Shown here piece after piece: positions 1-64,000 of a DNA stretch of 64,000 nucleotides; position 1 is the stretch's first letter, and the number at the start of each line of letters is the position of its first letter. Both the position numbers and the translations under genes were made by a program. Under the pieces are notes generated by a model. That model was given only the letters and a program-made list of their open reading frames with translations, was not told the origin of the DNA and did not search any database. The DNA comes from Catellatospora sp. TT07R-123 (GTDB lineage: Bacteria > Actinomycetota > Actinomycetes > Mycobacteriales > Micromonosporaceae), in assembly GCF_018327705.1 (NCBI RefSeq), contig NZ_BNEM01000001.1, positions 310,001 to 374,000 of the forward strand. The letters are read 5' to 3'.

Positions 1-1
1 C

Positions 2-235
2 CAGGCGATCGACATGGTCTACACCAGCGACGTCTTCATGCACACCTGGGACCTGGCCCGCGCCACCGGGCAGGACGAGCGCCTCGACCCGGACAAGTGC
101 GCGCAGCTGCTCGAAGGGATGCTGCCCATGGACGCCGCGCTGCGCACCAGCGGACACTACGGGCCGCGCGTCGAGGTGCCGCAGGACGCCGACGTGCAGA
201 CCCGCCTGCTCGCCTTCATCGGCCGTACGCCCTGA
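2..235 (+). CDS. TIGR03086-type metal-binding protein, C-terminal fragment
   Basis: Only the last 77 codons lie in the window; the gene enters from the left edge, so the ATG at 14 is not a credible start because the frame is open upstream. The fragment has the MVYTSDVFMHTWDLARATG block seen near the end of the maleylpyruvate-isomerase/DinB-like TIGR03086 family of actinobacterial metal-binding proteins, in which a late His takes part in the metal site. It ends with TGA at 233-235 and converges on the methyltransferase that follows. The family assignment rests on this block alone; the substrate is unknown. Confidence 0.6.
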   Translation, partial: QAIDMVYTSDVFMHTWDLARATGQDERLDPDKCAQLLEGMLPMDAALRTSGHYGPRVEVPQDADVQTRLLAFIGRTP

Positions 236-251
236 TCTGCCGGGTGGCGGA

Positions 252-1112
252 TCAGGGACGGCGGGCGGCCCACACCGTGCGTTCGGTGCGTACGGCGAGG
301 TCGTCGCGGTGCAGGATGCTGTGGGCGGCGTGCACGTCGAGCAGCCGGTCGAGGGCGGCGAGGTCTTCGGCCGCGACCAGGTCGCCGACGGTGGCGCGCA
401 GGCGGGTGAGGCCTGCCAGCGCGTATCGGCCGACCGCCGCGTCGCTCGTGCCGTCGATGTGCACGGTGATGGTGCGTTGGTCCTCGACGGTGAAGCCGGC
501 AGCGGTGAGCCGGTGCCCCCAGTCGGCCCCGCGGTGGGGGACGTGTTCGGCGTGGCGGTGGTCGAGGGCGGCGTGGCAGCGGTCTTCGAGGCCGGGGCGG
601 TCCGGCGGCGCGGTCGCGGGCAGGAAGCGGGGGAACCCGGCCAGCTCGACGACGGCGAACAGGCCGCCGGGCGCCAGCAGGTCGTACACGAGGCGCAGCG
701 CCCGGTCGGGCTCGGCCAGGTGGTGTATCGACGCCGAGGCCCACACCAGTTGCGGGGTGCCGAGGTCGGGCCAGGCGGGCGCGTCGAGGTCGGCCGGGAT
801 GAGGACCACCCGGTCGCCGACGCCGGCCGCCTCCGCCTTGTGCCGCAGGCGGTGCAGGTGCGCGTCGGAGGCGTCCACGGCCGTGACCTGAGCGTCGGGA
901 AAGCGCCGGAGCAGGGCGAGGGTGCCGGTTCCCGTACCGCAGCCCAGATCCACGATCTGGTGCGGGCTCGCCTGGACCGGCAGCGAGGCGGTGATGGCGG
1001 CGATGTGTTCGGCGAGGACTTCGGCGTCCAGGTCCAGGATCTCCGTCTGATCGGCTGGGCCGTGACCGTGCTGGTGGGCGTGGTGGGTGCCGTGATGGGC
1101 CGGGTGGGTCAT
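252..1112 (-). CDS. Class I SAM-dependent methyltransferase
   Basis: This 286-residue protein has a His-rich N-terminus (about residues 3-18) followed by a Rossmann-type methyltransferase core. Motif I is VDLGCGTGTGTLALL near residue 54, an acidic residue ends strand 2 (VTAVDASD), and a later strand carries LVWASASIHHLAEPD. The product probably methylates a small molecule; nothing shows which. It lies 104 bp downstream of an XRE-cupin regulator on the same strand, and both upstream regions carry the 9-mer TCTTGCGCA, so the regulator may control it. The His-rich N-terminus could bind metal, but this is not established. Confidence 0.8.
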   Translation of the reverse strand: MTHPAHHGTHHAHQHGHGPADQTEILDLDAEVLAEHIAAITASLPVQASPHQIVDLGCGTGTGTLALLRRFPDAQVTAVDASDAHLHRLRHKAEAAGVGDRVVLIPADLDAPAWPDLGTPQLVWASASIHHLAEPDRALRLVYDLLAPGGLFAVVELAGFPRFLPATAPPDRPGLEDRCHAALDHRHAEHVPHRGADWGHRLTAAGFTVEDQRTITVHIDGTSDAAVGRYALAGLTRLRATVGDLVAAEDLAALDRLLDVHAAHSILHRDDLAVRTERTVWAARRP

Positions 1113-1216
1113 GCGGCCACGTTAGGCCGGACGCGCCGGGTCGGCCGGTTCGGTTTCCGGATGCGCAAGACGATGCCGGATCGGCTGGCGCCAGGCGCAA
1201 GCAACGGCGGCGGGGC

Positions 1217-1804
1217 TCAGCTGCGGTCCGCTCCGGCCGGGGCGTCGGCCCGCTGGTGGCTGCGGCGGGCGTCGCGGTCGAAGATGCCCAGGATCTCGCA
1301 CGGGCCGCCCTCGGCGCCGATGGCGTGCGGAAGCATGGTCGGGAACTCGGCGGCCTGGTTGGTCTCGATGCGCAGGCGCCGGTTGCCCAGCAGCAGCACG
1401 GCGGTGCCGGACAGGACGACGAGCCATTCGCGGCCGGGGTGGGCGCGCATGCGGGCCGGGTTGTCGGGCGGTGGGCCGGTCATGCGCTGGCGTACCACGG
1501 TCATCCCGGGGTCGGCCTTGACAGGCCAGCGCATCAGTCCGTGGGCCGCGTCGATCATCGGGCTGGTGATGACGTCGTCGTCGGCCGTCTCGACCAGCTG
1601 GTCGAGGGTGGTGTCCAGCGCGCGGGCCAGGGCGACGAGCTGGTCCAGGGCCAGGCGGCGCTGACCGTTCTCGATCCGGCTGAGCGTGGACTGGCTGAAC
1701 CTGGCGCGGGTGGCCAGTTCCTCCAGCGACCAGCCCTGAGCCACGCGCAGGGCGCGCAGGCGTTTGCGTACCAGGCCGTCCAGGTCGCCTTCCTTTTGCG
1801 TCAT
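1217..1804 (-). CDS. XRE-family regulator with C-terminal cupin
   Basis: An N-terminal helix-turn-helix (GWSLEELATRARFSQSTLSRIE, about residues 20-41) is followed by a cupin barrel (about 120-190, HPGREWLVVLSGTAVLLL), the usual layout of small-molecule-sensing XRE-cupin repressors. I chose the ATG at 1804 (MTQKEGD, 195 aa); an in-frame ATG at 1816 is equally possible and the frame stays open further upstream. No good ribosome-binding site precedes either, which would fit a leaderless message. The start codon sits inside the inverted repeat TTGCGT-cat-ACGCAA. It is divergent from the ankyrin gene and upstream of the methyltransferase. Confidence 0.8.
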   Translation of the reverse strand: MTQKEGDLDGLVRKRLRALRVAQGWSLEELATRARFSQSTLSRIENGQRRLALDQLVALARALDTTLDQLVETADDDVITSPMIDAAHGLMRWPVKADPGMTVVRQRMTGPPPDNPARMRAHPGREWLVVLSGTAVLLLGNRRLRIETNQAAEFPTMLPHAIGAEGGPCEILGIFDRDARRSHQRADAPAGADRS

Positions 1805-1833
1805 ACGCAATATCATATGTCGCCTGCGCAAGA
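1796..1833. promoter_or_regulatory. Candidate operator at the XRE-cupin start
   Basis: The perfect inverted repeat TTGCGT-N3-ACGCAA (1796-1810) straddles the start codon. A further half-site, TTGCGCA on the minus strand, lies at 1825-1831. The same TCTTGCGCA 9-mer occurs upstream of the methyltransferase at 1162-1170. This pattern suggests autoregulation plus control of the downstream gene; it is inference from sequence only. Confidence 0.4.
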
Positions 1834-1924
1834 TCAAGCGCGGCCGCCGCACGGCACCGCCCAGCGGATAGGCTGCATGTCCTTTGTGGCCGCGCGGCAG
1901 CGGGGCGAACAGACGGGAGCGGGG

Positions 1925-3097
1925 ATGACGGACCTTGACCAAGCCCTTGCCGAGGCGGTGCAGGCCGGCGACCTGGCTGCGGCCGAGCGGGCGCTGGCCG
2001 GCGGCGCCGACCCCGACACCCTGCTCAGCGTGTTCACGGGCTCCGTGCTCGAACAGGCGGCAGGCGCCGGACGGACGGATCTCGTCAGCCTGCTGCTGGA
2101 CGCCGGAGCCGCGACCACACCCCCGGGCGTCCGGGGGCGGTCACCGCTGCGCACGGCGGTCGTCCGGTCGCACCCCGAGGTGGTGCGGCTGCTGGCTGCC
2201 CGAGGGGCGATCGGCCAGGAACCCACCGGCCGCCGCAGCGTGCTCGCCGACGCCCTGTCGCTCACCTCGGCCCGGCCGGCCCCGGCCGCGGTGGCCACGG
2301 TGCGGGCGCTGCTGGAGGCCGGTGCCGTGCCCGGCCCCGACGATGACCCGCTGCTGGTCCAGGCCGTCATGTGCGCGGCTCCCCCGGCGGTGCTGCGCCT
2401 GCTGATCGAGCACGGCGCCGACGTCGACCAGCGGCGCTCCGACGCGGCACCGGTCATCGCCGTGGCCGCCCGCCGCGGCGACCACGCCGCGCTCGACGTG
2501 CTCGTACAGGCCGGTGCCGACATCGACGCCCGTGACGCGCAGGGCCGCACCGCACTCATGCACGCGGTGGAGCGCGGCGCGTACGAGGCCGCGACGGTGC
2601 TGCTCACGGCAGGTGCGGACGCCGCCGCGGTCGACGGTGACGGTGCGACAGCCGTACGGCTTGCGCAGGGCTGGCACCGGCAGCGGATGCAGTTCACGCT
2701 GGGCGAGGACCGCGCCGGCCTGGACAGGGTGCCGGTCGTGCGGACCACGATCCGGTTGACCTCCACGGGGGTACGGCTGGCCGGGGATCCCCGGCTGCTG
2801 CGGCTGCTGGCAGAGGTGATCGACGTCGCGCTGGCCGACCTCGGCGAGGACGGCTGGGAGGCGCACACGGGCAGGCAGGCGTCGACGGCGACGGCGTTCG
2901 CCACCCGGCTGCGGGACGAACCCGTGGCCGACGAGCACGGCTCCTGGCACCGGCTGGACGCCACCGTGGCGGAGTTCGCGACGGCCCGGTCGAGCCTGGT
3001 GGAGCTCGTCCACGGCTCGACCCGGACGCTGCCGGCAGGTGTCACCCGGGTGCAGCTTGGAGACCTGCTCGCAGACCTGGACCGCCAGCTCGGCTGA
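1925..3097 (+). CDS. Ankyrin-repeat protein
   Basis: The 390-residue product starts at ATG 1925 behind a GGGAGCGGGG purine tract; the frame is open far upstream, but that extension is the shadow of the opposite-strand regulator. About six ankyrin-type helical repeats fill residues 5-260, with signatures such as HPEVVRLLAARGA, VLRLLIEHGADVDQ, ALDVLVQAGADIDARD and GRTALMHAVERG. The last 130 residues are not ankyrin and show no motif I recognise. It has no signal peptide, so it is probably a cytosolic protein-binding protein. The partner is unknown. It is divergent from the XRE-cupin gene. Confidence 0.85.
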   Translation: MTDLDQALAEAVQAGDLAAAERALAGGADPDTLLSVFTGSVLEQAAGAGRTDLVSLLLDAGAATTPPGVRGRSPLRTAVVRSHPEVVRLLAARGAIGQEPTGRRSVLADALSLTSARPAPAAVATVRALLEAGAVPGPDDDPLLVQAVMCAAPPAVLRLLIEHGADVDQRRSDAAPVIAVAARRGDHAALDVLVQAGADIDARDAQGRTALMHAVERGAYEAATVLLTAGADAAAVDGDGATAVRLAQGWHRQRMQFTLGEDRAGLDRVPVVRTTIRLTSTGVRLAGDPRLLRLLAEVIDVALADLGEDGWEAHTGRQASTATAFATRLRDEPVADEHGSWHRLDATVAEFATARSSLVELVHGSTRTLPAGVTRVQLGDLLADLDRQLG

Positions 3098-3124
3098 GCA
3101 GCTCCGCCGGTGGACGGCGAAGGA

Positions 3125-3943
3125 TCAGGCCGCGCGCCGGTGCTCGGCCACGACCGGGCTGCCGGAGCGGACGCGCACCGGCAGCGGCAGCACCGGGGCG
3201 AGCGGCCCTTCGCCGTCGTCGGGGCCGGTGTCGGTCAACCGCCAGGAGGAACCGGGGCGGCGGGCGGCGCCGGGTGGCTGCTCGCCGCGGAAGCGCGGCA
3301 GGTTCAGCAGCAGCAGGAGCGCGTACCCGGCGAGCACGAAGCCGTGGGACAGGACTCTGGCGGCCTCGACCCGGCCCGTCAGGGCGTCGTTGGCGGTGAG
3401 CAGGCCGAGCACGACCACGAACGCGGTCATGACCGGCAGCAGCCCGTTCGGGCGGGTGCGGCGCCAGGCGAGCCAGGCCAGCGCGGCTCCGATCGCGACG
3501 TTCCAGGCCGCCGACTCGTGCCACAGGTGGCCGGAGGTCACCGGCCCGAACCCGCCGTGGTGGGCGTCGGCGGCGGCCAGGCTGCTGATCTGCGCGACCC
3601 CGAGCAGGAACTGGGCCACCCCGACGGCCAGCAGCAGCATCCGCAGGACCGTCTGCGCGGTCCGGCCCCGGGCCCGGGACGGACCGGTCGGCGGCACGCC
3701 GGGCGCCGCGGCGAGGATCTCGGCGAGCGCGTTCTCGCCGAGGCGCGGGGTGGGCAGCGCGGCGGCGGTACGGGCGAGCCGGGTCACCTGATCGGCCCGC
3801 TCGGCCCAGCGTCGGCAGTCGCCGCATCCGGCGACGTGCGTGTCGACGGCGCCGACGGCGGCGGGGTCGTGCTCACCGTCGAGGCGTGCCGACAGCTGCT
3901 CGCGTACCTGCTCACAGTCCATGCCCACGGCCATGTCCCCCAT
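3125..3943 (-). CDS. Zinc-binding anti-sigma factor with four membrane spans
   Basis: The N-terminus carries the ZAS/zf-HC2 signature H-x3-C-x2-C (HVAGCGDC, about residue 37), known in actinobacterial anti-sigma factors that bind ECF sigmas. Four hydrophobic segments follow (about residues 95-115, 137-152, 158-175 and 190-210), so the sensor is membrane-embedded, and the cytosolic tail is basic. Starts at 3943, 3934 and 3922 are all in frame (MGDMAVGMDCEQ); I took the longest (272 aa), though MDCEQ is a typical first residue run for this family. The gene is divergent from the ECF sigma gene, which is presumably its target; most such pairs are co-transcribed. Confidence 0.85.
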   Translation of the reverse strand: MGDMAVGMDCEQVREQLSARLDGEHDPAAVGAVDTHVAGCGDCRRWAERADQVTRLARTAAALPTPRLGENALAEILAAAPGVPPTGPSRARGRTAQTVLRMLLLAVGVAQFLLGVAQISSLAAADAHHGGFGPVTSGHLWHESAAWNVAIGAALAWLAWRRTRPNGLLPVMTAFVVVLGLLTANDALTGRVEAARVLSHGFVLAGYALLLLLNLPRFRGEQPPGAARRPGSSWRLTDTGPDDGEGPLAPVLPLPVRVRSGSPVVAEHRRAA

Positions 3944-3951
3944 TGTCGTCC

Positions 3952-3979
3952 GCCCCGGCCGGAAAGTTCCGGACGGGGC
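3952..3979. promoter_or_regulatory. Inverted repeat between sigma and anti-sigma genes
   Basis: A 13-bp inverted repeat with one mismatch has the core CCGGAA-AG-TTCCGG (3959-3972) and lies in the 105-bp divergent intergenic region. Read toward the anti-sigma gene it contains GGAAC, the usual -35 core of ECF promoters, so it may be an autoregulated promoter or an operator. No -10 element is convincing. Confidence 0.35.
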
Positions 3980-4048
3980 CTGTGAGTTGCGCAGCATGCC
4001 GCGACCGGCTCGTCGCATCGACGCTCGTGGAACGATACGATTCGCGCC

Positions 4049-4630
4049 ATGCCCTACGGCGCCGACGACGACAGCACGACCGCCCTGGCCCTGGCCGCCC
4101 GCGCGGGCGACGTCCAGGCGGCCGAGGCGTTCATCGCCGCCACCCAGCGCGACGTGATCCGGTTCCTGGCCCACCTGACCGGCCACACCGACGCCGAGGA
4201 CCTGGCCCAGGAGACGTTCCTGCGGGCGATGCGGGCCCTGCCCGGTTTCGAGGGCCGCGCCAGCGCCCGCACCTGGCTGCTGGCGATCGCCCGGCATGTG
4301 GCCATCGACCACCTGCGCTCGCTGACGCGCCGTCCCCGGACGGCGGAACTCACCGACTGGGCGGCCGCCGCCGACGGCTCGCGGGCGGCGCACGGCGAGC
4401 GCTTCGACGAGCAGGTCCTCATCAACCGGCTGATCAGCCAACTCGATCCCGACCGCCGGGAGGCGTTCGTGGCGACCCAGGTCCTCGGCCTCTCCTACCT
4501 GGAGGCGGCCGAGGTCATCGGCTGTCCGGTCGGGACGATCAGGTCGCGGGTGTCGCGCGCCCGCGAGGATCTGGCCGCCGCGCTGTCGGCCCGCGACACC
4601 GCCACCCATCGGCATCTGCGAGCCGTCTGA
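4049..4630 (+). CDS. ECF RNA polymerase sigma factor
   Basis: This 193-residue protein has region 2 (DLAQETFLRAMRALPGFEG then WLLAIARHVAIDHLRS, about residues 50-92) and region 4 (LGLSYLEAAEVIGCPVGTIR, about 148-168), with no extra domains, as in group IV sigmas. It directs polymerase to a small regulon when its anti-sigma releases it. The ATG at 4049 was taken because the alignable family start lies close by. The four-span zinc anti-sigma is divergent, and a copper-binding YcnI-type protein converges on it, so a copper or thiol-stress regulon is plausible but not shown. Confidence 0.9.
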   Translation: MPYGADDDSTTALALAARAGDVQAAEAFIAATQRDVIRFLAHLTGHTDAEDLAQETFLRAMRALPGFEGRASARTWLLAIARHVAIDHLRSLTRRPRTAELTDWAAAADGSRAAHGERFDEQVLINRLISQLDPDRREAFVATQVLGLSYLEAAEVIGCPVGTIRSRVSRAREDLAAALSARDTATHRHLRAV

Positions 4631-4632
4631 CT

Positions 4633-4684
4633 CAGATCTTGTGCGTCTGATGCTGCTGGGGCGACATCAGACGCACAAGATCTG
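4633..4684. terminator. Perfect 20-bp hairpin between convergent genes
   Basis: The arms 4633-4652 and 4665-4684 are perfectly complementary over 20 bases, with a 12-base loop. The element begins just after the sigma-factor stop codon and has no T-tract. A factor-independent or bidirectional terminator is the simple reading. The stem has clearly lower GC content than its surroundings. Confidence 0.65.
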
Positions 4685-4691
4685 GACGTGG

Positions 4692-4721
4692 CCGGTGGCC
4701 CGCCGCGCGGCGGGCCACCGG
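4692..4721. terminator. GC-rich palindromic terminator of the YcnI-like gene
   Basis: A perfect 30-bp palindrome (15-bp arms, CCGGTGGCCCGCCGC and its complement) lies 11 bases beyond the stop of the minus-strand gene. It is typical of actinobacterial terminators without a U-tract. Confidence 0.6.
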
Positions 4722-4732
4722 ACCGCGGCCGG

Positions 4733-5440
4733 TCAGGCAGCGGCAGGGTGGCGGCGTACGGCCGCACCCAGTGCCACCAGCGCGACCACCAGTGCGGCGA
4801 TGCTCAGCCCCAGCGGCCATCCGCTGCCGCCGTCCTCGTCACCGGAACCGCCCGCCGCGGTGACCGCAGCCGGAGCGGCCGAGGCCGGGGCGGCAGCCTT
4901 GGGGAGCACCTTGAGCACCGGGGCGGGGTGTTCGACCTCCTCGCCGGGCTTGGCCTCCTCGATCCACCGCACGACCTCGCCGTCGGAGTAGGTCTGCAGC
5001 GCCTTGAACACGACCTGCGCCACGTCGGGCACCGGCCCGACCGAGACGTCGAACTCCTGGAACTGCCCCGGCTTGATCGCCGAGGCGGCGTCGGCCGTCC
5101 ACGTGATCTTCGAGACGGCTTCGGTGATCTCCGAGTCGTGGTTCTTGATCGGTACGGCCAGCTTGCGCTTCTCCACCGTCGTCGTCCAGCCCGCGACCGG
5201 CTTGACCGACACGCTCGCGAACGGTGCGTCCTCCGGCAGCGCCACCTCCAGTTTCACCGTCGAGGCGTCGGGCTTCTCATTGGGTACGCGGAAGGTCAGC
5301 TTCGCGTAGCCGCCGACGACGGCCTCCTTCGGGTTGACGGTCACGTGCGCGGCGGCGGACCCCGCGGCCAGGGCGACCACCGCCGCGACCACGGCGGTCA
5401 CCACACCCGCGCGGCGGCGGCCAGTTGCACCGAACTTCAT
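4733..5440 (-). CDS. YcnI-like (DUF1775) copper-binding exported protein
   Basis: The 235-residue precursor has a signal peptide (about residues 1-35) cleaved after SAAA, leaving an N-terminal His (HVTVNPKEAVVGG). In characterised YcnI domains this new N-terminal His, with a conserved Glu and Trp, binds Cu(II). The DUF1775 fold spans about 36-165 with PNEKPDASTVKLEVALPE and the aromatic block VAGWTTTVEKRKL. An Ala/Pro-rich linker and a C-terminal membrane helix (about 205-225) anchor it outside the cell. No CopC/CopD partner is adjacent. It converges on the ECF sigma gene through two hairpins. Confidence 0.88.
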   Translation of the reverse strand: MKFGATGRRRAGVVTAVVAAVVALAAGSAAAHVTVNPKEAVVGGYAKLTFRVPNEKPDASTVKLEVALPEDAPFASVSVKPVAGWTTTVEKRKLAVPIKNHDSEITEAVSKITWTADAASAIKPGQFQEFDVSVGPVPDVAQVVFKALQTYSDGEVVRWIEEAKPGEEVEHPAPVLKVLPKAAAPASAAPAAVTAAGGSGDEDGGSGWPLGLSIAALVVALVALGAAVRRHPAAA

Positions 5441-5664
5441 CAGCTGTCCTTCACGACAGAGGGGTACGGGGCACCCTGCGGCGCCCGGCGGGCCGACAGG
5501 CCGACCCGCAACCCCACGTGTCGACCACCCGCGCCCCCTGGTTCCCGGACACCACCGCGAGTTGCCGGGCGGCGGGGCTTGGCCGAATTTTCCGTACCGG
5601 CTCCGAGAATTTCGCTCAATGCTAATTTGACCAGGGCAAATACGGCGAAAGGACTGTAGTAGGC

Positions 5665-6615
5665 ATGATCAGGCATCTATTGCTCACCGCGTCGGTGATC
5701 GGCGCCGTGGTGGCGGGAACCGCTGTCCCCGCCGCGGCGGTGATCAGTCCGAACGAGGTACCGGCGCGGATCACGCTGCGGCTGGCCGGCGACCCGCAGA
5801 CCGTGCTCCGGGTGCCCGACGGCTCGCGGCTGGGGACGACGTGGACCGTCGGGGCGTGGACCGGCAGCGAGCACGAGCTGTTCGAACCGCTGCTCGACCC
5901 GGACGGGGAGCACGTCAAGTTCAAGTCGGCCCACGACGGGCTGTGCGAGCACACCATCGCCAACGCCGGCAGGCCCATCGGGGCCGGTGACTGCGCCTGG
6001 CCGGACGGCTGGTCGTTCGTGCAGAAGAGCATCGGCTACCAGCTGGTCGACCGCCGCTTCGGCGGCTGCCTCACCGCGGCCTCCGGCGTCGCCGTCACGT
6101 CCCCGTGCAGCAGCCTCGGCGACGCCGACGACGTGTGGCTGCCGGTATGGGAGCACCGCGGCACCAGCAACCCCAAGCTGCCCGGCACGATCACCCTGCG
6201 CCTGAGCACCGAGCCGGACCAGGCCGCCGTCGTCATCGGCGCCTCGCCGAACAACAGCGCGATCCTGATCCAGTGGCCGCTGCAGAACCAGCCCCACTAC
6301 AAGTGGATGCCGAGGGTCTTCCAGCCGGGGGCGTACGCGTTCGAGAACGTCAACAGCGGGCTGTGCATGAACGTCGCCGGAGGCGGCTCCGCCAACGGCA
6401 CCAGCATCATCCAGTGGCCGTGCGGCCCGTTCACCAACTCGCAGTGGACGTTCAACGCTGCGGGCAGCGGTTACCAGCTCGTCGGCGTACAGAGCGGACT
6501 GTGTGTCAACGTCCGCGGCGGGACCGGCGCCGGTAACTGGATCATCCAGTGGACCTGCCAGCCGCAGGGCGCACCCAACGACACCTGGCTGCCCGTCTGG
6601 GAACCGCTGGGCTGA
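5665..6615 (+). CDS. Secreted ricin-type beta-trefoil lectin protein
   Basis: The 316-residue product has a signal peptide (about residues 1-26, ending AVPAAA). Its C-terminal 140 residues form a ricin B-type trefoil with repeated Q-x-W motifs and the phrases GLCMNVAGGG, SQWTFNA, GLCVNVRGG and IIQWTC. The N-terminal half repeats the pattern more weakly (RLAGDPQTVLRV, YQLVDRRFGGCL), suggesting two tandem trefoils and no catalytic domain. It probably binds carbohydrate at or outside the cell surface. A GAAAGGA ribosome-binding site precedes ATG 5665. A strong terminator follows the gene. Confidence 0.8.
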   Translation: MIRHLLLTASVIGAVVAGTAVPAAAVISPNEVPARITLRLAGDPQTVLRVPDGSRLGTTWTVGAWTGSEHELFEPLLDPDGEHVKFKSAHDGLCEHTIANAGRPIGAGDCAWPDGWSFVQKSIGYQLVDRRFGGCLTAASGVAVTSPCSSLGDADDVWLPVWEHRGTSNPKLPGTITLRLSTEPDQAAVVIGASPNNSAILIQWPLQNQPHYKWMPRVFQPGAYAFENVNSGLCMNVAGGGSANGTSIIQWPCGPFTNSQWTFNAAGSGYQLVGVQSGLCVNVRGGTGAGNWIIQWTCQPQGAPNDTWLPVWEPLG

Positions 6616-6622
6616 CGTCTCA

Positions 6623-6663
6623 CGGCGGGCACGTCCCCGGTCCACCCGGGGACGTGCCCGCCG
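6623..6663. terminator. Perfect 16-bp terminator hairpin
   Basis: Arms 6623-6638 and 6648-6663 pair perfectly around a 9-base loop, followed by TCTGTTC. It separates the lectin gene from the convergent DNA-binding gene and can serve both. Confidence 0.75.
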
Positions 6664-6668
6664 TCTGT

Positions 6669-7097
6669 TCACTCTCCTGCGGGCCGGTTGCGGCCGGTCA
6701 GCCGCTCGTAGCGCTGGCGGGCCGCCTGCGGGGTGCCCAGGCCGAGGCCGAAGGCGATCGCCTGCCAGGTGAGTCCGCGGGCACGCGCCAGGTCGAGCAT
6801 GCCGGTCTCCAGCGCGTCGAGTTCGGCCCGTACCCGGGGGATCAAGGTGAGCGCGGCGGTCAGGTCCACCTCGTCGAACGGCTCCTCACCCGGTTCGAGC
6901 AGCGCCGAGCCGGCAGCCAGCGACATCGACAGGCACACCGCCTCGTACGGGTCGAGCACGTGCGCGTGGGTCCAGCGGCGCCGCTGGGTGTCCGTCACGG
7001 CGTGGCGCTCGGCGATGCGGGTCAGGGCCGCGAAGTCGCGCTGGGCCCGGGCCCGGCCGGAGTCGGGCGGCAGGAAGGGGTCCTCGGTCTGTGCCAT
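6669..7097 (-). CDS. Small helix-turn-helix DNA-binding protein
   Basis: This 142-residue soluble protein ends in a likely helix-turn-helix (GLTWQAIAFGLGLGTPQAARQRYERL, about residues 107-132), as in a family of small actinobacterial DNA-binding proteins annotated only as such. The N-terminal helices carry no known domain. Its upstream region holds three copies of a 14-bp direct repeat ending TTCAACA, a plausible autoregulatory site. The effector and targets are unknown. Confidence 0.65.
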   Translation of the reverse strand: MAQTEDPFLPPDSGRARAQRDFAALTRIAERHAVTDTQRRRWTHAHVLDPYEAVCLSMSLAAGSALLEPGEEPFDEVDLTAALTLIPRVRAELDALETGMLDLARARGLTWQAIAFGLGLGTPQAARQRYERLTGRNRPAGE

Positions 7098-7134
7098 GCC
7101 CCCAGCAAACGCGATGAACCTTCCGTTGTCAACG

Positions 7135-7180
7135 GATTGTTTTCAACATTCTGTTCAACATCGCCGCATTCTGTTCAACA
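7135..7180. repeat. Three copies of a 14-bp direct repeat upstream of the HTH gene
   Basis: CATTCTGTTCAACA occurs identically at 7147-7160 and 7167-7180, exactly 20 bp apart. A variant, GATTGTTTTCAACA, is at 7135-7148, and GTTGTCAAC lies at 7125-7133. The array sits 40-80 bp upstream of the minus-strand HTH start, where an operator would lie. Confidence 0.55.
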
Positions 7181-7186
7181 CCGCTG

Positions 7187-7513
7187 TCAGACGATGCCCA
7201 GCGCCTGACCCGTACCGGTGATGTCGATGATCCGGCGGACCTGCGGGTCGGCGCCGACGACGTCCCAGCGGCACTGCCGCGCGCGGGCATAGGCTGCGGC
7301 GCCGAGCAGGACCGACAGGCCGCTGGCGTCGATGAAGCGCACCTGGTGCAGGTCCAGCCGCACCCGGCGGCAGGTGGACGAGTCGATCGCCGCGTGCAGC
7401 CGCCTGCCGACGGCGTCGGCGGTGACCAGATCCAGTTCACCCTGTACGCGGACCAGGTCGTCGCCGTCGACGGTCGTGGTCACCACGGATGCCTGTCCCG
7501 GGTCGCCCGCCAT
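7187..7513 (-). CDS. STAS-domain anti-anti-sigma factor
   Basis: The 108-residue protein is a single STAS domain. The conserved phosphorylation site is VRFIDASGLSVLLG near residue 63, where kinases of the SpoIIAB/RsbW type phosphorylate the Ser of D-A-S-G. In its unphosphorylated form such a protein binds the anti-sigma kinase and frees a sigma factor. No kinase or sigma-B-type gene lies nearby, so the partner is elsewhere. The ATG at 7513 starts the domain directly. Confidence 0.9.
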   Translation of the reverse strand: MAGDPGQASVVTTTVDGDDLVRVQGELDLVTADAVGRRLHAAIDSSTCRRVRLDLHQVRFIDASGLSVLLGAAAYARARQCRWDVVGADPQVRRIIDITGTGQALGIV

Positions 7514-7676
7514 ACTTCAGTCTCCCCCGCCCGCGGGCGGGTCGGCGTCCGTCAGCCGGTCGGCTAACCGGCCCGCACACCCGACCTGCCATCGTCCGGC
7601 CGCCTTGATCTATGCCTCAGCAGTACCCAGTCACGGGTCTCCGCCAACCTGCCGACATGATCACGATGTCGGGTCG

Positions 7677-8294
7677 TCACACCGGCTTGACGGGCTGCCT
7701 GAGGATCGTCTTGCACTTGGCCGGTTCCGTGCGCCGCGGGTCGCTGAGGTAGATCTCGTGGTGGTCGCCGTTGAAGGTCAGTCCGTGGGCGGGCAGGTAG
7801 CTACGGTGCAGGCGGTCCAGGGTCGGCGCCTCGTCGTCGTAGGAGCCGACGTGCAGGATCTGCACGCAGGTGCCCTCGGTGAGGCTCAGCAACCGGACAC
7901 CGCCCAGCGCCGGGTTGTCCTTCTTCCCGGCCGCGTCGGCCACCGCGGTACGGACCAGGTCCTCGGTGATCCAGTCGGGTTGGCTGATCAACATCGTCCA
8001 CGACCAGGCCGCCTTGTCCCGCGTGACGAACACGGCGGGGTCGTCGGCCCGCCACAGGCCCTCCAGGGGTCCGACGACGAAGTCGCGGTCCAGGGTCTTC
8101 TTGCTGGTGAACTTCAGGGTGTACGCCACGGTGAACAGCGCCTCGACGGCCTCGGCGTACGCCGTGGACGTGTTCGGGTCGCCGTGGCCGTCGACCGCGA
8201 GATACCGCAGTTCGGGGACGTCGACGAGGACGAAGTCCTTCGCGGGCGGTGCGTACAGCTCCCGCCGCGCCCGCTTGATGTCGTACTTGTCCAT
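7677..8294 (-). CDS. GyrI-like small-molecule-binding protein
   Basis: The 205-residue protein matches the stand-alone GyrI-like/SOUL-family proteins of actinobacteria: MDKYDIKRARRELYAPPAKD at the start, then VPELRYLAVDGHGDPN and a C-terminal HEIYLSDPRRTEPAKCKTIL. Related domains bind hydrophobic small molecules and can act in drug resistance or as a decoy for gyrase inhibitors; the role here is unknown. No DNA-binding domain is attached. It lies 70 bp downstream of threonine synthase on the same strand. Confidence 0.85.
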   Translation of the reverse strand: MDKYDIKRARRELYAPPAKDFVLVDVPELRYLAVDGHGDPNTSTAYAEAVEALFTVAYTLKFTSKKTLDRDFVVGPLEGLWRADDPAVFVTRDKAAWSWTMLISQPDWITEDLVRTAVADAAGKKDNPALGGVRLLSLTEGTCVQILHVGSYDDEAPTLDRLHRSYLPAHGLTFNGDHHEIYLSDPRRTEPAKCKTILRQPVKPV

Positions 8295-8364
8295 GCGGTC
8301 TCCTCCGTCGGTGCGCGCAGTACGGTCTCGGCCCGGGCGGTGACCGTCGTCCGTTTCACCGGCT

Positions 8365-9537
8365 TCAGCTGTGCGGCACCGTGCCCGGGTACTTCAGACC
8401 GGCGCCGGTGTTGAGCACGACCACTTCCTCCGTCGCCGACAGCCAGCCCCGCTGGCGCAGCAGCCGGGCCGCGGTCAGGCACGCCGCGCCCTCCGGGCAC
8501 AGCAGCAGCCCTTCCGCCCGGCCGAACTCGCTCAGGTCCGCGAGGATATCGGCATCGTCGACCGCGATCGCGGTGCCGCCGGTCGCGGCCAGCGCGTCCA
8601 GGATCAGCTCGTCGCCCAGCGGGGCGGGCACCGTGATGCCGAACGCGACCGTGTGCGCGTCCGGCCACGGCACCACCCGGCGGTGCCCCTGCTCGAAAGC
8701 GGCGACCACGGGCGCGCAGCCGCTGGACTGGACCGCGACCAGGCGCGGCGGCGGCCCGGTGAGCCAGCCGAGTTCGCGCAGTTCCGACAGCGCCTTGTGG
8801 ATGCCGATGAGGCCGACACCGCCGCCGGTCGGGTAGAGGATGACATCGGGCGAGCGCCAGCCCAGCTGCTCGACGATCTCGTAGCCCATGGTCTTCTTGC
8901 CTTCGAGGCGGTAGGGCTCCTTGAGCGTCGACGCGTCGAAGATCTGCCCGTCCGAGGCGGCGATCAGGGCGGCGATGAGCTTGCCCGCGTCGCCGATCAG
9001 GCCGTCGACCAGGCGCAGGTCGGCACCGGCGGCGACCACCTCCTGCCGGGTGATCAGGGGTGCGGCCAGCGGCATGGCGACGGTGGCGCGGATGCCGGCG
9101 CGGGCGGCGTAGGTGGCCCAGGCGGCACCGGCGTTGCCGTTGGTCGGCATGGCGACGTGACGTACACCCAGCTCCACGGCGCGCGACACGCCGACGGCCG
9201 CGCCCCTTGCCTTGAACGACCCGGTCGGGACCAGGCCCTCGTCCTTGATCAGCAGCCGTTCGAGCCCGATCCGGGCGCCGTAGGCGGGCGCGTGCCACAG
9301 CGGTGTCCAGCCCTCGCCCAGCGTCGCCACGTGCCGCGCCTCGCGCACGGGCAGCAGTTCGCGGTAGCGCCACAGGTCGGCCGGTCGGCCGGCCAGCCCT
9401 GCCGGCTCGACGGCCTGGGCGACGGCGGCCAGGTCGTAGCGGGCCAGCAGCGGCGAGCCGCAGGCGCACAGGTTCTGCAACCGGTGCGCGTCGTGGCGAC
9501 TGCCGCAGCGGGGGCACTCCAGGTGGGTCAGGTACAT
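8365..9537 (-). CDS. thrC: Threonine synthase (or closely related PLP lyase)
   Basis: The 390-residue protein has the N-terminal zinc-ribbon-like block of type-II threonine synthases (CPRCGSRH then CACGSPL, residues 6-30), followed by a fold-type II PLP core. The PLP lysine is in VPTGSFKARGAAVG near residue 88, and the phosphate-binding loop is GGGVGLIG near 240. It would convert O-phosphohomoserine to threonine in the cytosol. Some actinobacteria carry several paralogues and related 2,3-diaminopropionate ammonia-lyase-like enzymes, so this may be a secondary copy. A short GyrI-like gene follows. Confidence 0.8.
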   Translation of the reverse strand: MYLTHLECPRCGSRHDAHRLQNLCACGSPLLARYDLAAVAQAVEPAGLAGRPADLWRYRELLPVREARHVATLGEGWTPLWHAPAYGARIGLERLLIKDEGLVPTGSFKARGAAVGVSRAVELGVRHVAMPTNGNAGAAWATYAARAGIRATVAMPLAAPLITRQEVVAAGADLRLVDGLIGDAGKLIAALIAASDGQIFDASTLKEPYRLEGKKTMGYEIVEQLGWRSPDVILYPTGGGVGLIGIHKALSELRELGWLTGPPPRLVAVQSSGCAPVVAAFEQGHRRVVPWPDAHTVAFGITVPAPLGDELILDALAATGGTAIAVDDADILADLSEFGRAEGLLLCPEGAACLTAARLLRQRGWLSATEEVVVLNTGAGLKYPGTVPHS

Positions 9538-9718
9538 GAGCGCTCAGCTCCGCATCCCGCGCGAACTCATACTATTTATACAGACGATATATGGATAGCC
9601 TTCGACAACCCGCAGGGACCCCCGGCCGGTGGGCTGACCGGGAGGCACTTGGCGGAGCGGCACCGGGCGGAGCGGCACCAGGCGGCGTGACGGAATCACC
9701 TCAATCACCATTGCATGT

Positions 9719-9736
9719 CGTAGTCATATGACTACG
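9719..9736. promoter_or_regulatory. Perfect 18-bp palindrome upstream of a secreted protein
   Basis: CGTAGTCATATGACTACG is a perfect palindrome of unusually low GC, lying 55 bp before the start at 9791. It looks like a dimeric repressor site; no candidate regulator is adjacent. Confidence 0.4.
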
Positions 9737-9790
9737 GAGAGGTAGATACGGTGAGCGGGCCCTGACAGGACCACGCTCATCGAGGAGTGC

Positions 9791-10582
9791 ATGGTGAAGA
9801 GTCGTATTCGTTGGCGCCGTCCGGTGCTGGCGCTGCTGGCCGCCCCGCTGCTGGCCACCGTCGCCGTCGCCGGGCCGGCGGCGGCGGGACCGGACGGCGG
9901 GCACCAGGACGGCCGCGACCACTGGGGCGTGATCACCCGCAACACCATCGGGTCCCCGGTCGCCGCACTGCGCAACGGCCCGTTCGGCTCGTTCGGGGTG
10001 GTGGGACCCGCGGCACACCCGCCGTACGGCGACGGCAGCCTCGGCATCGAGGTGTCGGCCGTGCCCGTGACACCGACCCCCTTCCTGGAGAAGGTCGACT
10101 TCGGCAACGAGGTGGACTTCTTCGGCAGGACGGTGTCGAGCCTGGCGCAGGTCGGCTTCCACGTCTTCCAGACGGGCGAGAACATCGGCTACGGCGGCCC
10201 GGCGAACATGCCCAACATCAGGTTCGAGATCGACCCGAACCTGACCGCGTCGACCAGCTCGTACTCCACGCTGGTATGGCTGCCGGCCGCATCCCCGGTC
10301 ACCAACCAGTGGAGCCCGTACCTCGACGCCACCCTGACCGGCACCTGGTTCCTCACCGGCGCCGCGGGCACCGCGACCGGCTGCAACCTGACCACCCCGT
10401 GCACCTTCGCGGCGGTGAAGGCCGCGCTCGACGCCGACGGCGGCGAACCGGCGACGGTCTACACCGCGGCGGTGGGCAAGGGCCGCGACTTCATGTGGAT
10501 CGGCGCCATCGACGGCCTGCGGATCAACGACGTGATCTACGACTTCGAGGCCGACGGTGTCAGGACTCGCCACGCTCCGTGA
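9791..10582 (+). CDS. Secreted protein of unknown function
   Basis: The 263-residue precursor has a clear signal peptide (positive MVKSRIRWRRP, hydrophobic core, AAAG cleavage near residue 32). I do not recognise the mature part. It contains Gly/Pro-rich beta-like sequence (NTIGSPVAALRNGPFGSFGV), two cysteines close together (TGCNLTTPCTF) that could form a disulfide, and no catalytic motif or membrane anchor. It stands alone, with a palindrome upstream and a 19-bp hairpin downstream. An extracellular role is likely; nothing more can be said. Confidence 0.75.
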   Translation: MVKSRIRWRRPVLALLAAPLLATVAVAGPAAAGPDGGHQDGRDHWGVITRNTIGSPVAALRNGPFGSFGVVGPAAHPPYGDGSLGIEVSAVPVTPTPFLEKVDFGNEVDFFGRTVSSLAQVGFHVFQTGENIGYGGPANMPNIRFEIDPNLTASTSSYSTLVWLPAASPVTNQWSPYLDATLTGTWFLTGAAGTATGCNLTTPCTFAAVKAALDADGGEPATVYTAAVGKGRDFMWIGAIDGLRINDVIYDFEADGVRTRHAP

Positions 10583-10598
10583 CGCCGCCACGAGGTGT

Positions 10599-10640
10599 GG
10601 ACGGGCCGCGCCCGGTCGGCTGACCGGGCGCGGCCCGTCC
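10599..10640. terminator. Perfect 19-bp terminator hairpin
   Basis: Arms 10599-10617 and 10622-10640 are perfectly complementary around a GGCT loop. It lies between convergent genes and can serve both. Confidence 0.75.
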
Positions 10641-10650
10641 GCGGGTCCGC

Positions 10651-11166
10651 TCAGGACACCCGCACCTGCGACCAGTCCAGGCCGTCGAGGTTGACCACGA
10701 TCGCCTCCTGCGTGGTACGGGCGATCACCACCACCGCCTCGGTGTCGGGGTCGGGGTTCTCCTCCCGGTGCGGCACGTACGGCGGGACGAAGATGTAGTC
10801 GCCCGGCCCGGTCCGCACCGCCGTCTCCACCGGCTCGTCGCCCTCCAGATCGAGGAAGACGAAGACCGGCGTGCCGGACACGACGAAGATCGCGGTCTCC
10901 GAGGCGCCGTGGTGGTGGTCGGCCGACCTGGTGGCGCCGGGAACGTGCGTCTGCCCCATCCACAGGTTCCGGGCACCCACCGTCTTGCCGCTGATCGCCT
11001 CCAGCCGCTTCATGCCCGGGGTCTGCGTCGTCTGCGACACCAGCCCCTCGGGGGCGACCCGGTGCAGGCGGCGGTGGAACGGGTCGATGTCGGCGGGCAG
11101 CAGCACGCCGCTGGGGGTGCGCAGCGGGCCGTCGGCGGAACCGGCGGGCACATGCAGGACGTTCAT
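10651..11166 (-). CDS. Cupin-domain protein, partner of the LysR regulator
   Basis: The 171-residue protein is a single cupin. Metal-ligand positions are visible as SADHHHGASETAIFV (His/His/Glu, about residues 84-96) and VPHREE (late His, about 132). The start at 11166 (MNVLHVP) is fixed by an AAGGAG box six bases upstream; a longer in-frame version would extend back into the LysR gene. It begins one base after the LysR stop, so the two form an operon divergent from the organosulfur genes. It could be a dioxygenase, isomerase or sensor; the sequence does not decide. Confidence 0.8.
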   Translation of the reverse strand: MNVLHVPAGSADGPLRTPSGVLLPADIDPFHRRLHRVAPEGLVSQTTQTPGMKRLEAISGKTVGARNLWMGQTHVPGATRSADHHHGASETAIFVVSGTPVFVFLDLEGDEPVETAVRTGPGDYIFVPPYVPHREENPDPDTEAVVVIARTTQEAIVVNLDGLDWSQVRVS

Positions 11167-11167
11167 C

Positions 11168-12055
11168 TCAGACTCCTTGAACGGCGAGGACACGCGCGAC
11201 GGCGCCGGCCGGCGGCAGGACCCGGCGCAGCGACTCGGCCGCCCCTGCGACGAGGTCGGCGCGCAGACCGCGCCGCGCCCGCACCGACAGCGGCAGCGGC
11301 AGCACCGGCGGCAGGTCGTCGCGCGCGACCAGCCCCTGCGGGGTCTGGCCGAGGGTGGCCATCAGCCCCACCCCCAGCCCCGCCTGGACGGCCGCCTGCA
11401 CCCCGGCCAGGTGCGCGGCCTCGCAGCCGACCTCCGCCGGCAGGCCGTACTCGGCCAGGGTGTCCAGGGCGCGGGTGCGCAGCGCGCACGGCGCGTCGAA
11501 GGCCACCAGCGCGATCGGCCCGCCGTCTCGCGGCGGGTGCCAGCCGGGCGCCGAATACCAGGTCAGCTCCAGTTCCCCGACGGTCTGCGCATCGGGGTCC
11601 CCGGCCGGGCCGAGCAGCAGTGCCAGGTCGATGCGGCCGTCGGCCAGGCCGGTGCGCAGCTGCGCCCCGCGGTCGATGCGGAACCGTACCCGCCAGTCCG
11701 GGAACGTGTCGGCCAGCGCGCCGGACAGCTCCGGCAGCAGCTGCGCCGCCGCGTGCTCGGTGGACCCGATGACCATGGCCCGCTCGGTGTCGATCCCGAA
11801 CCCGCGCAGCGCCTCGTCGTGTACGGCCAGGATGCGCCGGGCCTGGCGCAGCAGCGCCTCCCCCGCCGCCGTGAACCGCGAGCCGCGGCCCTGCCGCTCC
11901 ACCAGCGGGCGCCCGACAGCCGTCTCCAGGCGGCGCACGTGCTGGCTGATCGCGCCCTGGCTCAGGTGCAGCGCGGTGGCCGCGCGCTGGAAGCCGCCGC
12001 AGTCCGCGACAGCGACGAAGCTGCGCAGCGGGGCGATGTCCAGGACGCGGCTCAT
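11168..12055 (-). CDS. LysR-family regulator of the organosulfur operon
   Basis: The 295-residue protein has an N-terminal winged helix (FVAVADCGGFQRAATALHLS then GAISQHVRRLE, about residues 12-45) and a LysR substrate-binding domain with the HEAAQL-like turn and DLALLLGPAG. Starts at 12055 and 12061 are both possible; 12055 has better spacing from AGG. It is divergent from the LLM monooxygenase operon. A strong inverted repeat in the gap (12118-12153) is its probable site, so it is most likely the CysB-like activator or repressor of that operon. The inducer is unknown. Confidence 0.88.
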   Translation of the reverse strand: MSRVLDIAPLRSFVAVADCGGFQRAATALHLSQGAISQHVRRLETAVGRPLVERQGRGSRFTAAGEALLRQARRILAVHDEALRGFGIDTERAMVIGSTEHAAAQLLPELSGALADTFPDWRVRFRIDRGAQLRTGLADGRIDLALLLGPAGDPDAQTVGELELTWYSAPGWHPPRDGGPIALVAFDAPCALRTRALDTLAEYGLPAEVGCEAAHLAGVQAAVQAGLGVGLMATLGQTPQGLVARDDLPPVLPLPLSVRARRGLRADLVAGAAESLRRVLPPAGAVARVLAVQGV

Positions 12056-12117
12056 GACCATGAGCCTAAGGGCGGGATGAGCACGGATTATGAACGCCGT
12101 TTCACGGGTTTCGAACA

Positions 12118-12153
12118 CCCATCACGGATCGTGATGGGTCGCCATCACGATCC
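12118..12153. promoter_or_regulatory. Probable LysR binding region
   Basis: CCCATCAC-N5-GTGATGGG is a perfect inverted repeat at 12118-12138. GGATCGTGAT (12126-12135) also pairs perfectly with ATCACGATCC (12144-12153). The interleaved dyads lie in the divergent gap between the LysR gene and the leader peptide, as expected for recognition and activation sites. Together with the leader peptide and attenuator region they account for the 400-bp stretch without large genes. Confidence 0.55.
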
Positions 12154-12195
12154 ATTGTTGGACATCGTGGCTGCTCGGAGCCCAGACTCGTTCCC

Positions 12196-12276
12196 ATGAG
12201 CCGCCCAGTCGCCGTGTTGCTGACACGCCGCCGCTGGCTCGACAACGCCCGCAACGGCGCGACGCTCTGTCGCTGA
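12196..12276 (+). CDS. Sulfur-type attenuator leader peptide, 26 residues
   Basis: ATG 12196 opens a 26-codon frame whose product runs MSRPVAVLLTRRRW then LDNARNGATLCR, ending in Cys-Arg-stop (TGT CGC TGA). The block L-T-R-R-R-x-x-D followed by a penultimate Cys matches the short 'putative leader peptides' that precede cysteine and organosulfur genes in actinobacteria. These are thought to act by ribosome stalling at the Cys codon when cysteinyl-tRNA is scarce. It lies 185 bp before the LLM monooxygenase, with GC-rich hairpins in between. The sequence match is clear; attenuation itself is inference. Confidence 0.75.
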   Translation: MSRPVAVLLTRRRWLDNARNGATLCR

Positions 12277-12461
12277 CCCGGCCACGGCGCTGATCGAGCG
12301 CCAGCCCGTCCCGCCCGCGCCCCGGGCCCGCCCGCACCGCCGCGAGCACCCCACCTGATTCCAGCCATGTCCGCGTGCCACGCGGCCGACGGCTGCCTCC
12401 CGTGCCCGCCGCCGCGGCGGACCCGGCTTCTTGCGCACCTCACTGCCTGAAAGGCGTACCC
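12277..12461 (+). promoter_or_regulatory. Candidate attenuator leader of the LLM/ABC operon
   Basis: Between the leader peptide and the monooxygenase start, several hairpins can form: GGCGCT-gatcg-AGCGCC (12286-12302), CCGCGT-gcc-ACGCGG (12371-12385) and a GC palindrome near 12408-12422. There is no classical U-tract. The arrangement fits ribosome-mediated control coupled to the Cys-bearing leader, but the alternative structures need folding analysis. Confidence 0.45.
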
Positions 12462-13832
12462 ATGACTCAGCGCACCCTGAAACTCGGCGCCGTGCTGCTC
12501 GGCGTCGGCGGCCCCGGCCAGCACCACACCTGGCTCAGCCCCGAGATCCCCGGCGACGCCAGCGTCGACATCCGCTGGTACATCGCCCGCGCCCAGCAGG
12601 CCGAGGCGGCCGGCTTCGACCTGGCGTTCATCGTGGACAGCCAGTTCATCACGCCGGACTCGCCGCACCACTACCTGAACCGGCTGGAGCCGCTGACGCT
12701 GCTGTCGGCGGTGGCCGTGCACACCAGCCGGATCGGGCTGGTCGGCACGCTGACGACCTCCTACAACGACCCGTTCAACATCGCCCGGCGGCTGGCCTCG
12801 CTCGACCTGATCAGCGACGGCCGGGCGGGCTGGAACGTGGTGGCCACCGGCGACGGCGGCACGGCCGGCAACTACGGCCGCGACGAGCACTACGACTACG
12901 CCACCCGCTACGGCCGGGCGCTGGAGCACGTGCGCGTGGTGCAGGGCCTGTGGCAGTCGTACGAGGACGACGCGTTCCCGCGCGACAAGGAGCAGGGGGT
13001 CTTCTTCGACCGCGGCCGCCAGCACCGGCTGGACCACGTCGGGCAGCACTTCTCGGTGGTCGGGCCGCTGAACATCCAGCGCTCGCCGCAGGGGCAGCCG
13101 GTCATCTTCCAGGCCGGGGACTCCCACGAGGGTCGGGACCTGGGCGCGAGCATCGCCGACGCGATCTTCACGCACGCGCAGACGATCGAGCAGGGGCAGG
13201 CGTTCGCCCGCGACATCCGGGCGCGGGCGGCCGCGCTGGGCCGCGACCCCGACCAGATCGTGATCTTCCCGGGCATCAGCCCGATCATCGCCGACACCGA
13301 CGCGCAGGCCCGGGAGAAGGAGCAGGAGATCCTGGGCGGCAAGAGCTTCGACCGGGCCCTGGCCGAGCTGGGCCGCCCGTTCGGCTGGCACGACCTGTCC
13401 CAGTACGACCTGGACGCGCCGTTCCCGGACCTCGGCGACCTCGGCGACCGCAGCTTCAAGACGCAGGCCGAGAAGATCAAGAAGCTGGCCCGCGACAACG
13501 GGCTCACGCTGCGGCAGGTCGTGCAGCACCAGCTCGACGCGCGCCGCTCGCCGTTCGTCGGATCGGCGGCGACGGTGGCGGCCGAGATCGAGCGCTGGTT
13601 CCGGGCCGGGGCCTTCGACGGGGTGAACATCACCGTCACCGTGCCCAGCGAGTTCGCGCGCTTCACCGACGAGGTGCTGCCGATCCTGCGCGAGCGCGGC
13701 GTCGTGCGCACCGGCTACGCCGCCTCGACGCTGCGCGGCAACCTCGGCCTGCCGATCCCCGAGAACACCCACACCACGGCCCGGCGCACCGCCGCGCAGC
13801 AGGCCGACCGCACCCCCACCCTCGTCCCGTGA
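12462..13832 (+). CDS. LLM flavin-dependent monooxygenase (NtaA/SnaA/DszA type)
   Basis: The 456-residue protein belongs to the nitrilotriacetate/dibenzothiophene-sulfone class of FMNH2-dependent two-component monooxygenases: LTLLSAVAVHTSRIGLVGTL, DLISDGRAGWNVVATGDG and DEHYDYATRYGRALEHVRVV. It would use reduced FMN from a separate reductase, not seen nearby, to oxidise a carbon-sulfur or carbon-nitrogen compound. The start at 12462 follows GAAAGG; the frame is open further upstream without support. Its place behind a Cys-type leader and before an ABC transporter argues for desulfurisation of an imported organosulfur compound. Confidence 0.9.
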   Translation: MTQRTLKLGAVLLGVGGPGQHHTWLSPEIPGDASVDIRWYIARAQQAEAAGFDLAFIVDSQFITPDSPHHYLNRLEPLTLLSAVAVHTSRIGLVGTLTTSYNDPFNIARRLASLDLISDGRAGWNVVATGDGGTAGNYGRDEHYDYATRYGRALEHVRVVQGLWQSYEDDAFPRDKEQGVFFDRGRQHRLDHVGQHFSVVGPLNIQRSPQGQPVIFQAGDSHEGRDLGASIADAIFTHAQTIEQGQAFARDIRARAAALGRDPDQIVIFPGISPIIADTDAQAREKEQEILGGKSFDRALAELGRPFGWHDLSQYDLDAPFPDLGDLGDRSFKTQAEKIKKLARDNGLTLRQVVQHQLDARRSPFVGSAATVAAEIERWFRAGAFDGVNITVTVPSEFARFTDEVLPILRERGVVRTGYAASTLRGNLGLPIPENTHTTARRTAAQQADRTPTLVP

Positions 13833-13861
13833 CCGGCCCGACCCCTCCGAAAGGCACCCCG

Positions 13862-15379
13862 ATGAACCTCGTACGACGAAGCAGACAGCTGGCCGCGGCC
13901 GCGGCGGCGGTACTGGCGCTGGCCACGACCGGCTGCGCCGGCGACGCCGGGTCGGCCGCCGGCGAATCCACGCTGCGCTGGGCGGTCGCGCTGCCCGCGC
14001 ACTGGGATCCGGTGGTCAGCGGCAGCGGCGCCCAGTTCCGGATCCTGTCGCTGGCGTACGCGTCGCTGACCGAGATCGACGAGCAGGGCAGGGCGGTGCC
14101 GAGCCTGGCAAAGGGCTGGGACTACAACAGCACCGGCGACCAGGTCACCTTCCACCTGCGGCCGAACCTGAAGTTCAGCGACGGCGAGCCGCTGAACGCC
14201 CAGGCGGTCAAGCTCTACCTGGAGCGGGCCAAGACGCAGAAGAACTCCGCCCTGTTCGGCGACCTGACCTCGATCAAGGAGATCACCGCCTCCGGCGACC
14301 TGGACGTGGTGGTCAACCTGACCCAGGTGGACTACCAGATCCCGCTGCTGCTCGGCGAGCGCGTCGCGCAGATCACCAGCCCGAAGGCGGCGCAGGACCC
14401 GGTCAAGCTCGACCAGAACCCGGTCGGCGCGGGGCCGTTCACGGTGACCGAGTTCGTGCCCGGCTCCCACGTGTACCTCAAGAAGAACCCGGACTACTGG
14501 GACGCCGCGAACATCCACCTCGACCGGGTCGAGCTGCACGCCGCGCCGGACAGCGCCACGATCGTGTCCAGCCTCCAGACCGGCGTGTACGACCTGGCCT
14601 ACCTGGACGCGGCGCAGGTGAAGGCGGCCAAGGCCGCGGGCCTGGACGTGGTGCTGCAGCCGGGCTTCAACGCCTCCAACATCAGCATCAACGTCAACAA
14701 GAAGCCGTTCGACGACCCGAAGGTGGTCGACGCGGTCCGCTACGCCGTCAACCGACAGGAGTTCGTCGACAAGGTCACCTTCGGCTACGGCAAGGCGACC
14801 GACCAGCCGTTCCCGCCGGGCTACCTCGCCTACGACGAGAAGTCGGCCGGGCTGTTCCCGTACGACACCGCCAAGGCGAAGCAGCTGCTGGCCGAGGCGG
14901 GCTACCAGCCGGGGCAGATCAAGCTCGACCTGGTCATCCCGGCCCAGTCGGCGGCGGCGGAGATCGTGCAGGCCCAGCTCGCCGCCGTCGGCATCACTGT
15001 CAGCATCAAGGTCGACCCGAACTGGTCCACGCCGTTCTTCGCCAAGGACCTGACCCTGTCGCTGTACGGCACCACCGGCCGCGAGTCGCCGGTGCAGACC
15101 CTGACCGCCCACTTCGGACCCAACGGCCCGCTGAACCTGAGCACGCCGTACGAGCCGGAGGGGTTCGAGGCGGCGGTGTCGCTGGCGCGCCGGACGCCGC
15201 TGGACTCGCCGGACTACGCGGCGAACCTCCAGGCGGCCACCCGGGCCGGGCTGGCCAGCCGGGCGCTGGTGTTCACGTACGCCCCGACGAACATCTTCGT
15301 CAAGAGCACCCGGGTCTCGGCCCTGCCCGCCATCCCCGGCCAGCTCCACTGGACCGGCGTCACGGTGGCCGCGTCATGA
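13862..15379 (+). CDS. Family-5 ABC substrate-binding lipoprotein
   Basis: The 505-residue precursor has a lipoprotein signal (LATTGC, acylated Cys near residue 22) and the SBP_bac_5 fold of dipeptide, nickel and glutathione binders: VTFHLRPNLKFSDGEPLNAQ, VGAGPFTVTEFVPGSHVYLKKNPDYWD and the late RYAVNRQEFVDKV. It delivers its ligand to the two permeases that follow; the first overlaps its stop by four bases. In this sulfur context a glutathione-like or other organosulfur ligand is possible, but the binding pocket cannot be read from sequence. Confidence 0.92.
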   Translation: MNLVRRSRQLAAAAAAVLALATTGCAGDAGSAAGESTLRWAVALPAHWDPVVSGSGAQFRILSLAYASLTEIDEQGRAVPSLAKGWDYNSTGDQVTFHLRPNLKFSDGEPLNAQAVKLYLERAKTQKNSALFGDLTSIKEITASGDLDVVVNLTQVDYQIPLLLGERVAQITSPKAAQDPVKLDQNPVGAGPFTVTEFVPGSHVYLKKNPDYWDAANIHLDRVELHAAPDSATIVSSLQTGVYDLAYLDAAQVKAAKAAGLDVVLQPGFNASNISINVNKKPFDDPKVVDAVRYAVNRQEFVDKVTFGYGKATDQPFPPGYLAYDEKSAGLFPYDTAKAKQLLAEAGYQPGQIKLDLVIPAQSAAAEIVQAQLAAVGITVSIKVDPNWSTPFFAKDLTLSLYGTTGRESPVQTLTAHFGPNGPLNLSTPYEPEGFEAAVSLARRTPLDSPDYAANLQAATRAGLASRALVFTYAPTNIFVKSTRVSALPAIPGQLHWTGVTVAAS

Positions 15380-16374
15380 GCGGCGCCGGGCTGGGCACCG
15401 CCCGGCTGCGCCGGGCCGCTGGACGGACGGCCGCGGTGGCGGCACGCTCGATCGCGATCTTCGTACCGGTGTTCGGAGTGGCGACGTTCGTGACGTTCGC
15501 GCTGCGCGCGCTGAGCGGGCTCAGCCCGGCGCACCTGCAACTGGGCGAGTCGGCGACCCCGGAGTCGCTGGCCCGCATCGAACACGAGTGGGGCCTGGAC
15601 CGGCCCTTCCTCACCCAGTACCTGGACTGGTTCGGCAAGGTGCTGTCCGGTGATCTCGGCACCAGCTGGTACAACGGCGCCGACATCGCGCAGCTGCTCA
15701 CCGAGGGCGCGGTGATCAGCCTGTCGGTCGCCGGGCTGGCCCTGCTCATCGGGGTGGTGTTCGGGTTCGGGTTCGGCATCCTGGCGGCGCTGCGGCGCAC
15801 CACCTGGGTGGACCGGGTGATCACCGGGGCGATGACGTTCATCTCGGTGATGCCGTCGTTCGTCGTCGGCATCGCGCTGGTCGCCGTGTTCGCCGTCGGG
15901 CTGGGCTGGCTGCCGTCGGCCGGGTGGGTCCCGGCCGAGCGCGGCTTCGGCGTATGGCTGGCGCACATCACGCTGCCGGCGATCGCGCTCAGCTTCGACA
16001 CCGTCTCCGACGTGGCCCGCCAGCTGCGGGCCGGGCTGGTCGCGGCATACCGGGAGAACTACGTGACCGGGGCCGTGGTGCGCGGCCTCGGCCCGCGCCG
16101 GATCTTCTTCGGGCACGTGCTGCGCAACGGCATCGGCCCGGCGCTGACGGTGCTCGGGCTGAAGTTCCCGAACCTGCTGGGCGGCGCGGTCGTCACCGAG
16201 GCGGTCTTCGGGATGCCGGGGTTCGGGCAGTTCGCCGCGGCGTCGGCCCAGCGCGGCGACGTGCCCGCGGTGCAGGGCGTGCTGGTCGTCTCGATCGTGC
16301 TGGTCGTCGTCTTCAACCTGCTGGTCAACCTCATCCTGGCCCGGCTCACGCCCGCCTCGGCCAGAGGGGTCTGA
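15376..16374 (+). CDS. ABC permease 1 (DppB/OppB type)
   Basis: The 332-residue inner-membrane protein has six predicted spans. It shows the family start (IAIFVPVFGVATFVTFALRAL), the HEWGLDRPFLTQYLDW periplasmic loop and the cytosolic EAA-type loop AAYRENYVTGAVVRGLGPRR near residue 225 that docks the ATPase. It overlaps the binding-protein stop (ATGA) and pairs with the next permease. Confidence 0.93.
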   Translation: MSGAGLGTARLRRAAGRTAAVAARSIAIFVPVFGVATFVTFALRALSGLSPAHLQLGESATPESLARIEHEWGLDRPFLTQYLDWFGKVLSGDLGTSWYNGADIAQLLTEGAVISLSVAGLALLIGVVFGFGFGILAALRRTTWVDRVITGAMTFISVMPSFVVGIALVAVFAVGLGWLPSAGWVPAERGFGVWLAHITLPAIALSFDTVSDVARQLRAGLVAAYRENYVTGAVVRGLGPRRIFFGHVLRNGIGPALTVLGLKFPNLLGGAVVTEAVFGMPGFGQFAAASAQRGDVPAVQGVLVVSIVLVVVFNLLVNLILARLTPASARGV

Positions 16375-16375
16375 C

Positions 16376-17251
16376 GTGGTACGCCGCCTGCTCAGCCTCG
16401 CCTCCGGCCGCATCGCCGCCGCCATCCTCATCCTCATCGCGCTGCTGGCGCTGCTCGGGCCGCTGCTGGCCCCGCAGGACCCGCTGGCAGGCAGCGCCGA
16501 CATCCTCGCCCCGCCCGGGGCGCACCACTGGCTCGGCACCGACTACCTCGGCCGGGACGTGTTCAGCCGGCTGCTGGCCGGGTCACGGCTCAGCGTGCTG
16601 GGCGCGGTCCAGGTCACCGTGATGGCGCTGCTGGTCGGGGTGATCCCCGGCATCCTGTCGGTGTACCTCGGCCGCGCCTTCGAATGGGTCACGCTGCGGC
16701 TGGCCGACACCCTGATCGCGCTGCCGTTCCTGGTCTTCGCCGTCGCCGTCACCGCGCTGCTGGGCAACGGCATCCCGCAGGCCATGCTCACGGTCGGCAT
16801 CATGGTCTCGCCGCTGTTCTACCGGGTGGCGCGGGCCGCGACCCTGTCGGTGGCCCGGTCGCAGTACGTCGAGGCGGCGATCGTGGCCGGGGCGTCGGTC
16901 GGCTGGATCGTGCGCAGGCACGTCTGGACGAAGGTGCTGCCGCCGATCGCGATCGCGCTGGCCCACACCACCGGAGTCGGGTTCGTCGTGGTGTCCAGCC
17001 TGACCTTCCTCGGCATCGGCGTACGCCCGCCCGCGCCGACGTGGGGCGGGATCCTCGCCTCCGACCTCGGGTTCCTCAGCTACCGGCCGTGGGCGCCGCT
17101 GCTGCCCACCGCTCTGATCATGGCCACGGTCTGGGCCTGCAACCTGCTGGCCGACGCGATCCGCGACGTCTCCGGCGAAGCGGGCCGGGCCCTGCTGAAC
17201 ACCAGGAAGCTGCGCGGCCGCCTCGCCGCCGCCGGAAGGGGTGCCGCATGA
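16376..17251 (+). CDS. ABC permease 2 (DppC/OppC type)
   Basis: The 291-residue partner permease starts at GTG 16376, one base after the previous stop. It has the DppC hallmarks GAHHWLGTDYLGRDVFSRLL near residue 43 and the EAA loop SQYVEAAIVAGASVGWIVRR near 162, with six membrane spans. Its stop overlaps the start of the first ATPase. It forms the heterodimeric channel with permease 1. Confidence 0.93.
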   Translation: MVRRLLSLASGRIAAAILILIALLALLGPLLAPQDPLAGSADILAPPGAHHWLGTDYLGRDVFSRLLAGSRLSVLGAVQVTVMALLVGVIPGILSVYLGRAFEWVTLRLADTLIALPFLVFAVAVTALLGNGIPQAMLTVGIMVSPLFYRVARAATLSVARSQYVEAAIVAGASVGWIVRRHVWTKVLPPIAIALAHTTGVGFVVVSSLTFLGIGVRPPAPTWGGILASDLGFLSYRPWAPLLPTALIMATVWACNLLADAIRDVSGEAGRALLNTRKLRGRLAAAGRGAA

Positions 17252-18096
17252 GCAGCGCCGTACTGCGCCTGACCGACGTCCGGGTCCGCGACGCCGTCGG
17301 TGACCGCGACGTCGTGCACGGCGTGTCGTTCGCGCTGACACCGGGCAAGGTGGTCGGCATCGTCGGCGAGTCCGGCAGCGGCAAGACGCTGACCTGCCGG
17401 GCCATCCTCGGCATCCTGCCCGAGCACTTCAGCGTCGGCGGCGGCTCGATCGAGCTGGCCGGGCGGGACACGTCCCGGCTGACCCCGCGCGAGTGGACCG
17501 GGCTGCGCGGGGCGACCGTCGGCGCCGTGTTCCAGGACCCGGCGTCCTATCTCAACCCGTCCATCCGGGTCGGCGCCCAGGTGGCCGAGGTCGTCCGGGT
17601 CAAGAAGGGCCTGACCCGGCGCGAGGCCCGGCGCCGGGCGGTGGAGCTGCTGGGCGCCGTCCGCCTGCGCGATCCGGAACTGGTCTACCGGCAGTATCCG
17701 CACGAACTGTCCGGCGGCATGCTCCAGCGGGTCCTGATCGCGGCCGCGATCGCCGCCGACCCGCAGCTGCTCATCGCCGACGAGGCCACCACCGCGCTGG
17801 ACGTCACCGTGCAGGCCGAGATCCTCGATCTGCTCACCGACCTGCGCGAACGCACCGGCCTCGCACTGATCGTGGTCTCCCACGACCTCGCGGTGGTCGC
17901 GCAGCTGTGCGACGAGGTCCTCGTCATGCGGGCCGGGACCGTCGTCGAGCAGGGCCCGACCGCCCGCGTGCTCTACGACCCGCGCCACGAGTACACCCGG
18001 CTGCTCATCGCCGAGCACGAGCAGTACGGCCTCGACCGCTTCCTCGCCCCCGCCGCCGAACCCGTCCCCAGCAAGGAGCTCGACCATGTCGGCTGA
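17248..18096 (+). CDS. ABC ATPase (DppD/OppD type)
   Basis: The 282-residue ATPase has Walker A GESGSGKT near residue 38, Q-loop VFQDPASYLNP, signature LSGGMLQR, Walker B LLIADEATTALD and the H-loop SHDLAVV. It lacks the C-terminal extension with iron-sulfur cysteines seen in some OppD proteins. The start overlaps the permease stop by four bases, and the next ATPase overlaps its end by 11 bases. Confidence 0.93.
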   Translation: MSSAVLRLTDVRVRDAVGDRDVVHGVSFALTPGKVVGIVGESGSGKTLTCRAILGILPEHFSVGGGSIELAGRDTSRLTPREWTGLRGATVGAVFQDPASYLNPSIRVGAQVAEVVRVKKGLTRREARRRAVELLGAVRLRDPELVYRQYPHELSGGMLQRVLIAAAIAADPQLLIADEATTALDVTVQAEILDLLTDLRERTGLALIVVSHDLAVVAQLCDEVLVMRAGTVVEQGPTARVLYDPRHEYTRLLIAEHEQYGLDRFLAPAAEPVPSKELDHVG

Positions 18097-18919
18097 TCCC
18101 CGCCCGGTGCTCCAGGTGACCGGGCTGGACGTGCACTACCGCCGCGGCACCGGGCGGCTGCACGCCCTGCGCGGTGCTGACCTGACGGTGGCCCCCGGCG
18201 AGACCGTCGGCGTGATCGGCGAGACCGGTTCCGGCAAGTCCACCCTGGCCCGCGCCGTGCTCGGCCTGGTCCGCCCGTCGGCGGGCCGGATCGTGGTCGC
18301 CGGTGAGGACGTCACCGGGCACTCGGCCCGGCAGTGGCGCGCCCTGCGCCGGCGCGGCGTGCTCCAGTACGTCTTCCAGGACCCGCTGCGCAGCCTGGAT
18401 CCGGACCTGACCGTCGCCGACTCGCTCGTCGAGCCGCTGCTGATCCAGGGCCGCACCCGCGCCGCCGCCACCGCACGCGCCCAGGCGTACCTGGAGCGGG
18501 TGCACCTGGACCCGGAGCTGCTGACGCGGCTGCCCGGCCAGCTGTCCGGCGGCCAGCGCCAGCGGGTCGCGGTGGCCCGCGCGCTGGTCACCGACCCGGA
18601 GCTGGTCATCCTCGACGAGCCGGTGAGCGCGCTGGACTCCGCCAACCGGGTGCGGGCGCTGGAGCTGCTCAAGGAACTGCGCGCCGGCGGGGCGGCGCTG
18701 GTGTTCATCTCGCACGACCTCGGGTCGGTGGCCGGGATCGCCGACCGGATCGCGGTGCTGTACCAGGGCCGCGTGGTGGAGACGGCCCCGGCCCGCGACC
18801 TCGTCGACTCCCCGCAGCACCCGTACACCCGCCTGCTCGTCAGCTCGGCGCCGACGCTCAGCTCGGCGGCGGGCGACCGCGCCCGCCGCGAGGCGCTGCG
18901 CGAACTCCTGCACGTCTGA
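18086..18919 (+). CDS. ABC ATPase (DppF/OppF type)
   Basis: The 277-residue second ATPase has Walker A GETGSGKS near residue 45, Q-loop VFQDPLRSLDPDLTV, signature LSGGQRQRVAVARAL, Walker B LVILDEPVSALD and the oligopeptide-type tail HPYTRLLVSSAPTL. It completes the five-gene importer of the LLM operon. Confidence 0.93.
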   Translation: MSADPRPVLQVTGLDVHYRRGTGRLHALRGADLTVAPGETVGVIGETGSGKSTLARAVLGLVRPSAGRIVVAGEDVTGHSARQWRALRRRGVLQYVFQDPLRSLDPDLTVADSLVEPLLIQGRTRAAATARAQAYLERVHLDPELLTRLPGQLSGGQRQRVAVARALVTDPELVILDEPVSALDSANRVRALELLKELRAGGAALVFISHDLGSVAGIADRIAVLYQGRVVETAPARDLVDSPQHPYTRLLVSSAPTLSSAAGDRARREALRELLHV

Positions 18920-18937
18920 TCCGGAAAGGAGCCAGCG

Positions 18938-18994
18938 ATGGCCCGTCAACTCAGAACCACCCGGCACACCGCGCTGGTCGAGGCGGGTGCCTGA
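18938..18994 (+). CDS. 18-residue ORF coupled to the flavoprotein monooxygenase
   Basis: A strong GGAAAGGAG ribosome-binding site precedes ATG 18938. The frame encodes MARQLRTTRHTALVEAGA and its TGA overlaps the ATG of the flavoprotein monooxygenase (TGATG). It is Arg-rich at the front, like sulfur leader peptides, but lacks a Cys. It may simply load ribosomes for the downstream gene, whose own start has no good binding site. I do not recognise the peptide. Confidence 0.5.
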   Translation: MARQLRTTRHTALVEAGA

Positions 18995-21417
18995 TGGGTG
19001 ACGTCCGTTTCCCCACCGGCGAACCGCCCGCCGAGACCGACGTGCTCATCGTCGGGGCGGGCCCGGTCGGCCTGTCGGCCGCCGTCGAGCTCACCGCCCG
19101 CGGTGTCTCGGTCGCGGTCGTCGACGCCGCCACCGAGGCGACGCTGGTCCGGGCGGGGGCCATGGGGCACTCGCCGCGTACGGTCGAGCATTTCCGGCGC
19201 TGGGGGCTGCTTCAGCAGATCCGGACCGCGTGGACGTTCCCGCCCGAGTGGAACCGGGGCATCCGGCTGGCGACGTCGCTGGCCGGGCACGACCTGGTCG
19301 CCGACGGCGAGCGGCGGCAGCCGCCGGGCTTCTCGCTGGCCCGGCCGATCCGCCGCCCGCAGACCGCCCTGCAGCAGGTCTTCCTCGACCACCTGCGGCT
19401 GCACGGGGTGCCCGTGAGCGGCGGGTGGCGGGCCGTCGGGCTGGCCGACACCGGTGCCGACGTCGAGACGTCCGTGTCGTCGGCCGGGCAGGCGCGCACC
19501 ATCCGGTCCCGCTACGTGATCGGCGCGGACGGCGGCAGCAGCACCGTGCGCCGACTGGCGGGGATCGAGCGCGAGGGCGAGCACGCCACGGAGAAGATGT
19601 TCCGCCTGATCGTCCGGCACGCGCCGGGTGCGCTCGGAGCGGCGCCCAGCGGCACCAACATCGTCTTCAACGGGCGGGCGTCGGGGTTCCTCGCCGCGAT
19701 CAGCCCGACCGAGTGGCGCGTGTACGCCGGGCCGTACCCGCTGGACGCCGAGCCGGCCGAGGCGGAGCTGCTGGACGTCGCGCGGGCGGCGTTCGGGGTG
19801 GCCGAGCTGGAGCTGGAGCTGGCGTCGAGGACCACGTACCACCAGGCGACGCGGATCGCGGCGACGTTCCGTCAGGGACGGGTGCTGCTGGCCGGGGACG
19901 CCGCGCACGTGCGCACCCCGGGCGGCAACCTGGGCGAGGGGTTCGGCGACGTGGCCAACCTGGGGTGGAAGCTGGCGGCGGTGCTGGCCGGGCACGGCGG
20001 CGACGGGCTGCTGGACTCCTACGACGCCGAGCGGCGCCCGCACAACCAGCGGGTGGCCGACCACGCGCTGGCCTCGGCGCGGCGCTCACGGGAGCTGCTG
20101 GCGCGGATCCGCGACGGCGGAATCCCCGACGACGCCGACGACGGCGCCCCGGCGCGGCGGCGGCGGGGTGAGATCGCCGAGCTGCTGAGCGCGCAGCCGC
20201 GCGGAGAGGCTCCCGGAGTCCTGTTCGACGAGCGCTACGACGACTCGGGGGTGGTCTGGTACGGGACCGGGCAGCTCGCGGCCGAGCGGCCGTGGGCGGC
20301 ATCGGTGTACGAGGACGATCCGCGCCCCGGTCACCGGGCCCCCGACCTGTACGTGGATCCGTGGGGCGACACCCTCTACGACCGGCTCGGGGTCGGCTTC
20401 GGGTTGCTGATGGCCGCCCCGGACGCCGCGGTGGAGCAGGAGTTCGCCGCGGCGGCGCAGGACCGGGGCCTGCGGTTGTCGGTGGTGCACCTGCCCGAGG
20501 GCCCGGCCCGCGAGCGCTACGGCGAGGGCGCGGTGCTGGTCCGGCCGGATCAGCACGTCGCCTGGCGGGGCCGGGTGCTGCCGCCCGGTGGTGCCGCCGC
20601 CGTCCTCGACCACGTCCTCGGCCTGCGGGCCGCACCCCAGGCGAAGGGCTCCGCCGTGTTCCTCGATTTCACCGGCCCGGCCGGGTTGCGCACCCGGGGC
20701 ACCGTCCTGATCGTCCCGGGCCGGGGCGAGAGCGCCTCGGGGTATGTCCGGCTGGGCAGCCGCCTGGCCGCCGACGCGTACCGGGTGCGGGTGGTGCTGC
20801 CGCCGGTGCTCGACGAGTCCGACGCGGACGGTGCGCTGGACCGGTTCGAGCCGGTGCTGGCCGAGGCGGTCGCGGAGCTCGGCGACGGGCTGGTGGCGCC
20901 GCTGGTGCTGGTGGGTGCCGACGCCGGAGCGGCGGTCGTCGGCGGCCTAGTGGCGCGGTCGGGTCCGGACGCGTCGTGGTGGCCCGCGGCGGTGGTGCTG
21001 GCCGGGCTGCCCGGGTATGGCGCGCACCGTACCGGTGGCTGGGAGGACGAACTGGACGGGCGGACGCACTGCCCGGTGCACCGGGGGGTGCTCGGCGGCG
21101 ATCCGGCGGTCAGGCCGGGGGCGCTGTCCGCGCCGGTGCCGTCGGCGCTGCTGGACGCGGCCTACCGGAGCAAGGCGGAGGTGGCGCACCTGATCCTGGC
21201 CGGTGACGCCGATCCGTACGCCGACCGGGAGCGGCTGGCGGAGCTGGCGTCGATCCTGCCGACGGCGCGGCTGGCGGTGGTCCGCGGTGCCCGCCATGAC
21301 GTGCTCAACGACGTGCAGCACCGGTCGGTGGCCGCCGAGGTGGTGGCCTTCCTGGAGGCGGTGCGGGCCGGCCGGCCGCTGGAGCCGATCGTGCAGGTCG
21401 AACGCAGCACCTGGTGA
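18994..21417 (+). CDS. FAD monooxygenase fused to an alpha/beta-hydrolase domain
   Basis: The 807-residue protein starts with a class A flavoprotein hydroxylase: FAD motif TDVLIVGAGPVGLSAAVEL (about residues 15-33), VIGADGGSSTVRRLAG (about 173-188) and GDAAHVRTPGGNLGEG (about 301-316). A second half follows from about residue 570. It resembles an alpha/beta hydrolase: GTVLIVPGRGESASGYVRL, a nucleophile-elbow-like LVGADAGAAVVGG with Asp instead of Ser, an acidic LAGDADPYADRE, and a late His in GARHDVLND. It could oxidise and then hydrolyse an organosulfur substrate. Long overlapping frames in this region are shadows. Confidence 0.85.
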   Translation: MGDVRFPTGEPPAETDVLIVGAGPVGLSAAVELTARGVSVAVVDAATEATLVRAGAMGHSPRTVEHFRRWGLLQQIRTAWTFPPEWNRGIRLATSLAGHDLVADGERRQPPGFSLARPIRRPQTALQQVFLDHLRLHGVPVSGGWRAVGLADTGADVETSVSSAGQARTIRSRYVIGADGGSSTVRRLAGIEREGEHATEKMFRLIVRHAPGALGAAPSGTNIVFNGRASGFLAAISPTEWRVYAGPYPLDAEPAEAELLDVARAAFGVAELELELASRTTYHQATRIAATFRQGRVLLAGDAAHVRTPGGNLGEGFGDVANLGWKLAAVLAGHGGDGLLDSYDAERRPHNQRVADHALASARRSRELLARIRDGGIPDDADDGAPARRRRGEIAELLSAQPRGEAPGVLFDERYDDSGVVWYGTGQLAAERPWAASVYEDDPRPGHRAPDLYVDPWGDTLYDRLGVGFGLLMAAPDAAVEQEFAAAAQDRGLRLSVVHLPEGPARERYGEGAVLVRPDQHVAWRGRVLPPGGAAAVLDHVLGLRAAPQAKGSAVFLDFTGPAGLRTRGTVLIVPGRGESASGYVRLGSRLAADAYRVRVVLPPVLDESDADGALDRFEPVLAEAVAELGDGLVAPLVLVGADAGAAVVGGLVARSGPDASWWPAAVVLAGLPGYGAHRTGGWEDELDGRTHCPVHRGVLGGDPAVRPGALSAPVPSALLDAAYRSKAEVAHLILAGDADPYADRERLAELASILPTARLAVVRGARHDVLNDVQHRSVAAEVVAFLEAVRAGRPLEPIVQVERSTW

Positions 21418-21430
21418 TGCGGCGTCCCAA

Positions 21431-21457
21431 CATGTAATCCCTACTTGACCGATAGGA
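21431..21457 (+). promoter_or_regulatory. Sulfur-island promoter element A
   Basis: The stretch CATGTAAT-N10-CCGATAGGA lies between the monooxygenase and the taurine-type transporter. The same two boxes, spaced 11 instead of 10, occur in the metX/OsmC divergent promoter at 34015-34042. ATAGGA also occurs in the GntR promoter. It is probably a control site; the protein that binds it is unknown. Confidence 0.45.
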
Positions 21458-21480
21458 GATGTAGGCAGCAAGCTCCGTGC

Positions 21481-22323
21481 GTGTCCGATCACGCCCGCGC
21501 CTCCGCGACGGCCCCGCGCCGCAACCGCACCACGACGCCGCAGTTCCGGGCTCTCACCCTGCGGCTCGGGGCCGTCGCGCTGCTGCTCGCCGCCTGGTGG
21601 GCGGTCGCGGCGGCCGAGATCTGGCCGCCGGTGTTCGTGCCGTCCCCGCAGTCGGTCTGGCACCAGTTCCTCGACACCTCCGGGCTCAGCGATACCGCCC
21701 GCCCCGGCTGGGCCGGCTACTCTCTGGGCGAGCACCTGCTGGCCAGCCTGCGCCGGATGGCCCTGGGCTGCGCGTACGGCATCGGCGGCGGCCTGGCGCT
21801 GGGACTGCTGATCGGCCTGGTGCCGGCCGTCGGCACGGTGCTCGGCCCGGCGGTCACCTTCGTACGCACCCTGCCGCCGCTGGCCTACCTCAGCCTGCTC
21901 GTGATCTGGTTCGGCATCGACGAGGCGCCCAAGGTGTGGCTGCTGCTGCTGGCCGCGCTGCCGCCGGTCGCCGTCGCCACCGCCGACGCGGTGCGCGGGG
22001 TGCCCGCCGACTACCTGCACGCGGCCCGCTCGCTGGGCACCGGCCGGGCGATGCTGCCCTGGCGGGTGCTGCTGCCCGCCGCCGCGCCCGAGATCCTCAC
22101 CGGAGTCCGGCTGGCGGTCGGGGTCGCCTACACCACCGTGGTCGCCGCCGAGACGGTCAACGGGGTCCCCGGCATCGGCGGCATGATCCGCGACGCCCAG
22201 CGCTACAACCAGACCGACGTCGTCGTGCTCGGCATCATCCTGATCGGCCTGTCCGGCCTGGCCTTCGACGGCCTCCTCCAGCTCGCCCAGCGCCGCCTCA
22301 CACCGTGGCGCGGGCGCGTATGA
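21481..22323 (+). CDS. Taurine/sulfonate-type ABC permease
   Basis: The permease has six spans and the EAA-like loop ADYLHAARSLGTGRAMLPWR near residue 178 of about 280. The block VVAAETVNGVPGIGGMIRDA is typical of TauC/SsuC. Start choice is uncertain: GTG 21481 (VSDHARAS) is taken, while TTG 21445 is also in frame and nearer to an AGGAG. The genes run permease, binding protein, ATPase, which differs from the tauABC order. Confidence 0.88.
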   Translation: MSDHARASATAPRRNRTTTPQFRALTLRLGAVALLLAAWWAVAAAEIWPPVFVPSPQSVWHQFLDTSGLSDTARPGWAGYSLGEHLLASLRRMALGCAYGIGGGLALGLLIGLVPAVGTVLGPAVTFVRTLPPLAYLSLLVIWFGIDEAPKVWLLLLAALPPVAVATADAVRGVPADYLHAARSLGTGRAMLPWRVLLPAAAPEILTGVRLAVGVAYTTVVAAETVNGVPGIGGMIRDAQRYNQTDVVVLGIILIGLSGLAFDGLLQLAQRRLTPWRGRV

Positions 22324-22348
22324 CCCCGCAAACGATGAGAGGAATCCT

Positions 22349-23407
22349 GTGAACCATCCCGTAGACCGCCGCCGACTGCTGCTGGGTGCCCTGGGGCTGG
22401 CCGCCGCGCCGGTGCTGGCGGCCTGCACCGGCGACGCCGACCCCGCCCCGGTCGGCAGCGGCGGCACCGCCGCGCCCAAGCAGCTGCGCATCGGGTACCA
22501 GCTGATCCCCAACGGCGATCTGATCGTCAAGGACCTCGGCTGGCTGGAGGCCGCGCTGCCCGGCACGACCGTGGTGTGGAGCAAGTTCGACTCCGGCGGC
22601 GACGTCAACACCGCCATCCTGGCGGGCAGCCTGGACATCGGCCTGGCCGGCAGCAGCCCCGTCGCCCGGGGCCTGGCCGCGCCGCTGAACATCCCGTACA
22701 CCGTGCCGTGGATCTTCGATGTCATCGGCGACAACGAGTCCCTGGTGGTCAAGCCCGAGATCACCGACCTGGCCGGGCTCGCGGGCAAGAAGGTCGCCAC
22801 CCCGTTCGCGTCCACCTCGCACTACAGCCTGCTCGCGGCGCTGGCCGACGCGGGGGTGCCCGAGAACAGCGTGAAGGTCATCGACCTGGAGCCGCCGGAG
22901 ATCCAGGCGGCCTGGCAGCGCGGCGACATCGACGGCGCCTACGTGTGGACCCCGGTCCTGGCCGAGCTGCGCAAGACCGGCAAGGTCCTGATCACCAGCC
23001 GCCAGCTGGCCGGCAAAGGCAAGCTGACCGCCGACCTGGCCGTCGTGCGCACGCCGTTCCTGCAGCAGTACCCGCAGGTGGTCAAGGTCTGGATCCAGCA
23101 GCAGGACCGGGCGGTCAAGCTCGTCCGCACCGACAAGACCGCCGCCGCCCAGGCCGTCGGCCGCCAGCTCAACCTCGACTTCGACGAGGCCGGGGCGCAG
23201 CTGTCGGAACTGGTGCTGCTCGACGCCGCCGAGCAGGCCGGGCCCGACTACCTGGGCACACCCGCCGCGCCCGGCAAGCTGGCCGACAACCTGCACTCGG
23301 CCGCCGAGTTCCTGACCGCGCAGGGCAAGCTCACCGCCGCGCCGAGCCTCGACGTGTATCGCCAGGGCCTGGCCGTACAGGCGCTCGCCGATGCCGCCAA
23401 GGCCTGA
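22349..23407 (+). CDS. tauA: TauA-like taurine/sulfonate-binding lipoprotein
   Basis: The 352-residue precursor starts at GTG 22349 behind GAGAGGA. A lipobox (VLAAC, Cys near residue 26) follows a long signal. Its core closely follows TauA: VWSKFDSGGDVNTAILAG, IGLAGSSPVARGLA, FDVIGDNESLVVKPEI and WQRGDIDGAYVWTPVL. It captures taurine or a related sulfonate for the flanking permease and ATPase. Ligand identity is inferred from family similarity. The ATPase start overlaps its end by 17 bases. Confidence 0.88.
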   Translation: MNHPVDRRRLLLGALGLAAAPVLAACTGDADPAPVGSGGTAAPKQLRIGYQLIPNGDLIVKDLGWLEAALPGTTVVWSKFDSGGDVNTAILAGSLDIGLAGSSPVARGLAAPLNIPYTVPWIFDVIGDNESLVVKPEITDLAGLAGKKVATPFASTSHYSLLAALADAGVPENSVKVIDLEPPEIQAAWQRGDIDGAYVWTPVLAELRKTGKVLITSRQLAGKGKLTADLAVVRTPFLQQYPQVVKVWIQQQDRAVKLVRTDKTAAAQAVGRQLNLDFDEAGAQLSELVLLDAAEQAGPDYLGTPAAPGKLADNLHSAAEFLTAQGKLTAAPSLDVYRQGLAVQALADAAKA

Positions 23408-24185
23408 CCAGGCTGCCCCGGACAGCGCCGTCGCCCCGGCGGTGGCGCTGTCCGGGGTCCGGCACCAGTACCGTGCCGCCGGCCGCGACGTGCTCGCCCT
23501 GGACGGCATCGACCTGCTGATCGAGCCCGGCGAGGCGCTGGCCGTGGTCGGGCCGTCCGGCTGCGGCAAGAGCACGCTGCTGCGGATGATCGCCGGGTTC
23601 CTGCGCCCCTCGCACGGCCGGATCGACGTCGGCGGCGCGCCGGTGACCCGGCCGGGGCCGGACCGCGGCGTGGTGTTCCAGCAGCCCCGGCTGTTCCCGT
23701 GGCTGTCGGTGCGGGCCAACGTGGCGTACGGCCTGCGCGAGGCCGGCCTGCCCCGCCCGGCCCGGACCGCGCGGGTGGACGAGCTGCTGGAGCTCGTCGG
23801 GCTGGCCGACGTCGGCGGGCTGCGCCCGTACGAGCTGTCCGGTGGGATGCAGCAGCGTGCGGCGATCGCACGGGCGCTGGCGCCCGACCCCGGCATCCTG
23901 CTGCTCGACGAGCCGTTCGCGGCGCTGGACGCGCTGACCCGCGAACGGCTCCAGGAGGAGCTGCGCGGCATCTGGCTGCGTACCGGCAAGACGCTGGTGC
24001 TGGTCACGCACAGCGTGGACGAGGCGGCGCTGCTGGGCAGCCGGATCGTGGTGCTGAGCCCGCGCCCGGGCACCGTGGTGCTGGACGAGCGCTCGCAGCT
24101 GCCCCGCGCCGAGCATCCGCGCGCGGCACCGGAGTTCGCGGCACGCCGGGAACGGGTCCTGGCGGCGGTGCGCGGCGCGCACTGA
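23391..24185 (+). CDS. TauB/SsuB-type ABC ATPase
   Basis: The 264-residue ATPase has Walker A GPSGCGKS near residue 47, VVFQQPRLFPWLSV (Q-loop), LSGGMQQRAAIARAL (signature), ILLLDEPFAALDALT (Walker B) and VTHSVDEAALL (H-loop). This is the sulfonate/nitrate/taurine subfamily. It ends the plus-strand half of the sulfur island and meets the opposing operon at a strong hairpin. Confidence 0.92.
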   Translation: MPPRPDQAAPDSAVAPAVALSGVRHQYRAAGRDVLALDGIDLLIEPGEALAVVGPSGCGKSTLLRMIAGFLRPSHGRIDVGGAPVTRPGPDRGVVFQQPRLFPWLSVRANVAYGLREAGLPRPARTARVDELLELVGLADVGGLRPYELSGGMQQRAAIARALAPDPGILLLDEPFAALDALTRERLQEELRGIWLRTGKTLVLVTHSVDEAALLGSRIVVLSPRPGTVVLDERSQLPRAEHPRAAPEFAARRERVLAAVRGAH

Positions 24186-24201
24186 GCCGGGTGCGCGACC
24201 A

Positions 24202-24259
24202 GGCATCGGGAGTGCCGGTCCCCGTGCGCGGGTCCGCCGCGACAGGCACTCCCGATGCC
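24202..24259. terminator. Bidirectional terminator between the two sulfur operons
   Basis: Arms 24202-24216 (GGCATCGGGAGTGCC) and 24245-24259 pair perfectly over 15 bp, with a 28-base loop. It lies exactly between the ATPase stop and the flavoprotein stop. Confidence 0.75.
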
Positions 24260-24261
24260 TT

Positions 24262-26934
24262 CTACGGTGCGGCGACCCGGTCGCCGGGGCGGGCGTCGGC
24301 ATGGGACGTGCCGCCGAGCGCGTGGCGGGCATAGGCGCGCACGTCGGCGTCGCCGTCGGCCAGCGCGTCCGCGAGCGCCGGGGCGAACAGGTCGCGGTGC
24401 GGTGCCATCGCCCGCACCGCGGCCTTGCGGACGTCGGCGTTGACGTCGGTGGCCAGCACGGTCAGCTCGGCGGCGGCGGCCGGGCCGAGCGCGGCGGCGG
24501 CACCGGCGCGGACCTGCCAGGCGGGATCGGCGACCGCCCCCAGCGCCAGTGCGGTCAGCGTGTCGTCCGGACCGGCCGCAGCCGAGGCGAACGCGGCGGC
24601 GCGCACCAGCGGCTCGGCGTCGACGGCCAGCCGGGCCAGGACCTCGGGGGCGCCGACGGTCCGCAGGCCGTGCGCGACGGCGACGCGTACCTCGCGGTCG
24701 GGGTCGGCGGCCGCCTGCGCCAGCCCGGCCCCGTCGTCGAGCCGGACCAGGCCGAGCACGGCCTTGAGGCGCACCTCGACGTCGTCGTCGGCGTGGCAGC
24801 CGCGGAACTGCGCGGCGGTGCCCTCACCGGTCAGGCGCAGCAGGTCCAGGCCGATCGCGCGGACGGTGGGATCGGTGCTGCCCAGGGCGGTGTGCAGGGC
24901 CAGCCCGGTCGGCAGGACGTCGGCCAGCTCCTGCAGCCCGGCCACGGCCGCGGCCCGAACCAGCTGGTCCTGGTCGGACAGTGCGCGCACGAGCGTGGCG
25001 GGGGTGCCCGGCGGCGCCGCCTCGACGAGCGCGACCAGGGCGGTGCGGCGCACCTCGGGGTCCTCGTCGGCGAGGTAGGGCTCGAACGCGTCCAGGGCCG
25101 GGTCCTGCTCGGCCAGCCGGACCACCTCCAGCAGCCGCCGCGTGGCCTTGGCGGTGGTGGCCCGGGCGGCCGGGCCGGTCACCGCCGTACGGTAGGCGGC
25201 CACCGGCGCCGCGAGCACCTGCGGCGGCGCGGCGACGGGGGTGAACCCGTCGACGGGCACCAGGTAGTCGGCGACGGGTCGTTTGAGGAACTCCATCCGC
25301 CCGTCGGCTCCCTTGCGCAGGTTGAGGTGGAACAGCCACTGCTCGTCGTCGCGCGAGGTGTGGTCCAGGCGCTGGTGGTACAGGCCCCAGCGGCTCTCGG
25401 TGCGGGTGAGTGAGGCCCGGGCGGCCATCTCGGCGCAGTCGCGGATGAACGTCACCTCCACGCAGCGCATCAGCTCGTGCGGGGTGCGGGCGCCCAGCCG
25501 GTCGATGTCGGCGCGGATGCGCTCGAACGCCTCGACGGCGAGGTCGAGCTTGGCCGCCGACTTGGGCGGGGCGACGTACTCGTTGACGAACCGGCGCAGC
25601 TTGTATTCGACCTGCTGCTGGGGCAGGCCGTCCGGGTTGCGCAGGGGGCGGTAGACCAGCTCGTGGGCGGCCTCGATCTGGTCGAGCGGCAGCGGGGCGG
25701 CGGCGGTGTCCAGCCCGGCGGCGTGGGTGCCGGCGAGGTCGCCGAAGACGAACGCGCCGATCATGTAGTTGTGCGGCACGCAGGCCAGGTCGCCCGCGGC
25801 GTACAGGCCGGGCACGGTGGTGGCGCCGTGCTCGTCGACCCACACCCCGGAGGCGGAGTGGCCGCCGCACAGGCCGATCTCGGAGATGTGCATCTCGACG
25901 TCGTGGGTGCGGTAGTCGTGGCCGCGCCCGGCGTGGAAGGTGCCGCGGGTGGGCCGCTCGGTGGTGTGCAGGATGGCTTCGAGCCGGGAGATCGTCTCCT
26001 CGGGCAGGTGGGTGAGTTTGAGGTAGACCGGTGCGCGGTCGGTGCCCAGCTCGCGGGCCACCTCGGCCATCATCTGGCCCGACCAGTAGTCGGAGTCGAC
26101 GAACCGCTGCCCCCGGTTGTTGACCTGGTAGCCGCCGAACGGGTTGGCGACGTACGCGCAGGCCGGGCCGTTGTAGTCCTTGATCAGCGGGTTGATCTGG
26201 AAGCACTCGATGCCGGACAGCTCGGCTCCGGCGTGATACGCCATGGAGTGGCCGTCGCCGGCGTTGGTCGGGTTCTCGTACGTGCCGTACAGGTAGCCGC
26301 TGGCGGGCAGGCCGAGCCGGCCGCTGGCGCCGGTCGCGAGGATCACCGCCCTGGCCGACACCGTCGCGAACTCGCCGGTGCGGGTGTGCAGCGCGGCCAC
26401 TCCGGCGGCGCGGCCGCCGGCGGTCAGCACCCGCACCGGCATCAGCCGGTTCTCGATCCGGATCCGGTCGCGCATGCGGCGTTCGCGCAGCACCCGGTAG
26501 AGCACCTTCTTGATGTCGCGGCCCTCGGGCATGGGCAGCACGTAGCTGCCGGAACGGTGCACCTGGCGCACCGCGTACTCCCCGTAGGCGTCCTTCTCGA
26601 ACTTGACGCCGTAGCCCTCCAGCCGCCGCACCATGTCGTAGCCGCGGCTGGCGGTCTGATAGACCGTCTTCTGGTTCACGATCCCGTCGTTGGCCAGCGT
26701 GATCTCGCGTACGTAGTCCTCCGGGACGGCCTTTCCGGGGATGACGGCGTTGTTGACGCCGTCCATGCCCATCGCGAGCGCTCCGGAGTGGCGCACGTGC
26801 GCCTTCTCCAGCACGATCACCCGGGCGCCGTGCTCGGCCGCGGACAGGGCCGCCATCGTCCCGGCCGTCCCTCCGCCGACCACGACGACGTCGCAGTCGA
26901 GCTGGAGGCGGTCGGTCAGGCTCGCAGGCTGCAT
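24262..26934 (-). CDS. AprA-like FAD flavoprotein with C-terminal HEAT repeats
   Basis: The 890-residue protein starts at 26934 (MQPASLTD), overlapping the ATPase by 19 bases. Residues 14-540 form a fumarate-reductase/adenylylsulfate-reductase flavoprotein: FAD motif CDVVVVGGGTAGTMAALSA, GALAMGMDGVNNAV, then EMHISEIGLCGGHSASGVW and VPGLYAAGDLACVPHNY. The last blocks resemble dissimilatory AprA (EMHASEI, GSHSG) more than fumarate reductase. From about residue 560 to the end run roughly ten HEAT-like helices (DPEVRRTALVALV, DREVRVAVAHGL, NADVRKAAVRAMA). With the adjacent AprB-like ferredoxin it probably reduces or oxidises a sulfur oxyanion; the substrate is not established. Confidence 0.82.
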   Translation of the reverse strand: MQPASLTDRLQLDCDVVVVGGGTAGTMAALSAAEHGARVIVLEKAHVRHSGALAMGMDGVNNAVIPGKAVPEDYVREITLANDGIVNQKTVYQTASRGYDMVRRLEGYGVKFEKDAYGEYAVRQVHRSGSYVLPMPEGRDIKKVLYRVLRERRMRDRIRIENRLMPVRVLTAGGRAAGVAALHTRTGEFATVSARAVILATGASGRLGLPASGYLYGTYENPTNAGDGHSMAYHAGAELSGIECFQINPLIKDYNGPACAYVANPFGGYQVNNRGQRFVDSDYWSGQMMAEVARELGTDRAPVYLKLTHLPEETISRLEAILHTTERPTRGTFHAGRGHDYRTHDVEMHISEIGLCGGHSASGVWVDEHGATTVPGLYAAGDLACVPHNYMIGAFVFGDLAGTHAAGLDTAAAPLPLDQIEAAHELVYRPLRNPDGLPQQQVEYKLRRFVNEYVAPPKSAAKLDLAVEAFERIRADIDRLGARTPHELMRCVEVTFIRDCAEMAARASLTRTESRWGLYHQRLDHTSRDDEQWLFHLNLRKGADGRMEFLKRPVADYLVPVDGFTPVAAPPQVLAAPVAAYRTAVTGPAARATTAKATRRLLEVVRLAEQDPALDAFEPYLADEDPEVRRTALVALVEAAPPGTPATLVRALSDQDQLVRAAAVAGLQELADVLPTGLALHTALGSTDPTVRAIGLDLLRLTGEGTAAQFRGCHADDDVEVRLKAVLGLVRLDDGAGLAQAAADPDREVRVAVAHGLRTVGAPEVLARLAVDAEPLVRAAAFASAAAGPDDTLTALALGAVADPAWQVRAGAAAALGPAAAAELTVLATDVNADVRKAAVRAMAPHRDLFAPALADALADGDADVRAYARHALGGTSHADARPGDRVAAP

Positions 26935-27596
26935 AGGATCTCTTCCTTCGTGGCCGTGCCGCCGTCGAGGACCGCCTCGACGCCGCGCGGGGTGAGGACC
27001 GCGACCCGGTCCCCGAGGATCAGCGCCTCGTCGACGTCGTGCGTGACGAAGACGACGGTGGCCGGATTGGTGGTACGCAGTTGCAGCAGCATCTGCTGCA
27101 TGGCCGCGCGGGTCTGCGCGTCCAGCGCCCCGAACGGCTCGTCCATCAGGATGGCCCGGGGCTGCGCCGCCAGGGTGCGGGCCAGCTGCACCCGCTGGCG
27201 CTGGCCGCCGGACAGCTGCGCGGGCAGCCGGTCCCCGTGCCCGCCGAGTCCGACCTCGGCCAGCCAGTGCCCGCCGAGCCGCCGCCGGTCGGACGCTCCA
27301 CGGATGGCCAGCGCCAGTTCCACGTTGCGCCGGGCCGAGCGCCACGGCAGCAGCGCGTCCTCCTGGAACACCAGGGCCCGTTCCCTGGACGGGCCGCGCA
27401 CGGGCACCCCGTCGGCGAGGATGCTTCCCTGCCGGGCCGGCAGGAGGCCGGCCAGGGCCCGGAGCAGGGTGGACTTGCCGCAGCCGGAGCCGCCGACCAC
27501 GACGAGGATCTCGCCGCCGCGCACCTCCAGGTCGAGACCGTCGATCACGGCGTCGGCGCCGTACCCGAGGGTCACGCCGGACAGTTCGAACCTCAT
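26916..27596 (-). CDS. Sulfonate-type ABC ATPase of the Apr-like operon
   Basis: The 226-residue ATPase has Walker A GGSGCGKS near residue 36, LVFQEDALLPWRSA (Q-loop), LSGGQRQRVQLARTL, ILMDEPFGALDAQT and VTHDVDEALIL, the nitrate/sulfonate/taurine subfamily. Its start overlaps the permease stop (ATGA) and its end overlaps the flavoprotein, showing tight translational coupling. Confidence 0.92.
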   Translation of the reverse strand: MRFELSGVTLGYGADAVIDGLDLEVRGGEILVVVGGSGCGKSTLLRALAGLLPARQGSILADGVPVRGPSRERALVFQEDALLPWRSARRNVELALAIRGASDRRRLGGHWLAEVGLGGHGDRLPAQLSGGQRQRVQLARTLAAQPRAILMDEPFGALDAQTRAAMQQMLLQLRTTNPATVVFVTHDVDEALILGDRVAVLTPRGVEAVLDGGTATKEEILCSLRA

Positions 27597-28438
27597 CGCG
27601 CCTCGTCCTTCAGGCTCGCGGGCAGCCAGCGGGTGGCCCGGCGGCCGACGCGCTCCACGGCCGAGGAGGTCAGCCAGCCCAGTGCGCCGATGGTGAGCAT
27701 GCCGACCAGCACCCCGGGATAGTCGACGATGGTGTACGCCTTCCAGGTGCGGTAGCCGACGCCGAAGTCACCGGAGATCATCTCGGCGGAGATGACGCAG
27801 ATCCAGGAGACTCCGATGCCGACCGACAGGCCGCTGAAGACGCCCGGCAGCGCACCGGGCAGCACCACGCTGGCCAGGGTGCGCCAGCGGCCGCCGCCGA
27901 TGGTGCGGATCGCGTCCTCCCACACCGTCGGCAGCGCCCGCACCGCATGCCTGGTGCTGACCAGGATCGGGAAGAACGCCGACACGAACGTGATGAACAC
28001 GATGCCCTGCTCGTTGGTCGGGAACAGCAGGATCGCCACCGGCACCAGGGCGATCGCGGGGATCGGCCGCACCACCTCGAACAGCGGCTGCAGCACGTCG
28101 GCGAGCAGCCGGGACCGTCCGATCGCGATGCCCAGGCCGATGCCGAGCACCGCGGCGAGGCCGAAGCCGGTGAGAATGCGGACCAGGCTCTGCGCGACGT
28201 CCTGGTAGTACACGGGCAGCGACAGCTGGCGTACCAGCTCGTGCCAGACCTCGACGGGCGTGGGCAGGCGGTCGAACCGTACCCACAGCCGCACGTCGGC
28301 CGAGGTCACCCACTGCCACGCGGCCGCGGCGGCGGCCAGGGTGCCCAGCCGCACCGCCCACCGGGCCCGGTAGCCGGTCCGGCGCCGCCCGGCCGCGGCG
28401 GCGGGCCGGGCCCGGGTCTGCTCCAGCAGCGCGGTCAT
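27593..28438 (-). CDS. Sulfonate-type ABC permease of the Apr-like operon
   Basis: The 281-residue permease starts at 28438 (MTALLEQTRAR), overlapping the binding-protein stop. It shows a long basic N-terminus, WVRFDRLPTPVEVWHELV before the transmembrane core and the EAA loop TVWEDAIRTIGGGRWRTLAS. It belongs to the SsuC/TauC class. An upstream extension of the open frame is a shadow of the binding-protein gene. Confidence 0.9.
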   Translation of the reverse strand: MTALLEQTRARPAAAAGRRRTGYRARWAVRLGTLAAAAAAWQWVTSADVRLWVRFDRLPTPVEVWHELVRQLSLPVYYQDVAQSLVRILTGFGLAAVLGIGLGIAIGRSRLLADVLQPLFEVVRPIPAIALVPVAILLFPTNEQGIVFITFVSAFFPILVSTRHAVRALPTVWEDAIRTIGGGRWRTLASVVLPGALPGVFSGLSVGIGVSWICVISAEMISGDFGVGYRTWKAYTIVDYPGVLVGMLTIGALGWLTSSAVERVGRRATRWLPASLKDEAR

Positions 28439-29838
28439 GCCCCCTCCACGGCCTGGGCGTAGGTCACGACGCGGGCGCCAGGGTGGGCGGCGGTGTAGGC
28501 GTCGGCGGCGGAGCGGGTCACGAACGGTTTGAAGCGCTCGTCGGCTGGGGCGGCCGGGTCCACGACCCACAGGCTCCGGTCGGCGAACCAGCGGGTGCCG
28601 GTGGTCGCGTCGGGCACGTAGGCCGCGCGCGGCTTCTCCTTGCGTACGGCCCGCAGCAGGCACGTCGGGGTCGCGGCCGGTTTCGTCCGGTCGGCGCCGA
28701 CGGGCCACAGCTCACCGGCGAGCGCGGGGTCGGTGACCGGCCGGCCGCACACCTCGTCGGTGCCGGTGATCGCGGCCCGGTTCGCGGTGCTGGCGAAGTC
28801 GGCGTCGTACTGGTCGCCGTAGACGGCCCTGAGGTAGCTGTCGTCGACGAACGCGGCCAGGTCGATGGACTGGAGCACGCCGATCGACTTCAGAAACGGC
28901 ACGTCGTGCGCGTGCGCGTCGCGCAGCGCCTGCTTGAGCTGCACGTCGAAGGTGACCTGGCCGCCCGCGCCGTTGTAGAGGTAGACCACCTCCGGCGGCA
29001 GGCCGGTCGCGTCGGCGACGCTCTTCGCGGCGGCCAGCGGGTCGGCCCACAGGAACCTCGTCGCGTCGATCTGCGCCTTCAGGAACGCCTTGACCACGTC
29101 GGCGTGGTCCTTGGCGTACGCCTCGCGCACCACGACGCCGTGGAACGTGGGCACCTTCAGGTCGCCGCCGTCGTAGAGCGGCTGCGCCTCGCCCCGGTGC
29201 ACCAGCAGGGCGGGCCAGGCCACGAACTGCGACAGCGCGGCGACGTTGCCCGCTTGCAGCGCCGAGGCGCCGACCTGCGGAACCTGGTTCTCCACCTTGA
29301 CATCGGCGACGCCGTAGCGCTCCAGGGCCTGCACGAGGGTGCCGTGGGCGGCCGAGCCGACGCTGGTGGACACGGCCCTGCCCTGGAGATCGGCCAGGCT
29401 GGTGATCTTCGACGCCGGGGTGGTCACCACCATGTTCAGCGCGCCCCGGATGTTGAACCCGGTCGCCGAGATCAGCTTGGTACGGGTCTCGGCGTTCTGC
29501 TGGCCGCGGGAGCCGTTGATGAGCAGCGGGTAGTCCCCCATCGACCCGATGTCGATCTTCCCGGCGATCATCTGGGCCGTGATCGGCGCACCGGTGTCGT
29601 AGTCCTGCCACACCACCTGGAACTTCCTGCCGGCGATCTCGGCCAGCCGCTTCTCGAAGAAGCCCTGGGCCTTGAGCAGCGTCCCGGCGGTGACCGTGTT
29701 GATGGTCTTGGACTGGTAGCCGACCACCACCCGCTCGGCGTCGCCGTCGGCGGCGGCGCCCGCGACCGTGCAGCCGCTCGTCGCCGTTAGCGCGGCGGTC
29801 AGCGCGAGTATCGCGATCCTGCGCATCTGGGGTCTCAT
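28435..29838 (-). CDS. Sulfonate-type binding lipoprotein fused to a NosL-like domain
   Basis: The 467-residue precursor starts at 29838, overlapping the ferredoxin stop (ATGA). It has a lipobox (TSGC near residue 22) and an SsuA/TauA-like domain to about residue 345: VVVGYQSKTINTVTAGTL, VVWQDYDTGAPITAQMIAG. The remaining ~110 residues are extra. They contain DEVCGRPVTD, PTCLLRAVRKEK, AAYVPDATTGTRWFADRSLW and RFKPFVTRSAADAYTAAHPG, a pattern like NosL copper-chaperone domains (Cys-Gly, then His/Asp-Tyr, then PF and a late Gly). It may bind a metal or a metal-complexed ligand outside the cell. Confidence 0.82.
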   Translation of the reverse strand: MRPQMRRIAILALTAALTATSGCTVAGAAADGDAERVVVGYQSKTINTVTAGTLLKAQGFFEKRLAEIAGRKFQVVWQDYDTGAPITAQMIAGKIDIGSMGDYPLLINGSRGQQNAETRTKLISATGFNIRGALNMVVTTPASKITSLADLQGRAVSTSVGSAAHGTLVQALERYGVADVKVENQVPQVGASALQAGNVAALSQFVAWPALLVHRGEAQPLYDGGDLKVPTFHGVVVREAYAKDHADVVKAFLKAQIDATRFLWADPLAAAKSVADATGLPPEVVYLYNGAGGQVTFDVQLKQALRDAHAHDVPFLKSIGVLQSIDLAAFVDDSYLRAVYGDQYDADFASTANRAAITGTDEVCGRPVTDPALAGELWPVGADRTKPAATPTCLLRAVRKEKPRAAYVPDATTGTRWFADRSLWVVDPAAPADERFKPFVTRSAADAYTAAHPGARVVTYAQAVEGA

Positions 29839-30062
29839 CTCAGGAGGTAGGGCATGTTGACGGTGACGGCGCCGGTGGGGCAGCGGGCCGCGCACGGGCC
29901 GCAGTACCAGCACTCGTCGACGTGCATGTAGGCCTTGCCGCTCGCGGGGTCGATGGCGAGGGAGTCGAGCGGGCAGACGTCGACGCACAGGGTGCAGCCG
30001 TCGATGCACAGGTCCGGGTCGACGATGACCGGGAGGTCGACGCGCTGGTCGGCCAGTGCCAT
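29835..30062 (-). CDS. AprB-like ferredoxin with two [4Fe-4S] motifs
   Basis: The 75-residue protein has two cluster motifs: CIDGCTLCVDVCP (about residues 19-31) and CWYCGPCAARCP (about 51-62). The second follows KAYMHVDE, the layout of the iron-sulfur part of adenylylsulfate reductase beta subunits, and it lacks AprB's C-terminal tail. It starts two bases after the GntR stop and overlaps the binding-protein gene. It presumably feeds electrons to the AprA-like flavoprotein five genes downstream; the electron donor is unknown. Confidence 0.88.
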   Translation of the reverse strand: MALADQRVDLPVIVDPDLCIDGCTLCVDVCPLDSLAIDPASGKAYMHVDECWYCGPCAARCPTGAVTVNMPYLLR

Positions 30063-30064
30063 GG

Positions 30065-30790
30065 CTACCGCCTCTCAAGTTGGGCGCGCATGGCGAGCCG
30101 GTCGCCACGCAAGCGGATGGATTCGAGGTCGACGGGCGTGCCGTCGGCCAGGTGCGTCAGGCGTTCGAGCATCAGCAGGGCGGCGTTGTCCTGCGTGCCG
30201 AGCAGGCTCGCGCTGTGCGCGTCGGCGTTGACGGCCTCCAGCGTGAGGTCGGCGGTGCCGAGCCGCTGGCCGGTGATGGTCTCCAGCAGCACGAAGATGT
30301 CCCGGTTGGCCAGGTCCTCGGCCAGCAGGGGTTCACCGACGGCGCGCGGCAGGTAGGTGAGGTCGAGCGACAGCGGCTCGCCGTTGAGGCGGCGGATGCG
30401 TTCGATGTAGACGACCCGGTCGGTCGTGCACAGCCGCCGCCCGACCCAGGTGGGCGGGTCAATCAGTTCGGCGGCCCGCACCTCGTTGGTGACGGTGCCG
30501 TGCTCGTGCATGGTCTCGTTGAGGCCCATCAGGCGGTGCAGGCCGTGCGGGTACTTCTCCCCGCAGGTCGTTGTGCCCAGGCCGGGCGTACGGTCGACCA
30601 GGCCCTCGCCACGCAGCAGCGACAGCGCCTCGCGGACCGTGTTGCGGGAGACCGCGAACTCGGCGCCGAGGTCGTCCTCTCCCGGCAGGGCTCCGTCGGC
30701 GAAGCCGCCGGCCACGATCTGGTGCCTCAGTACGTCGGCCACCTGGCGGGCCCGGTCGGTCCGGCGGCGGCGGGACACATCTACCGTCAT
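30065..30790 (-). CDS. GntR/HutC-family regulator of the Apr-like operon
   Basis: The 241-residue protein has a GntR winged helix (residues 10-75: DDLGAEFAVSRNTVREALSLLRGEGLV) and a UTRA ligand-binding domain (about 95-235: VVYIERIRRLNGEPLSLDLTYLPR). The start at 30790 is set by AGGAGG nine bases upstream; an ATG at 30829 lacks this support. It is the first gene of the operon that continues into the ferredoxin. The dyad CTAATC-N6-GATTAG just upstream is its likely own operator. The ligand is probably a sulfur metabolite. Confidence 0.9.
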   Translation of the reverse strand: MTVDVSRRRRTDRARQVADVLRHQIVAGGFADGALPGEDDLGAEFAVSRNTVREALSLLRGEGLVDRTPGLGTTTCGEKYPHGLHRLMGLNETMHEHGTVTNEVRAAELIDPPTWVGRRLCTTDRVVYIERIRRLNGEPLSLDLTYLPRAVGEPLLAEDLANRDIFVLLETITGQRLGTADLTLEAVNADAHSASLLGTQDNAALLMLERLTHLADGTPVDLESIRLRGDRLAMRAQLERR

Positions 30791-30821
30791 CTGCGGAAAC
30801 CTCCTGTCCGGCGATACCCTA

Positions 30822-30839
30822 CTAATCACATAGGATTAG
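30822..30839. promoter_or_regulatory. Candidate GntR operator / sulfur-island element B
   Basis: CTAATC-ACATAG-GATTAG is a perfect 6-bp dyad with a 6-bp spacer, 32 bp upstream of the GntR start and low in GC. A related sequence, CTAATCCCGATAGGAATTA, occurs in the metX/OsmC promoter. Confidence 0.5.
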
Positions 30840-30905
30840 AGGAATACCGGTGGAGATACGCCACCTGAAGACTTTGCCGCACCCGCCGCCAGCAGGACTT
30901 CGGCA

Positions 30906-30937
30906 CCTCCGGGGCAGCCGTTGCGCCACCCCGGAGG
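30906..30937. terminator. Terminator hairpin after the CoA-binding gene
   Basis: CCTCCGGGG (30906-30914) pairs perfectly with CCCCGGAGG (30929-30937) around a 14-base loop. It lies just past the stop of the metX-metY-CoA-binding operon. Confidence 0.6.
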
Positions 30938-30945
30938 GCGACCCG

Positions 30946-31428
30946 CTACTGGAGTCCGGAGCGGACGGAGGTGACCCGGTGGGTGTTGAAGCCGAGCCAG
31001 TGCATCCGGCCCAGGTAGCGCGCGTGCTCGATCTTCAGGCAGCGGTCCATCACGACCGGCACGCCGCCCTCCTCCGCGATCCGCGCCCCCTCCTCGTTGA
31101 CCACGCCGAACTGGCACCACAGGGATCCCGCGCCGATCGCGACGGCCTCGCGGGCGATGCCGGGCAGCGCGTCCGGCGCACGGAAGACGTTCACGACGTC
31201 CACGGGCACCGGCACGTCGCGCAGGCTCGGGTAGCTCGTCGCGCCGAGGATCTCCGTCTCGCGGGGGTTCACCGGGATCACCCGGTAGCCGTGCCGCTTG
31301 AGGTAGTAGCCGACGAAGTAGCTGGCGCGCAGCTGGTTGTTGGACAGGCCCACCACCGCGACGTTCCTGGCCGTGTGCAGCAACCGCTGGATCGTCGCCG
31401 GATCCTGGTATCGCGCGAGCTCGCTCAT
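30946..31428 (-). CDS. CoA-binding-domain protein (YccU-like)
   Basis: The 160-residue protein is a single CoA-binding Rossmann domain: NVAVVGLSNNQLRASYFVG, GYRVIPVNPRETEILG, VDVVNVFRAPD and a conserved late VVMDRCLKIEH. Stand-alone members of this family bind CoA or nucleotides, but their role is unsettled. It lies three bases after metY in the same operon, a pairing also seen in other genomes, suggesting a link to sulfur-amino-acid synthesis. Confidence 0.88.
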   Translation of the reverse strand: MSELARYQDPATIQRLLHTARNVAVVGLSNNQLRASYFVGYYLKRHGYRVIPVNPRETEILGATSYPSLRDVPVPVDVVNVFRAPDALPGIAREAVAIGAGSLWCQFGVVNEEGARIAEEGGVPVVMDRCLKIEHARYLGRMHWLGFNTHRVTSVRSGLQ

Positions 31429-31431
31429 GGC

Positions 31432-32757
31432 CTACCTGCCCTTCAGCGCGGTGGCGACGTACCCGAAGCCCTGTTCGAGGTCCCAGAGCAGGTCTTCGAC
31501 CGACTCGGTGCCCACCGACAGCCGGACGGTGCCCGGCGCGACCCCGGCCGCCCGCAGCTCCTCGTCGCCGAGCTGCCGGTGGGTGGTGCTCGCCGGGTGG
31601 ATGATCAGGCTCTTGGCGTCGCCGACGTTGGCCAGGTGCGACCAGAGCGTCACGCCGCGGATCAGGTCCTGGCCGCCCTCGCGGCCCCCGGCGCAGTCGA
31701 ACGAGAACACCGCCCCGGCGCCGCGCGGCAGGTACCTGCGCACCAGCGGCTGGTACCTGCTGCCCGGCAGGCCCGGGTAGGTCACGTTCGACGCCAGCTC
31801 GTGCGAGTCCAGGAACGCGGCGACCGCCTGCGCGTTCTCCACGTGGCGCTGCATCCGCAGCGACAGCGTCTCCAGGCCTTGCAGGAACAGGAAGGCGTTG
31901 AACGGCGACAGCGCCGCGCCGAGGTCGCGCAGGGTCTCGGCGCGCAGCTTCATCAGGTATCCGTACGCCCCGAACGTCTCGTGGAACTGCAGGCCGTGGT
32001 ACGCGGGCGACGGGTCGGCCACGACCGGGAAGCGGCCGTTGGACCAGTCGAACGTGCCCGCCTCCACGACGACGCCGCCGATGCTCGTGCCGTGGCCGCC
32101 GATGAACTTGGTCGCCGAGTGGACCACGATGTCGGCGCCCCACTCGATCGGGCGGCACAGGTACGGGGTGGCGAACGTGTTGTCGACGATGAGCGGCAGG
32201 CCGTGCTCGTGCGCGATCGCCGCGACGGTCTCGATGTCCAGCACGTTGCCCGACGGGTTGCCGATGGTCTCACCGAAGAACGCCTTCGTGTTCGGGCGCA
32301 CCGCGGCGCGCCACGCGCCGGGGTCGTCGGGGTCGACCCAGCTCAGCTCGACGTTCATCTTGCGCAGCAGGTGCTTGAGCTGGTTGACCGTCCCGCCGTA
32401 CAGCGCGGCGGAGGAGACCACGTGGTCACCCGGCTCCAGCAGTGTGAACAGGGCCGCGGCCTGCGCGGCGATGCCGCTGGCGAACGCGACCGCACCGCAG
32501 CCGCCCTCCAGGTTGGCCACGCGCTCCTCGAACACCGCGACGGTCGGATTCATGATCCGCGAGTAGGTGTTGCCGTACTCCTGGAGGTTGAAGTATGCGG
32601 CAGCCGACTCCGGGTCCTCGAAGACGTAGCTGGTGGTCTGGAAGATCGGCACGGCGCGCGCGCCCGTGTTGGGGTCGGGCCGCTGGCCCGCGTGCAGTTG
32701 CCGGGTCTCGAAGCCGAACGCGCGGTCCTGCTCGGCCCGGGGATGCTGGTCGGTCAC
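31432..32757 (-). CDS. metY: O-acetylhomoserine sulfhydrylase
   Basis: The 441-residue PLP enzyme starts at GTG 32757 behind AAAGGA. Features are FETRQLHAGQRPDPNTGARA at the start, YSRIMNPT, the PLP lysine in VHSATKFIGGHG near residue 216, and the family length. It combines O-acetylhomoserine with sulfide to give homocysteine, so it can capture sulfide released by the island. It lies between metX and the CoA-binding gene in one operon; the frame upstream of the GTG is a shadow of metX. Confidence 0.93.
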   Translation of the reverse strand: MTDQHPRAEQDRAFGFETRQLHAGQRPDPNTGARAVPIFQTTSYVFEDPESAAAYFNLQEYGNTYSRIMNPTVAVFEERVANLEGGCGAVAFASGIAAQAAALFTLLEPGDHVVSSAALYGGTVNQLKHLLRKMNVELSWVDPDDPGAWRAAVRPNTKAFFGETIGNPSGNVLDIETVAAIAHEHGLPLIVDNTFATPYLCRPIEWGADIVVHSATKFIGGHGTSIGGVVVEAGTFDWSNGRFPVVADPSPAYHGLQFHETFGAYGYLMKLRAETLRDLGAALSPFNAFLFLQGLETLSLRMQRHVENAQAVAAFLDSHELASNVTYPGLPGSRYQPLVRRYLPRGAGAVFSFDCAGGREGGQDLIRGVTLWSHLANVGDAKSLIIHPASTTHRQLGDEELRAAGVAPGTVRLSVGTESVEDLLWDLEQGFGYVATALKGR

Positions 32758-32774
32758 GGGGTCCTTTCTCGACG

Positions 32775-33992
32775 TCACGCCGCCGTCCCGGTGAGGAAGC
32801 GGCGGATGATGGGGGTCTGCCGGGCCTCCTCCAGCAGGAAGCAGTCGTGCCCGTACGGCGCCTCGATCAGGTGATACTCGACCGGCTTGGCCAGCCCGCG
32901 CAGGGCCTGCTCGATCTCGGCCGACGCCGCCGGCGGGTACAGCCAGTCGGAGCTGAACGCGATCAGCAGCGTACGCGCCGCGACGTTTCGCAGGGCCTCG
33001 GCCAGCGAACCGCCGCCGTGCTGGCGGGCCAGGTCGAAGTAGGTCAGCGCCCGCGACAGGTACAGGTAGGTGTTGGCGTCGAACCGCTTGACGAACGTGT
33101 CGGCCTGGTGGCGCAGGTAGCTCTCGATCGCGAACTCCGGCTCGGTGATGGTGTGCCGGATGTCGGACGCCGACTGGAGCCTGCGGCCGAACCGGTCGCC
33201 GAGCGCCGGGGCGGACAGGTAGGTGATGTGGCCGACCATCCGGGCGACGCCCATGCCGGCGTCGGGCGCCCGGCCCGTGCCGTGGTAGCGGCCGCCCTGC
33301 CAGGCCGGATCGCGCATGATGGCGTCCCGGGCGATGGCGTTCCAGGCGATGCCCTGCGGGTGCAGCGCGTGCGTGCTCGCGATGACCACGATGGCGTCGA
33401 CCAGGTCGGGGAACAGGACGGCCCACTCCAGCGCCTGCATCCCGCCCAGCGATCCCCCGGCGACCGCGGCCAGCCGGTGGATGCCCAGTCCGGCCAGCAG
33501 CGCGCGCTGGGTGCGGACCATGTCGGCGACGGTGACGACCGGGAAGTCCGGCCCGTACGGCAGGCCGGTGGCCGGGTCGGTCGAGGACGGTCCGGTCGTG
33601 CCGCGGCAGCCGCCGAGCACGTTGGTGCAGACGACGAAGTACCGATCGGTGTCGAACGCCTTACCGGGGCCGATCATGCCGTCCCACCAGCCCAGTGACC
33701 GCCCGGCGGCGCCGTCGCGGGCCTCGGCGGCGAAGCCGTCGCGGGTGCCGGCCTCGGGCTGCGCCGTCGACGTCCCGGCCGCGTGGGCGTCGCCGCTCAA
33801 CGCGTGGCAGACCAGGATGACGTTGTCGCGTTCGGGCGACAGCGCGCCGTAGGTCTCGTACGCCACGCGGACCCCGGCCAGCCGCCGCCCGCAGTCCAGT
33901 GCCGGTGGTGCGGGCAGGTCGAGGTGGCGCGCCTGGGCAGTGCCCACCGACCCGGCGGTGGGCGCCGGGGGCGGTGTCTCGGACGCGGTCAT
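32775..33992 (-). CDS. metX: Homoserine O-acetyltransferase
   Basis: The 405-residue alpha/beta-hydrolase-fold enzyme has the nucleophile elbow AGGSLGGMQALEWA near residue 180, the AWNAIARDAIMRDPAWQGG block, and the late catalytic His in PYGHDCFLLEE near 385. It activates homoserine with acetyl-CoA for metY. ATG 33992 follows GAGGA. It heads the metX-metY-CoA-binding operon and is divergent from the OsmC gene. A perfect TATAAT on the minus strand (about 34044-34049) could be its -10 box. Confidence 0.93.
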   Translation of the reverse strand: MTASETPPPAPTAGSVGTAQARHLDLPAPPALDCGRRLAGVRVAYETYGALSPERDNVILVCHALSGDAHAAGTSTAQPEAGTRDGFAAEARDGAAGRSLGWWDGMIGPGKAFDTDRYFVVCTNVLGGCRGTTGPSSTDPATGLPYGPDFPVVTVADMVRTQRALLAGLGIHRLAAVAGGSLGGMQALEWAVLFPDLVDAIVVIASTHALHPQGIAWNAIARDAIMRDPAWQGGRYHGTGRAPDAGMGVARMVGHITYLSAPALGDRFGRRLQSASDIRHTITEPEFAIESYLRHQADTFVKRFDANTYLYLSRALTYFDLARQHGGGSLAEALRNVAARTLLIAFSSDWLYPPAASAEIEQALRGLAKPVEYHLIEAPYGHDCFLLEEARQTPIIRRFLTGTAA

Positions 33993-34014
33993 GGCTGGTC
34001 CTCGGTCGCGGGTC

Positions 34015-34042
34015 CATGTAATGTCAGCTAATCCCGATAGGA
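34015..34042. promoter_or_regulatory. Sulfur-island promoter element C (metX/OsmC divergent region)
   Basis: CATGTAAT-N11-CCGATAGGA repeats element A with one extra spacer base. The overlapping CTAATCCCGATAGGA also resembles the GntR dyad region. A second ATAGGA follows 12 bases later (34049-34054). It lies in an AT-rich island between two sulfur operons. Confidence 0.5.
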
Positions 34043-34077
34043 ATTATAGGATAACCCTGGGAGAGGGGCACCAGCGC

Positions 34078-34623
34078 ATGACTGTCGATAACGGAGTCAA
34101 CGTCCAGGCACTGCTCGACGCGCGCGAGGCACTGAAGAACGCCGCCGAAGCGGCCCAGTTCACCTGGCGGGCGACCTCGACGTGGCAGAAGGGCGTCCAC
34201 AGCACCGTCCGGATCCAGAACTTCCACGGCCTGGGCCAGGAGCAGAGCCACCAGGCCGAGTCGGTGTTCGACGCCGACCACCCCGCCGTCTTCGCCGCCG
34301 AGGACAACGGGATCACCCCCATCGAATACCTGCTCGTGGGCCTGGCCAGCTGCCTGACCGCGGGTGTCGCGTCCGTGGCGCAGAACCGCGGCATCCAGCT
34401 GCGCTCCGTCGAGTCGGTCGTCGAGGGCAACCACGACATCCGCGGCATCCTCGGCGCCGACAGCGAGGTGCGCAACGGGTACAACGACATCAAGGTCACC
34501 TTCAAGATCGACGCCGACGCCACGCCGCAGGAGATCGAGGCCCTGGTCGCGCAGTCGCAGAAGCGCTCGGCGGTCTTCGACGCCCTGACCAACCCCACCA
34601 ACGTCAGCGTCGAAGTCGCCTGA
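34078..34623 (+). CDS. OsmC-family protein
   Basis: The 181-residue protein has the OsmC/Ohr fold, with NGITPIEYLLVGLASCLTAGVASVA (about residues 78-102) carrying the conserved second-helix Cys. The first Cys of Ohr-type peroxidases is not seen at its usual place, so peroxidase activity is doubtful. ATG 34078 is preceded by GGGAGAGGGG; an upstream ATG at 34021 is inside the promoter element. It heads a two-gene operon with a flavin oxidoreductase. A role in handling reactive sulfur species would suit the context. Confidence 0.85.
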   Translation: MTVDNGVNVQALLDAREALKNAAEAAQFTWRATSTWQKGVHSTVRIQNFHGLGQEQSHQAESVFDADHPAVFAAEDNGITPIEYLLVGLASCLTAGVASVAQNRGIQLRSVESVVEGNHDIRGILGADSEVRNGYNDIKVTFKIDADATPQEIEALVAQSQKRSAVFDALTNPTNVSVEVA

Positions 34624-34636
34624 GGAGGGCCGGGCC

Positions 34637-35869
34637 ATCGAGCGCGTCACCACGGCGGTCATCGGTGCCGGGCACGCCGGCCTGGCCGCCAGCCACTTCC
34701 TCGGCCGCAGTTCGATCGACCACGTCGTGCTCGAACGCGGCGAGGTGGCCAACTCGTGGCGGCGGGAACGCTGGGACTCGCTGCGGCTGCTGACCCCCAA
34801 CTGGCAGAGCCGCCTGCCGGGACAGCACTACGACGGCCCGGACCCTGACGGGTACATGACGGCGGGCGAAGTGGTCGAGTTCATCGAGCGCTTCGCCACC
34901 GCCGGCGGCGCACCCGTACGGACCGGCACGGAGGTCACCTCGGTGCGGCGCGCCGACCACGGATACACCGTGACGACCGGCCGGGGCGAGCTCGCGTGCC
35001 GGACCGTCGTGATCGCCAGCGGCGCCTGCAACCAGCCGACGGTGCCGCTGTTCGCGGGGGCGGTCCCGGCGTCGGTGACGCAGCTGACGCCGTTCGACTA
35101 CCGGCACCCGGCCCGGCTGCCCGACGGCGGCGTGCTGGTCGTGGGCGCCTCCGCGACCGGCGTGCAGCTGGCCGCCGAGATCAGGCGTTCCGGTCGGCCG
35201 GTGGTCCTGTCCGTCGGCGAGCACGTGCGGCTGCCCCGGACCTACCGCGGGCGTGACGTGCTGTGGTGGATGGACGCCTCGGGCGTGTGGGACCAGCGCT
35301 ACGACGAGATCGACGATCTCGTACGCGCCCGGCGGCTGCCGTCGCCGCAGCTGGCCGGGACGCCCGAGCGCACCACGCTGGACCTCAACGCGCTGGCCGA
35401 CCTGGGGGTCGAGCTGGTCGGCCGGCTGGCCGCGGTGCGCGACGGGCAGGCCCTGTTCTCCGGCGGGCTGCGCAATGTGCTCTCGCTCGCCGATCTCAAA
35501 CTGAGGCGCCTGCTGGACACGTTCGACCGGTGGGCGGGCGGTCGCGAGCTCGACGTCGACGCGCCCGAACCGCAGGAGCCGACCCGGGTGCCGCAGCCGT
35601 CGCGGCTGCACCTGGACCTGCGTGACGGGTCGGTCCGCACGATCGTGTGGGCGACCGGGTTCCGGCCGGACTATCGGTGGCTCGACGTTCCCGTCATCGA
35701 CGGCAAGGGCGGGCTGGAACACGACGGCGGGGTGCTCCCGAGCCCCGGCCTCTACGCGCTGGGCCTGCCGCTGCTGCGGCGGCGCAAGTCCACCTTCATC
35801 CACGGCATCGGGGACGACGCGCGCGAGGTGACCGACCACCTCGTACGCCACCTGGCATCGCCCGGTTGA
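34637..35869 (+). CDS. Flavin-containing oxidoreductase, apparently starting at ATC
   Basis: The frame encodes a two-dinucleotide-binding-domain flavoprotein: FAD motif TTAVIGAGHAGLAASHFLG at the very start, SWRRERWDSLRLLTPNWQS, the NADP motif GVLVVGASATGVQLAAEI near residue 171 and ATGFRPDYRWL near 338. The first in-frame ATG (34727) would delete the FAD motif. The only sensible start is ATC at 34637, seven bases after GAGGAGGG; no ATG, GTG or TTG lies between the upstream stop at 34586 and there. A sequencing error or a true non-canonical start are both possible. It belongs to the FMO/thioredoxin-reductase-like group. Confidence 0.8.
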   Translation: MERVTTAVIGAGHAGLAASHFLGRSSIDHVVLERGEVANSWRRERWDSLRLLTPNWQSRLPGQHYDGPDPDGYMTAGEVVEFIERFATAGGAPVRTGTEVTSVRRADHGYTVTTGRGELACRTVVIASGACNQPTVPLFAGAVPASVTQLTPFDYRHPARLPDGGVLVVGASATGVQLAAEIRRSGRPVVLSVGEHVRLPRTYRGRDVLWWMDASGVWDQRYDEIDDLVRARRLPSPQLAGTPERTTLDLNALADLGVELVGRLAAVRDGQALFSGGLRNVLSLADLKLRRLLDTFDRWAGGRELDVDAPEPQEPTRVPQPSRLHLDLRDGSVRTIVWATGFRPDYRWLDVPVIDGKGGLEHDGGVLPSPGLYALGLPLLRRRKSTFIHGIGDDAREVTDHLVRHLASPG

Positions 35870-36045
35870 CGTCGCGTCGGCCCAGGATCCCGTGGCGCGC
35901 CCGTCCCGGGCCGGGCGCCGCCGATGGCGAAGCGGCGCGATGAGGGCCGACCCAGCCGTGGATCGGCCGCGCCGCCCGCGCGCTCGGCCGGGCGAACCGA
36001 TGTGCTTTTCTGTTCGCCTGATGGTGACGGACGGGAGGGGCGCTG

Positions 36046-36717
36046 GTGGGCGAGACGACGGTGGCCGAGGTAATGGCCGAGCTGGCGGCGTTGGAGGACC
36101 CGAGGGCGCGCCAGGTGAACGAGCGGCACGGCGACGACCACGGGGTGAACCTCAGCAGGTTGCGCGAGGTCGCCAAGCGGTTGAAGACGCAGCAGGAACT
36201 CGCGCGGCAGCTGTGGGAGACCGACGACAGCGCGGCGAAACTGCTGGCGGTCCTCATCTGCCGCCCGAAGGCCTACGGGCGCGACGAGCTGGACGCCATG
36301 CTGCGCCGGGCGCGCACCCCGAAGGTGCACGACTGGCTCGTGAACTACGTGGTGAAGAAGAGCCCGCACGCCGAGCAGCTGCGCCTGGCCTGGTTCGCCG
36401 ATCCGGATCCGGTGGTCGCGAGTGCCGGCTGGGCGCTGACCACCGACCGCGTGGCGAAGAATCCCGAGGGCCTGGACCTCGCGGGGCTGCTCGACCTCAT
36501 CGAGGCCCGGATGAGAGACGCCCCGGACCGGCTCCAGTGGGCGATGAACCACTGCCTGGCGCAGATCGGCATCGAGCACGCCCAGCTCCGGGCCCGCGCG
36601 ATCGGCATCGGCGAGCGCCTGGAGGTGCTGAAGGACTACCCCACTCCCCCGGACTGCACGTCACCGTTCGCGCCCGTCTGGATCGCCGAGATGGTGCGCC
36701 GCCGGCAGGAGGGGTGA
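36046..36717 (+). CDS. AlkD-like DNA-alkylation-repair-family protein
   Basis: The 223-residue all-helical protein resembles short AlkD-type HEAT-like repeat proteins: LREVAKRLKTQQELARQLWE, DDSAAKLLAVLICRP, VHDWLVNYVVKKSP and LRLAWFADPDPVVASAGWAL. AlkD glycosylases remove alkylated bases, but many relatives annotated this way lack proof of activity. GTG 36046 follows GGGAGGGG. It is monocistronic. Confidence 0.75.
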   Translation: MGETTVAEVMAELAALEDPRARQVNERHGDDHGVNLSRLREVAKRLKTQQELARQLWETDDSAAKLLAVLICRPKAYGRDELDAMLRRARTPKVHDWLVNYVVKKSPHAEQLRLAWFADPDPVVASAGWALTTDRVAKNPEGLDLAGLLDLIEARMRDAPDRLQWAMNHCLAQIGIEHAQLRARAIGIGERLEVLKDYPTPPDCTSPFAPVWIAEMVRRRQEG

Positions 36718-36744
36718 GGGGCTCGCGGTGGGCGGGCCGACCGC

Positions 36745-37479
36745 TCAGGCGGCCTCGACCTTCTCGATCTGCGGTCGCGCGTCCAGGAAGCGCTTCTTGA
36801 TCTTGTCAGTGAGCGGCTGGCCCAGGAACACCAGGCCGCCCAGGCTGCCGTGGTCGACCCACGCGCACACCGCGCTGGCCGCTGCGAACGTCTTCGTCAT
36901 CGTGCCGCACCGGGCGACTCCACCGAGCGGGCCCGGGTCCAGGTCGGTGTAGAGGACCACCTCGCCGTCGGAGATCCCCCTCATGAACCCGTCCAGTTCC
37001 TTATCCGGCGACACGACCCTGCCGGCGAACGCCATCACGACCACGGCGTCGTTGCGGGCCGTCGAACCGTAGGCGGCGATCACCTTGGACGTCGCCTTGG
37101 CGACGGCCTTCTCCTTGGCGTAGGCCTCGGTGAGACCCGCGACGATCACCTTGAGCTCGGCCTCGGTGGCCTTGGGCTGGGTGCCGAGCTTGTCGGGCGT
37201 CACCACGGACGTGTGTGCGGCGGTGTCCAGCCGCTCGAACAGCCCGTGTGTCCAGTCGCGCACGAGGATGTAGGTCGTCATGCCCACGACCAGGGCGACG
37301 AACCCGGAGAATCCGGCGATCCACCGCGCCCGGGGTCGCCGGGGCGCCTGCGCCGGCACCGGCAGTGCCCCCTCAAGACGGTGCCCCTGCGGAAAGGTGA
37401 GATCAGGCGGGAACTCCTCCAGCGCGGACGCCGGGCGGTCGCCCGCACGGCCCCAGGGCTCCGGTGAGTGGTACGACAC
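36745..37479 (-). CDS. Single-span membrane protein of unknown function
   Basis: The 244-residue protein starts at GTG 37479, preceded by GAGG. A Pro/Arg-rich cytosolic N-terminus (residues 1-52) is followed by one membrane span (WIAGFSGFVALVVGMTTYIL, about 53-72) and a 170-residue external domain. That domain has a Lys/Ala-rich helix (EAYAKEKAVAKATSKVIAAY) and a compact C-terminal fold with two Cys (ARCGTMTK and AVCAWVDHGSLGGLVF). I do not recognise the family; similar actinobacterial proteins are annotated as hypothetical. Confidence 0.7.
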   Translation of the reverse strand: MSYHSPEPWGRAGDRPASALEEFPPDLTFPQGHRLEGALPVPAQAPRRPRARWIAGFSGFVALVVGMTTYILVRDWTHGLFERLDTAAHTSVVTPDKLGTQPKATEAELKVIVAGLTEAYAKEKAVAKATSKVIAAYGSTARNDAVVVMAFAGRVVSPDKELDGFMRGISDGEVVLYTDLDPGPLGGVARCGTMTKTFAAASAVCAWVDHGSLGGLVFLGQPLTDKIKKRFLDARPQIEKVEAA

Positions 37480-37573
37480 GCTGCCTCGCTTCCTGCCGGG
37501 GAGCAACCGCACGGAGCCTATATCGATCGATGGACCGCCGCTGTCCGCAATCACCCCGCCGCACGGCGTGCGG

Positions 37574-37609
37574 GCGAGTGGACCGGCCGTGGCGCACCGG
37601 CCCACTCGC
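37574..37609. terminator. Hairpin after the lytic-transglycosylase gene
   Basis: Arms 37574-37586 and 37597-37609 pair over 13 positions with one mismatch, nine bases past the minus-strand stop. Confidence 0.5.
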
Positions 37610-37617
37610 ACCACCGG

Positions 37618-38367
37618 TCAGTACCAGTGCGGGCTGCGCGACAGCCACACCGAGTACGCGTTGCCGGGCGAACCGTAGCGGCCCTGGATGTAGGACAGGC
37701 CCCAGCGGATCTGCGTGGCCGGGTTCTCATGCCAGTCCGCCCCCGCCGCGGCCATCTGATCGCCGGGCTTCGCCTGAGGCACCCCGTACGCGCCCGACGG
37801 GTTGGCCGCGTTCCAGCGCCAGCCGCTCTCGCCGTTCCACAGCGCGTTCAGCGACGGCCACTCCGAGTGCGCCCAGCCCACGTCGCGCATCTGTACGTAG
37901 CCGCTGTAGCGGACCTGGCCGGTGTTGTTCCGGTCGCGGATCGCCGCCGACGCCCAGCGGGCGGCGTGGTCGGCGTTGTTGTAGATCACGATGTTGCCGT
38001 CCGTCTGCATCTCGGCGTGCAGCGCGCCGGAGGTGCCGCTGGCCCAGACGGCGACGTGTCCGGGGGCGTAGACGACGAGGTTGCCGTCGGTCTGCATCTG
38101 GACGATGGAGCCGGGCCGGTTGGTGCCGGTCGCCCACAGCGCCAGGCTGCCCGGCGCGTACATGACGAGGTTGCCGTCGGTCTGCATGACCAGGACGTAC
38201 TGGCCGTCGGCCGAGACCAGGCGCTGGCCGGCGCCCAGCGTCTCGCCCGGGTCGAGCCGGTAGCTCTCCGGCCCAGCGTGCGCCGCACCGGAGGCGGCGA
38301 GCCCGCCGGCCGTGGCGGCCGCCGCGAGCAGCAGGGCCGTGGTGATCGAGCGTACGAGTCTGCGCAT
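37618..38367 (-). CDS. Secreted lytic transglycosylase with mannose-type lectin domain
   Basis: The 249-residue precursor has a signal peptide (about residues 1-32), a bulb-type lectin domain with three Q-x-D-x-N-x-V-x-Y motifs (MQTDGNLVMYAPG, MQTDGNLVVYAPG, MQTDGNIVIYNNA; about 60-130), and a C-terminal SLT-like domain (WPSLNALWNGESGWRWNAAN, with the catalytic Glu in NGESGW; PSGAYGVPQAKPGDQM). It probably cleaves peptidoglycan glycan strands outside the cell. The GAGGAG ribosome-binding site supports ATG 38367. It is the last gene of a three-gene operon. Confidence 0.88.
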   Translation of the reverse strand: MRRLVRSITTALLLAAAATAGGLAASGAAHAGPESYRLDPGETLGAGQRLVSADGQYVLVMQTDGNLVMYAPGSLALWATGTNRPGSIVQMQTDGNLVVYAPGHVAVWASGTSGALHAEMQTDGNIVIYNNADHAARWASAAIRDRNNTGQVRYSGYVQMRDVGWAHSEWPSLNALWNGESGWRWNAANPSGAYGVPQAKPGDQMAAAGADWHENPATQIRWGLSYIQGRYGSPGNAYSVWLSRSPHWY

Positions 38368-38393
38368 GGTCGTCTCCTCGGGGTCGACCGCGG

Positions 38394-39182
38394 TCAGGCC
38401 ACTCGGCCGTAGCCGATGGGGGTGCCGGGGTAGGTGATGGAGTCGTAGCGGACGAGCGTGCCGGTCTTGAGGGCCTCGATGACCTGGCCGTTGCCGACGT
38501 AGAGGGCCACATGCCCGGCGCTGTTGTAGAACACGAGGTCGCCGGGCTGCAGCGCCGCCTGGCTGACGTGGGCCGAGCGGGCCCACTGGTCCTGGGAGGT
38601 GCGCGGGATCCCGACTCCCGCGTAGGCGTACGCGGCCTGGGTCAGGCCCGAGCAGTCGTAGCTGTTGGGGCCGGTGGCGCCGTACCCGTAGGGCTTTCCG
38701 AGCTGGCGCTTGGCGAAGGCGATCGCCGCCGTCGCGGCCAGTTTGGACACACCGCCCGCCGTGTAGGTCGACCAGGTCGGTCCGCCGGGCCCGTAGAGCA
38801 CGACGTTGCCGTCGTCCTGCACCACGAGGGTGCCACCGCCGCCGCCGGTGCCGCTGGCCCAGGAGACGCCGCCCGCGTTGGGGTAGACGACCAGGTTGCC
38901 GTCGGTCTGGTTGACGAACCGGGCCCTGCCCGCGGTGTAGGTCGCCCACAGCGGTCCGCCCGGCCCGTAGGCGACGAGGTTGCCGTCGCCCTGCATGACG
39001 AGGCGGTACGCGCCGTTGCCGGAGACGAGGTACTGGTCGGGGTCGAGGAACTCGCCGGGGCCGAGCCGGTCGCTTCCGGCGGCGGCCGAGGCGGGGGCAC
39101 CGGCAAGGCCGAGCCCGGCGGTCAGCACGGTCAGCAGCACGATGACGGTGGTGGCCAGCCGTCGCGCGAGGGGGGTCTGCAT
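38394..39182 (-). CDS. Secreted NlpC/P60 endopeptidase with mannose-type lectin domain
   Basis: The 262-residue precursor has a signal peptide (about residues 1-34), a bulb-type lectin domain (MQGDGNLVAYGPG, QTDGNLVVYPNAG, QDDGNVVLYGPG) and a C-terminal NlpC/P60 domain. Catalytic Cys is in YDCSGLTQAAYAY and catalytic His in GHVALYVGNGQVIEA. It cleaves peptide stems of the cell wall. ATG 39182 follows AAAGGA. The lectin half closely resembles that of the next gene, suggesting domain duplication. Confidence 0.9.
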   Translation of the reverse strand: MQTPLARRLATTVIVLLTVLTAGLGLAGAPASAAAGSDRLGPGEFLDPDQYLVSGNGAYRLVMQGDGNLVAYGPGGPLWATYTAGRARFVNQTDGNLVVYPNAGGVSWASGTGGGGGTLVVQDDGNVVLYGPGGPTWSTYTAGGVSKLAATAAIAFAKRQLGKPYGYGATGPNSYDCSGLTQAAYAYAGVGIPRTSQDQWARSAHVSQAALQPGDLVFYNSAGHVALYVGNGQVIEALKTGTLVRYDSITYPGTPIGYGRVA

Positions 39183-39202
39183 GGTGGTCGGATTCCTTTC
39201 GC

Positions 39203-40408
39203 TCAGTTGCGGGACCAGATCGACACCCAGTCGATCTGGACGTTTCCTGCGGCGGACACGGGCGGGTGGACGCCGTTCTGCGTCTCCGTCTGAAGCACCC
39301 AGTGCATGGGCGCGACGGGCAGCACCGCGGTGTCGGTGTCGTTGCCCTTGAGGACTCCGTCGAGGTAGAACGCCACGTTCGCGGGCGTCCACTCGATCAC
39401 CGCGGTGTGCCAGGCGGCGTAGGTCGTGCCGGTGCGGTACTGGTCGGCGACCTCGGGATGACTGCCCCGGTGGTGCATGTTGGCCTCGATCGTTCCGGTC
39501 AGGTTGCCCTCCGGGAAGTCGATCTCGCCGTCGGGCCAGGCGTTGCTGTCCGGCCACAGCAACCAGGCGGTCTTGTAGCCGGGCACGGCGTCGGCGCGGA
39601 ACCGCACGGCGTAGCGGCCGTAGGCCATTCCGTCGTAGGCACCGCTGTGTCCCGGGATCTTCGGCAGCGGCGCGGCGATGTAGTGCTTGTCGCCCTCCGT
39701 GTGCAGGTAGATGTTGAGCACGCCGTTGTCGACGCTGACGGTCTTGGCCGGGTCGTAGGTGCCCGTGCCGGTGTTGCCGTCGTTCTTGAACCCGCTGTAG
39801 GCCGTCCACTTCGTCGACACCGCCGCCGGAAAGCTGCCGAGGGCCACGTCGGTGGCGAAGTCGTCCCGGAAGACCTGGTGCCAGCCGGCCAGGTCGCCGA
39901 CCGGCATCGGCTGGCCGGAGGGATCGACGGTGCCCGCCGGCGGCTGCCAGAGCTGCGCCGGGCCCGCATCGCAGGTGTAGAGCCAGATCGTGTTGCCGTC
40001 GGTGGTGACCCCGCCCTTGTCCGCCAGGCACAGGCCCGAGTAGTCGTTGACGATCGTGCCGTCGGCCCTGGCGGTCCAGTACTGGTTGGCGCCGCCGTTG
40101 CAGGTCCAGATCCAGGCCAGCGTGCCGGACGTGGTGCCGGAGTGCTTGCCGGCCAGGCAGTGGTCGCCCTGCACCCGGATGGTCCCGTCACCGGGCAGGG
40201 TCCACTGCTGGGCGCTGGTGCCGTTACAGGTACGCAGGTCGGTCAGGTTGCCGTCGGCGGTGCTGCCGGACAGGTTGTCCAGGCACTTGCCGCCGATCCC
40301 GACGATCGGCCCGGTGGCGCCGGCTGCCGACGCCGGTGCCGTCGGCACCAGGATCGCCATGGCCAGCAGCGGCAGCGCCGCCAGCCATCGATGCTGTCGT
40401 TGACGCAT
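39203..40408 (-). CDS. Secreted GH16 glycosidase with ricin-type lectin
   Basis: The 401-residue precursor has a signal peptide (about residues 1-29), a ricin B-like trefoil (about 32-155: GKCLDNLSGSTADGN, SAQQWTLPGDG, GLCLADKGGVTTDGN) and a GH16 domain (about 175-401). The GH16 nucleophile and acid/base are in WPDGEIDFPEGNL, the E-x-D-x-x-E signature. It probably hydrolyses a beta-glucan or related polysaccharide. It heads the operon with the NlpC/P60 and transglycosylase genes. Confidence 0.9.
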   Translation of the reverse strand: MRQRQHRWLAALPLLAMAILVPTAPASAAGATGPIVGIGGKCLDNLSGSTADGNLTDLRTCNGTSAQQWTLPGDGTIRVQGDHCLAGKHSGTTSGTLAWIWTCNGGANQYWTARADGTIVNDYSGLCLADKGGVTTDGNTIWLYTCDAGPAQLWQPPAGTVDPSGQPMPVGDLAGWHQVFRDDFATDVALGSFPAAVSTKWTAYSGFKNDGNTGTGTYDPAKTVSVDNGVLNIYLHTEGDKHYIAAPLPKIPGHSGAYDGMAYGRYAVRFRADAVPGYKTAWLLWPDSNAWPDGEIDFPEGNLTGTIEANMHHRGSHPEVADQYRTGTTYAAWHTAVIEWTPANVAFYLDGVLKGNDTDTAVLPVAPMHWVLQTETQNGVHPPVSAAGNVQIDWVSIWSRN

Positions 40409-40599
40409 CGTCTCCTCCTCGTCGTCGCGGTGCGATGAGCGGCGGCGAGAGCAGCCGCGCCCAGTCAGCTCTGGCGGACGGCGGCGAGGGAGGGCACGTG
40501 TGTCAGACGGCTCGGCGAGTCCACCCGGCCGGGCACGGCGCCATGTCCGATGAGGATCGCGGTGCGTGGCGCGGGTATCGCCGCAACCGCACGAAAGAA

Positions 40600-40625
40600 C
40601 GGAGCCGTCTCAGGAGACGGCTCCG
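40600..40625 (-). terminator. Intrinsic terminator of the TetR gene
   Basis: CGGAGCCGTCT pairs perfectly with 40615-40625 around a 4-base loop. On the minus strand it is followed by TTCTTTC, giving a classical stem plus T-tract. It lies 23 bp past the TetR stop. Confidence 0.75.
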
Positions 40626-40647
40626 CTGATCGCGGACTCGGCGGGAG

Positions 40648-41364
40648 CTACCGGGCCGGGGACCGCCCCGGCACCGGGCGGCCCGCGGCGGCAGGACCCT
40701 GCCGCAGTCGGGCGATACCGGCGAGGATGAGGTCGACCCCGGCGAGGAACTGGGCCCGGTCGTCGTGGTCGGCCAGCTGGCCGGCGATGTCGCGCAGGAA
40801 CGGGTACTCGTCCGGGTCGAGGTTCGCCCACACGGCCGACTCGGTTTCCAGCAGTGCGGTGCGGTCGGTGCCCGACTGCTGGGTGCGGGCGTTGGCGGCG
40901 TTCTGCCCGCCGACGCCGAGAATGTAGTTGAGCAGCGCCGACGCCGAGGTGAACTGGTCACCGGCGGGCACGCCGAGTGCCTGGACCTGCCGGCCGATCC
41001 GTTCGAAGATCTGGCGCATGACCGGCTGCGCCGGGGCGCGTGCGAGCTGCGTACCGATCCAGGGATGGTCGTCGATGGCGTCGAAGACGCCGAGCGCGAC
41101 CGCCCGGATCGCGTCCTCCGGCGCGCCCTGGGCGGTGGTGGTCGCGTCGGCCAGGACGGCGCCGGTGGCCGCGGCGAGCAGTTCGTCCTTGTTCGCCACG
41201 TGCCAGTAGATCGCACCGGGGCCGGTCTTCAGCTGCGTGCTGAGGGCCCGGAAGGTCAGCCCGCCCTCCCCGGCGGTGTCGAGCAGCGCGACGGCGGCCG
41301 CCACGATGCGCTCCCGGGACAGGGCGTCGCCTCGCCGCCCTGTGTCCTGCGCCCCACCTGCCAT
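40648..41364 (-). CDS. TetR-family repressor
   Basis: The 238-residue protein has an N-terminal HTH (LTFRALSTQLKTGPGAIYWHVANKDELL, about residues 36-63) and a TetR_C_1-like helical effector domain. It is divergent from an MFS exporter, and the gap contains two copies of TGGAAC-N3-GTTCCA. It most probably represses both genes and is released by the exported compound, whose identity is unknown. Confidence 0.9.
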   Translation of the reverse strand: MAGGAQDTGRRGDALSRERIVAAAVALLDTAGEGGLTFRALSTQLKTGPGAIYWHVANKDELLAAATGAVLADATTTAQGAPEDAIRAVALGVFDAIDDHPWIGTQLARAPAQPVMRQIFERIGRQVQALGVPAGDQFTSASALLNYILGVGGQNAANARTQQSGTDRTALLETESAVWANLDPDEYPFLRDIAGQLADHDDRAQFLAGVDLILAGIARLRQGPAAAGRPVPGRSPAR

Positions 41365-41383
41365 GCACTCATCTTGACATGCC

Positions 41384-41428
41384 TGGAACGCCGTTCCAAA
41401 CTAGGTCGGGCCATGGAACAGTGTTCCA
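41384..41428. promoter_or_regulatory. Twin TetR operators
   Basis: The 15-bp dyad TGGAAC-N3-GTTCCA occurs at 41384-41398 and again at 41414-41428. They are exactly 30 bp apart, about three helical turns, in the TetR/MFS divergent promoter region. Confidence 0.75.
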
Positions 41429-41486
41429 GGGTTATCCGGTTCCTTGCGGCTTTCATGCCTTGAACGACCTTTTGAAGGAAGTGCAG

Positions 41487-42950
41487 ATGAGTGTCGATGT
41501 GCTGGACGTGCGCGGGAAGGCGCGCGCCACCTCGCTGCGGGCCGTGTGGCCCGCGATCCTCGGGCTGTCGGTCGTCTTCCTGGTGGAGATGCTCGACAAC
41601 TCCGTGCTGAACGTCGCCCTGCCGACCATCGCGCGCGAACTGAACGCCTCCGCCTCGGACCTCCAGTGGATCACCACCGGGTATTCGCTGCTCTTCGGCG
41701 GCCTGATGATCGCCTTCGGCGCCATCGCCGACCGGTACGGGACCCGACGCGTCATGCTGCTCGGCCTGGGCCTGTTCGCGCTGGCCAGCCTCACCGTGCT
41801 GGCGGTGCGCACGCCCGGCGAGCTCGTCGCCGTCCGCGCCGCGGTCGGCGTCACCGCCGCCATGACCGCGCCCGGGACCATGGCGCTGTGCTTCCGCCTG
41901 TTCGACCAGGACAACCTGCTGATGCGCTCGACCGCGTTCATCTCCACGGTCGGCCTGGTCGGCCTGGCCGTGGGACCGACCGTGGGCGGCCTGGTCCTCC
42001 AGGTCCTGCCCTGGCAGACGCTGCTGGTGATGAACGTGCCCGTCGCCGTGCTCGCGGTGGTGTGCATCCGCTACGGCATCCCGGCCGACGACCCCGCGCA
42101 GCGCAACAAGGCACCGCTGGACCTGCTCGGCGCCCTGCTGGGAACAGCCACGATCATCCTCGCGCTGTGGACGGCCACCCTCGCCGTCGAGGCCGGCTGG
42201 GGCCGCCCGGCGCCGTGGCTGGCCGGTGCCGGCGCGCTCGCCTGCGCCACCGGCTTCGTCATCCGCGAGCGGACCACGGCACACCCGATGTTCGACTTCG
42301 CCGTGCTGCGGCGCCCGCAGGTCTCGGCCGGCCTGGCCTACCAGGCGGCGATCGGCCTCGGCATGGCGGTGCTCGCCTTCAGCGTCTCGCTCCAGCTGCA
42401 ACTCGCCTGGGGATGGTCGCCGGCCGCGGCCGCGCTCGGCAACCTCCCGCAGGTCATCACCATGATCGCGGTCGGCCCGTTCGTGGAGAAGCTCGTCGAC
42501 CGGATCGGCACCCGCCGCGCCGGACCGCTCGGCTCGGCGGCGGTCGTCGCGGGCCTGCTCCTGTACGCCCTGCTCGGCCGGTACGACTACGGGTGGATCG
42601 CCGTGGCGCTCGTGCTCACCTCCGCCGGCATGCGCGTGGTCATGGTCATCGCGAGCGTCACCGTGATGCGGGGCTTCCCCGAGGACCAGACCTCCATCGC
42701 CGCCGCCCTCAACGACACCGGCCAGGAGGTCGCCAGCAGCATCGGCATGGCGGTCACCGGCACCGTCGTCGCCGCCGCGCTCACCGGCTCACTCGCCGAC
42801 CTCGGCAGCAGCGCGACCGGCGTGCGCACCTTCGAGAACGCCGTCACCGCCGCGTCCCTGGCCCTCACCGCCGTGTGCGCCGCGCTCGTCTTCTGGGCGG
42901 CACGTCGCGGCGCCGGGGCGGCCGCCGACAGCGCGACCGCACCGGCGTAG
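41487..42950 (+). CDS. MFS multidrug exporter (DHA2 type, 14 spans)
   Basis: The 487-residue protein has about 14 membrane spans and the DHA2 hallmarks VVFLVEMLDNSVLNVALPTI (motif D1), LQWITTGYSLLFGGLMIAFG, GAIADRYGTRRVML (motif A) and GLVGLAVGPTVGGLVLQ (motif C). ATG 41487 follows GAAGGAA. It would export a drug or metabolite using the proton gradient, under control of the adjacent TetR. Its end converges on the aldolase operon with a gap of only 10 bp. Confidence 0.92.
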   Translation: MSVDVLDVRGKARATSLRAVWPAILGLSVVFLVEMLDNSVLNVALPTIARELNASASDLQWITTGYSLLFGGLMIAFGAIADRYGTRRVMLLGLGLFALASLTVLAVRTPGELVAVRAAVGVTAAMTAPGTMALCFRLFDQDNLLMRSTAFISTVGLVGLAVGPTVGGLVLQVLPWQTLLVMNVPVAVLAVVCIRYGIPADDPAQRNKAPLDLLGALLGTATIILALWTATLAVEAGWGRPAPWLAGAGALACATGFVIRERTTAHPMFDFAVLRRPQVSAGLAYQAAIGLGMAVLAFSVSLQLQLAWGWSPAAAALGNLPQVITMIAVGPFVEKLVDRIGTRRAGPLGSAAVVAGLLLYALLGRYDYGWIAVALVLTSAGMRVVMVIASVTVMRGFPEDQTSIAAALNDTGQEVASSIGMAVTGTVVAAALTGSLADLGSSATGVRTFENAVTAASLALTAVCAALVFWAARRGAGAAADSATAPA

Positions 42951-42960
42951 CGCGCCGTGC

Positions 42961-43776
42961 TCAGTGCAGGACGTCGGGCTGGTCGGCGACGATCTCCTGG
43001 CGCAGCGGCTGGAACCGCGCCCAGCCGACGTCCGGCCGCTCCTCCTGCGACCGCGTCCGCACCGCCACCGCGTGCGGGATGGGCCGCAGCTCGCCCGCGG
43101 CGGCCGCGATCAGCTGCACCTGGGCCGCGCGTTCGGCGTGGACGAACAGCGTGACCGCGTCCTCGACGCTGGTGCCGACGGTCAGGAACCCGTGGTTGGC
43201 CAGGATCGCGGTGTGGGCCAGGCCCATGGCCGCCGCGATCCTGGCGCCCTCGGACACGTCCAGCACGACGCCGGTGAAGTCGGGCACCAGCACGTTGCGC
43301 TCGTAGAAGATCGCGGCGTCCTGGGTGATCGGCTGGAGTTCCCCGTGCAGCGCCGCGAGGGCCTTGCCGTGGACAGAGTGGCTGTGCGCGACGGACACCG
43401 CGTCGGGCCGGGCGGCGTAGATCTGCGAGTGGATCGCGAAGGCCGCCGGGTTGAGCGCGCCGCGGCCGTGGACGATCTCGCCGTGCGGGTCCATGAGCAG
43501 CAGGTCGCTGACGCGGATGCGGCTGAAGGCGATGCCGTACGGGTTGAGCCAGAAGTGGTCGCGCAGCTCCGGGTCGCGGACGGTGATGTGCCCGGCCGTC
43601 ATCTCGTTCAGGCCGAGCCGGGCGAAGATCCGAAAACCCACGGCCAGCGCCTGCCTGCGTGCGTCCCGTTCCTGCGCCGCGGTGGCGCAGACGGGCCGGG
43701 TGAACGGCTCGGCCGGGCGGGGCCGCAGGCCGGCGGTGAAGGTCGGCGGCGGGACTGCCGTCGTCTCGGTTCCCAT
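42961..43776 (-). CDS. Class II aldolase/adducin-family protein
   Basis: The 271-residue protein has the class II aldolase fold with metal-binding histidines in SVAHSHSVHGKALA (about residues 128-141) and LANHGFLTVG (about 190). The family includes fuculose-phosphate aldolases and decarboxylases; phosphate-binding residues are not obvious, so the substrate may not be a sugar phosphate. It is the last gene of a tight five-cistron operon, starting one base after the preceding stop. Confidence 0.85.
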   Translation of the reverse strand: MGTETTAVPPPTFTAGLRPRPAEPFTRPVCATAAQERDARRQALAVGFRIFARLGLNEMTAGHITVRDPELRDHFWLNPYGIAFSRIRVSDLLLMDPHGEIVHGRGALNPAAFAIHSQIYAARPDAVSVAHSHSVHGKALAALHGELQPITQDAAIFYERNVLVPDFTGVVLDVSEGARIAAAMGLAHTAILANHGFLTVGTSVEDAVTLFVHAERAAQVQLIAAAAGELRPIPHAVAVRTRSQEERPDVGWARFQPLRQEIVADQPDVLH

Positions 43777-43777
43777 G

Positions 43778-44617
43778 TCACTGCTCCCCGGTCGTGGTGA
43801 GGATGAGCTGCGCGGCGATGAGCGTCTCGGTCATGGAGGCCTCGACCTCGGCCAGGATCGCGCCGGCCTGCCCGGGGTGCCGCCGGGCATCGGGCACCCA
43901 GCGCGGGTAGAGGTCGTTGGCCCGGACGTCGAGCAGGATGGCGGTCAGCCGGTCGCAGGTCTGGGCCGCGACCGGCCGGGCCGGTGCCGAGGCGGTACGG
44001 CGTACGGCGAAGAAGGCGTCGAAGAGGTCCTCGGCGTGCGGCGGGTCGGCGGGCTGGTCCGGTGCCGCCGTCGCGTGCCGGCGGAACAGGGAGACGCCGT
44101 CGGGCACCAGCGTGCGGGCCACCGCGATGTGCGCGCGGCCGTTGCGGCGGCCCGCCAGCCGGTACGCGGTCAGCGGGGCCGGGTCGGCGTCCTGCCACCG
44201 GTGCGTCAGCGCTTCGGCGCAGCGTACGAGGGCGCGGTGGTCGCGCGACCACTTTCCGGAGAAGGCGGGGTGGAAACGGTGCATCACCGGGCGGATGGCG
44301 TCCTCGTAGATGCGCCGGGGGCAGGACCCGCAGTAGAGCAGCAGCGCGGTGTAGGCGTCGGTGAGATCGGCAGCCGCCTGGAGCAGCGACGGGGTCCGGT
44401 GCTCGGCGGCCCGGGTGAGCAGGCCGCGCATGCACGTCCAGATCCCGATCGTCGCCTGGTGCCCGGTCATCCAGCGGGCCCAGTAGAGCCGCTCGGCGGC
44501 GTGCGCGGGCTCGAACAGCGGCGGCGTGAGGGTGTCGTCGGCGACGGCGGCCGGGTCGGCGGGCAGGTACAGGGGCTCGGTCGCGGTGCGGTGCGGTGGT
44601 GCGCTGTTGACGGTCAT
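43778..44617 (-). CDS. Protein resembling heme-dependent L-tyrosine hydroxylases
   Basis: The 279-residue protein resembles the LmbB2/Orf13-type L-tyrosine 3-hydroxylases of anthramycin and lincomycin pathways. The resembling blocks are RLYWARWMTGHQATIGIWTC near residue 42, ALLLYCGSCPRRIYEDAIRP and MHRFHPAFSGKWSRDHRALV. Those enzymes bind heme through His and use peroxide to hydroxylate tyrosine. The similarity is from memory of the family pattern, so the assignment is tentative. It overlaps both neighbours in the operon and sits with a VOC-domain protein, a pairing also found in those tyrosine pathways. Confidence 0.5.
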   Translation of the reverse strand: MTVNSAPPHRTATEPLYLPADPAAVADDTLTPPLFEPAHAAERLYWARWMTGHQATIGIWTCMRGLLTRAAEHRTPSLLQAAADLTDAYTALLLYCGSCPRRIYEDAIRPVMHRFHPAFSGKWSRDHRALVRCAEALTHRWQDADPAPLTAYRLAGRRNGRAHIAVARTLVPDGVSLFRRHATAAPDQPADPPHAEDLFDAFFAVRRTASAPARPVAAQTCDRLTAILLDVRANDLYPRWVPDARRHPGQAGAILAEVEASMTETLIAAQLILTTTGEQ

Positions 44618-45552
44618 GGGTGCTCCAGAACCTCTGTCCGCAGGTCGCCGGAGCGGGGCTGCACGGCGGCGGTGCGGAGGTGTCCGCGTACTGCGTCGAG
44701 CAGCTGGCGGTCGCCGGCGGCGACGGCCTCCCGGGTCCGGCCGGCGTAGCGGGCGATGACACGGCAGCGGGGCAGGGCCTCCAGCTCGGGCCGGCGGCCG
44801 GCGGCGGCCACCAGGTCGAACACGGCATGGGCGCGGCCGGTGGGCCATACCGCGGCGAACTCTGCGAACGGGAACGGCACGCCGATGGTCGTGACCACCA
44901 GCAGCGTGTCCGCGGCGGCGGCGGTGCGCAGCCCGGCCCCGTCCACGACCGCGCGGCCGGCGGGGGTGTGGATCGACACCACGTCGCTGCCGCCGAGCAG
45001 TTCGTCGGCGCAGGCGTAGGCGCAGGGGCCCGGATCGGCCACCGGGCCGCGGCTGTGGTGGTAGCGGACGGTCATGCCCAGCCCGGACGCCGCCGTCGCG
45101 ACCCGGCGGCCGACGTGCCCGAGCCCGATCAGGCCGAGCGTGCGGCCGCGCAGCTCCCCGGCCAGGCCTGCGCCGGTGTCGCGCTGGAGGTGGGTGAGCA
45201 TCGCGGCGAGGACGAACTCGGCGGTGGCGTTGTCGGCGTACCGGTCGATGGTGGTGACCGTGATACCCCGCGCCCGCGCCGCGGCGTGGTCGACCCGGCG
45301 CGACGACGTCGAGCGCAGCCCGATGTAGCGCAGCGCCGGAAGCGCCGCCAGCTCGGTCGCGCCCAGGTCGTGGTGCCAGCCGCCGATGACGGCGTCGACC
45401 GATTCGGGCAGGCGGGCTCCGGGCCACGTGCCCGGTTCGGCCAGCGGCGCCGCGGACAGCGCCCGCAGCGCGCCGTAGGTGTCCGCCCGCAGGTCCAGGC
45501 CCGGCAGCACGGCGATGTGCCGGAACCCGGGGCTCGGGATGGCGCCGTTCAT
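44614..45552 (-). CDS. 2-hydroxyacid-dehydrogenase homologue lacking its catalytic triad
   Basis: The 312-residue protein has the D-isomer-specific 2-hydroxyacid dehydrogenase architecture: LPALRYIGLRSTSSRRVDHA, NATAEFVLAAMLTHL and the NAD motif TLGLIGLGHVGRRVATA near residue 150. The catalytic Arg (usual N-x-x-R-G) is replaced in VVTTIGVPF. The Glu of the D-V-F-x-x-E-P loop is missing in AVFDLVAAAG, and the usual P-H is RVIARYAGRT. It may bind NAD without normal activity. It overlaps its neighbours by four bases at each end. Confidence 0.8.
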   Translation of the reverse strand: MNGAIPSPGFRHIAVLPGLDLRADTYGALRALSAAPLAEPGTWPGARLPESVDAVIGGWHHDLGATELAALPALRYIGLRSTSSRRVDHAAARARGITVTTIDRYADNATAEFVLAAMLTHLQRDTGAGLAGELRGRTLGLIGLGHVGRRVATAASGLGMTVRYHHSRGPVADPGPCAYACADELLGGSDVVSIHTPAGRAVVDGAGLRTAAAADTLLVVTTIGVPFPFAEFAAVWPTGRAHAVFDLVAAAGRRPELEALPRCRVIARYAGRTREAVAAGDRQLLDAVRGHLRTAAVQPRSGDLRTEVLEHP

Positions 45553-46499
45553 CGACCGGTGCCCGGGATGTAGGCGAATTCGAACTCCAGGCCGTTGGGG
45601 TCCAGGGCGTAGAAGCTCTCCACACCGTCGTCGTCGACGACGACGGCCGTGGCCGGTTCGTCGCGGGCGAAGGTGAACTGCCGGGAGTCGTACAGCGCGA
45701 GCCAGTGGTCGCGCCGCTCGACCAGCGCGGCCGAGCTGGCCGTACGCAGGCACACGTGCTGGAACTGCGCGGCGGTGCCGGCCGGCGGCTCGTTCCTCGT
45801 CGAGGCGCGTTCGAACAGGTGGAACCGCAGGTCGCCGACGACCAGCTCGGACAGGGCGGTGATACCGGGCAGGCGCTCGTGGGTCAGGGGCGAGAACCGG
45901 TCCAGCGACCAGGCCAGCGTCGCGCCGAAGTAGGCGGTGTACCAGGCGACCGAGTTGGCCAGGTCACCGGTCTGCACGGCCACGTGGTGCAGGGCGACCT
46001 CGGCCGGCGGGCGGCGCAGGCCGCGTCTGATGTCCAGCTCGTGGTGCCTGATCTCGTGGGCGCTGATGCGGGCCAGCCGCAGCCGGTCGACCATGCCCCA
46101 GGACGGGTGCGCCGTCCGCGTGTCGGCGGGTGCGGCGAGGGCCGCGTCGCACCACTGCGCCGCGGCCGAGGCCAGCGCTCGCAGGCCCACCGGGACGGAG
46201 AACGGCGACCGCGCGCGCACCTCGTCGATGACGAGATCGGCCGACCAGGCGATGACCCCGGCGTCCGGGTCGAGCGTCAGGGTCCACATGCGTTCGGTGC
46301 CGTAGCGCAGGACGTCCACCATGTGCCACAGGTACTGGGCCGGGGACCACACCCCGGCAACGGGGTCGGCCGGCGACGCCGCGGCGAAGGCGGTCCGGCA
46401 GTGGTCGGCGGTCGCGGCCACGACGGCGACGGCGTCGTCGAACGCGATGGCCCAGTCGAAGCCGCACTCCGGGCAGGGGTCGGTGTCACCGTGTTTCAT
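45549..46499 (-). CDS. DinB-like / VOC-domain fusion protein
   Basis: The 316-residue protein has an N-terminal DinB-like four-helix domain (about residues 15-175: WSPAQYLWHMVDVLRYG, ARISAHEIRHHELDIRRG), with His residues placed for metal, and a C-terminal VOC/glyoxalase domain (about 180-310). VOC ligands are visible: HHVAVQTGDLANSVAWY, QHVCLRT and DPNGLEFEFAY (His, His, Glu). In lincomycin-type pathways a VOC dioxygenase cleaves DOPA, so a ring-cleaving role is conceivable. The start at 46499 overlaps the stop of a 16-residue ORF. Confidence 0.8.
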   Translation of the reverse strand: MKHGDTDPCPECGFDWAIAFDDAVAVVAATADHCRTAFAAASPADPVAGVWSPAQYLWHMVDVLRYGTERMWTLTLDPDAGVIAWSADLVIDEVRARSPFSVPVGLRALASAAAQWCDAALAAPADTRTAHPSWGMVDRLRLARISAHEIRHHELDIRRGLRRPPAEVALHHVAVQTGDLANSVAWYTAYFGATLAWSLDRFSPLTHERLPGITALSELVVGDLRFHLFERASTRNEPPAGTAAQFQHVCLRTASSAALVERRDHWLALYDSRQFTFARDEPATAVVVDDDGVESFYALDPNGLEFEFAYIPGTGR

Positions 46500-46546
46500 G
46501 CCAGGCTGCGCCGCACGTGCGGGACCGGGGGTGCCGAGGTCTGCAT
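46496..46546 (-). CDS. 16-residue peptide at the head of the aldolase operon
   Basis: ATG 46546 follows an AGAGGAAA box and encodes MQTSAPPVPHVRRSLA. The TGA overlaps the ATG of the DinB-VOC gene (ATGA). The arrangement, with a good ribosome-binding site and full coupling, suggests it is translated. It could be a ribosome-loading leader or a tiny precursor peptide acted on by the operon's enzymes. No homologue is known to me. Confidence 0.45.
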   Translation of the reverse strand: MQTSAPPVPHVRRSLA

Positions 46547-46632
46547 GAGGGTTTCCTCTTTGGGCGAGGGATCGGGTCCGCCGGAAGACCGGCCGGCCCA
46601 ACGATCCGCCCGCGCCCGGGGCCGAGGAAGCT

Positions 46633-46689
46633 GTTGCCTGTCGCATGAAGCGTTTGGCAACGGCAACGCGGACCCGCTGAGGGTGTTGC
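46633..46689. repeat. GTTGCC/GGCAAC hexamer cluster upstream of the peptide operon
   Basis: GTTGCC at 46633-46638 and 46684-46689, and GGCAAC at 46656-46661 and 46662-46667, form alternating inverted and direct half-sites 85-145 bp before the operon. It is a plausible regulatory array; no -10 box is evident. Confidence 0.35.
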
Positions 46690-46765
46690 CGCGGCAGGGC
46701 ACGCGATGCTGCGCCCGGTCAGGCTCCGACGGCCGTGCGGGTGACCCGTGCCTGGCGGCGGCCGG

Positions 46766-47647
46766 TCATTCGTCGCCGGGCCCCGGCGCGGGCTGGTCCG
46801 GCGCGGGCTGGTCCGGCGCGGCGAGGTGACGGGTGAGCGCGGTCAGCTGGTCGCGCAGGCCGGACAGCTCGGCCACCTGCTCCCGCAGGCGGGCGAGTTC
46901 GGCGAGCACCGCCTGGTCCGAGGCCTGCTGCCGCGTGTCGCCGTCCTGCTGCCGCGTGTCGCCGTTCTGGTTCTGCAGGCCGAAGAAGCTGGCCAGCGAA
47001 CCGGCGAGCAGGCCGAGCAGCGCGACGCCCATGAACATGATGGCCGCCGCGTCGACGCGTCCGGCGCGGGTGACGGGGACGATGTCGCCGTACCCGACGG
47101 TGGTGAGGGTGACCGTCGCCCACCAGACCGCGTCGCCGAAGGTGGCGAACTCCGGGTTCACCGGGTGCTCGGCGTAGTACGCCATCGCGGCGCCGACGAA
47201 GAGGACCGCCAGGGCGACGATGGAGACCCGCCCGAGGCGGGCGAACAGGCGCCGGACCCCCTTGGTGGCGATCAGCAGGCGGCTGAGCCTGGCCAGCCGG
47301 AGGACCACCACGAAGCTGCCGCCGTGGGCGCCGCCGATCAGGAACCACGGTGCGGTGAGGACCACGATCGCGAGGTCGAACCTGCCCAGGTGGGTTCGCA
47401 GGTAGTTCACGATCAGCCGCTGGTGCACGACCAGGTCGACGGCGAACACGAGCCACGAGACGACGCCGACCAGCACCGCGACCCAGTTGCCCTGCGCGGG
47501 GACGATGATCAGCGGCAGGACCGCAGACAGGATGATCGGGATCCGGGCCCGGCGGTCGTACTTCGCCAGCGTCGCCGCAGCCGCGGCGTCCCGCGGCTGT
47601 CCACGGCGCGGGGCCGCCTCGGCTGCCGCCCCCTCCGTCGCGTTCAC
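46766..47647 (-). CDS. Voltage-gated-type potassium channel
   Basis: The 293-residue membrane protein has a voltage-sensor-like N-terminal half, with an Arg-rich S4-like helix VVLRLARLSRLLIATKGVRR near residue 112. A pore follows with the selectivity filter TLTTVGYGDIVP near residue 200, and a final helix. The C-terminal 70 residues form a coiled coil (LARLREQVAELSGLRDQL), probably for tetramer assembly. GTG 47647 starts the frame. It conducts K+ across the cytoplasmic membrane; no RCK domain is attached. It is divergent from the alpha-galactosidase. Confidence 0.9.
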   Translation of the reverse strand: MNATEGAAAEAAPRRGQPRDAAAAATLAKYDRRARIPIILSAVLPLIIVPAQGNWVAVLVGVVSWLVFAVDLVVHQRLIVNYLRTHLGRFDLAIVVLTAPWFLIGGAHGGSFVVVLRLARLSRLLIATKGVRRLFARLGRVSIVALAVLFVGAAMAYYAEHPVNPEFATFGDAVWWATVTLTTVGYGDIVPVTRAGRVDAAAIMFMGVALLGLLAGSLASFFGLQNQNGDTRQQDGDTRQQASDQAVLAELARLREQVAELSGLRDQLTALTRHLAAPDQPAPDQPAPGPGDE

Positions 47648-47773
47648 AGCAGAGATCCTGCCGCTCCCGGGCCGCCATGCCCCGGAACCCGCCCGTCACG
47701 GCGCCGCGTGTCACCCGCGCAAGACATTTACACATTGCGATTTATATGCTCTGCGGGTAAAACCTAAATCACC

Positions 47774-47815
47774 ATGTTCGATCACAAACAAACGGACATT
47801 GTCGTGATCGCACAT
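47774..47815. promoter_or_regulatory. Candidate sugar-repressor operator upstream of the GH27 gene
   Basis: ATGTTCGATCAC (47774-47785) is repeated in inverted form as GTGATCGCACAT (47804-47815), 11 of 12 positions matching across an 18-bp spacer. It lies in an AT-rich region 25 bp before the GTG start, as expected for catabolic repressors. An in-frame ATG at 47774 is part of this element and is not taken as the start. Confidence 0.5.
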
Positions 47816-47839
47816 GTTCCGTCCCGTAAGGAGAACCTC

Positions 47840-49909
47840 GTGCGCAGACTCGCCCTCCTCCTCGCCGTCGCGCTGGCCGCGGCGATCCCGCTGGCGGCCC
47901 CGCCCGCCCAGGCGTCCACCCCCGTGGTCCAGGCGACGGCCCCGCCGATGGGCTGGAACAGCTGGAACCGGTTCGGCTGCAACATCGACGAGAACCTGAT
48001 CCGGGCGACCGCGGACGCGATCGCCGCCAAGGGCCTCGACACCGCCGGCTACCGGTACGTCAACATCGACGACTGCTGGATGGCGCCCACCCGCGACGCC
48101 CAGGGCAGGCTCCAGGCCGACCCGAACCGCTTCCCCTCCGGCATCGCCGCCCTGGCCGCGTACGTGCACAACAAGGGCCTGAAGCTCGGCATCTACTCCT
48201 CGGCCGGCACCGCGACCTGCCAGGGCCTGCCGGCCAGTCTCGACCACGAGGCCGTCGACGCCCAGTCGTGGGCGTCCTGGGGCGTCGACCTGCTCAAGTA
48301 CGACAACTGCAACAACCAGGGCCGGCCCGCGATCGAGCGGTACCGGGCCATGGGCGACGCGCTCAAGGCGACCGGGCGCCCGATCCTCTACAGCCTGTGC
48401 AACTGGGGCCTGGACAGCCCCTGGGTCTTCGGGCCGAACGTCGGCGGGACCATGTGGCGCACCACCGGCGACATCAGCGACTCCTGGGGCAGCATGACCG
48501 GCATCCTCGACCAGCAGCACGGGCTGGAGCCCTTCGCGCGCAAGGGCGGGTTCAACGACCCGGACATGCTGGAAGTCGGCAACGGCGGGATGACCACCAC
48601 CGAGTACACGGCGCACTTCAGCCTGTGGGCGCTGCTCAACGCGCCCCTGCTGCTGGGCAACGACCTGCGCTCGGTCAACGACACCAACCTCGCCATCGTG
48701 AAGAACGCCGACGTCGTCGCGGTCGACCAGGACTGGGGCGGATCGCAGGGCAGGCGCGTACGCGACGACGGCGACACCGAGGTGTGGGCCAAGCCCATGT
48801 CGGACGGCTCGGCCGCCGTGGTCCTGTTCAACCGCGGCGCCGCCACCGCCACCGTCACCACCAGCGCCGCCGAGGTCGGGCTGGGCGGATCGTCGGGCTA
48901 CAGCCTGAAGAACCTGTGGACCGGCGCCACCTCCACCAGCACCGGCACCGTCTCGGGCAGCGTCGCCTCCCACGGCGTGGTGATGTACCGGGTCACCCGG
49001 TCCGGCACCACGCTGGCCGCCCCCGCCGCCGGGACGTACCAGGTCGGCGACATGAGCTGGCTCGCCTCGACCAACGGCTGGGGTCCCGCCGAGCGCAACC
49101 GGTCGAACAAGGAGCAGGCGGCCGGGGACGGCACCACGCTGACGGTCAACGGCACCACCTACGCCAAGGGCGTCGGCGTGCACGCCAACAGCTCGGTGCA
49201 CCTGTGGCTCGGCCGGGCCTGCCCGCTGTTCACCGCGCAGGTCGGCATCGACGACGAGGTCGCCGACGCGAAGGCCGGCGTCCGCTTCCAGGTGTACGGC
49301 GACGGAAAGCTGCTGGCCTACACCGACGTCAAGACCGCCAGCCAGGGCCCGACCACGCTCACCGTGCCGACCGCCGGATACGCCACCCTGGAACTGTTCG
49401 CGGGCGACGGCCACGGCGGGATCGACTACGACCACGGCGACTGGGGTGCCGCCACGGTGACCTGCACCTCCGCCGGCACCGGCACGTACGCCAGCGATCT
49501 GGCCTGGTCCTCGTCGAGCAACGGCTGGGGCGCCGCCGAACGCGACCAGTCCAACGGTGAGACCGCCACCGGTGACGGCGTCGTGCAGGTCGTGGGCGCG
49601 GTCAGCCACGTCAAGGGCATCGGCGCGCACGCCGGAAGCGACGTGGCCCTGCCGGTCGGCGGATGCCAGCGCTTCACGGCGGTGGTCGGCATCGACGGCG
49701 AGGCGACCTCTGCCGCGGCCAGTGCGGTGTTCTCCGTCGTCGCCGACGGGGTCACGCTGTGGACCAGCCCGGTGCTGCGCGCGGGGGCGGCGGCCGCCGT
49801 GGATGTCGGCGTGGCCGGGCGGTCGACTCTCCACCTGGTCCTCACCGACGCCGGTGACGGCAACGCCTACGACCACGGCGACTGGGCCGGAGCCCGGCTG
49901 AGCTGCTGA
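47840..49909 (+). CDS. Secreted GH27 alpha-galactosidase with two NPCBM domains
   Basis: The 689-residue precursor starts at GTG 47840, six bases after AAGGAG. A signal peptide (about residues 1-28) is followed by a GH27 catalytic domain (about 35-305): PPMGWNSWNRFGCNIDE, YVNIDDCWM, the nucleophile in LLKYDNCNNQG near 150 and the acid/base Asp in FNDPDMLEVGNGG. A beta-sandwich follows, then two NPCBM carbohydrate-binding modules (YQVGDMSWLASTNGWGPAER; YASDLAWSSSSNGWGAAERD). It releases alpha-galactose or beta-arabinopyranose from extracellular polysaccharide. Confidence 0.93.
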   Translation: MRRLALLLAVALAAAIPLAAPPAQASTPVVQATAPPMGWNSWNRFGCNIDENLIRATADAIAAKGLDTAGYRYVNIDDCWMAPTRDAQGRLQADPNRFPSGIAALAAYVHNKGLKLGIYSSAGTATCQGLPASLDHEAVDAQSWASWGVDLLKYDNCNNQGRPAIERYRAMGDALKATGRPILYSLCNWGLDSPWVFGPNVGGTMWRTTGDISDSWGSMTGILDQQHGLEPFARKGGFNDPDMLEVGNGGMTTTEYTAHFSLWALLNAPLLLGNDLRSVNDTNLAIVKNADVVAVDQDWGGSQGRRVRDDGDTEVWAKPMSDGSAAVVLFNRGAATATVTTSAAEVGLGGSSGYSLKNLWTGATSTSTGTVSGSVASHGVVMYRVTRSGTTLAAPAAGTYQVGDMSWLASTNGWGPAERNRSNKEQAAGDGTTLTVNGTTYAKGVGVHANSSVHLWLGRACPLFTAQVGIDDEVADAKAGVRFQVYGDGKLLAYTDVKTASQGPTTLTVPTAGYATLELFAGDGHGGIDYDHGDWGAATVTCTSAGTGTYASDLAWSSSSNGWGAAERDQSNGETATGDGVVQVVGAVSHVKGIGAHAGSDVALPVGGCQRFTAVVGIDGEATSAAASAVFSVVADGVTLWTSPVLRAGAAAAVDVGVAGRSTLHLVLTDAGDGNAYDHGDWAGARLSC

Positions 49910-49931
49910 CAGCGGTCCGGCCGACGCCCGG

Positions 49932-49969
49932 CCGGGTGGGCCGCGGACTCCCCGACGCGGCCCACCCGG
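49932..49969. terminator. Terminator of the GH27 gene
   Basis: CCGGGTGGGCCGCG (49932-49945) pairs perfectly with 49956-49969 around a 10-base loop, 22 bp after the stop. Confidence 0.65.
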
Positions 49970-50036
49970 GCGAACCCGCTGTCAGACATCTGTCGGCGCC
50001 GTATGCGCCCACCTCGGCATCGGATGTAATCGATGG

Positions 50037-51209
50037 ATGATTCCGGCCGCCGACAGCGCGTTCGCCCGACGATCCGGCTCGCCCGCCACCCTGGGCAGCA
50101 CCCTCGCCGAGCTCGGCCGGCAGCAGCCGGTGGTGTTCGACGAGCTGATGAACGCCCCGCTGGTGCTGCGGCACCACGACGTGGCGGCGGCGCTGCGCGA
50201 CACCGCCACGTTCAGCACCCGGTTCTACGGCATGGGCCCGATGAGTCAGGCGCTGATCGCGCTCGACGGCGTGGACCACCAGCGCCTGCGCCGGGTCCAC
50301 AACCGCTTCTTCAGCGCCGCCGCGAGCACCGGCTACGCCGCCGCCGTGGCGCCGATCGCCGCCCGCACCTTCGGCGCCCTGGCGGGCCGGGCCGAGGTCG
50401 AGCTGGTCGAGCAGGCCATCGCCCGGTACCCGATGGAGGTCTTCCTCGCGCTGCTCGGCGTCCCGGACGAGCTGGGCGACCAGGGCCTGGCCTGGGTACG
50501 CACGATCATGATGTGGCTCGGCTCGCCGATGGACCCGACGCTGGCCGAGCCCGGCCTGCAGGCCCACGTGCAGCTCAGCGACTACACCTCGCAGCTGGTG
50601 CGGCGGGAGCGGCACGGCGACCGGGACAACCTGCTCGGCGAGATCGTCCGGGCGTTCGAGGCCGAGGGGGCGTACTCCCCCGAAGCCGTGACCGCCTCGG
50701 TGCTGGGCCTGCTGCTGGGCGGCTTCGAGACCACCATCCAGCTGATGTCGGCGACGCTGTCGTCGCTGCTGCTCAACCCCGCCGCACTGGGACGGGTGCG
50801 CGCCGACCGCGGCCTGGTCGACGCCGCGATCGACGAGGCCTTCCGGTGGGCCAACCCGACGGCCGGGCTGTACCGCCTGGCCACGCGCGACACCGACGTC
50901 TCCGGGACCGCCGTCCCGGCCGGAAGCATGGTCTACCTCTGCATCGCCGCCGCGCACTTCGACGAGCAGGCCTACCCGGACGCCGAGACCTTCCGGCTGG
51001 ACCGGCGCGGCACCCACCTGGGCTTCGGGCTCGGCCCGCACTACTGCGTCGGCGCGCCGCTGGCCCGGATCGAGGTCACCGCGGCCCTCACCGCGCTGCT
51101 CGACACCTGCCCGGGGCTGCGCCTGGACCCCGGTGCGCAGCTCAGCTTCCACTACGGCGCGCGCGGCTTCGTCCAGCACGGCACGGAGGCACTGCCGGTC
51201 CTGGTGTGA
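50037..51209 (+). CDS. Cytochrome P450
   Basis: The 390-residue soluble P450 has the I-helix LGLLLGGFETTIQLM (oxygen-activating Thr), the ExxR motif in DEAFRWA near residue 267, and the heme loop FGLGPHYCVGAPLARIE with axial Cys near residue 340. It is short at the N-terminus, as bacterial class I P450s are. No ferredoxin, reductase or biosynthetic genes are adjacent, so the substrate is unknown. The start has no strong ribosome-binding site and may be leaderless. Confidence 0.92.
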   Translation: MIPAADSAFARRSGSPATLGSTLAELGRQQPVVFDELMNAPLVLRHHDVAAALRDTATFSTRFYGMGPMSQALIALDGVDHQRLRRVHNRFFSAAASTGYAAAVAPIAARTFGALAGRAEVELVEQAIARYPMEVFLALLGVPDELGDQGLAWVRTIMMWLGSPMDPTLAEPGLQAHVQLSDYTSQLVRRERHGDRDNLLGEIVRAFEAEGAYSPEAVTASVLGLLLGGFETTIQLMSATLSSLLLNPAALGRVRADRGLVDAAIDEAFRWANPTAGLYRLATRDTDVSGTAVPAGSMVYLCIAAAHFDEQAYPDAETFRLDRRGTHLGFGLGPHYCVGAPLARIEVTAALTALLDTCPGLRLDPGAQLSFHYGARGFVQHGTEALPVLV

Positions 51210-51309
51210 GGCCCGGCGGCACGCCGTCCGCCAGGTTCGGGCGTGGCCCGGTTCATACGCCGGTGATCGGTTCGCGGCGCGTGGCCGCCGGTCGCCTAAT
51301 GTCGGGGCC

Positions 51310-51876
51310 ATGACCGCACCCGCACCGCTGAACATCTGCGTCTTCCTGTCCGCCGGCGACCTCGACGAGCAGTACACCCGGGTGGCCCGCGAGTTCGGCG
51401 AGCTCATCGGCGCGGGTGGCCACACGCTGGTCTGGGGTGGCTCCGACGTCGGGATGATGAAGATCCTCGCCGACGCCGTACGGGGCGCGGGCGGGCGGCT
51501 GGTCGGGGTCTCCGTCGAGTTCCTGCGCAAGTCGGCCAGGCCGGATGCCGACGAGATGACGTTCGCCAAGGACCTCGGCGAGCGCAAGGCGCTGCTGCTG
51601 GGCGCCGCCGACGCCGTGGTGGTGATGGTCGGCGGCATGGGGACCCTCGACGAGGCGACCGAGGTCCTGGAGCTGCGCAAGCACGGGCGCTACGACAAGC
51701 CGGTGGTGCTGCTGAACACGGCCGGTTTCTACGACGGCCTGATCCTGCAGCTGCGGCGGATGGAGGCCGAGGGATTCCTGCCGGTGACGCTGGCCGACCT
51801 GCTCCACGTCGCCGACACGGCCGCCGACGCGCTCGCCCACCTGGAGCAGACCGCGGCGGCGCAGCCGATCGCCTAG
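51310..51876 (+). CDS. LOG-family (Rossmann-fold nucleotide-binding) protein
   Basis: The 188-residue protein resembles LONELY GUY phosphoribohydrolases, which free cytokinin-like bases: ICVFLSAGDLDEQY at the start, VWGGSDVGMMKILADAV, and VVVMVGGMGTLDEATEVLEL in place of the usual P-G-G-x-G-T-x-x-E. The Gly-rich loop is kept, but the Pro is Val. It may act on AMP-like nucleotides. ATG 51310 is the first in-frame start after the P450. Confidence 0.85.
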   Translation: MTAPAPLNICVFLSAGDLDEQYTRVAREFGELIGAGGHTLVWGGSDVGMMKILADAVRGAGGRLVGVSVEFLRKSARPDADEMTFAKDLGERKALLLGAADAVVVMVGGMGTLDEATEVLELRKHGRYDKPVVLLNTAGFYDGLILQLRRMEAEGFLPVTLADLLHVADTAADALAHLEQTAAAQPIA

Positions 51877-51964
51877 CGGTTCGCGGGCCGTCCCGGGGCG
51901 GAGATCACCCTCGGCACCCGGAGCCGGGACGCAGCGTCGCGGCGGACGACGTACCTTTGGCGGC

Positions 51965-54412
51965 ATGGGTTTGGGTGTTCGGTTGAAGCAGAAGCTGCGC
52001 ACGTTCATGCAGCGCCCCGGTACGACGGTCAGTCTGGGTCGTTTTGAGGCGATCCTGCCGAGGATTCAGGAGCTGGAGGACGAGCTCACTGCGCTGACCG
52101 ACGCGGAGTTCACCGAGCGCGCGGTGATGCTGCGCGACATCGTCACCGGGACCGAGGAGGGGCAGCCGCGGGTCTTCACGGCGCAGCCGCTGCCCATCGA
52201 CGAGGAGGACATGGCCGAGATCTGCGCGCTGGGCCGCGAGGCCGGGCGGCGCGCTCTCGGCGAGCGCGCGTTCGACGTGCAGCTGCTCGGGGCGATGGCG
52301 ATGCTGCAGGGCAACGTCGTCGAGATGGCCACGGGTGAGGGCAAGACGCTGGCCGCGGTGATCGCCGCCTACGGCTTCGCCGTGCGCGGCTCCCGGGTGC
52401 AGGTGCTGACCGTCAACGACTACCTCGCCGACCGCGACGCGGACTGGATGGGCCCGGCGTACCGGCTGCTCGGGCTGACCGTGGGCGCCGTCGGCGAGGG
52501 CACCGGCCACGACGAGCGGGCGGCCGCGTACGGCTGCGACGTCACGTACGTGTCGGTGAGCGAGGCGGGGTTCGACTTCCTGCGCGACCAGCTGGTGCTC
52601 CGCGCCGAGGACGCGGTCATGCCCGGCATGTACACGGTGATCGTCGACGAGGCGGACTCGATCCTGATCGACGAGGCCCGGGTGCCGCTGGTGGTGGCGG
52701 GCAGCCTCGCCGACGGCGGCTCGGACGCGACCTCGGCCGCGGCGCTGGTGGCGGCGATGCGGCCGGGCCGCGACTTCGAGGTGATCGACGACGGCCGCAA
52801 CGTGCAGCTGACCGACACCGGGGCGGCGGTGGTGGAGCGGGCCTGGGGCGGCATCCAGCTGTACGCGCCGGAGAGCCTGCCCAAGCTGACCGCCGTCAAC
52901 CTGGCGCTGCACGCGCGGACGCTGGTGGCCGTGGACGTGGACTACATCGTCAAGGACGGGCGGATCGCGCTGGTCGACGAGTTCCGGGGCCGGGTCGCCC
53001 GCCGCCGGCGGTGGCCCGACGGGTTGCAGGCGGCGGTCGAGGCCAAGGAGGGCCTGGCGGCGACCGACGAGGGCGAGATCCTGGCCACGATCACCGTGCA
53101 GGGCCTGGTCGCGCTCTACCCGACGGTGGCGGGGATGACGGGCACGGCCTCGACCATCGGCGACGAGCTGCGCGAGTTCTACCGCCTGGAGGTCGCGGTC
53201 ATCCCGCCGAACACGCCGAACGTGCGGGTCGACGAGCAGGACCGGGTGTACGCGACGATCGAGGAGAAGGAGGAGGCGCTGATGGCCGAGGTGGCCTCAG
53301 CGCACGAGGCCGGCCGGCCGGTGCTGGTCGGCACCCTGGACGTGGCCGAGTCGGAGCGGATCGCGGCGGCGCTGCAGGACCACGGCATCGAGTGCGTGGT
53401 GCTCAACGCCAAGAACGACGCGCACGAGGCCGCGGTCATCGCCGAGGCCGGGCGGCTGGGTGCGGTCACGGTGTCGACGCAGATGGCCGGTCGGGGCACC
53501 GACATCCGGCTGGGCGGCAGCGACGGGCAGGACCGGGCGGCGGTGGCGGAGCTGGGCGGCCTGTACGTCGTCGGGGCGGGCCGGCACGACAGCCGCCGGG
53601 TCGACGACCAGCTGCGGGGCCGGGCGGGCCGGCAGGGCGACCCGGGCGGCTCGGTGTTCTTCGTCAGCCGCGAGGATGAGCTGATCGTGCGGCACGGTGA
53701 CGGGATCGGCGGGACGACCGCCGGGGACGGGCGGGTGACCGGCCCGGAGGTGCACTGGGCCGTGGGGCACGCGCAGCGGGTCGCCGAGGGCATCGGGTTC
53801 GAGATCCACCGCAACACGTGGCGCTACGGGGTGCTGATCGAGCGGCAGCGCCAGGTGCTGGCGCAGCGGCGTAAGGCGCTGCTGACCACCGGAGCCGCGG
53901 CGGAGCTGCTGCGCGGGGGCAAGAAGCTGTTCCCGGCCGATCGCGACGCGGTCGCCGACGCCGAGCTGTGGGCCGACGCCGACGACGAGCTGGAGATGGT
54001 CACGGTCGCGCAGCGCTACACCGAGGTCGTCGACGTGGTCGGCGAGCAGGCGCTCGAGGAGGTCGCGCGGCAGATCGCGCTGTACCACCTGGACCGCGGC
54101 TGGGCCGACCACCTGGGCATGCTGGCCAACGTGCGCGACGGGGTGCATCTGCGGGCGCTGGGGCGGCTGGACCCGCTGGACGAGTTCCACCGGGTCGCGG
54201 TGCCCGAGTTCGAGCAGCTGCTGGCCGACGTCGACGCCGCCACGGCGCAGACGTTCATGGCGGCGCGGATCGACAGCCCGGACTGGACGCCGGAGGACGC
54301 CGGGCTGGAGCGCCCGAGCGCCACGTGGACGTACATGGTCCACGACAACCCGTTCGGGTCGGAGATCGAGCGGCTGATCTCCCGGATGGCCAAGGCGCTG
54401 CTGGGCAAATGA
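51965..54412 (+). CDS. secA2: Accessory preprotein translocase ATPase SecA2
   Basis: The 815-residue protein has SecA motor motifs: MATGEGKTLAAVIAAYGF (Walker A, near residue 122), VDEADSILIDEARVPLV (DEAD-type Walker B and PPXD entry), VGTLDVAESERIAAAL and QMAGRGTDIRLGG (second motor). It lacks the C-terminal zinc-binding tail of housekeeping SecA and is shorter, which fits SecA2 of actinobacteria. It exports a subset of proteins with the SecYEG channel. It is followed at once by a perfect 19-bp terminator. Confidence 0.92.
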   Translation: MGLGVRLKQKLRTFMQRPGTTVSLGRFEAILPRIQELEDELTALTDAEFTERAVMLRDIVTGTEEGQPRVFTAQPLPIDEEDMAEICALGREAGRRALGERAFDVQLLGAMAMLQGNVVEMATGEGKTLAAVIAAYGFAVRGSRVQVLTVNDYLADRDADWMGPAYRLLGLTVGAVGEGTGHDERAAAYGCDVTYVSVSEAGFDFLRDQLVLRAEDAVMPGMYTVIVDEADSILIDEARVPLVVAGSLADGGSDATSAAALVAAMRPGRDFEVIDDGRNVQLTDTGAAVVERAWGGIQLYAPESLPKLTAVNLALHARTLVAVDVDYIVKDGRIALVDEFRGRVARRRRWPDGLQAAVEAKEGLAATDEGEILATITVQGLVALYPTVAGMTGTASTIGDELREFYRLEVAVIPPNTPNVRVDEQDRVYATIEEKEEALMAEVASAHEAGRPVLVGTLDVAESERIAAALQDHGIECVVLNAKNDAHEAAVIAEAGRLGAVTVSTQMAGRGTDIRLGGSDGQDRAAVAELGGLYVVGAGRHDSRRVDDQLRGRAGRQGDPGGSVFFVSREDELIVRHGDGIGGTTAGDGRVTGPEVHWAVGHAQRVAEGIGFEIHRNTWRYGVLIERQRQVLAQRRKALLTTGAAAELLRGGKKLFPADRDAVADAELWADADDELEMVTVAQRYTEVVDVVGEQALEEVARQIALYHLDRGWADHLGMLANVRDGVHLRALGRLDPLDEFHRVAVPEFEQLLADVDAATAQTFMAARIDSPDWTPEDAGLERPSATWTYMVHDNPFGSEIERLISRMAKALLGK

Positions 54413-54416
54413 CGGA

Positions 54417-54457
54417 CCGGGTCCGGGACGGCGCGCTGCGCGCCGTCCCGGACCCGG
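54417..54457. terminator. Perfect 19-bp terminator after secA2
   Basis: Arms 54417-54435 and 54439-54457 pair perfectly around a CTG loop, starting five bases after the secA2 stop. It lies between convergent genes. Confidence 0.75.
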
Positions 54458-54480
54458 TGTCAGGCCGTTGCCGTCGCCGG

Positions 54481-57400
54481 TCAGGCGGCGGCGAGGTTGG
54501 CCGCCTCGCGGGCGGTCAGGGCGCCCTGGAACACCTTGACCTGGTCGACGGTGCCGCCGAGGAACGAGTTCAGCCCGGCGTTGGAGCCGACGTACAGCGG
54601 GCCGATGGTGTGCCAGCCCTTGGCTCCGGTGCCCTTGACCGTCTGCTCGACGCCGTTGACGTAGAGCAGGGCCTCCCCAGTCCCGGCCCGGAACACCCCG
54701 ACCAGGTGCACCCAGGCGCCGGTCTGCACGGAGCTGTTCGACACCGCGCTGTGCCAGGTCAGGTTGCCCGCGCCGTCATGGTCGGTGATGGTGAACGCCC
54801 ACTTGCCGTCGGTGGTCACCATCAGCCGCGCCGCCGGGCCGGGCTGGCCGCCCTGGCTGAGCACGACCTGCTCCGCGCCGGTCAGCGCGGTCGCCTTGAC
54901 CCACGCCGACACCGACAGCGACTGGTCGGTACGCAGCACCGGCCCGGAGGTCGCGGCCAGGCCGGCGGCGCCGTCGAGCTGCAACGCGTCGTTGCCGTCG
55001 TGGCCGGGCTGCACGAAGGACGACGTCGGCGGGGTGTTCGCCCACCCGGCGTCCAGCGTCAGCGGGCGGCCGAAGTAGGCCCCGTCCACCACGCTGTCGC
55101 AGTAGCAGTCCAGGCCACCGCTGAAGTCCCAGTTGCCGACCTCGGCCGGGGCGAGCACCCCGGCCTGGGCCGGGATGCCGTTCGGCGCGTCGGCGTTCGT
55201 GCCGAGCAGGTCCTGGGCCACCACGGCCCGGTTCCAGACCCGTACGTCGGCGATCTCGCCCTGCCAGGCTTCGGCGGCGGCGCCGCTCCACCAGCCGCGG
55301 CCGATCGACAGCGGGCCGGTGGCCTGCCACGGGGCGGCCGGGCGGGCCGTCTCCTGGGCCAGCACGCCGTCGACGTACAGGCGCTGCTTCTTCTCCGCCG
55401 CGTCGTAGACGCCGGTCAGGTGGACCCACCGGCCGACGTCGGCGGTGGTCAGCGCCGCCGGGGCGTACACCGCGACGGTGCTGCCCGAGGCCGAGGTGTC
55501 CGGCAGCGTGAACGACCACTTCGGCGTGGCACCGCTGTAGCGCACGCCGAGGAAGAAGCCGCCCGCGCTGGTGCCGTCCTGGCCGACCGCGGTCATGTTG
55601 CCGGCGGCGATGCCGCTCAGCCGCACCCAGGCCGTGACGCTGAACGACTTCGAGGTGTCCAGCGCGGCCACGGTCTTGGTGCCCGCGGCGTAGCTGTCGA
55701 AGTGCGCGGAGGTGGCGCCGATGATCCGGCCGTCGGCGACCCAGGTCGGGCTGCCCGACAGCGTCAGCGTGCCGCCGCCGACGGTGTCGGAGTACCCGGC
55801 GCCGCGCAGGTCGGTGAGCGGGAACTGCGCGACCGGCGCGGACGGGCCCGCGACCAGGAACGTGTACGACGTCGTCGGGCCGGGCGTGCCCGCCGGGTCC
55901 TTGGCGTACACGTAGAGGGTGTTCAGGCCGTACTTCGGCGGGGTCATCGAGATCGGGAGCGTGCCGCCCGCCGCGACGGTGACCGTCGTGGTCGGCGGGC
56001 TGGTCCAGCCGTAGGTGTAGGAGGTGACGTCGGCGCCGGCCTGCCCGTTCGGTTCGAGCAGGAACGCCCCGGCCACGCCCGGCCCGCCGTGCGGGGTGGG
56101 TCCGGTCGGGTAGTCGGTCGAGGTCACCTTCGGTGCCGGGGGCGGTGAGGCGTTGACGGTGAAGTCGCACCACGCCGACCAGGGCGAGTACGAGCCCCAC
56201 TTGTCGACGGTCTGGACGCGGAACGAGTACGCCCTGCCTTCCGCCGCCGCGCCGAGGGCCAGGGTCACGCCGCCGGTGTTGCCCGGGGTCCGCAGCGGGC
56301 CCGCGACCGGGGTGACGACGCCGGTGGCGACGTCCTTCCATTCGAACGTGGCGTTCAGGTTGTCGTCGTTGTCGTCGTCGACGTACTGGGCCTGCACCGT
56401 CGGGGAGGTCGTGCCGACCGTGCCGCCGCAGGGCACGCCCTGGGTCGGCACGACCGCCGCGGGAACGGCCGGCGGCGTGTTGTACGTGAAGGCGAGGTAG
56501 CTGGACCCGGCGTAGAACTTCTTCCAGCCGTCGATGCTGCCCTCGTTGGTCGCGTACAGCATGTAGGTGATCCTGCTGTAGGCCCGGTCGGTGAACCACT
56601 GCACGTTGTCCCAGGCGATCGGCATCTCGACCAGCCTGTCGGGCAGGTTCGCGCCGCAGCCGCCCGCCTCGTTGGCCGACGGCGGGCTCGCGGTGGCGAT
56701 CACCCACGCCCGGTAGGCCTGGTAGTCGCTGGTGTTGTTGTACGTCACCGTGGCGCCGGGCGCGATCCAGGTCTGCGTGGTGACGGCCAGCCGCATCTCG
56801 GCGGTGGTGCCGCAGGGCGACGAGTGGTCCATGTTGGAGGCGAACTGCGCCCACTTGATCTGCTTGCCCGCCCACTGGGCCATCGGGATGCTGACGAACG
56901 CCCGGTAGATGGCGCCGTTACCCGGGCTCTTGCCGACCCGCATGCTGTCGCGGTCACTGCTCCAGTAGGACGTGTTCGGGCTGCCGCTGTTGACGGTCAC
57001 CCAGTCCCCGTTGGAGGGCGAGCTCTGGTCCGGGTCGATGTACACGGGGTAGACCGTGTCGGCCGCCGCGAGCATGGCCCGGTCCGGTTCGAGGATCCAC
57101 TGCCCCCGGTCCAGCCGCTGCCCGACGGTCGCCACGTGCGTCGGGTCGGCGTCGCCGGACCGCGCGCCGTCCGCCGCCAGCCCGCGCGAGTCCCACATCG
57201 CCGCGCCGTCGGACAGCAGGGCCAGTTCCCCGGACTTGTCCAGCGTCTCGACGCGCCCGCCCGCGCGCCAGCGCAGGGTCAGGCCGGTCGTGGTGGCACG
57301 GAACGCCAGCCGGCGCAGCGCCCGCTGCGCGCCCGCGGCGCGGGTCTTGACCACGAAGACCTTCGAGTATCCCTCGCGCTCGGCGGTCATCCGCAGGTCG

Positions 57401-57939
57401 ACCCCGGGCAGCACCTCCGGGTACGTGGCGGTCGAGCCGCTCAGCACCGGGGCGGGCAGCGGCGCGGGCCAGGTCAGGGCCAGTCGGCCGCCCGCCCGGT
57501 CGACGGTGACCAGCGGGCCGGTGCCGCCACCGGAGAACCGCACCCCGGAGTCGGACGCGGTCGGCACGACGGCGCCGTCGGCGTCGCGCCGCAGCGTGGT
57601 GTCGATCGTCAGCCACTGGTCGCCCCGCTTGACCCGCTGCGGGGACGCGTACTGCTTGACGGTGGTGGTGCCGTCGGGGTTGGCGAACAGGTCGGCGTCG
57701 GCGGAGCGCCTGGACAGCATCTCGACCTGCCGGCCGCAGCGGCTCGCGATCAGCTGCGCCGCCGCCTCGCTGCCTGTCTGCGCCGCGCAGGTCACGGGCG
57801 CGGGTGGCGCGGCGACCACCGCGGCGGCGGCCATCTCCCCCGGCACCAGCGTCGCTGCGGCCACAAGGGCGGCGGCCCCCAGGGCGGCCGCCGCTCGCAT
57901 GCGCGAGCGCGGCACCGCCCTTCGCCGTACTTCGATCAT
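54481..57939 (-). CDS. Giant secreted LamG-domain protein
   Basis: The 1152-residue precursor starts at 57939 with GAGGAG seven bases upstream. A signal peptide covers about residues 1-40. The N-terminal 500 residues resemble the conserved front of actinobacterial LamG/RHS-associated surface proteins: FANPDGTTTVKQYASPQRVK, PEVLPGVDLRMTAEREGYSK. Fibronectin-like segments follow (PAVPAAVVPTQGVPCGG; SPPPAPKVTSTDYP). Two LamG jelly rolls lie at about 720-890 and 945-1150 (SFSVTAWVRL; SLSVSAWVKAT; LYVDGVLAQ; LYVNGVEQT). It is probably an extracellular adhesion or carbohydrate-binding protein. The C-terminus has no RHS repeats or toxin. Confidence 0.85.
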   Translation of the reverse strand: MIEVRRRAVPRSRMRAAAALGAAALVAAATLVPGEMAAAAVVAAPPAPVTCAAQTGSEAAAQLIASRCGRQVEMLSRRSADADLFANPDGTTTVKQYASPQRVKRGDQWLTIDTTLRRDADGAVVPTASDSGVRFSGGGTGPLVTVDRAGGRLALTWPAPLPAPVLSGSTATYPEVLPGVDLRMTAEREGYSKVFVVKTRAAGAQRALRRLAFRATTTGLTLRWRAGGRVETLDKSGELALLSDGAAMWDSRGLAADGARSGDADPTHVATVGQRLDRGQWILEPDRAMLAAADTVYPVYIDPDQSSPSNGDWVTVNSGSPNTSYWSSDRDSMRVGKSPGNGAIYRAFVSIPMAQWAGKQIKWAQFASNMDHSSPCGTTAEMRLAVTTQTWIAPGATVTYNNTSDYQAYRAWVIATASPPSANEAGGCGANLPDRLVEMPIAWDNVQWFTDRAYSRITYMLYATNEGSIDGWKKFYAGSSYLAFTYNTPPAVPAAVVPTQGVPCGGTVGTTSPTVQAQYVDDDNDDNLNATFEWKDVATGVVTPVAGPLRTPGNTGGVTLALGAAAEGRAYSFRVQTVDKWGSYSPWSAWCDFTVNASPPPAPKVTSTDYPTGPTPHGGPGVAGAFLLEPNGQAGADVTSYTYGWTSPPTTTVTVAAGGTLPISMTPPKYGLNTLYVYAKDPAGTPGPTTSYTFLVAGPSAPVAQFPLTDLRGAGYSDTVGGGTLTLSGSPTWVADGRIIGATSAHFDSYAAGTKTVAALDTSKSFSVTAWVRLSGIAAGNMTAVGQDGTSAGGFFLGVRYSGATPKWSFTLPDTSASGSTVAVYAPAALTTADVGRWVHLTGVYDAAEKKQRLYVDGVLAQETARPAAPWQATGPLSIGRGWWSGAAAEAWQGEIADVRVWNRAVVAQDLLGTNADAPNGIPAQAGVLAPAEVGNWDFSGGLDCYCDSVVDGAYFGRPLTLDAGWANTPPTSSFVQPGHDGNDALQLDGAAGLAATSGPVLRTDQSLSVSAWVKATALTGAEQVVLSQGGQPGPAARLMVTTDGKWAFTITDHDGAGNLTWHSAVSNSSVQTGAWVHLVGVFRAGTGEALLYVNGVEQTVKGTGAKGWHTIGPLYVGSNAGLNSFLGGTVDQVKVFQGALTAREAANLAAA

Positions 57940-58064
57940 CGCCGTCTCCTCAGGTCACTCGCGGGTCGCCCGCACAGCGAGCTTGAGTAACGCGGGGAGC
58001 GAAGTCAGCAGTCCGGGACCGGCCTAAAGGCGCCAGGCCGGTTTAGGCAACGCCGCCAGGTGAC

Positions 58065-58096
58065 GCGTGCCCGGCACGGCGTCGTGCCGGGCACGC
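58065..58096. terminator. Terminator of the SnoaL-like gene
   Basis: GCGTGCCCGGCAC (58065-58077) pairs perfectly with 58084-58096 around a 6-base loop, nine bases past the minus-strand stop. Confidence 0.7.
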
Positions 58097-58105
58097 GGCG
58101 GGAGG

Positions 58106-58537
58106 TTACGCGGCGAGGCGCCGGGGCAGCGGGGCCAGGGAGAAGTTGGCCCAGACGTAGGCGTCCATCTGGTGCTGGTCGCCGCTGAGATTGATCACCC
58201 GGTCCACCTTGCCCTCGGCGTTGAAGTGCCAGACCAGGGCCCAGATGGTATCGACTCCGCCGGTGCCCTTGGTGCTCCAGCCGCGGTGGATGTCGACCAC
58301 GTACTCGTCGTTGGATCCGAAGAAGATCGGCTCGGCCTGGAATCCGGCCTTGCCCAGCTCGTCGAAGAAGGCACGCACCTCCGCGATGCCGTGCTTGGTG
58401 CCCGCCAGGGGGTGGTGGCCCGGGATCGTCCAGGCGATGTCGGCGGCCAGCGCACCGGCCATGCCCTCGACGTCGCCCGCCGCGTACGCGCCGAAGAACT
58501 GCTCGATGGTGCTGACCTTCGGGTCCTTGTCGCTCAT
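58106..58537 (-). CDS. SnoaL/NTF2-like protein
   Basis: The 143-residue protein is a single NTF2-fold domain: VSTIEQFFGAYAAGDVEGMA, DIAWTIPGHHPLAGTKHG and VVDIHRGWSTKGTGG. Such proteins are small isomerases, hydrolases or ligand binders; the pocket residues are not diagnostic. It is divergent from an XRE-TPR regulator with only 66 bp between starts, so the regulator may control it. Confidence 0.88.
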   Translation of the reverse strand: MSDKDPKVSTIEQFFGAYAAGDVEGMAGALAADIAWTIPGHHPLAGTKHGIAEVRAFFDELGKAGFQAEPIFFGSNDEYVVDIHRGWSTKGTGGVDTIWALVWHFNAEGKVDRVINLSGDQHQMDAYVWANFSLAPLPRRLAA

Positions 58538-58603
58538 GATCGTGACAGTAAACTCCCCTGTGAAGATTGTAAAGTCAGCAGTTCACAGCCTAGGATCGCT
58601 GCC

Positions 58604-59950
58604 ATGCCCACCGACGATGCGTACGCGGAGACCGGCCGCCGCATCCGTTCGCTGCGCATCGCCCAGCTGCGCAAGCAGGCCGACCTGATCGTGCCCGGCC
58701 TGCTCTCGGCCAGCTACCTCTCGCTCATCGAGTCCGGGCAGCGGCAGCCGTCGCCCGCCGTCCTCGCGCACCTGGCCCGGATGCTGGGCACCACGCCGGA
58801 GTTCCTCGCGACCGGCACCAGCCCGCCCGTCCCGCCCGAGCAGGCCGACGCCGAACGGCGGGTGGCGTTCGGCGAGCTCGCCCTGCACCACGGCGACCAC
58901 GCCGAGGCGCTGGCCGAGTTCACGGCGCTGGCGGGCACGGCCGTCGCCGAGCGGGCCGCCCTCGGCCGGGCCCGCGCGCTGGAGTTCCTGGACCAGCCCG
59001 CGGTGGCGCTGGCGGAGTTCGAGCGGCTGCGTGCGGCCGCCGAGCCCGGCGGACTCGCCTGGGCCGAACGCACCGTCGACGTCATGCGCTGCGCCCAGCT
59101 GCTCGGCGACGTCGGATACGCCGTCCAGCTCGGCGAGGCGGCGATGGAACTGCTGACGTCGCTGGGCGCCGACTGGACCGACACGTCGATCCGGCTCGGC
59201 GTGACCCTGGCCGGCGCCCACCGCACGCAGCGCAATCTGCATCGCGCCGCGACCCTGCTGGAACGGCTCGCCGCCGCCGCAGACCAGCTCGGCAGCCCGC
59301 TGGCACGCGGATCGACATACTGGAACGCCGCCGTGGTCGCCCACACCCGGGGCCGCAGCGAGCACGCCCGCGAACTCGCCGAGCGGGCGCTGGCCCTGCT
59401 CGGCGAGACCGAGAACGTCCGCAACGTGGCCCAGCTGCGGCAGGCGCTGGCATACCTGCTGGTGCACGACGAACCCGCCCAGCCCGAGCGGGCCGTCGAG
59501 CTGCTGCGCCGGGCCCGGACCAGCCTGCTCGAACTGGGCAGCGGGGTGGACGTGGCGAACGGTGACGCCATGCTGGCCCTGGCGCTGCTCAAGTCCGGCG
59601 ATCCCGTCGGCGCGCTGGAGCCGGCCTGGGCCGCCTACCGGGCGGTGCCCGACCCCACCGACGTCGTCGGCTTCTCCGTGCTGCTGACCCTCGCCGAGGT
59701 GGAGCTCGCCACCGGCGACCGGGAGTCGGCCGACGTCCACCTCGCCCGCGCCGAACGGTCCCTGGCCGAGCAGCCTGACCCGCCGTGGGCAGCCGAGATG
59801 TGGGCCAGGGCGGGTGCGCTGCTGGAGGAGCTGGGGCTCACCGACCGCGCGCTGCGCGCCTACCGCCGGGGGCTGACCGCCGGCGGGCACCGCGTCGACC
59901 TGACTCGTCAGACCCCTGACCTACTCTCCCGCCATGGGCATGTTGACTGA
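58604..59950 (+). CDS. XRE-family regulator with TPR domain
   Basis: The 448-residue protein has an N-terminal helix-turn-helix (RKQADLIVPGLLSASYLSLIE, about residues 23-43) followed by about ten TPR-like helix pairs (GDHAEALAEFTALAG, GRSEHARELAERALALLG, PERAVELLRRARTSLLELG). Such regulators often sense peptides or partner proteins through the TPR. The start is the first ATG of the HTH domain; the frame is open upstream but shadows the SnoaL gene. The adjacent divergent gene is its likely target. Confidence 0.88.
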   Translation: MPTDDAYAETGRRIRSLRIAQLRKQADLIVPGLLSASYLSLIESGQRQPSPAVLAHLARMLGTTPEFLATGTSPPVPPEQADAERRVAFGELALHHGDHAEALAEFTALAGTAVAERAALGRARALEFLDQPAVALAEFERLRAAAEPGGLAWAERTVDVMRCAQLLGDVGYAVQLGEAAMELLTSLGADWTDTSIRLGVTLAGAHRTQRNLHRAATLLERLAAAADQLGSPLARGSTYWNAAVVAHTRGRSEHARELAERALALLGETENVRNVAQLRQALAYLLVHDEPAQPERAVELLRRARTSLLELGSGVDVANGDAMLALALLKSGDPVGALEPAWAAYRAVPDPTDVVGFSVLLTLAEVELATGDRESADVHLARAERSLAEQPDPPWAAEMWARAGALLEELGLTDRALRAYRRGLTAGGHRVDLTRQTPDLLSRHGHVD

Positions 59951-60392
59951 CTACTTCGTGGCCGACCGTGAGCTGGCCATGACCTTCGCCGAGGCGGGAC
60001 CCGTGGGCGGCGGTGTGCCGACGCTGGAGATGAAGTGGGTCGAGCCCGCGGTGCTCGGCAGCATCCTGTGGGCGATCGTCGAGGACGCGCCCGTCCCCGA
60101 CGGCGAGGGGCTGCCCTTCGATCTCGGCCGGTTCGACGCGGCCGGGCCGCTGCTGTCGCTGTCGGAGGAGCAGACCTCGGGGTTGATACAGATCGCGGAC
60201 GGGTTCGTCGAGGCGCTCGCCGCGCTGCCGGACGACCGGGTCCCGGCGGTGGCCGCCCGGTGGGCCACCGCGGAGGAGTGGGTCGGCCCGTGGAAGGACG
60301 GCGAGCTGGACAGCACCGTGCTGGGTCTGCGCGACCTGGCCCGCGAGGTCCGCGCGCCGGACCAGCACATGTACGTCTGGTGGTCGCTGTAG
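59934..60392 (+). CDS. Conserved hypothetical protein
   Basis: The 152-residue soluble, acidic protein begins MGMLTDYFVADRELAMTFAE and overlaps the end of the regulator by 17 bases, so the two are translationally coupled. It contains LEMKWVEPAVLGSILWAIVED and TAEEWVGPWKDGELDS and is rich in Trp. Related proteins occur in actinobacteria, but I do not know a function. No metal-binding or catalytic motif stands out. Confidence 0.75.
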   Translation: MGMLTDYFVADRELAMTFAEAGPVGGGVPTLEMKWVEPAVLGSILWAIVEDAPVPDGEGLPFDLGRFDAAGPLLSLSEEQTSGLIQIADGFVEALAALPDDRVPAVAARWATAEEWVGPWKDGELDSTVLGLRDLAREVRAPDQHMYVWWSL

Positions 60393-60490
60393 TCCGCCGA
60401 CGTCCGGCCGTACGGCGGGCTCTCGCTCCGCCCGTGCCCGTCCGGCCCGTGTTCGCGACTGGTCGCGCTTGACAGACCACCGGGTCCGGC

Positions 60491-61420
60491 GTGGACGATG
60501 CGGTCGTGCGATTTCTGGTGGTCGGTGGCAGCGGTCTGATCGGTGCCCATGTCGTGGACGTGTTGCGCGAGCGGGGTCACGAGGTGACGGCGACGGCGCG
60601 TTCCGCCCGAGCGGGCGTCGACCACGTGCTCGAGCTGGGGTCGGCCTCGGTGGAGGAGCTGCGGCCGCTGCTGTCGGGGCTGGACGGTGTGGTGTACGCC
60701 GCCCGCACCGACGAGCAGGCGCCGCTGCGCAAGCCGATCCATCCGGTGTTCCGGCAGGACATGGTCGACCCGGTGGTGCGCCTGTTCGCGGCGGCCCGGC
60801 AGGAGAACCTGTCCCGCGGTGTGATCATGGGTTCGTACTACACCTACTTCGACCGCCTGCACCCGCAGTGGCGCCTGCCCGAACGGCACACCTACATCCG
60901 GTGCCGGGTGGAGCAGGCCGCCGAGGGGCGGGCCGCGGCGGGTCCGCAGCTGCCGGTGGCGGTGATCGAGCTGCCGTTCGTGTTCGGCCGGGCCGGTGAC
61001 CGGCTGCCCAACTGGGCCGGTCCGCTGGACCGCTGGGCCAGGTCGCGCTCCCCGCTGGCCATGCCCGCGGGCGGCACCGCCGCGACCACGGCGCGTTCGG
61101 TGGCCGAGGTCGCCGCCGACGCCCTTGAGCAGGCCAGCGGAGCCGACCTCCCGGTCGCCGATGAGAACCTCACCTGGCAGGACATGATCGCGCGTATCGC
61201 CGGGGCGGTGGGCCGGCCCCGCCGGGTCGGCCGCCTGCCCGGCGGGGTCGTGCGCGCCGGGATGCGGGCCGGGGGCATGATGCAGGCTCTCGGCCGCAAG
61301 GAGTCGGGGATCAACCCCTCCCACTTCGCCGACCTGCTGCTCGCCGACCTCTTCATCGAGGCGCCGACCGGCCGGTCGCTCGATCCGGCGATCCGCGAGA
61401 CGTTCGGCCCGGCCGCATAG
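60491..61420 (+). CDS. NAD-dependent epimerase/reductase-like protein
   Basis: The 309-residue protein has an extended-SDR Rossmann motif (RFLVVGGSGLIGAHVVDVL, GxxGxxG near residue 12) and acts on a sugar nucleotide or small molecule. The usual catalytic Y-x-x-x-K is not apparent: the region SYYTYFDRLHPQWRLPERHT offers YIRCRVEQ, so it may be an atypical SDR or a binding protein. GTG 60491 starts the frame, with an in-frame GTG at 60506 as alternative. Confidence 0.75.
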   Translation: MDDAVVRFLVVGGSGLIGAHVVDVLRERGHEVTATARSARAGVDHVLELGSASVEELRPLLSGLDGVVYAARTDEQAPLRKPIHPVFRQDMVDPVVRLFAAARQENLSRGVIMGSYYTYFDRLHPQWRLPERHTYIRCRVEQAAEGRAAAGPQLPVAVIELPFVFGRAGDRLPNWAGPLDRWARSRSPLAMPAGGTAATTARSVAEVAADALEQASGADLPVADENLTWQDMIARIAGAVGRPRRVGRLPGGVVRAGMRAGGMMQALGRKESGINPSHFADLLLADLFIEAPTGRSLDPAIRETFGPAA

Positions 61421-61454
61421 CGCCCGATCCGGAACAGTCCGCGGACGACACCGG

Positions 61455-61730
61455 TCATGCGGTCGCGCGGGCGATCACCGCCCGCGCGACCGCACGCAGG
61501 CCCTGCTCGTCGGGCTGGAAACCCGCGGCCACATCGGGATGCAGCGCCGCGCCAGCCTCCTCGCGGAGCAGTCGCACCACCTCCTGCTCGGACTGCCCCG
61601 CATACTGCTCGGCCACCACTTGCGCCGCCCGGTCCAGCGCCGAGGACAGCTGGTCCTCCAGCGGCTCCTGGAGCTTGCGCTCGACCGGGCCCAACTCGTC
61701 GCCGTCCAGCGACACGTGTACGTCTGCCAT
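61455..61730 (-). CDS. Small conserved acidic protein of unknown function
   Basis: The 91-residue protein is a helical, acidic product (LGPVERKLQEPLEDQLSSAL, AEQYAGQSEQEVVRLLREEA). It is predicted soluble and without Cys. The start at 61730 follows GGAGGGCAGG; an ATG at 61745 lacks this spacing. I do not recognise the family. Confidence 0.65.
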   Translation of the reverse strand: MADVHVSLDGDELGPVERKLQEPLEDQLSSALDRAAQVVAEQYAGQSEQEVVRLLREEAGAALHPDVAAGFQPDEQGLRAVARAVIARATA

Positions 61731-61914
61731 GATCCTGCCCTCCATCTACCGGCATACCCCCGTTCCGGGCGGCTGAACCACAGGCTCGCCCTTGCCTGCC
61801 CGGCGGGTTCTCGTAGCTCAACGAACGAGTCCGGGTGATCGGCGCCCGCACCGCGCCGCGTCCGCGACCGTGCCGCCGCACGTACGCGAGCGCGCGTGCT
61901 CTAGGCTCCGGCGC

Positions 61915-63087
61915 GTGTTCGGCATCATCCGACCCTGCGCGCACAGCCTGTCCGAGCGGTTGCACGGCGAGTGGCTGGGCCATCTGTGCGGTCTGTGCCT
62001 GGCGTTGCGTGATGAGCACGGGCAGGCGGCCCGGATCGTCACGAACTACGACGGCCTGATCATCTCGGTGCTCACCCAGGCCCAGCTCGGCACGGCGCAG
62101 CGGCGGACAGCCGGGCCGTGCCCGCTGCGCGGCATGCGTACCGCCACCGTGGCCGACGGCGCGGGCGCCCGGCTGGCCGCCGCGGTGTCGCTGGTGCTGG
62201 CCTCGGCGAAACTGTCCGACCACGCCGCCGACGGCGACGGCCTCTACGCCCGCCGGCCCGTGGCGGCCGGGGCCCGGGTGGTGGCCCGGCGGTGGGCCGC
62301 GCGCGCCCACCGCAGCGGCCTGGACCTGGGCCTGGACACCTCGGTGCTGCTGGCCGTGATCGCCGGTCAGCGGGAGGTCGAGTCGGCCGTCGGGCTCGGC
62401 GGATCGCTGCTGACCGTGACCGAGCCGACCGAGATCGCGACCGCTGCGGCGTTCGCGCACACGGCGGTGCTGGCGGGGCGGCCGGGCAACGCCGAGCCGC
62501 TGGCGGAGGCGGGCCGCTTCTTCGGCCGGATCGCGCACCTGCTCGACGCGGTCGAGGACCTGGCCGCCGACCGGGCGGCCGGGGCGTGGAACCCGCTGGC
62601 GGCCACGGGCGCCTCGTACGCGCGGGCCGGGGTGCTGGCCCGGGACGCGGCGGCGGGGATCCGGCTGGCGCTGGACGAGGTCGTGTTCACCGACGCCAGG
62701 CTGGTGCACCGGCTGCTGGTGCACGAGGTGGACCACGCCATCGAGCGCACCTTCGCCCAGGCCGACCCCGACTACTACCCGCCGGTCGTCCAGCCCGGAC
62801 GAAAGCACGGCGCGCCGAAGCCACCGGGCGGCGGTTCGTGCTGGCGGCCGCAGGTGGAGGTACCGCCGCGTACGCGCGGGCCGCTGCTCGGGTGCGCGGT
62901 CGCGGCCTGGATGTGCTGCACCTGCCAGGTCTGCTGCCGCGATCCGTACCCGGGTCCGTGGAGCGGTCGGGCGCGCGAGGGCTGGTGCACCGGCTGCGAC
63001 TGCGGCAACGGCGACTGCGGTGACTGCTGCGACTGCCTCAGGTGCTGCAAGCACTGCGACGGCGACTGCTGCGGCTGTGACTGCTGA
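61915..63087 (+). CDS. DUF5685-family protein with extreme cysteine-rich tail
   Basis: The 390-residue protein starts at GTG 61915 (VFGIIRPCAHSLSERL). The helical DUF5685 body (residues 1-315) contains HGEWLGHLCGLCLALRDEHG and NYDGLIISVL, with early Cys residues that may bind metal. The C-terminal ~66 residues carry about 20 Cys, ending CKHCDGDCCGCDC, alternating with Asp, Gly and other polar residues. A metal-binding or metallothionein-like tail is a reasonable guess. A small membrane-protein gene follows 15 bp later. Confidence 0.82.
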   Translation: MFGIIRPCAHSLSERLHGEWLGHLCGLCLALRDEHGQAARIVTNYDGLIISVLTQAQLGTAQRRTAGPCPLRGMRTATVADGAGARLAAAVSLVLASAKLSDHAADGDGLYARRPVAAGARVVARRWAARAHRSGLDLGLDTSVLLAVIAGQREVESAVGLGGSLLTVTEPTEIATAAAFAHTAVLAGRPGNAEPLAEAGRFFGRIAHLLDAVEDLAADRAAGAWNPLAATGASYARAGVLARDAAAGIRLALDEVVFTDARLVHRLLVHEVDHAIERTFAQADPDYYPPVVQPGRKHGAPKPPGGGSCWRPQVEVPPRTRGPLLGCAVAAWMCCTCQVCCRDPYPGPWSGRAREGWCTGCDCGNGDCGDCCDCLRCCKHCDGDCCGCDC

Positions 63088-63102
63088 GTCGCGGGGGGTT
63101 CC

Positions 63103-63726
63103 ATGCGGATGACTTCGAACGGGTCCCGCCGGGTGGCGGGGTTCGCCGCCGCCGCGGCGGCCGCCGGCACGGCCGCGGTGATGTACGCGCTCGGCGTCCT
63201 GCCTGAGCCGTGGCTGCGGGGCTACATCAGCGAGGGCGGCGTCGAGGCGAGCCCGCGGCACTGGATCTACCGGACCGGCATCCTGACCCTGGCGGCTTCG
63301 CTGGTGCTGCTCGGGGCGGCGCTGCGGCGGCTGGTGCCGTTCGTGTGCGCGGCCCTGGTGGCGGCGGGCGGGTTCGGGGCGGTGTCGGCGGCGGTGTCCT
63401 GCACCCCGGGGTGCCCGCTGCCGCCGTACGAGTCGTCGACGCCGAAGGACCTGGTGCACGCCGGTGCGAGTGTGGCCGCCGTGGGGCTGGTCGTGGTCGC
63501 GATGGGCACGGTGGCGCTGATCGCGCTGCAACCGGCGCTGCGCCGTACCGCGCGGGTGTTCTGCGCCGTGTGCCTGCCGCTGATGCTGGCGCTGGTGGTC
63601 GGGCTGCTGGCGGTCGGCCGGGGGATGTTCACCAGCGTGCTGGAACGGGCGGCGCTGCTGCCCGCGGTGTGCTGGATCGCCGCCACCGGCCTGCTGGTGC
63701 TGCTGCGCCGCGAGCCGAGCCGGTAG
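63103..63726 (+). CDS. DUF998-like membrane protein
   Basis: The 207-residue protein has about six hydrophobic spans (starting GFAAAAAAAGTAAVMYALG and TGILTLAASLVLLGAALR), the external-loop motif SCTPGCPLPPYESSTPKDLVHAG, typical of DUF998 proteins, and LLVLLRREPSR at the end. The loop holds a conserved Cys pair and the HAG of the family. It follows the Cys-rich gene by 15 bp and may be in its operon. Function is unknown. Confidence 0.8.
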   Translation: MRMTSNGSRRVAGFAAAAAAAGTAAVMYALGVLPEPWLRGYISEGGVEASPRHWIYRTGILTLAASLVLLGAALRRLVPFVCAALVAAGGFGAVSAAVSCTPGCPLPPYESSTPKDLVHAGASVAAVGLVVVAMGTVALIALQPALRRTARVFCAVCLPLMLALVVGLLAVGRGMFTSVLERAALLPAVCWIAATGLLVLLRREPSR

Positions 63727-63865
63727 CGGGTCTCGTCCAGGCTGGACCGACCGGCGAGGTCAGGCTGCATCCGACAGCCGGACACCCGGGTCGAGGGCGG
63801 GATCGCCGGTGTCACACCACCCGTATACGGTCTGCCGCATCTTGTCCGGACGTGAAGGATGCAGC

Positions 63866-64000
63866 ATGGGTTACGGCGTCATGGCGTACGCGGTCGACAT
63901 CGACAATCTGGTGGCCCTGTGCGGCAGCGGTGACGATCGGATGCGGCGGGCGATCTGCGGCCGGTTCCGCAGCGACATCCAGCGGACCAACGACGAGCTG
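63866..64000 (+). CDS. DUF7691-like hypothetical protein, 5' fragment
   Basis: ATG 63866 follows GAAGGATG and opens a frame that runs off the right edge. The 45 visible codons read MGYGVMAYAVDIDNLVALCG then RMRRAICGRFRSDI, resembling short actinobacterial proteins of unknown function that begin MGYGVMAYAVD. The rest of the gene is outside the window. Confidence 0.55.
   Translation, partial: MGYGVMAYAVDIDNLVALCGSGDDRMRRAICGRFRSDIQRTNDEL

Follow-up and report, generated by a model that had tools for sequence, protein, structure and literature searches.

Cysteine-responsive leaderless ORFs with polycysteine tracts were described in mycobacteria (Shell 2015, PMC4633059), and a translation-attenuation reading of the M. 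smegmatis leader (Canestrari 2020) is cited in PMC13236596. Rho was suggested for mycobacterial cys leaders by Seliverstov 2005 (PMC1262725), and the Cys leaders ahead of cys operons in that paper resemble the one analysed here in being short ORFs with terminal cysteine and no terminator, but differ in their runs of Cys codons, their genes and their taxa. The uORFC-8-2 motif ahead of alphaproteobacterial cysS (PMC8632094) is likewise a Cys-codon leader, mostly with UGC and with an intrinsic terminator, whereas the present type has UGU and no terminator. Two curated models, NF042933 (Ms5788A family Cys-rich leader peptide) and NF042934 (cis_reg_atten, putative leader peptide), have in common with the present peptide an LTxRR..D..R....LC core, a cysteine near the end and sulfur genes downstream.

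In the window (the whole 64,000-nt stretch analysed, from a genome of 9.17 Mb whose nearest named relatives are Catellatospora, Micromonosporaceae), a sequence-only reading had singled out a 26-codon frame with an L-T-R-R-R core, ending in Cys-Arg-stop, as a sulfur leader peptide ahead of an LLM monooxygenase operon. The ATG frame was found as read (codons 12196-12273, TGA 12274-12276), with a single Cys codon, TGT; 185 nt separate its stop from the LLM start codon (Table 1). Its assignment to the LTRRR-type sulfur leaders also stood, the peptide being conserved in relatives and heading an operon that fits sulfur scavenging. Judged by sequence comparison, the frame is a real and widely conserved actinobacterial leader, far beyond chance, and the LTRRR type, the conservation and the nature of the operon make cysteine-dependent control the best reading of leader and operon together. 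A role of the leader as cysteine sensor is considered very probable, and the fuller description as a translated, probably leaderless, cysteine-sensing ORF, in which the output step is left open, is considered likely.

Table 1. Features of the leader locus and further leaders of the same genome
Feature	Position	Strand	Basis or remark
Divergent LysR-family regulator, as called	11168-12118	-	Start probably Met at 12055, by comparison with relatives
Inverted repeat CATCAC-GGATC-GTGATG, likely piece of a LysR-type operator	12120-12136	.	Inferred
Conserved block CATCACGATCCATTGTTGGAC, operator-like, plus -35-like TTGGAC	12143-12163	+	TTGGAC at 12158-12163
-10-like CAGACT	12183-12188	+	7 nt ahead of leader ATG
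Leader ORF MSRPVAVLLTRRRWLDNARNGATLCR-stop	12196-12276	+	ATG frame, relatives, coding conservation
Sensor codon TGT (Cys25)	12268-12270	+	16 codons past Leu of LTRRR
Untranslated spacer, C-rich, G-poor, unconserved, terminator-free	12277-12461	+	
LLM flavin monooxygenase, NtaA/DmoA family (TIGR03860)	12462-13832	+	480.7 bits against cut-off of 279.7
Extracellular solute-binding protein, GsiB/NikA-like	13862-15379	+	
ABC transporter permease (BPD_transp_1)	15376-16374	+	
ABC transporter permease (BPD_transp_1, OppC-type)	16376-17251	+	
ABC transporter ATPase, OppD/NikD-like	17248-18096	+	
ABC transporter ATPase, OppF-like	18086-18919	+	
FAD-dependent monooxygenase, possibly last operon gene	18994-21417	+	
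Leader ahead of 3-mercaptopyruvate sulfurtransferase-like gene	C1:4186343		
Leader ahead of sulfite reductase, cysH, chelatase	C2:3857258	-	
Divergent leader VELTRLFTARLHVDLRRQASSLCPR (L081), ahead of arylsulfatase-like and EgtB/formylglycine-generating-enzyme-like genes	C2:2731747-2731800		

The comparison with annotated sulfur leaders gave a divided outcome. Relatives of the window peptide match NF042933 and NF042934, but the peptide itself, which has one Cys and carries Trp-Leu in place of Ala-Val, gave no match to either model up to E 10, below the curated cut-offs, and is therefore not filed in them; a sister leader scored 15.6 bits against a cut-off of 45, and one leader of the same genome exceeded the cut-offs of both models. 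With the mycobacterial polycysteine leaderless ORFs the window leader probably shares a leaderless start, to which the predicted promoter geometry is suited, and it shares the position of Cys codons near the end, a sulfur operon downstream and a UGU at equal distance from the LT motif; it differs in the operon, in giving no consistent sign of binding-site masking when folded and in having a single cysteine, not a polycysteine tract. Compared with published polycysteine tracts, a lone cysteine two codons ahead of the stop makes a weaker sensor.

On sequence criteria, the window leader is one of a wide group of actinobacterial sulfur leader ORFs, defined here by the motif L-T-x-R-R-x2-D-x2-R-x5-C, with Cys 16 residues past Leu, which the window peptide carries, and by sulfur-acquisition genes downstream, which were found for the set and, in the window, are represented by an LLM gene of the family that holds sulfur-cleaving enzymes. 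Three further leaders were found in the same genome with the profile and NCBIfam models (Table 1), and with an E threshold of 0.001 profile A2 had matches in 227 of 295 genomes belonging to the class. Forty class-wide stretches were hand-picked from the match list and are not a random sample. Of 67 class-wide leaders, 60 had a callable gene downstream (seven gave no gene by the criterion used); these genes comprised 27 rhodanese, 26 DUF4395, two molybdopterin oxidoreductases resembling sulfite dehydrogenase, one TauD and one SsuA-like gene, the remainder being mostly solute-binding proteins. Single-cysteine leaders missed by the curated models are widespread, and a monooxygenase-transporter operon would be added to the genes under cysteine-leader control. 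As a separate observation, DUF4395 follows the leaders (L043, L048 and L050, and class-wide) about as often as rhodanese, which suggests a sulfur role for this family. The divergent leader L081 places a cysteine leader on a sulfatase operon, the formylglycine-generating name being our own reading of the matches.

For codon-level comparisons, 112 distinct leaders were assembled (42 ahead of LLM genes, 67 class-wide and three from the same genome; duplicates L185 and L212 removed), with positions numbered from the Leu (0) of LTxRR. The Cys at +16 was found to be encoded by TGT in 167 of 168 distinct leaders ahead of unrelated sulfur operons, a count of sequences related by descent and not of independent trials: 111/112 in this collection, 30/30 in the Mycobacterium-type set and 27/27 in the sulfite-reductase-type set (one shared with the 112), the sole exception being L197, with TGC. 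The Mycobacterium-type set was reduced from loci L231-L290, of which L255, L275, L287 and L289 lacked the pattern and the other excluded ones were repeats, genome G152 being probably a Mycobacterium, judging by its polycysteine leaders; the sulfite-reductase-type set was reduced from 30 loci, two of them repeats and one (L320) without the pattern. The Leu-to-Cys distance served as registration frame in all three sets, and a profile search that did not demand this distance returned the same spacing (L168, L193, L205 and L220 being re-registered).

TGT is a rare codon in the genes of the window (5 of 123 Cys codons, or 3 of 119 under a stricter filter) and across all LLM loci (42/407). Clean contrasts come from three other leader positions at which Cys is mostly TGC, namely at +9 (TGC 46 and TGT 5 in the 112 leaders; TGC 27/27 in mycobacteria), at +14 outside mycobacteria (TGC 16, TGT 2) and at +15 in mycobacteria (TGC 27/28). 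Nevertheless, TGT is also common elsewhere in polycysteine tracts, with +14, +17 and +18 likewise mostly TGT in the mycobacterial ones, and in the Frankia-type LTCC motif; for their other cysteines within the 16 codons preceding the sensor, the 42 LLM leaders use TGT 25 times and TGC 15 times. The codon rule is consequently strict at +16 only. No statement of the UGU rule was found in the literature searched, which did not cover Canestrari 2020, so that it may already be in print; it is the part of the analysis that a specialist may find surprising, and with a synonymous codon so strictly kept at one position, the sensing step can be probed by a single base change.

A single tRNA-Cys (anticodon GCA) decodes both UGC and UGU, the latter by G-U wobble. 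The UGU rule points to a codon-specific pause of the ribosome, and a codon-level cause fits it best, since the codons neighbouring the +16 Cys vary, selection for a local fold is not seen and the modelled pairing of the U differs by group. The number of residues between Cys and stop also varies (0 to 9 in 111/112 leaders, 23 in one), whereas the Leu-to-Cys spacing stays fixed, which suggests, but does not prove, that the nascent peptide contributes to pausing. It is put forward tentatively, short of being the probable explanation, that the conserved nascent peptide sets the ribosome to pause and that the wobble-read UGU acts as a charging-sensitive, nascent-chain-assisted hungry codon for which UGC is no substitute. 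Other causes of the codon preference were considered and rejected. A local hairpin is present at the sensor codon of the window (GCGAC-GCTCT-GTCGC), but across the leaders no selection beyond the codons was found. Pairing as the reason for TGT was set aside: models put the U in a base pair in some Micromonosporaceae and leave it free in many loci of Frankia and Actinokineospora, and replacement of TGT by TGC changed the local fold by a mean of -0.45 kcal/mol, with individual leaders shifting either way (more stable in 58 of the 112, less stable in 32 and equal in 22). Pairing of the Asp7 codon with GUC, considered on paper only, would give three base pairs, and an A follows TGT in 4/112 leaders. 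A +1 slip at CTC-TGT would yield no fusion, because the +1 frame of the window stops (by eye) at about 12359, well short of the LLM gene.

Under a shortage of Cys-tRNA, the ribosome would stop at codon 25, its A site holding the UGU and its upper exit tunnel the conserved L-T-x-R-R...D...R segment, and the operon would stay on; with ample cysteine, it would complete the leader and depart, leaving a naked C-rich spacer on which Rho could end transcription ahead of the LLM gene. Rho as the output step is the least certain part of this scheme and is offered as a serious candidate, not as the established answer. The spacer composition (C 0.457, G 0.291) shows C above G in 42/42 LLM loci, and class-wide the same was found in 62/67 leaders over the 60 nt past the leader versus 29/67 upstream; however, the LLM gene itself has a weaker bias of the same sign over its first 90 nt (C above G in 38/42), and the C-rich, G-poor spacer may therefore be said to favour Rho only moderately.

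Translational attenuation, in which a stalled ribosome breaks a structure hiding the ribosome-binding site of the first gene, as put forward for polycysteine leaders of mycobacteria, is the strongest of the alternatives and is nonetheless regarded as less likely than not here. Masking of the binding site is reportedly what Canestrari 2020 argued for the polycysteine leader of M. smegmatis, and the Mycobacterium-type leaders share the geometry and the UGU position with the present ones. Thermodynamic folding of 38 LLM loci (the 42 less four that had no assigned start) showed no consistent effect of this kind, the modelled access of the binding site being 0.343 when free and 0.366 when a ribosome occupied the Cys codon, with better access in 13/38 loci, and the spacer ranges from 77 to 358 nt across the LLM loci without a conserved fold. 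A ligand-dependent arrest peptide of the TnaC kind, in which the nascent peptide would sense cysteine or another metabolite and stall when it is high, could draw on the conserved residues at a fixed distance from the sensor codon, yet it is improbable: the variable distance from Cys to stop makes release at a fixed stop unlikely, and decoding by tRNA better accounts for the codon rule.

A transcription attenuator of the classical kind, built on hairpins that compete and an intrinsic terminator, is very improbable despite a high-GC spacer that allows many possible hairpins. No terminator-like site was found in 12050-12600, and a T5 run between the Cys codon and the gene occurs in 1/42 LLM loci. 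The sequence-only reading had held that hairpins in the 185 bp past the leader could switch with ribosome position, but this claim was not sustained by any excess of structure, terminator or covariation: the fold of 12196-12480 was indistinguishable from 200 shuffles (z = -0.06), the consensus fold of five relatives carried a covariation penalty of +4.92 kcal/mol, and an Rfam search of the region gave no match reaching the gathering score. An intrinsic terminator paired with an alternative hairpin is thus not what the locus presents.

As far as sequence can tell, the leader is translated. Asp at +7 is kept in 112/112 leaders with a free third base (GAC 81, GAT 31), Arg at +10 in 109/112 with four codons in use and Leu at 0 in 108/112 with six, and the amino-acid identity of the core is 0.588 in frame but falls to 0.365 and 0.311 when the alternative frames are read. 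A chance short frame, of the sort that GC-rich frames yield in numbers, or an RNA-level conservation without link to translation, is hardly credible in view of amino acids held while third bases vary, of the same motif ahead of many unrelated sulfur genes and of a mean local-hairpin z of -0.00 (42 LLM leaders) and +0.35 (67 class-wide leaders), which gives no sign of hairpin selection.

Peptide relatives were found at E < 0.001 (2e-9 to 4e-4 per genome) in nine other genomes among the 150 family genomes searched, a tally that rises to 80 genomes, mostly noise, at E up to 1; the same gene follows the leader in 11/11 aligned relatives, one of which (L049) has a weak peptide match and was included after inspection. 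Twelve aligned LLM proteins served for a scan that gave 80 loci, and the leader profile matched ahead of the LLM gene in 34 of them, from the genera Catellatospora, Asanoa, Phytohabitans, Catenuloplanes, Frankia, Jatrophihabitans, Pseudonocardia, Actinokineospora, Nocardioides and Kineosporia. Beyond these, L130 has a degenerate copy, and L120, missed by the profile, was found by the pattern only. After removal of repeats, including four of the 34 that had already been counted (L082, L086, L088 and L108), and addition of the first set, 42 distinct LLM loci carry the leader. Within Catellatospora, the LLM gene is present in 3/11 genomes and the leader in the same three. In the 80-locus scan the leader was absent ahead of LLM relatives that are more distant, among them those of proteobacteria, and it was absent in several near relatives (Hamadaea, Actinoplanes), though a divergent gene is kept. 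The Actinoplanes loci L084, L087, L089 and L092 retain both the LLM gene and a close divergent gene, the leader having been lost or never present.

The leader is probably leaderless, with a transcript predicted to begin at or beside the ATG, because in 33/42 loci the start expected from the conserved promoter falls on the ATG: TTGG lies 37-38 nt ahead of an in-frame ATG in these, as against 1.5% in shuffles. The relatives have an ATCAYGA block upstream and a -10-like CATACT, CATGCT or CAGACT that ends 6-7 nt from the ATG. The block ATCAYGA...GTTGGAC, between the LysR gene and the leader, co-occurs with the leader in 33/42 loci, and the stretch between the LysR gene and the -35 element would be the natural place for a putative LysR operator. 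Control by the leader independently of the LysR regulator, as proposed from the sequence at first, is for this reason unsupported; with the block sitting where a LysR operator is expected, the two controls probably act in series on one promoter, at which the divergent LysR would set initiation.

The operon fits sulfur scavenging as judged from its gene content: under cysteine starvation, the cell would produce a transporter together with monooxygenases able to release sulfur from organic compounds. Among PDB chains, the LLM enzyme is close in sequence to those labelled nitrilotriacetate monooxygenase and YtnJ, with its best PDB match (3sdo) annotated as nitrilotriacetate monooxygenase. YtnJ is taken here to be the same protein as CmoJ. 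Enzymes of the CmoJ type free N-acetylcysteine sulfenic acid from S-alkylcysteine sulfoxides in the S-alkylcysteine salvage of Bacillus (PMC10863075). The predicted role of the operon is to take up and cleave an organosulfur substrate, which may be an S-substituted cysteine or a peptide conjugate. In two relatives (L033:9733-11073 and L041:5095-6429), another LLM gene of the NtaA/DmoA type lies past the transporter genes, at the place held in the window by the FAD-dependent monooxygenase. On the other side of the promoter, a cupin gene (10651-11193, minus strand) adjoins the LysR gene, with similar-sized genes there in several relatives, and is possibly a member of the same regulon.

Follow-up and report, generated by a model that had tools for sequence, protein, structure and literature searches.

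A compact operon in the genome of Catellatospora sp. TT07R-123 appears, on balance, to encode the first half of 4-alkyl-L-proline biosynthesis in a variant form that is independent of γ-glutamyltranspeptidase (γ-GT). It lies on the minus strand of the window (i.e., the whole stretch of 64,000 nucleotides that was analyzed), at 46546-42961, and consists of a 16-codon leader open reading frame (ORF) and four genes, arranged head to tail. In alkylproline biosynthesis the trimming of ring-opened DOPA was long unexplained, and was then assigned to an unlikely enzyme, a γ-GT homologue. If our reading is true, the operon represents a second, γ-GT-independent solution to this trimming problem. The locus seems to keep the first two steps and to swap everything downstream, thus offering a natural comparison of whether other folds can trim and reduce. 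An earlier note, made from the same DNA, had proposed a small undescribed pathway; the variant set out here supports that proposal, and no description of it was found in the literature searched.

The members of the operon and its two neighbors, with their coordinates in the window, are:

46496..46546, minus strand: leader ORF of 16 codons, MQTSAPPVPHVRRSLA, with a Shine-Dalgarno site (GAGGAA) at 46553-46558; its stop codon overlaps the next start (ATGA).
45549..46499, minus strand: DinB_2-VOC fusion, 316 residues; ATGA overlap with the leader ORF.
44614..45552, minus strand: altered protein of the D-2-hydroxyacid dehydrogenase (D-2HADH) fold, 312 residues; ATGA overlap with the fusion gene.
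43778..44617, minus strand: homologue of heme-dependent L-tyrosine hydroxylase (LmbB2/TyrH), 279 residues; ATGA overlap with the dehydrogenase-like gene.
42961..43776, minus strand: relative of NovR and TqaM with the class II aldolase/adducin fold, 271 residues; 1-bp gap after the hydroxylase gene.
41487..42950, plus strand: MFS transporter, convergent to the operon; candidate member of the operon system.
40648..41364, minus strand: TetR regulator, divergent from the MFS gene; candidate member of the operon system.

Homology shows each of the four long ORFs to be a genuine gene. The tight packing described previously, with five frames joined by ATGA overlaps or a 1-bp gap, was confirmed from the coordinates, and a simple consensus scan revealed no promoter-like or terminator-like sites for the operon. 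The same five-gene order was looked for in other genomes, as the earlier note had suggested, and was seen in one genome only, i.e., that of the window itself.

The 279-residue protein had been likened to the LmbB2/Orf13 hydroxylases, and this was borne out. It matched the solved protein SsTyrH with an E value of 6.2e-31 (phmmer), and its H53 and H163 align with the active-site/heme histidines of SsTyrH, so that both active-site histidines are kept. In an alignment of 15 sequences H163 was invariant and H53 nearly invariant, and the other invariant residues of the family were also retained. Homology to heme-dependent aromatic oxygenases is clear; no Pfam or NCBIfam model matched the protein. 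When a weak predicted model (pLDDT 49) was used as a Foldseek query, the top matches were the TyrH structures 7kqu and 7kqt. The protein sits on a long branch, apart from the group formed by the remaining VOC-linked hydroxylases. Used as a single query against genome contigs it found no other loci, and there were no matches to it or to the altered dehydrogenase in a plasmid collection.

The 316-residue fusion comprises a DinB domain (approximately residues 1-160; Pfam DinB_2, 2.5e-7) and an L-DOPA 2,3-dioxygenase domain of the VOC type (approximately residues 168-316; Pfam Glyoxalase/VOC, 5.8e-7), and no such fusion was found elsewhere in the genomes searched. The VOC half matched SsDDO, an L-DOPA 2,3-dioxygenase, with an E value of 2.7e-51, and was 44-55% identical to ten relatives. 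The His-His-Glu ligands and the conserved Thr, His and Tyr were kept in an 11-sequence alignment (the catalytic residues of L-DOPA 2,3-dioxygenase are named in PMC12311729). The match to SsDDO and the retention of catalytic residues bear out the suggestion that this domain is of the DOPA ring-cleaving type. Homologues from known clusters share 41-54% identity for LmbB1 and 31-43% for LmbB2 (PMC5519988), and the identities of the VOC domain and hydroxylase from the window fall within these ranges. Given the strong homology and the genome context, the first two steps, from tyrosine to DOPA and then to ring cleavage, are very probably encoded here.

We compared 21 dioxygenase loci, of which 18 were ordinary and three contained the altered dehydrogenase (the window, Actinoplanes utahensis and G097, a genome of another family). 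The hydroxylase adjoined the VOC dioxygenase in all 21, so that this pair does co-occur in other genomes, and two loci besides that of the window also contain the altered dehydrogenase. An LmbA-type, C-C-cleaving γ-GT was present in 17 of the 18 ordinary loci, and an LmbY-type reductase likewise in 17 of 18. Neither was present at any of the three loci with the altered dehydrogenase (Fisher p = 0.003, or 0.016 if the two related NRPS clusters are counted once), and the altered dehydrogenase was confined to these loci (3/3 versus 0/18 ordinary loci). Both the LmbA-type γ-GT and the LmbY-type reductase were absent from the window. No LmbA-type γ-GT was found in the window genome as a whole, where the best match had 33% identity (E = 5e-39); the match in a congener's canonical cluster had 57%. 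It is conceivable that the operon makes only an early intermediate of an ordinary 4-alkylproline supply, completed by off-cluster γ-GT and LLM reductases, with the dehydrogenase-like and aldolase-like genes being accessory. Generic γ-GTs (33-40%) and LLM reductases related to LmbY (49-51%) do occur elsewhere in the window genome, off the operon, and one locus (G574) contains the VOC dioxygenase, TyrH and LmbY with no γ-GT nearby. There is also the precedent of LmbA2991, an off-cluster γ-GT able to do the job of LmbA (PMC5519988). However, this explanation is quite unlikely, given the confinement of the altered dehydrogenase to loci without LmbA and LmbY, the lack in the window of any NRPS homologue to use an alkylproline, and the lack of LmbX and LmbW homologues at the locus.

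The altered dehydrogenase, a 312-residue protein (Pfam 2-Hacid_dh_C, 5.8e-13), keeps the Rossmann GxGxxG motif, whereas the Arg-Glu-His catalytic triad is wholly replaced, and in like manner in the proteins of the window, A. utahensis and G097; those of the window and A. utahensis are 38% identical. The overall D-2HADH fold was retained (Foldseek match to 5tx7, E = 1.6e-15; VIA Z of 20.1, rmsd 7.0, 271 aligned), and a normal 2-keto-acid reductase was rejected as its identity. That it reduces the ring-opened DOPA product is quite plausible, if somewhat short of probable. A two-row dehydrogenase profile, run against 395 class genomes, recovered beyond the window only ordinary dehydrogenases with weak scores. 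The two-row alignment used as a locus query in genome contigs found A. utahensis only; that search used only two short patterns, so absence elsewhere is weak evidence. The triad-less dehydrogenase can serve as a marker for similar pathways, and here led to a type of NRPS cluster in A. utahensis and another actinomycete.

The 271-residue protein had been called an aldolase, an identity that was not supported. It belongs to the class II aldolase fold (Pfam Aldolase_II, 2.2e-44) and contains three histidines (131, 133 and 195), but the catalytic Glu of FucA is absent, and its best solved matches include NovR (4.5e-48) and TqaM (2.5e-36). A plain FucA-type aldolase was rejected on the missing Glu. 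NovR and CloR are three-His iron enzymes that catalyze oxidative decarboxylation of an α-keto acid (PMC13111500), and NovR-like side-chain trimming by the window protein is a possible, tentative assignment. Its subfamily, PRK06208, is broad, with uncharacterized members, and is not specific enough to indicate function. The closest solved match, 4xxf, is annotated as a fuculose-1-phosphate aldolase, and a 50% identical relative in another genome lies beside an ordinary 2-hydroxyacid dehydrogenase and an α/β hydrolase of the meta-cleavage type. These two observations fit a catabolic or detoxifying route for tyrosine/DOPA or catechol; there, the ring-cleavage product would be hydrated and then split by a genuine class II aldolase or decarboxylase, and the TetR/MFS pair would respond to aromatics. 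Such a route is nevertheless unlikely: biosynthetic pathways are where the TyrH and DODA families are known (PMC5519988, PMC11791213), the 271-residue protein lacks the catalytic Glu of FucA, and genes for amino-acid release were not seen at the locus.

The leader ORF begins with ATG, follows a good Shine-Dalgarno site and ends within the fusion start. Comparable overlapping short ORFs were found at 4 of 150 gene starts tested (about 3%), so the leader peptide is not established as a separate gene product; the leader ORF was the only one started by ATG. It looks like a translational-coupling leader rather than a precursor. The earlier note had considered a peptide-derived product, and the peptide's own Shine-Dalgarno site and first position in the operon would suit a RiPP-like precursor modified by the operon enzymes. 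However, it contains no Tyr, Phe, Trp or Cys, and thus no core residue modifiable by tyrosine/DOPA enzymes; homologues of the operon enzymes work on free Tyr and DOPA (PMC5519988); and overlapping short ORFs are found at the frequency just given. No RiPP enzymes were seen, the precursor role was rejected on the lack of Tyr, Phe and Trp, and we regard a RiPP-like product as extremely improbable.

As stated previously, a TetR/MFS pair adjoins the operon, the MFS gene and operon being convergent with their ends about 10 bp apart. Exact TGGAACNNNGTTCCA palindromes occur at 41384-41398 and 41414-41428, in the TetR-MFS intergenic region, and none were found upstream of the operon. Since the operator-like palindromes were confined to the promoters of the MFS and TetR genes, shared control of the operon by TetR was rejected. 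The MFS transporter perhaps exports the operon product.

In the pathway we propose, TyrH would hydroxylate L-tyrosine to L-DOPA (step 1), and the VOC domain would open the ring at the C2-C3 bond, giving a product that closes to a pyrroline imine/enamine with a CH=CH-CO-COOH side chain (step 2). We infer steps 3-5, the product and its export. The unstable ring-opened product may be isomerized or held by the fused DinB domain, which probably binds a metal and possibly depends on a thiol (step 3); that this domain is an isomerase is doubtful. Its H59, H148 and H152, candidate metal ligands, are conserved among relatives, and no sequence match to solved DinB proteins was detectable. The altered dehydrogenase would then use NAD(P)H to reduce the C=N or the conjugated bond, instead of serving as an ordinary reductase of 2-keto acids (step 4), and the NovR/TqaM-like protein would shorten the α-keto-acid side chain by oxidative decarboxylation, replacing LmbA (step 5). 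The product would be a free amino acid of the proline or pyrroline type, whose short side chain bears a carboxyl group. The full combination, in which the oxalyl end of ring-opened DOPA is lost through the action of an iron oxygenase with the class II aldolase fold, a triad-less reductase replaces the F420 enzyme, DinB handles the unstable product, and the result is a novel carboxylated amino acid of the proline type, in free form, is rather unlikely to hold in every part.

Several known systems resemble parts of this operon. MDMPI isomerizes a ring-cleavage product. MDMPI and LmbV-type proteins share with the window protein a DinB_2 domain with conserved His, but in the window this domain is fused to a ring-cleaving dioxygenase. 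LmbV of lincomycin biosynthesis is a DinB_2-type protein (PMC4351081), so the earlier view that DinB and its companions lie outside lincomycin-type pathways did not stand for DinB_2; the altered dehydrogenase that the note named was confirmed. Bsp5, an acyclic imino acid reductase, has the D-2HADH fold and demonstrates C=N reduction by such a fold; the window protein shares the fold, shows no special closeness in sequence (profile match to 6p2i, E = 1.4e-11, outside the best matches), and in the fold comparison matched Bsp5 with a VIA Z of 20.0, tied with ordinary dehydrogenases. At its active site the altered dehydrogenase has the motifs TT[IL]G and YAxRT. NovR/CloR (novobiocin, clorobiocin) and TqaM share with the 271-residue protein the class-II-aldolase fold, the three-His site and the lack of the FucA Glu, but the window protein, whose function is predicted, is expected to have another substrate. 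The NRPS cluster of A. utahensis NBRC 13244 (NZ_BOMZ01000077.1) and its G097 relative have a VOC dioxygenase, the hydroxylase and the altered dehydrogenase, with no γ-GT at the locus; they differ in having large NRPSs and ThDP decarboxylase-like and TauD genes, and in lacking the DinB fusion and NovR-like protein. Finally, the 4-alkyl-L-proline (ALDP/APD) pathway that serves lincomycin, hormaomycin and pyrrolobenzodiazepine biosynthesis (LmbB2-LmbB1-LmbA-LmbX-LmbW-LmbY) also has a hydroxylase beside an L-DOPA 2,3-dioxygenase, of the same families, whereas the window locus, in place of an LmbA-type γ-GT, LmbY, LmbX and an NRPS, has the DinB-VOC fusion, the altered dehydrogenase and the NovR-like protein.

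On the minus strand (46546-42961), a 16-codon open reading frame and four longer genes run in one direction, three of the junctions being ATGA overlaps and one a 1-bp gap, so that the five-cistron arrangement described in the earlier note stands and the operon is real. Searches of Pfam and NCBIfam identified a DinB_2-VOC fusion, a 2-hydroxyacid-dehydrogenase-like protein and a class II aldolase/adducin-fold protein; the fourth product, of 279 aa, had no match in either. The operon's first good Shine-Dalgarno site belongs to the 16-residue peptide and none is visible at the fusion's own ATG, which suggests, from sequence, that the small frame provides translational coupling to the fusion. A peptide-derived product had also been proposed, but the peptide contains no Tyr, Phe, Trp or Cys and was rejected as a precursor on that ground. 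The surroundings include:

41487-42950, MFS transporter gene, convergent to the operon
TetR gene, divergent from the MFS gene

Two exact TGGAACNNNGTTCCA palindromes (41384-41398 and 41414-41428) between the divergent TetR and MFS genes are likely TetR operators; the palindrome was not found upstream of the operon. The window yielded no homologue of the NRPSs of other dioxygenase loci. Elsewhere in it, a P450 gene (50037-51209) and a gene for an 815-aa SecA homologue (51965-54412) lie downstream of an alpha-galactosidase gene, with no evidence tying either to the operon. One gene run encodes an 890-aa FAD/succinate-dehydrogenase-type flavoprotein with C-terminal HEAT repeats (24262-26934), a fusion unusual by Pfam, and a 75-aa 4Fe-4S ferredoxin (29835-30062).

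Against solved structures (phmmer), the 279-aa protein matched the heme-dependent L-tyrosine hydroxylase (TyrH) of Streptomyces sclerotialus with an E value of 6.2e-31, and an alignment of 15 relatives shows that it keeps the family's invariant residues, including H163, plus H53 of a GHQ motif. Its AlphaFold model, built from a two-row alignment, is poor (pLDDT 49); all four fold matches of this model with E < 0.001 were TyrH chains, and tryptophan 2,3-dioxygenase ranked far below them. The VOC half of the fusion matched L-DOPA dioxygenase (6on1; E 2.7e-51) and retains the His, His and Glu ligands together with the Thr, His and Tyr named as key residues in a recent study (PMC12311729). Both earlier proposals, an LmbB2/Orf13-like protein and a DOPA-cleaving VOC domain with a His-His-Glu set, were thus upheld. 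The identities of the two proteins lie within the ranges among known homologues of LmbB1 (41-54%) and LmbB2 (31-43%) (PMC5519988). Homology, conserved residues and identities together strongly support a predicted core in which TyrH would convert L-tyrosine to DOPA and the VOC domain would convert DOPA to 2,3-seco-DOPA/pyrroline.

The fused DinB domain retains H59, H148 and H152 and a CPECGF start common to its relatives, and the DinB-VOC fusion was found in no other genome searched. MDMPI, of the DinB superfamily, isomerizes a ring-cleavage product with mycothiol. LmbV of lincomycin biosynthesis is also a DinB_2-type protein (PMC4351081). By analogy with these two precedents, it is plausible that the domain acts on the ring-opened product.

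We compared 21 dioxygenase loci, drawn from sampled genomes of the order, class and phylum and from 355 genomes of the host family (15 with a match). The hydroxylase adjoins the dioxygenase in all 21, so that the core pair does co-occur elsewhere; in a tree, the window hydroxylase forms a long branch outside the group of other VOC-linked hydroxylases. A second TyrH-like family, lacking a VOC gene, occurs at seven loci beside a ~503-aa protein resembling aromatic amino acid ammonia-lyase and a ~220-aa protein. Three loci carry the altered dehydrogenase (the window, Actinoplanes utahensis contig NZ_BOMZ01000077.1, and G097, a genome of another family), and in these neither an LmbA-type gamma-glutamyltranspeptidase (gamma-GT) nor an LmbY-type reductase was found. 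Of the other 18 loci, 17 carry an LmbA-type gamma-GT within about 10 kb, and at this distance an LmbY-type LLM reductase is likewise encoded in 17. Fisher's exact test gave p = 0.003, or 0.016 with the two related NRPS clusters counted once, values that serve only as a guide, since the loci share ancestry. A family-wide search first turned up the dehydrogenase by chance, and its proximity to VOC and TyrH genes was noticed afterwards, so the association in A. utahensis and G097 is independent of the search route. The related NRPS clusters of these two genomes share dioxygenase, TyrH, altered dehydrogenase, thiamine-diphosphate decarboxylase-like and TauD genes, the decarboxylase-like gene adjoining that of the dehydrogenase; the A. 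utahensis cluster additionally holds a DDAH-like and a second TauD-type gene.

In this dehydrogenase the Rossmann motif GLGHVG is intact and the catalytic Arg-Glu-His residues are lost, which bears out its description as altered: TTIG or TTLG stands in place of NTxRG with its Arg, the Glu has disappeared, and a YAxRT motif common to all three proteins occupies the expected His position. All three also lack about 16-18 residues ahead of the Rossmann core. The window protein is predicted to adopt the family's fold (Foldseek, 5tx7, E 1.6e-15), and the model aligned equally well with 3ba1 (VIA Z 20.1, rmsd 7.0, 271 aligned) and the imino acid reductase Bsp5 (Z 20.0, rmsd 8.1, 274 aligned). Bsp5, as cited from JACS 2019 in PMC11876095, shows only that the D-2-hydroxyacid dehydrogenase fold can perform imine-type reduction. 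Given that the nucleotide site is retained, that the triad used in 2-keto-acid reduction has gone and that LmbY is missing, we favour reduction of a cyclic imine or conjugated bond, in which the protein would stand in for LmbY. That absence holds for the locus only, since LLM reductases of 49-51% identity are encoded elsewhere in the genome.

The aldolase-like protein exceeds the threshold set for NCBIfam PRK06208, which describes a broad subfamily, and its best solved matches were 4xxf (1.4e-53), NovR (4.5e-48) and TqaM (2.5e-36). The HxH and NHG histidines are present; at the position of the FucA catalytic Glu, it and these three matches have Ala or Gly. NovR and CloR, both 3-His iron enzymes, oxidatively decarboxylate an alpha-keto acid (PMC13111500). 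Since ring-opened DOPA carries an alpha-keto acid, analogous chemistry is conceivable, by which the protein would trim this product and could replace LmbA. The decarboxylase-like protein of the NRPS clusters is possibly a different trimming enzyme. The parallel is no more than suggestive; in genome G651, a relative with 50% identity to the aldolase-like protein has an ordinary 2-hydroxyacid dehydrogenase and an alpha/beta hydrolase as neighbours, at a locus that looks catabolic. Alternatively, an off-cluster gamma-GT may supply the cleavage step in trans, as such a non-cluster enzyme can complement lmbA in S. lincolnensis (PMC5519988). The window genome has generic gamma-GTs only (best 33%, E 5e-39); a congener that carries a canonical cluster encodes one of 57%. 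Genome G574, the single exception without a gamma-GT among the 18 loci, with dioxygenase, TyrH and LmbY-type reductase genes and no gamma-GT in about 49 kb of contig, is possibly another gamma-GT-independent or trans-acting case.

Judged by its genes, the operon is a variant of the 4-alkyl-L-proline pathway, yet it falls outside that pathway in its defined form, since gamma-GT and LmbY were both looked for and are absent from the locus. Whereas the known pathway has an LmbA-type gamma-GT and LmbY and the window locus has neither, the first two steps would be alike.
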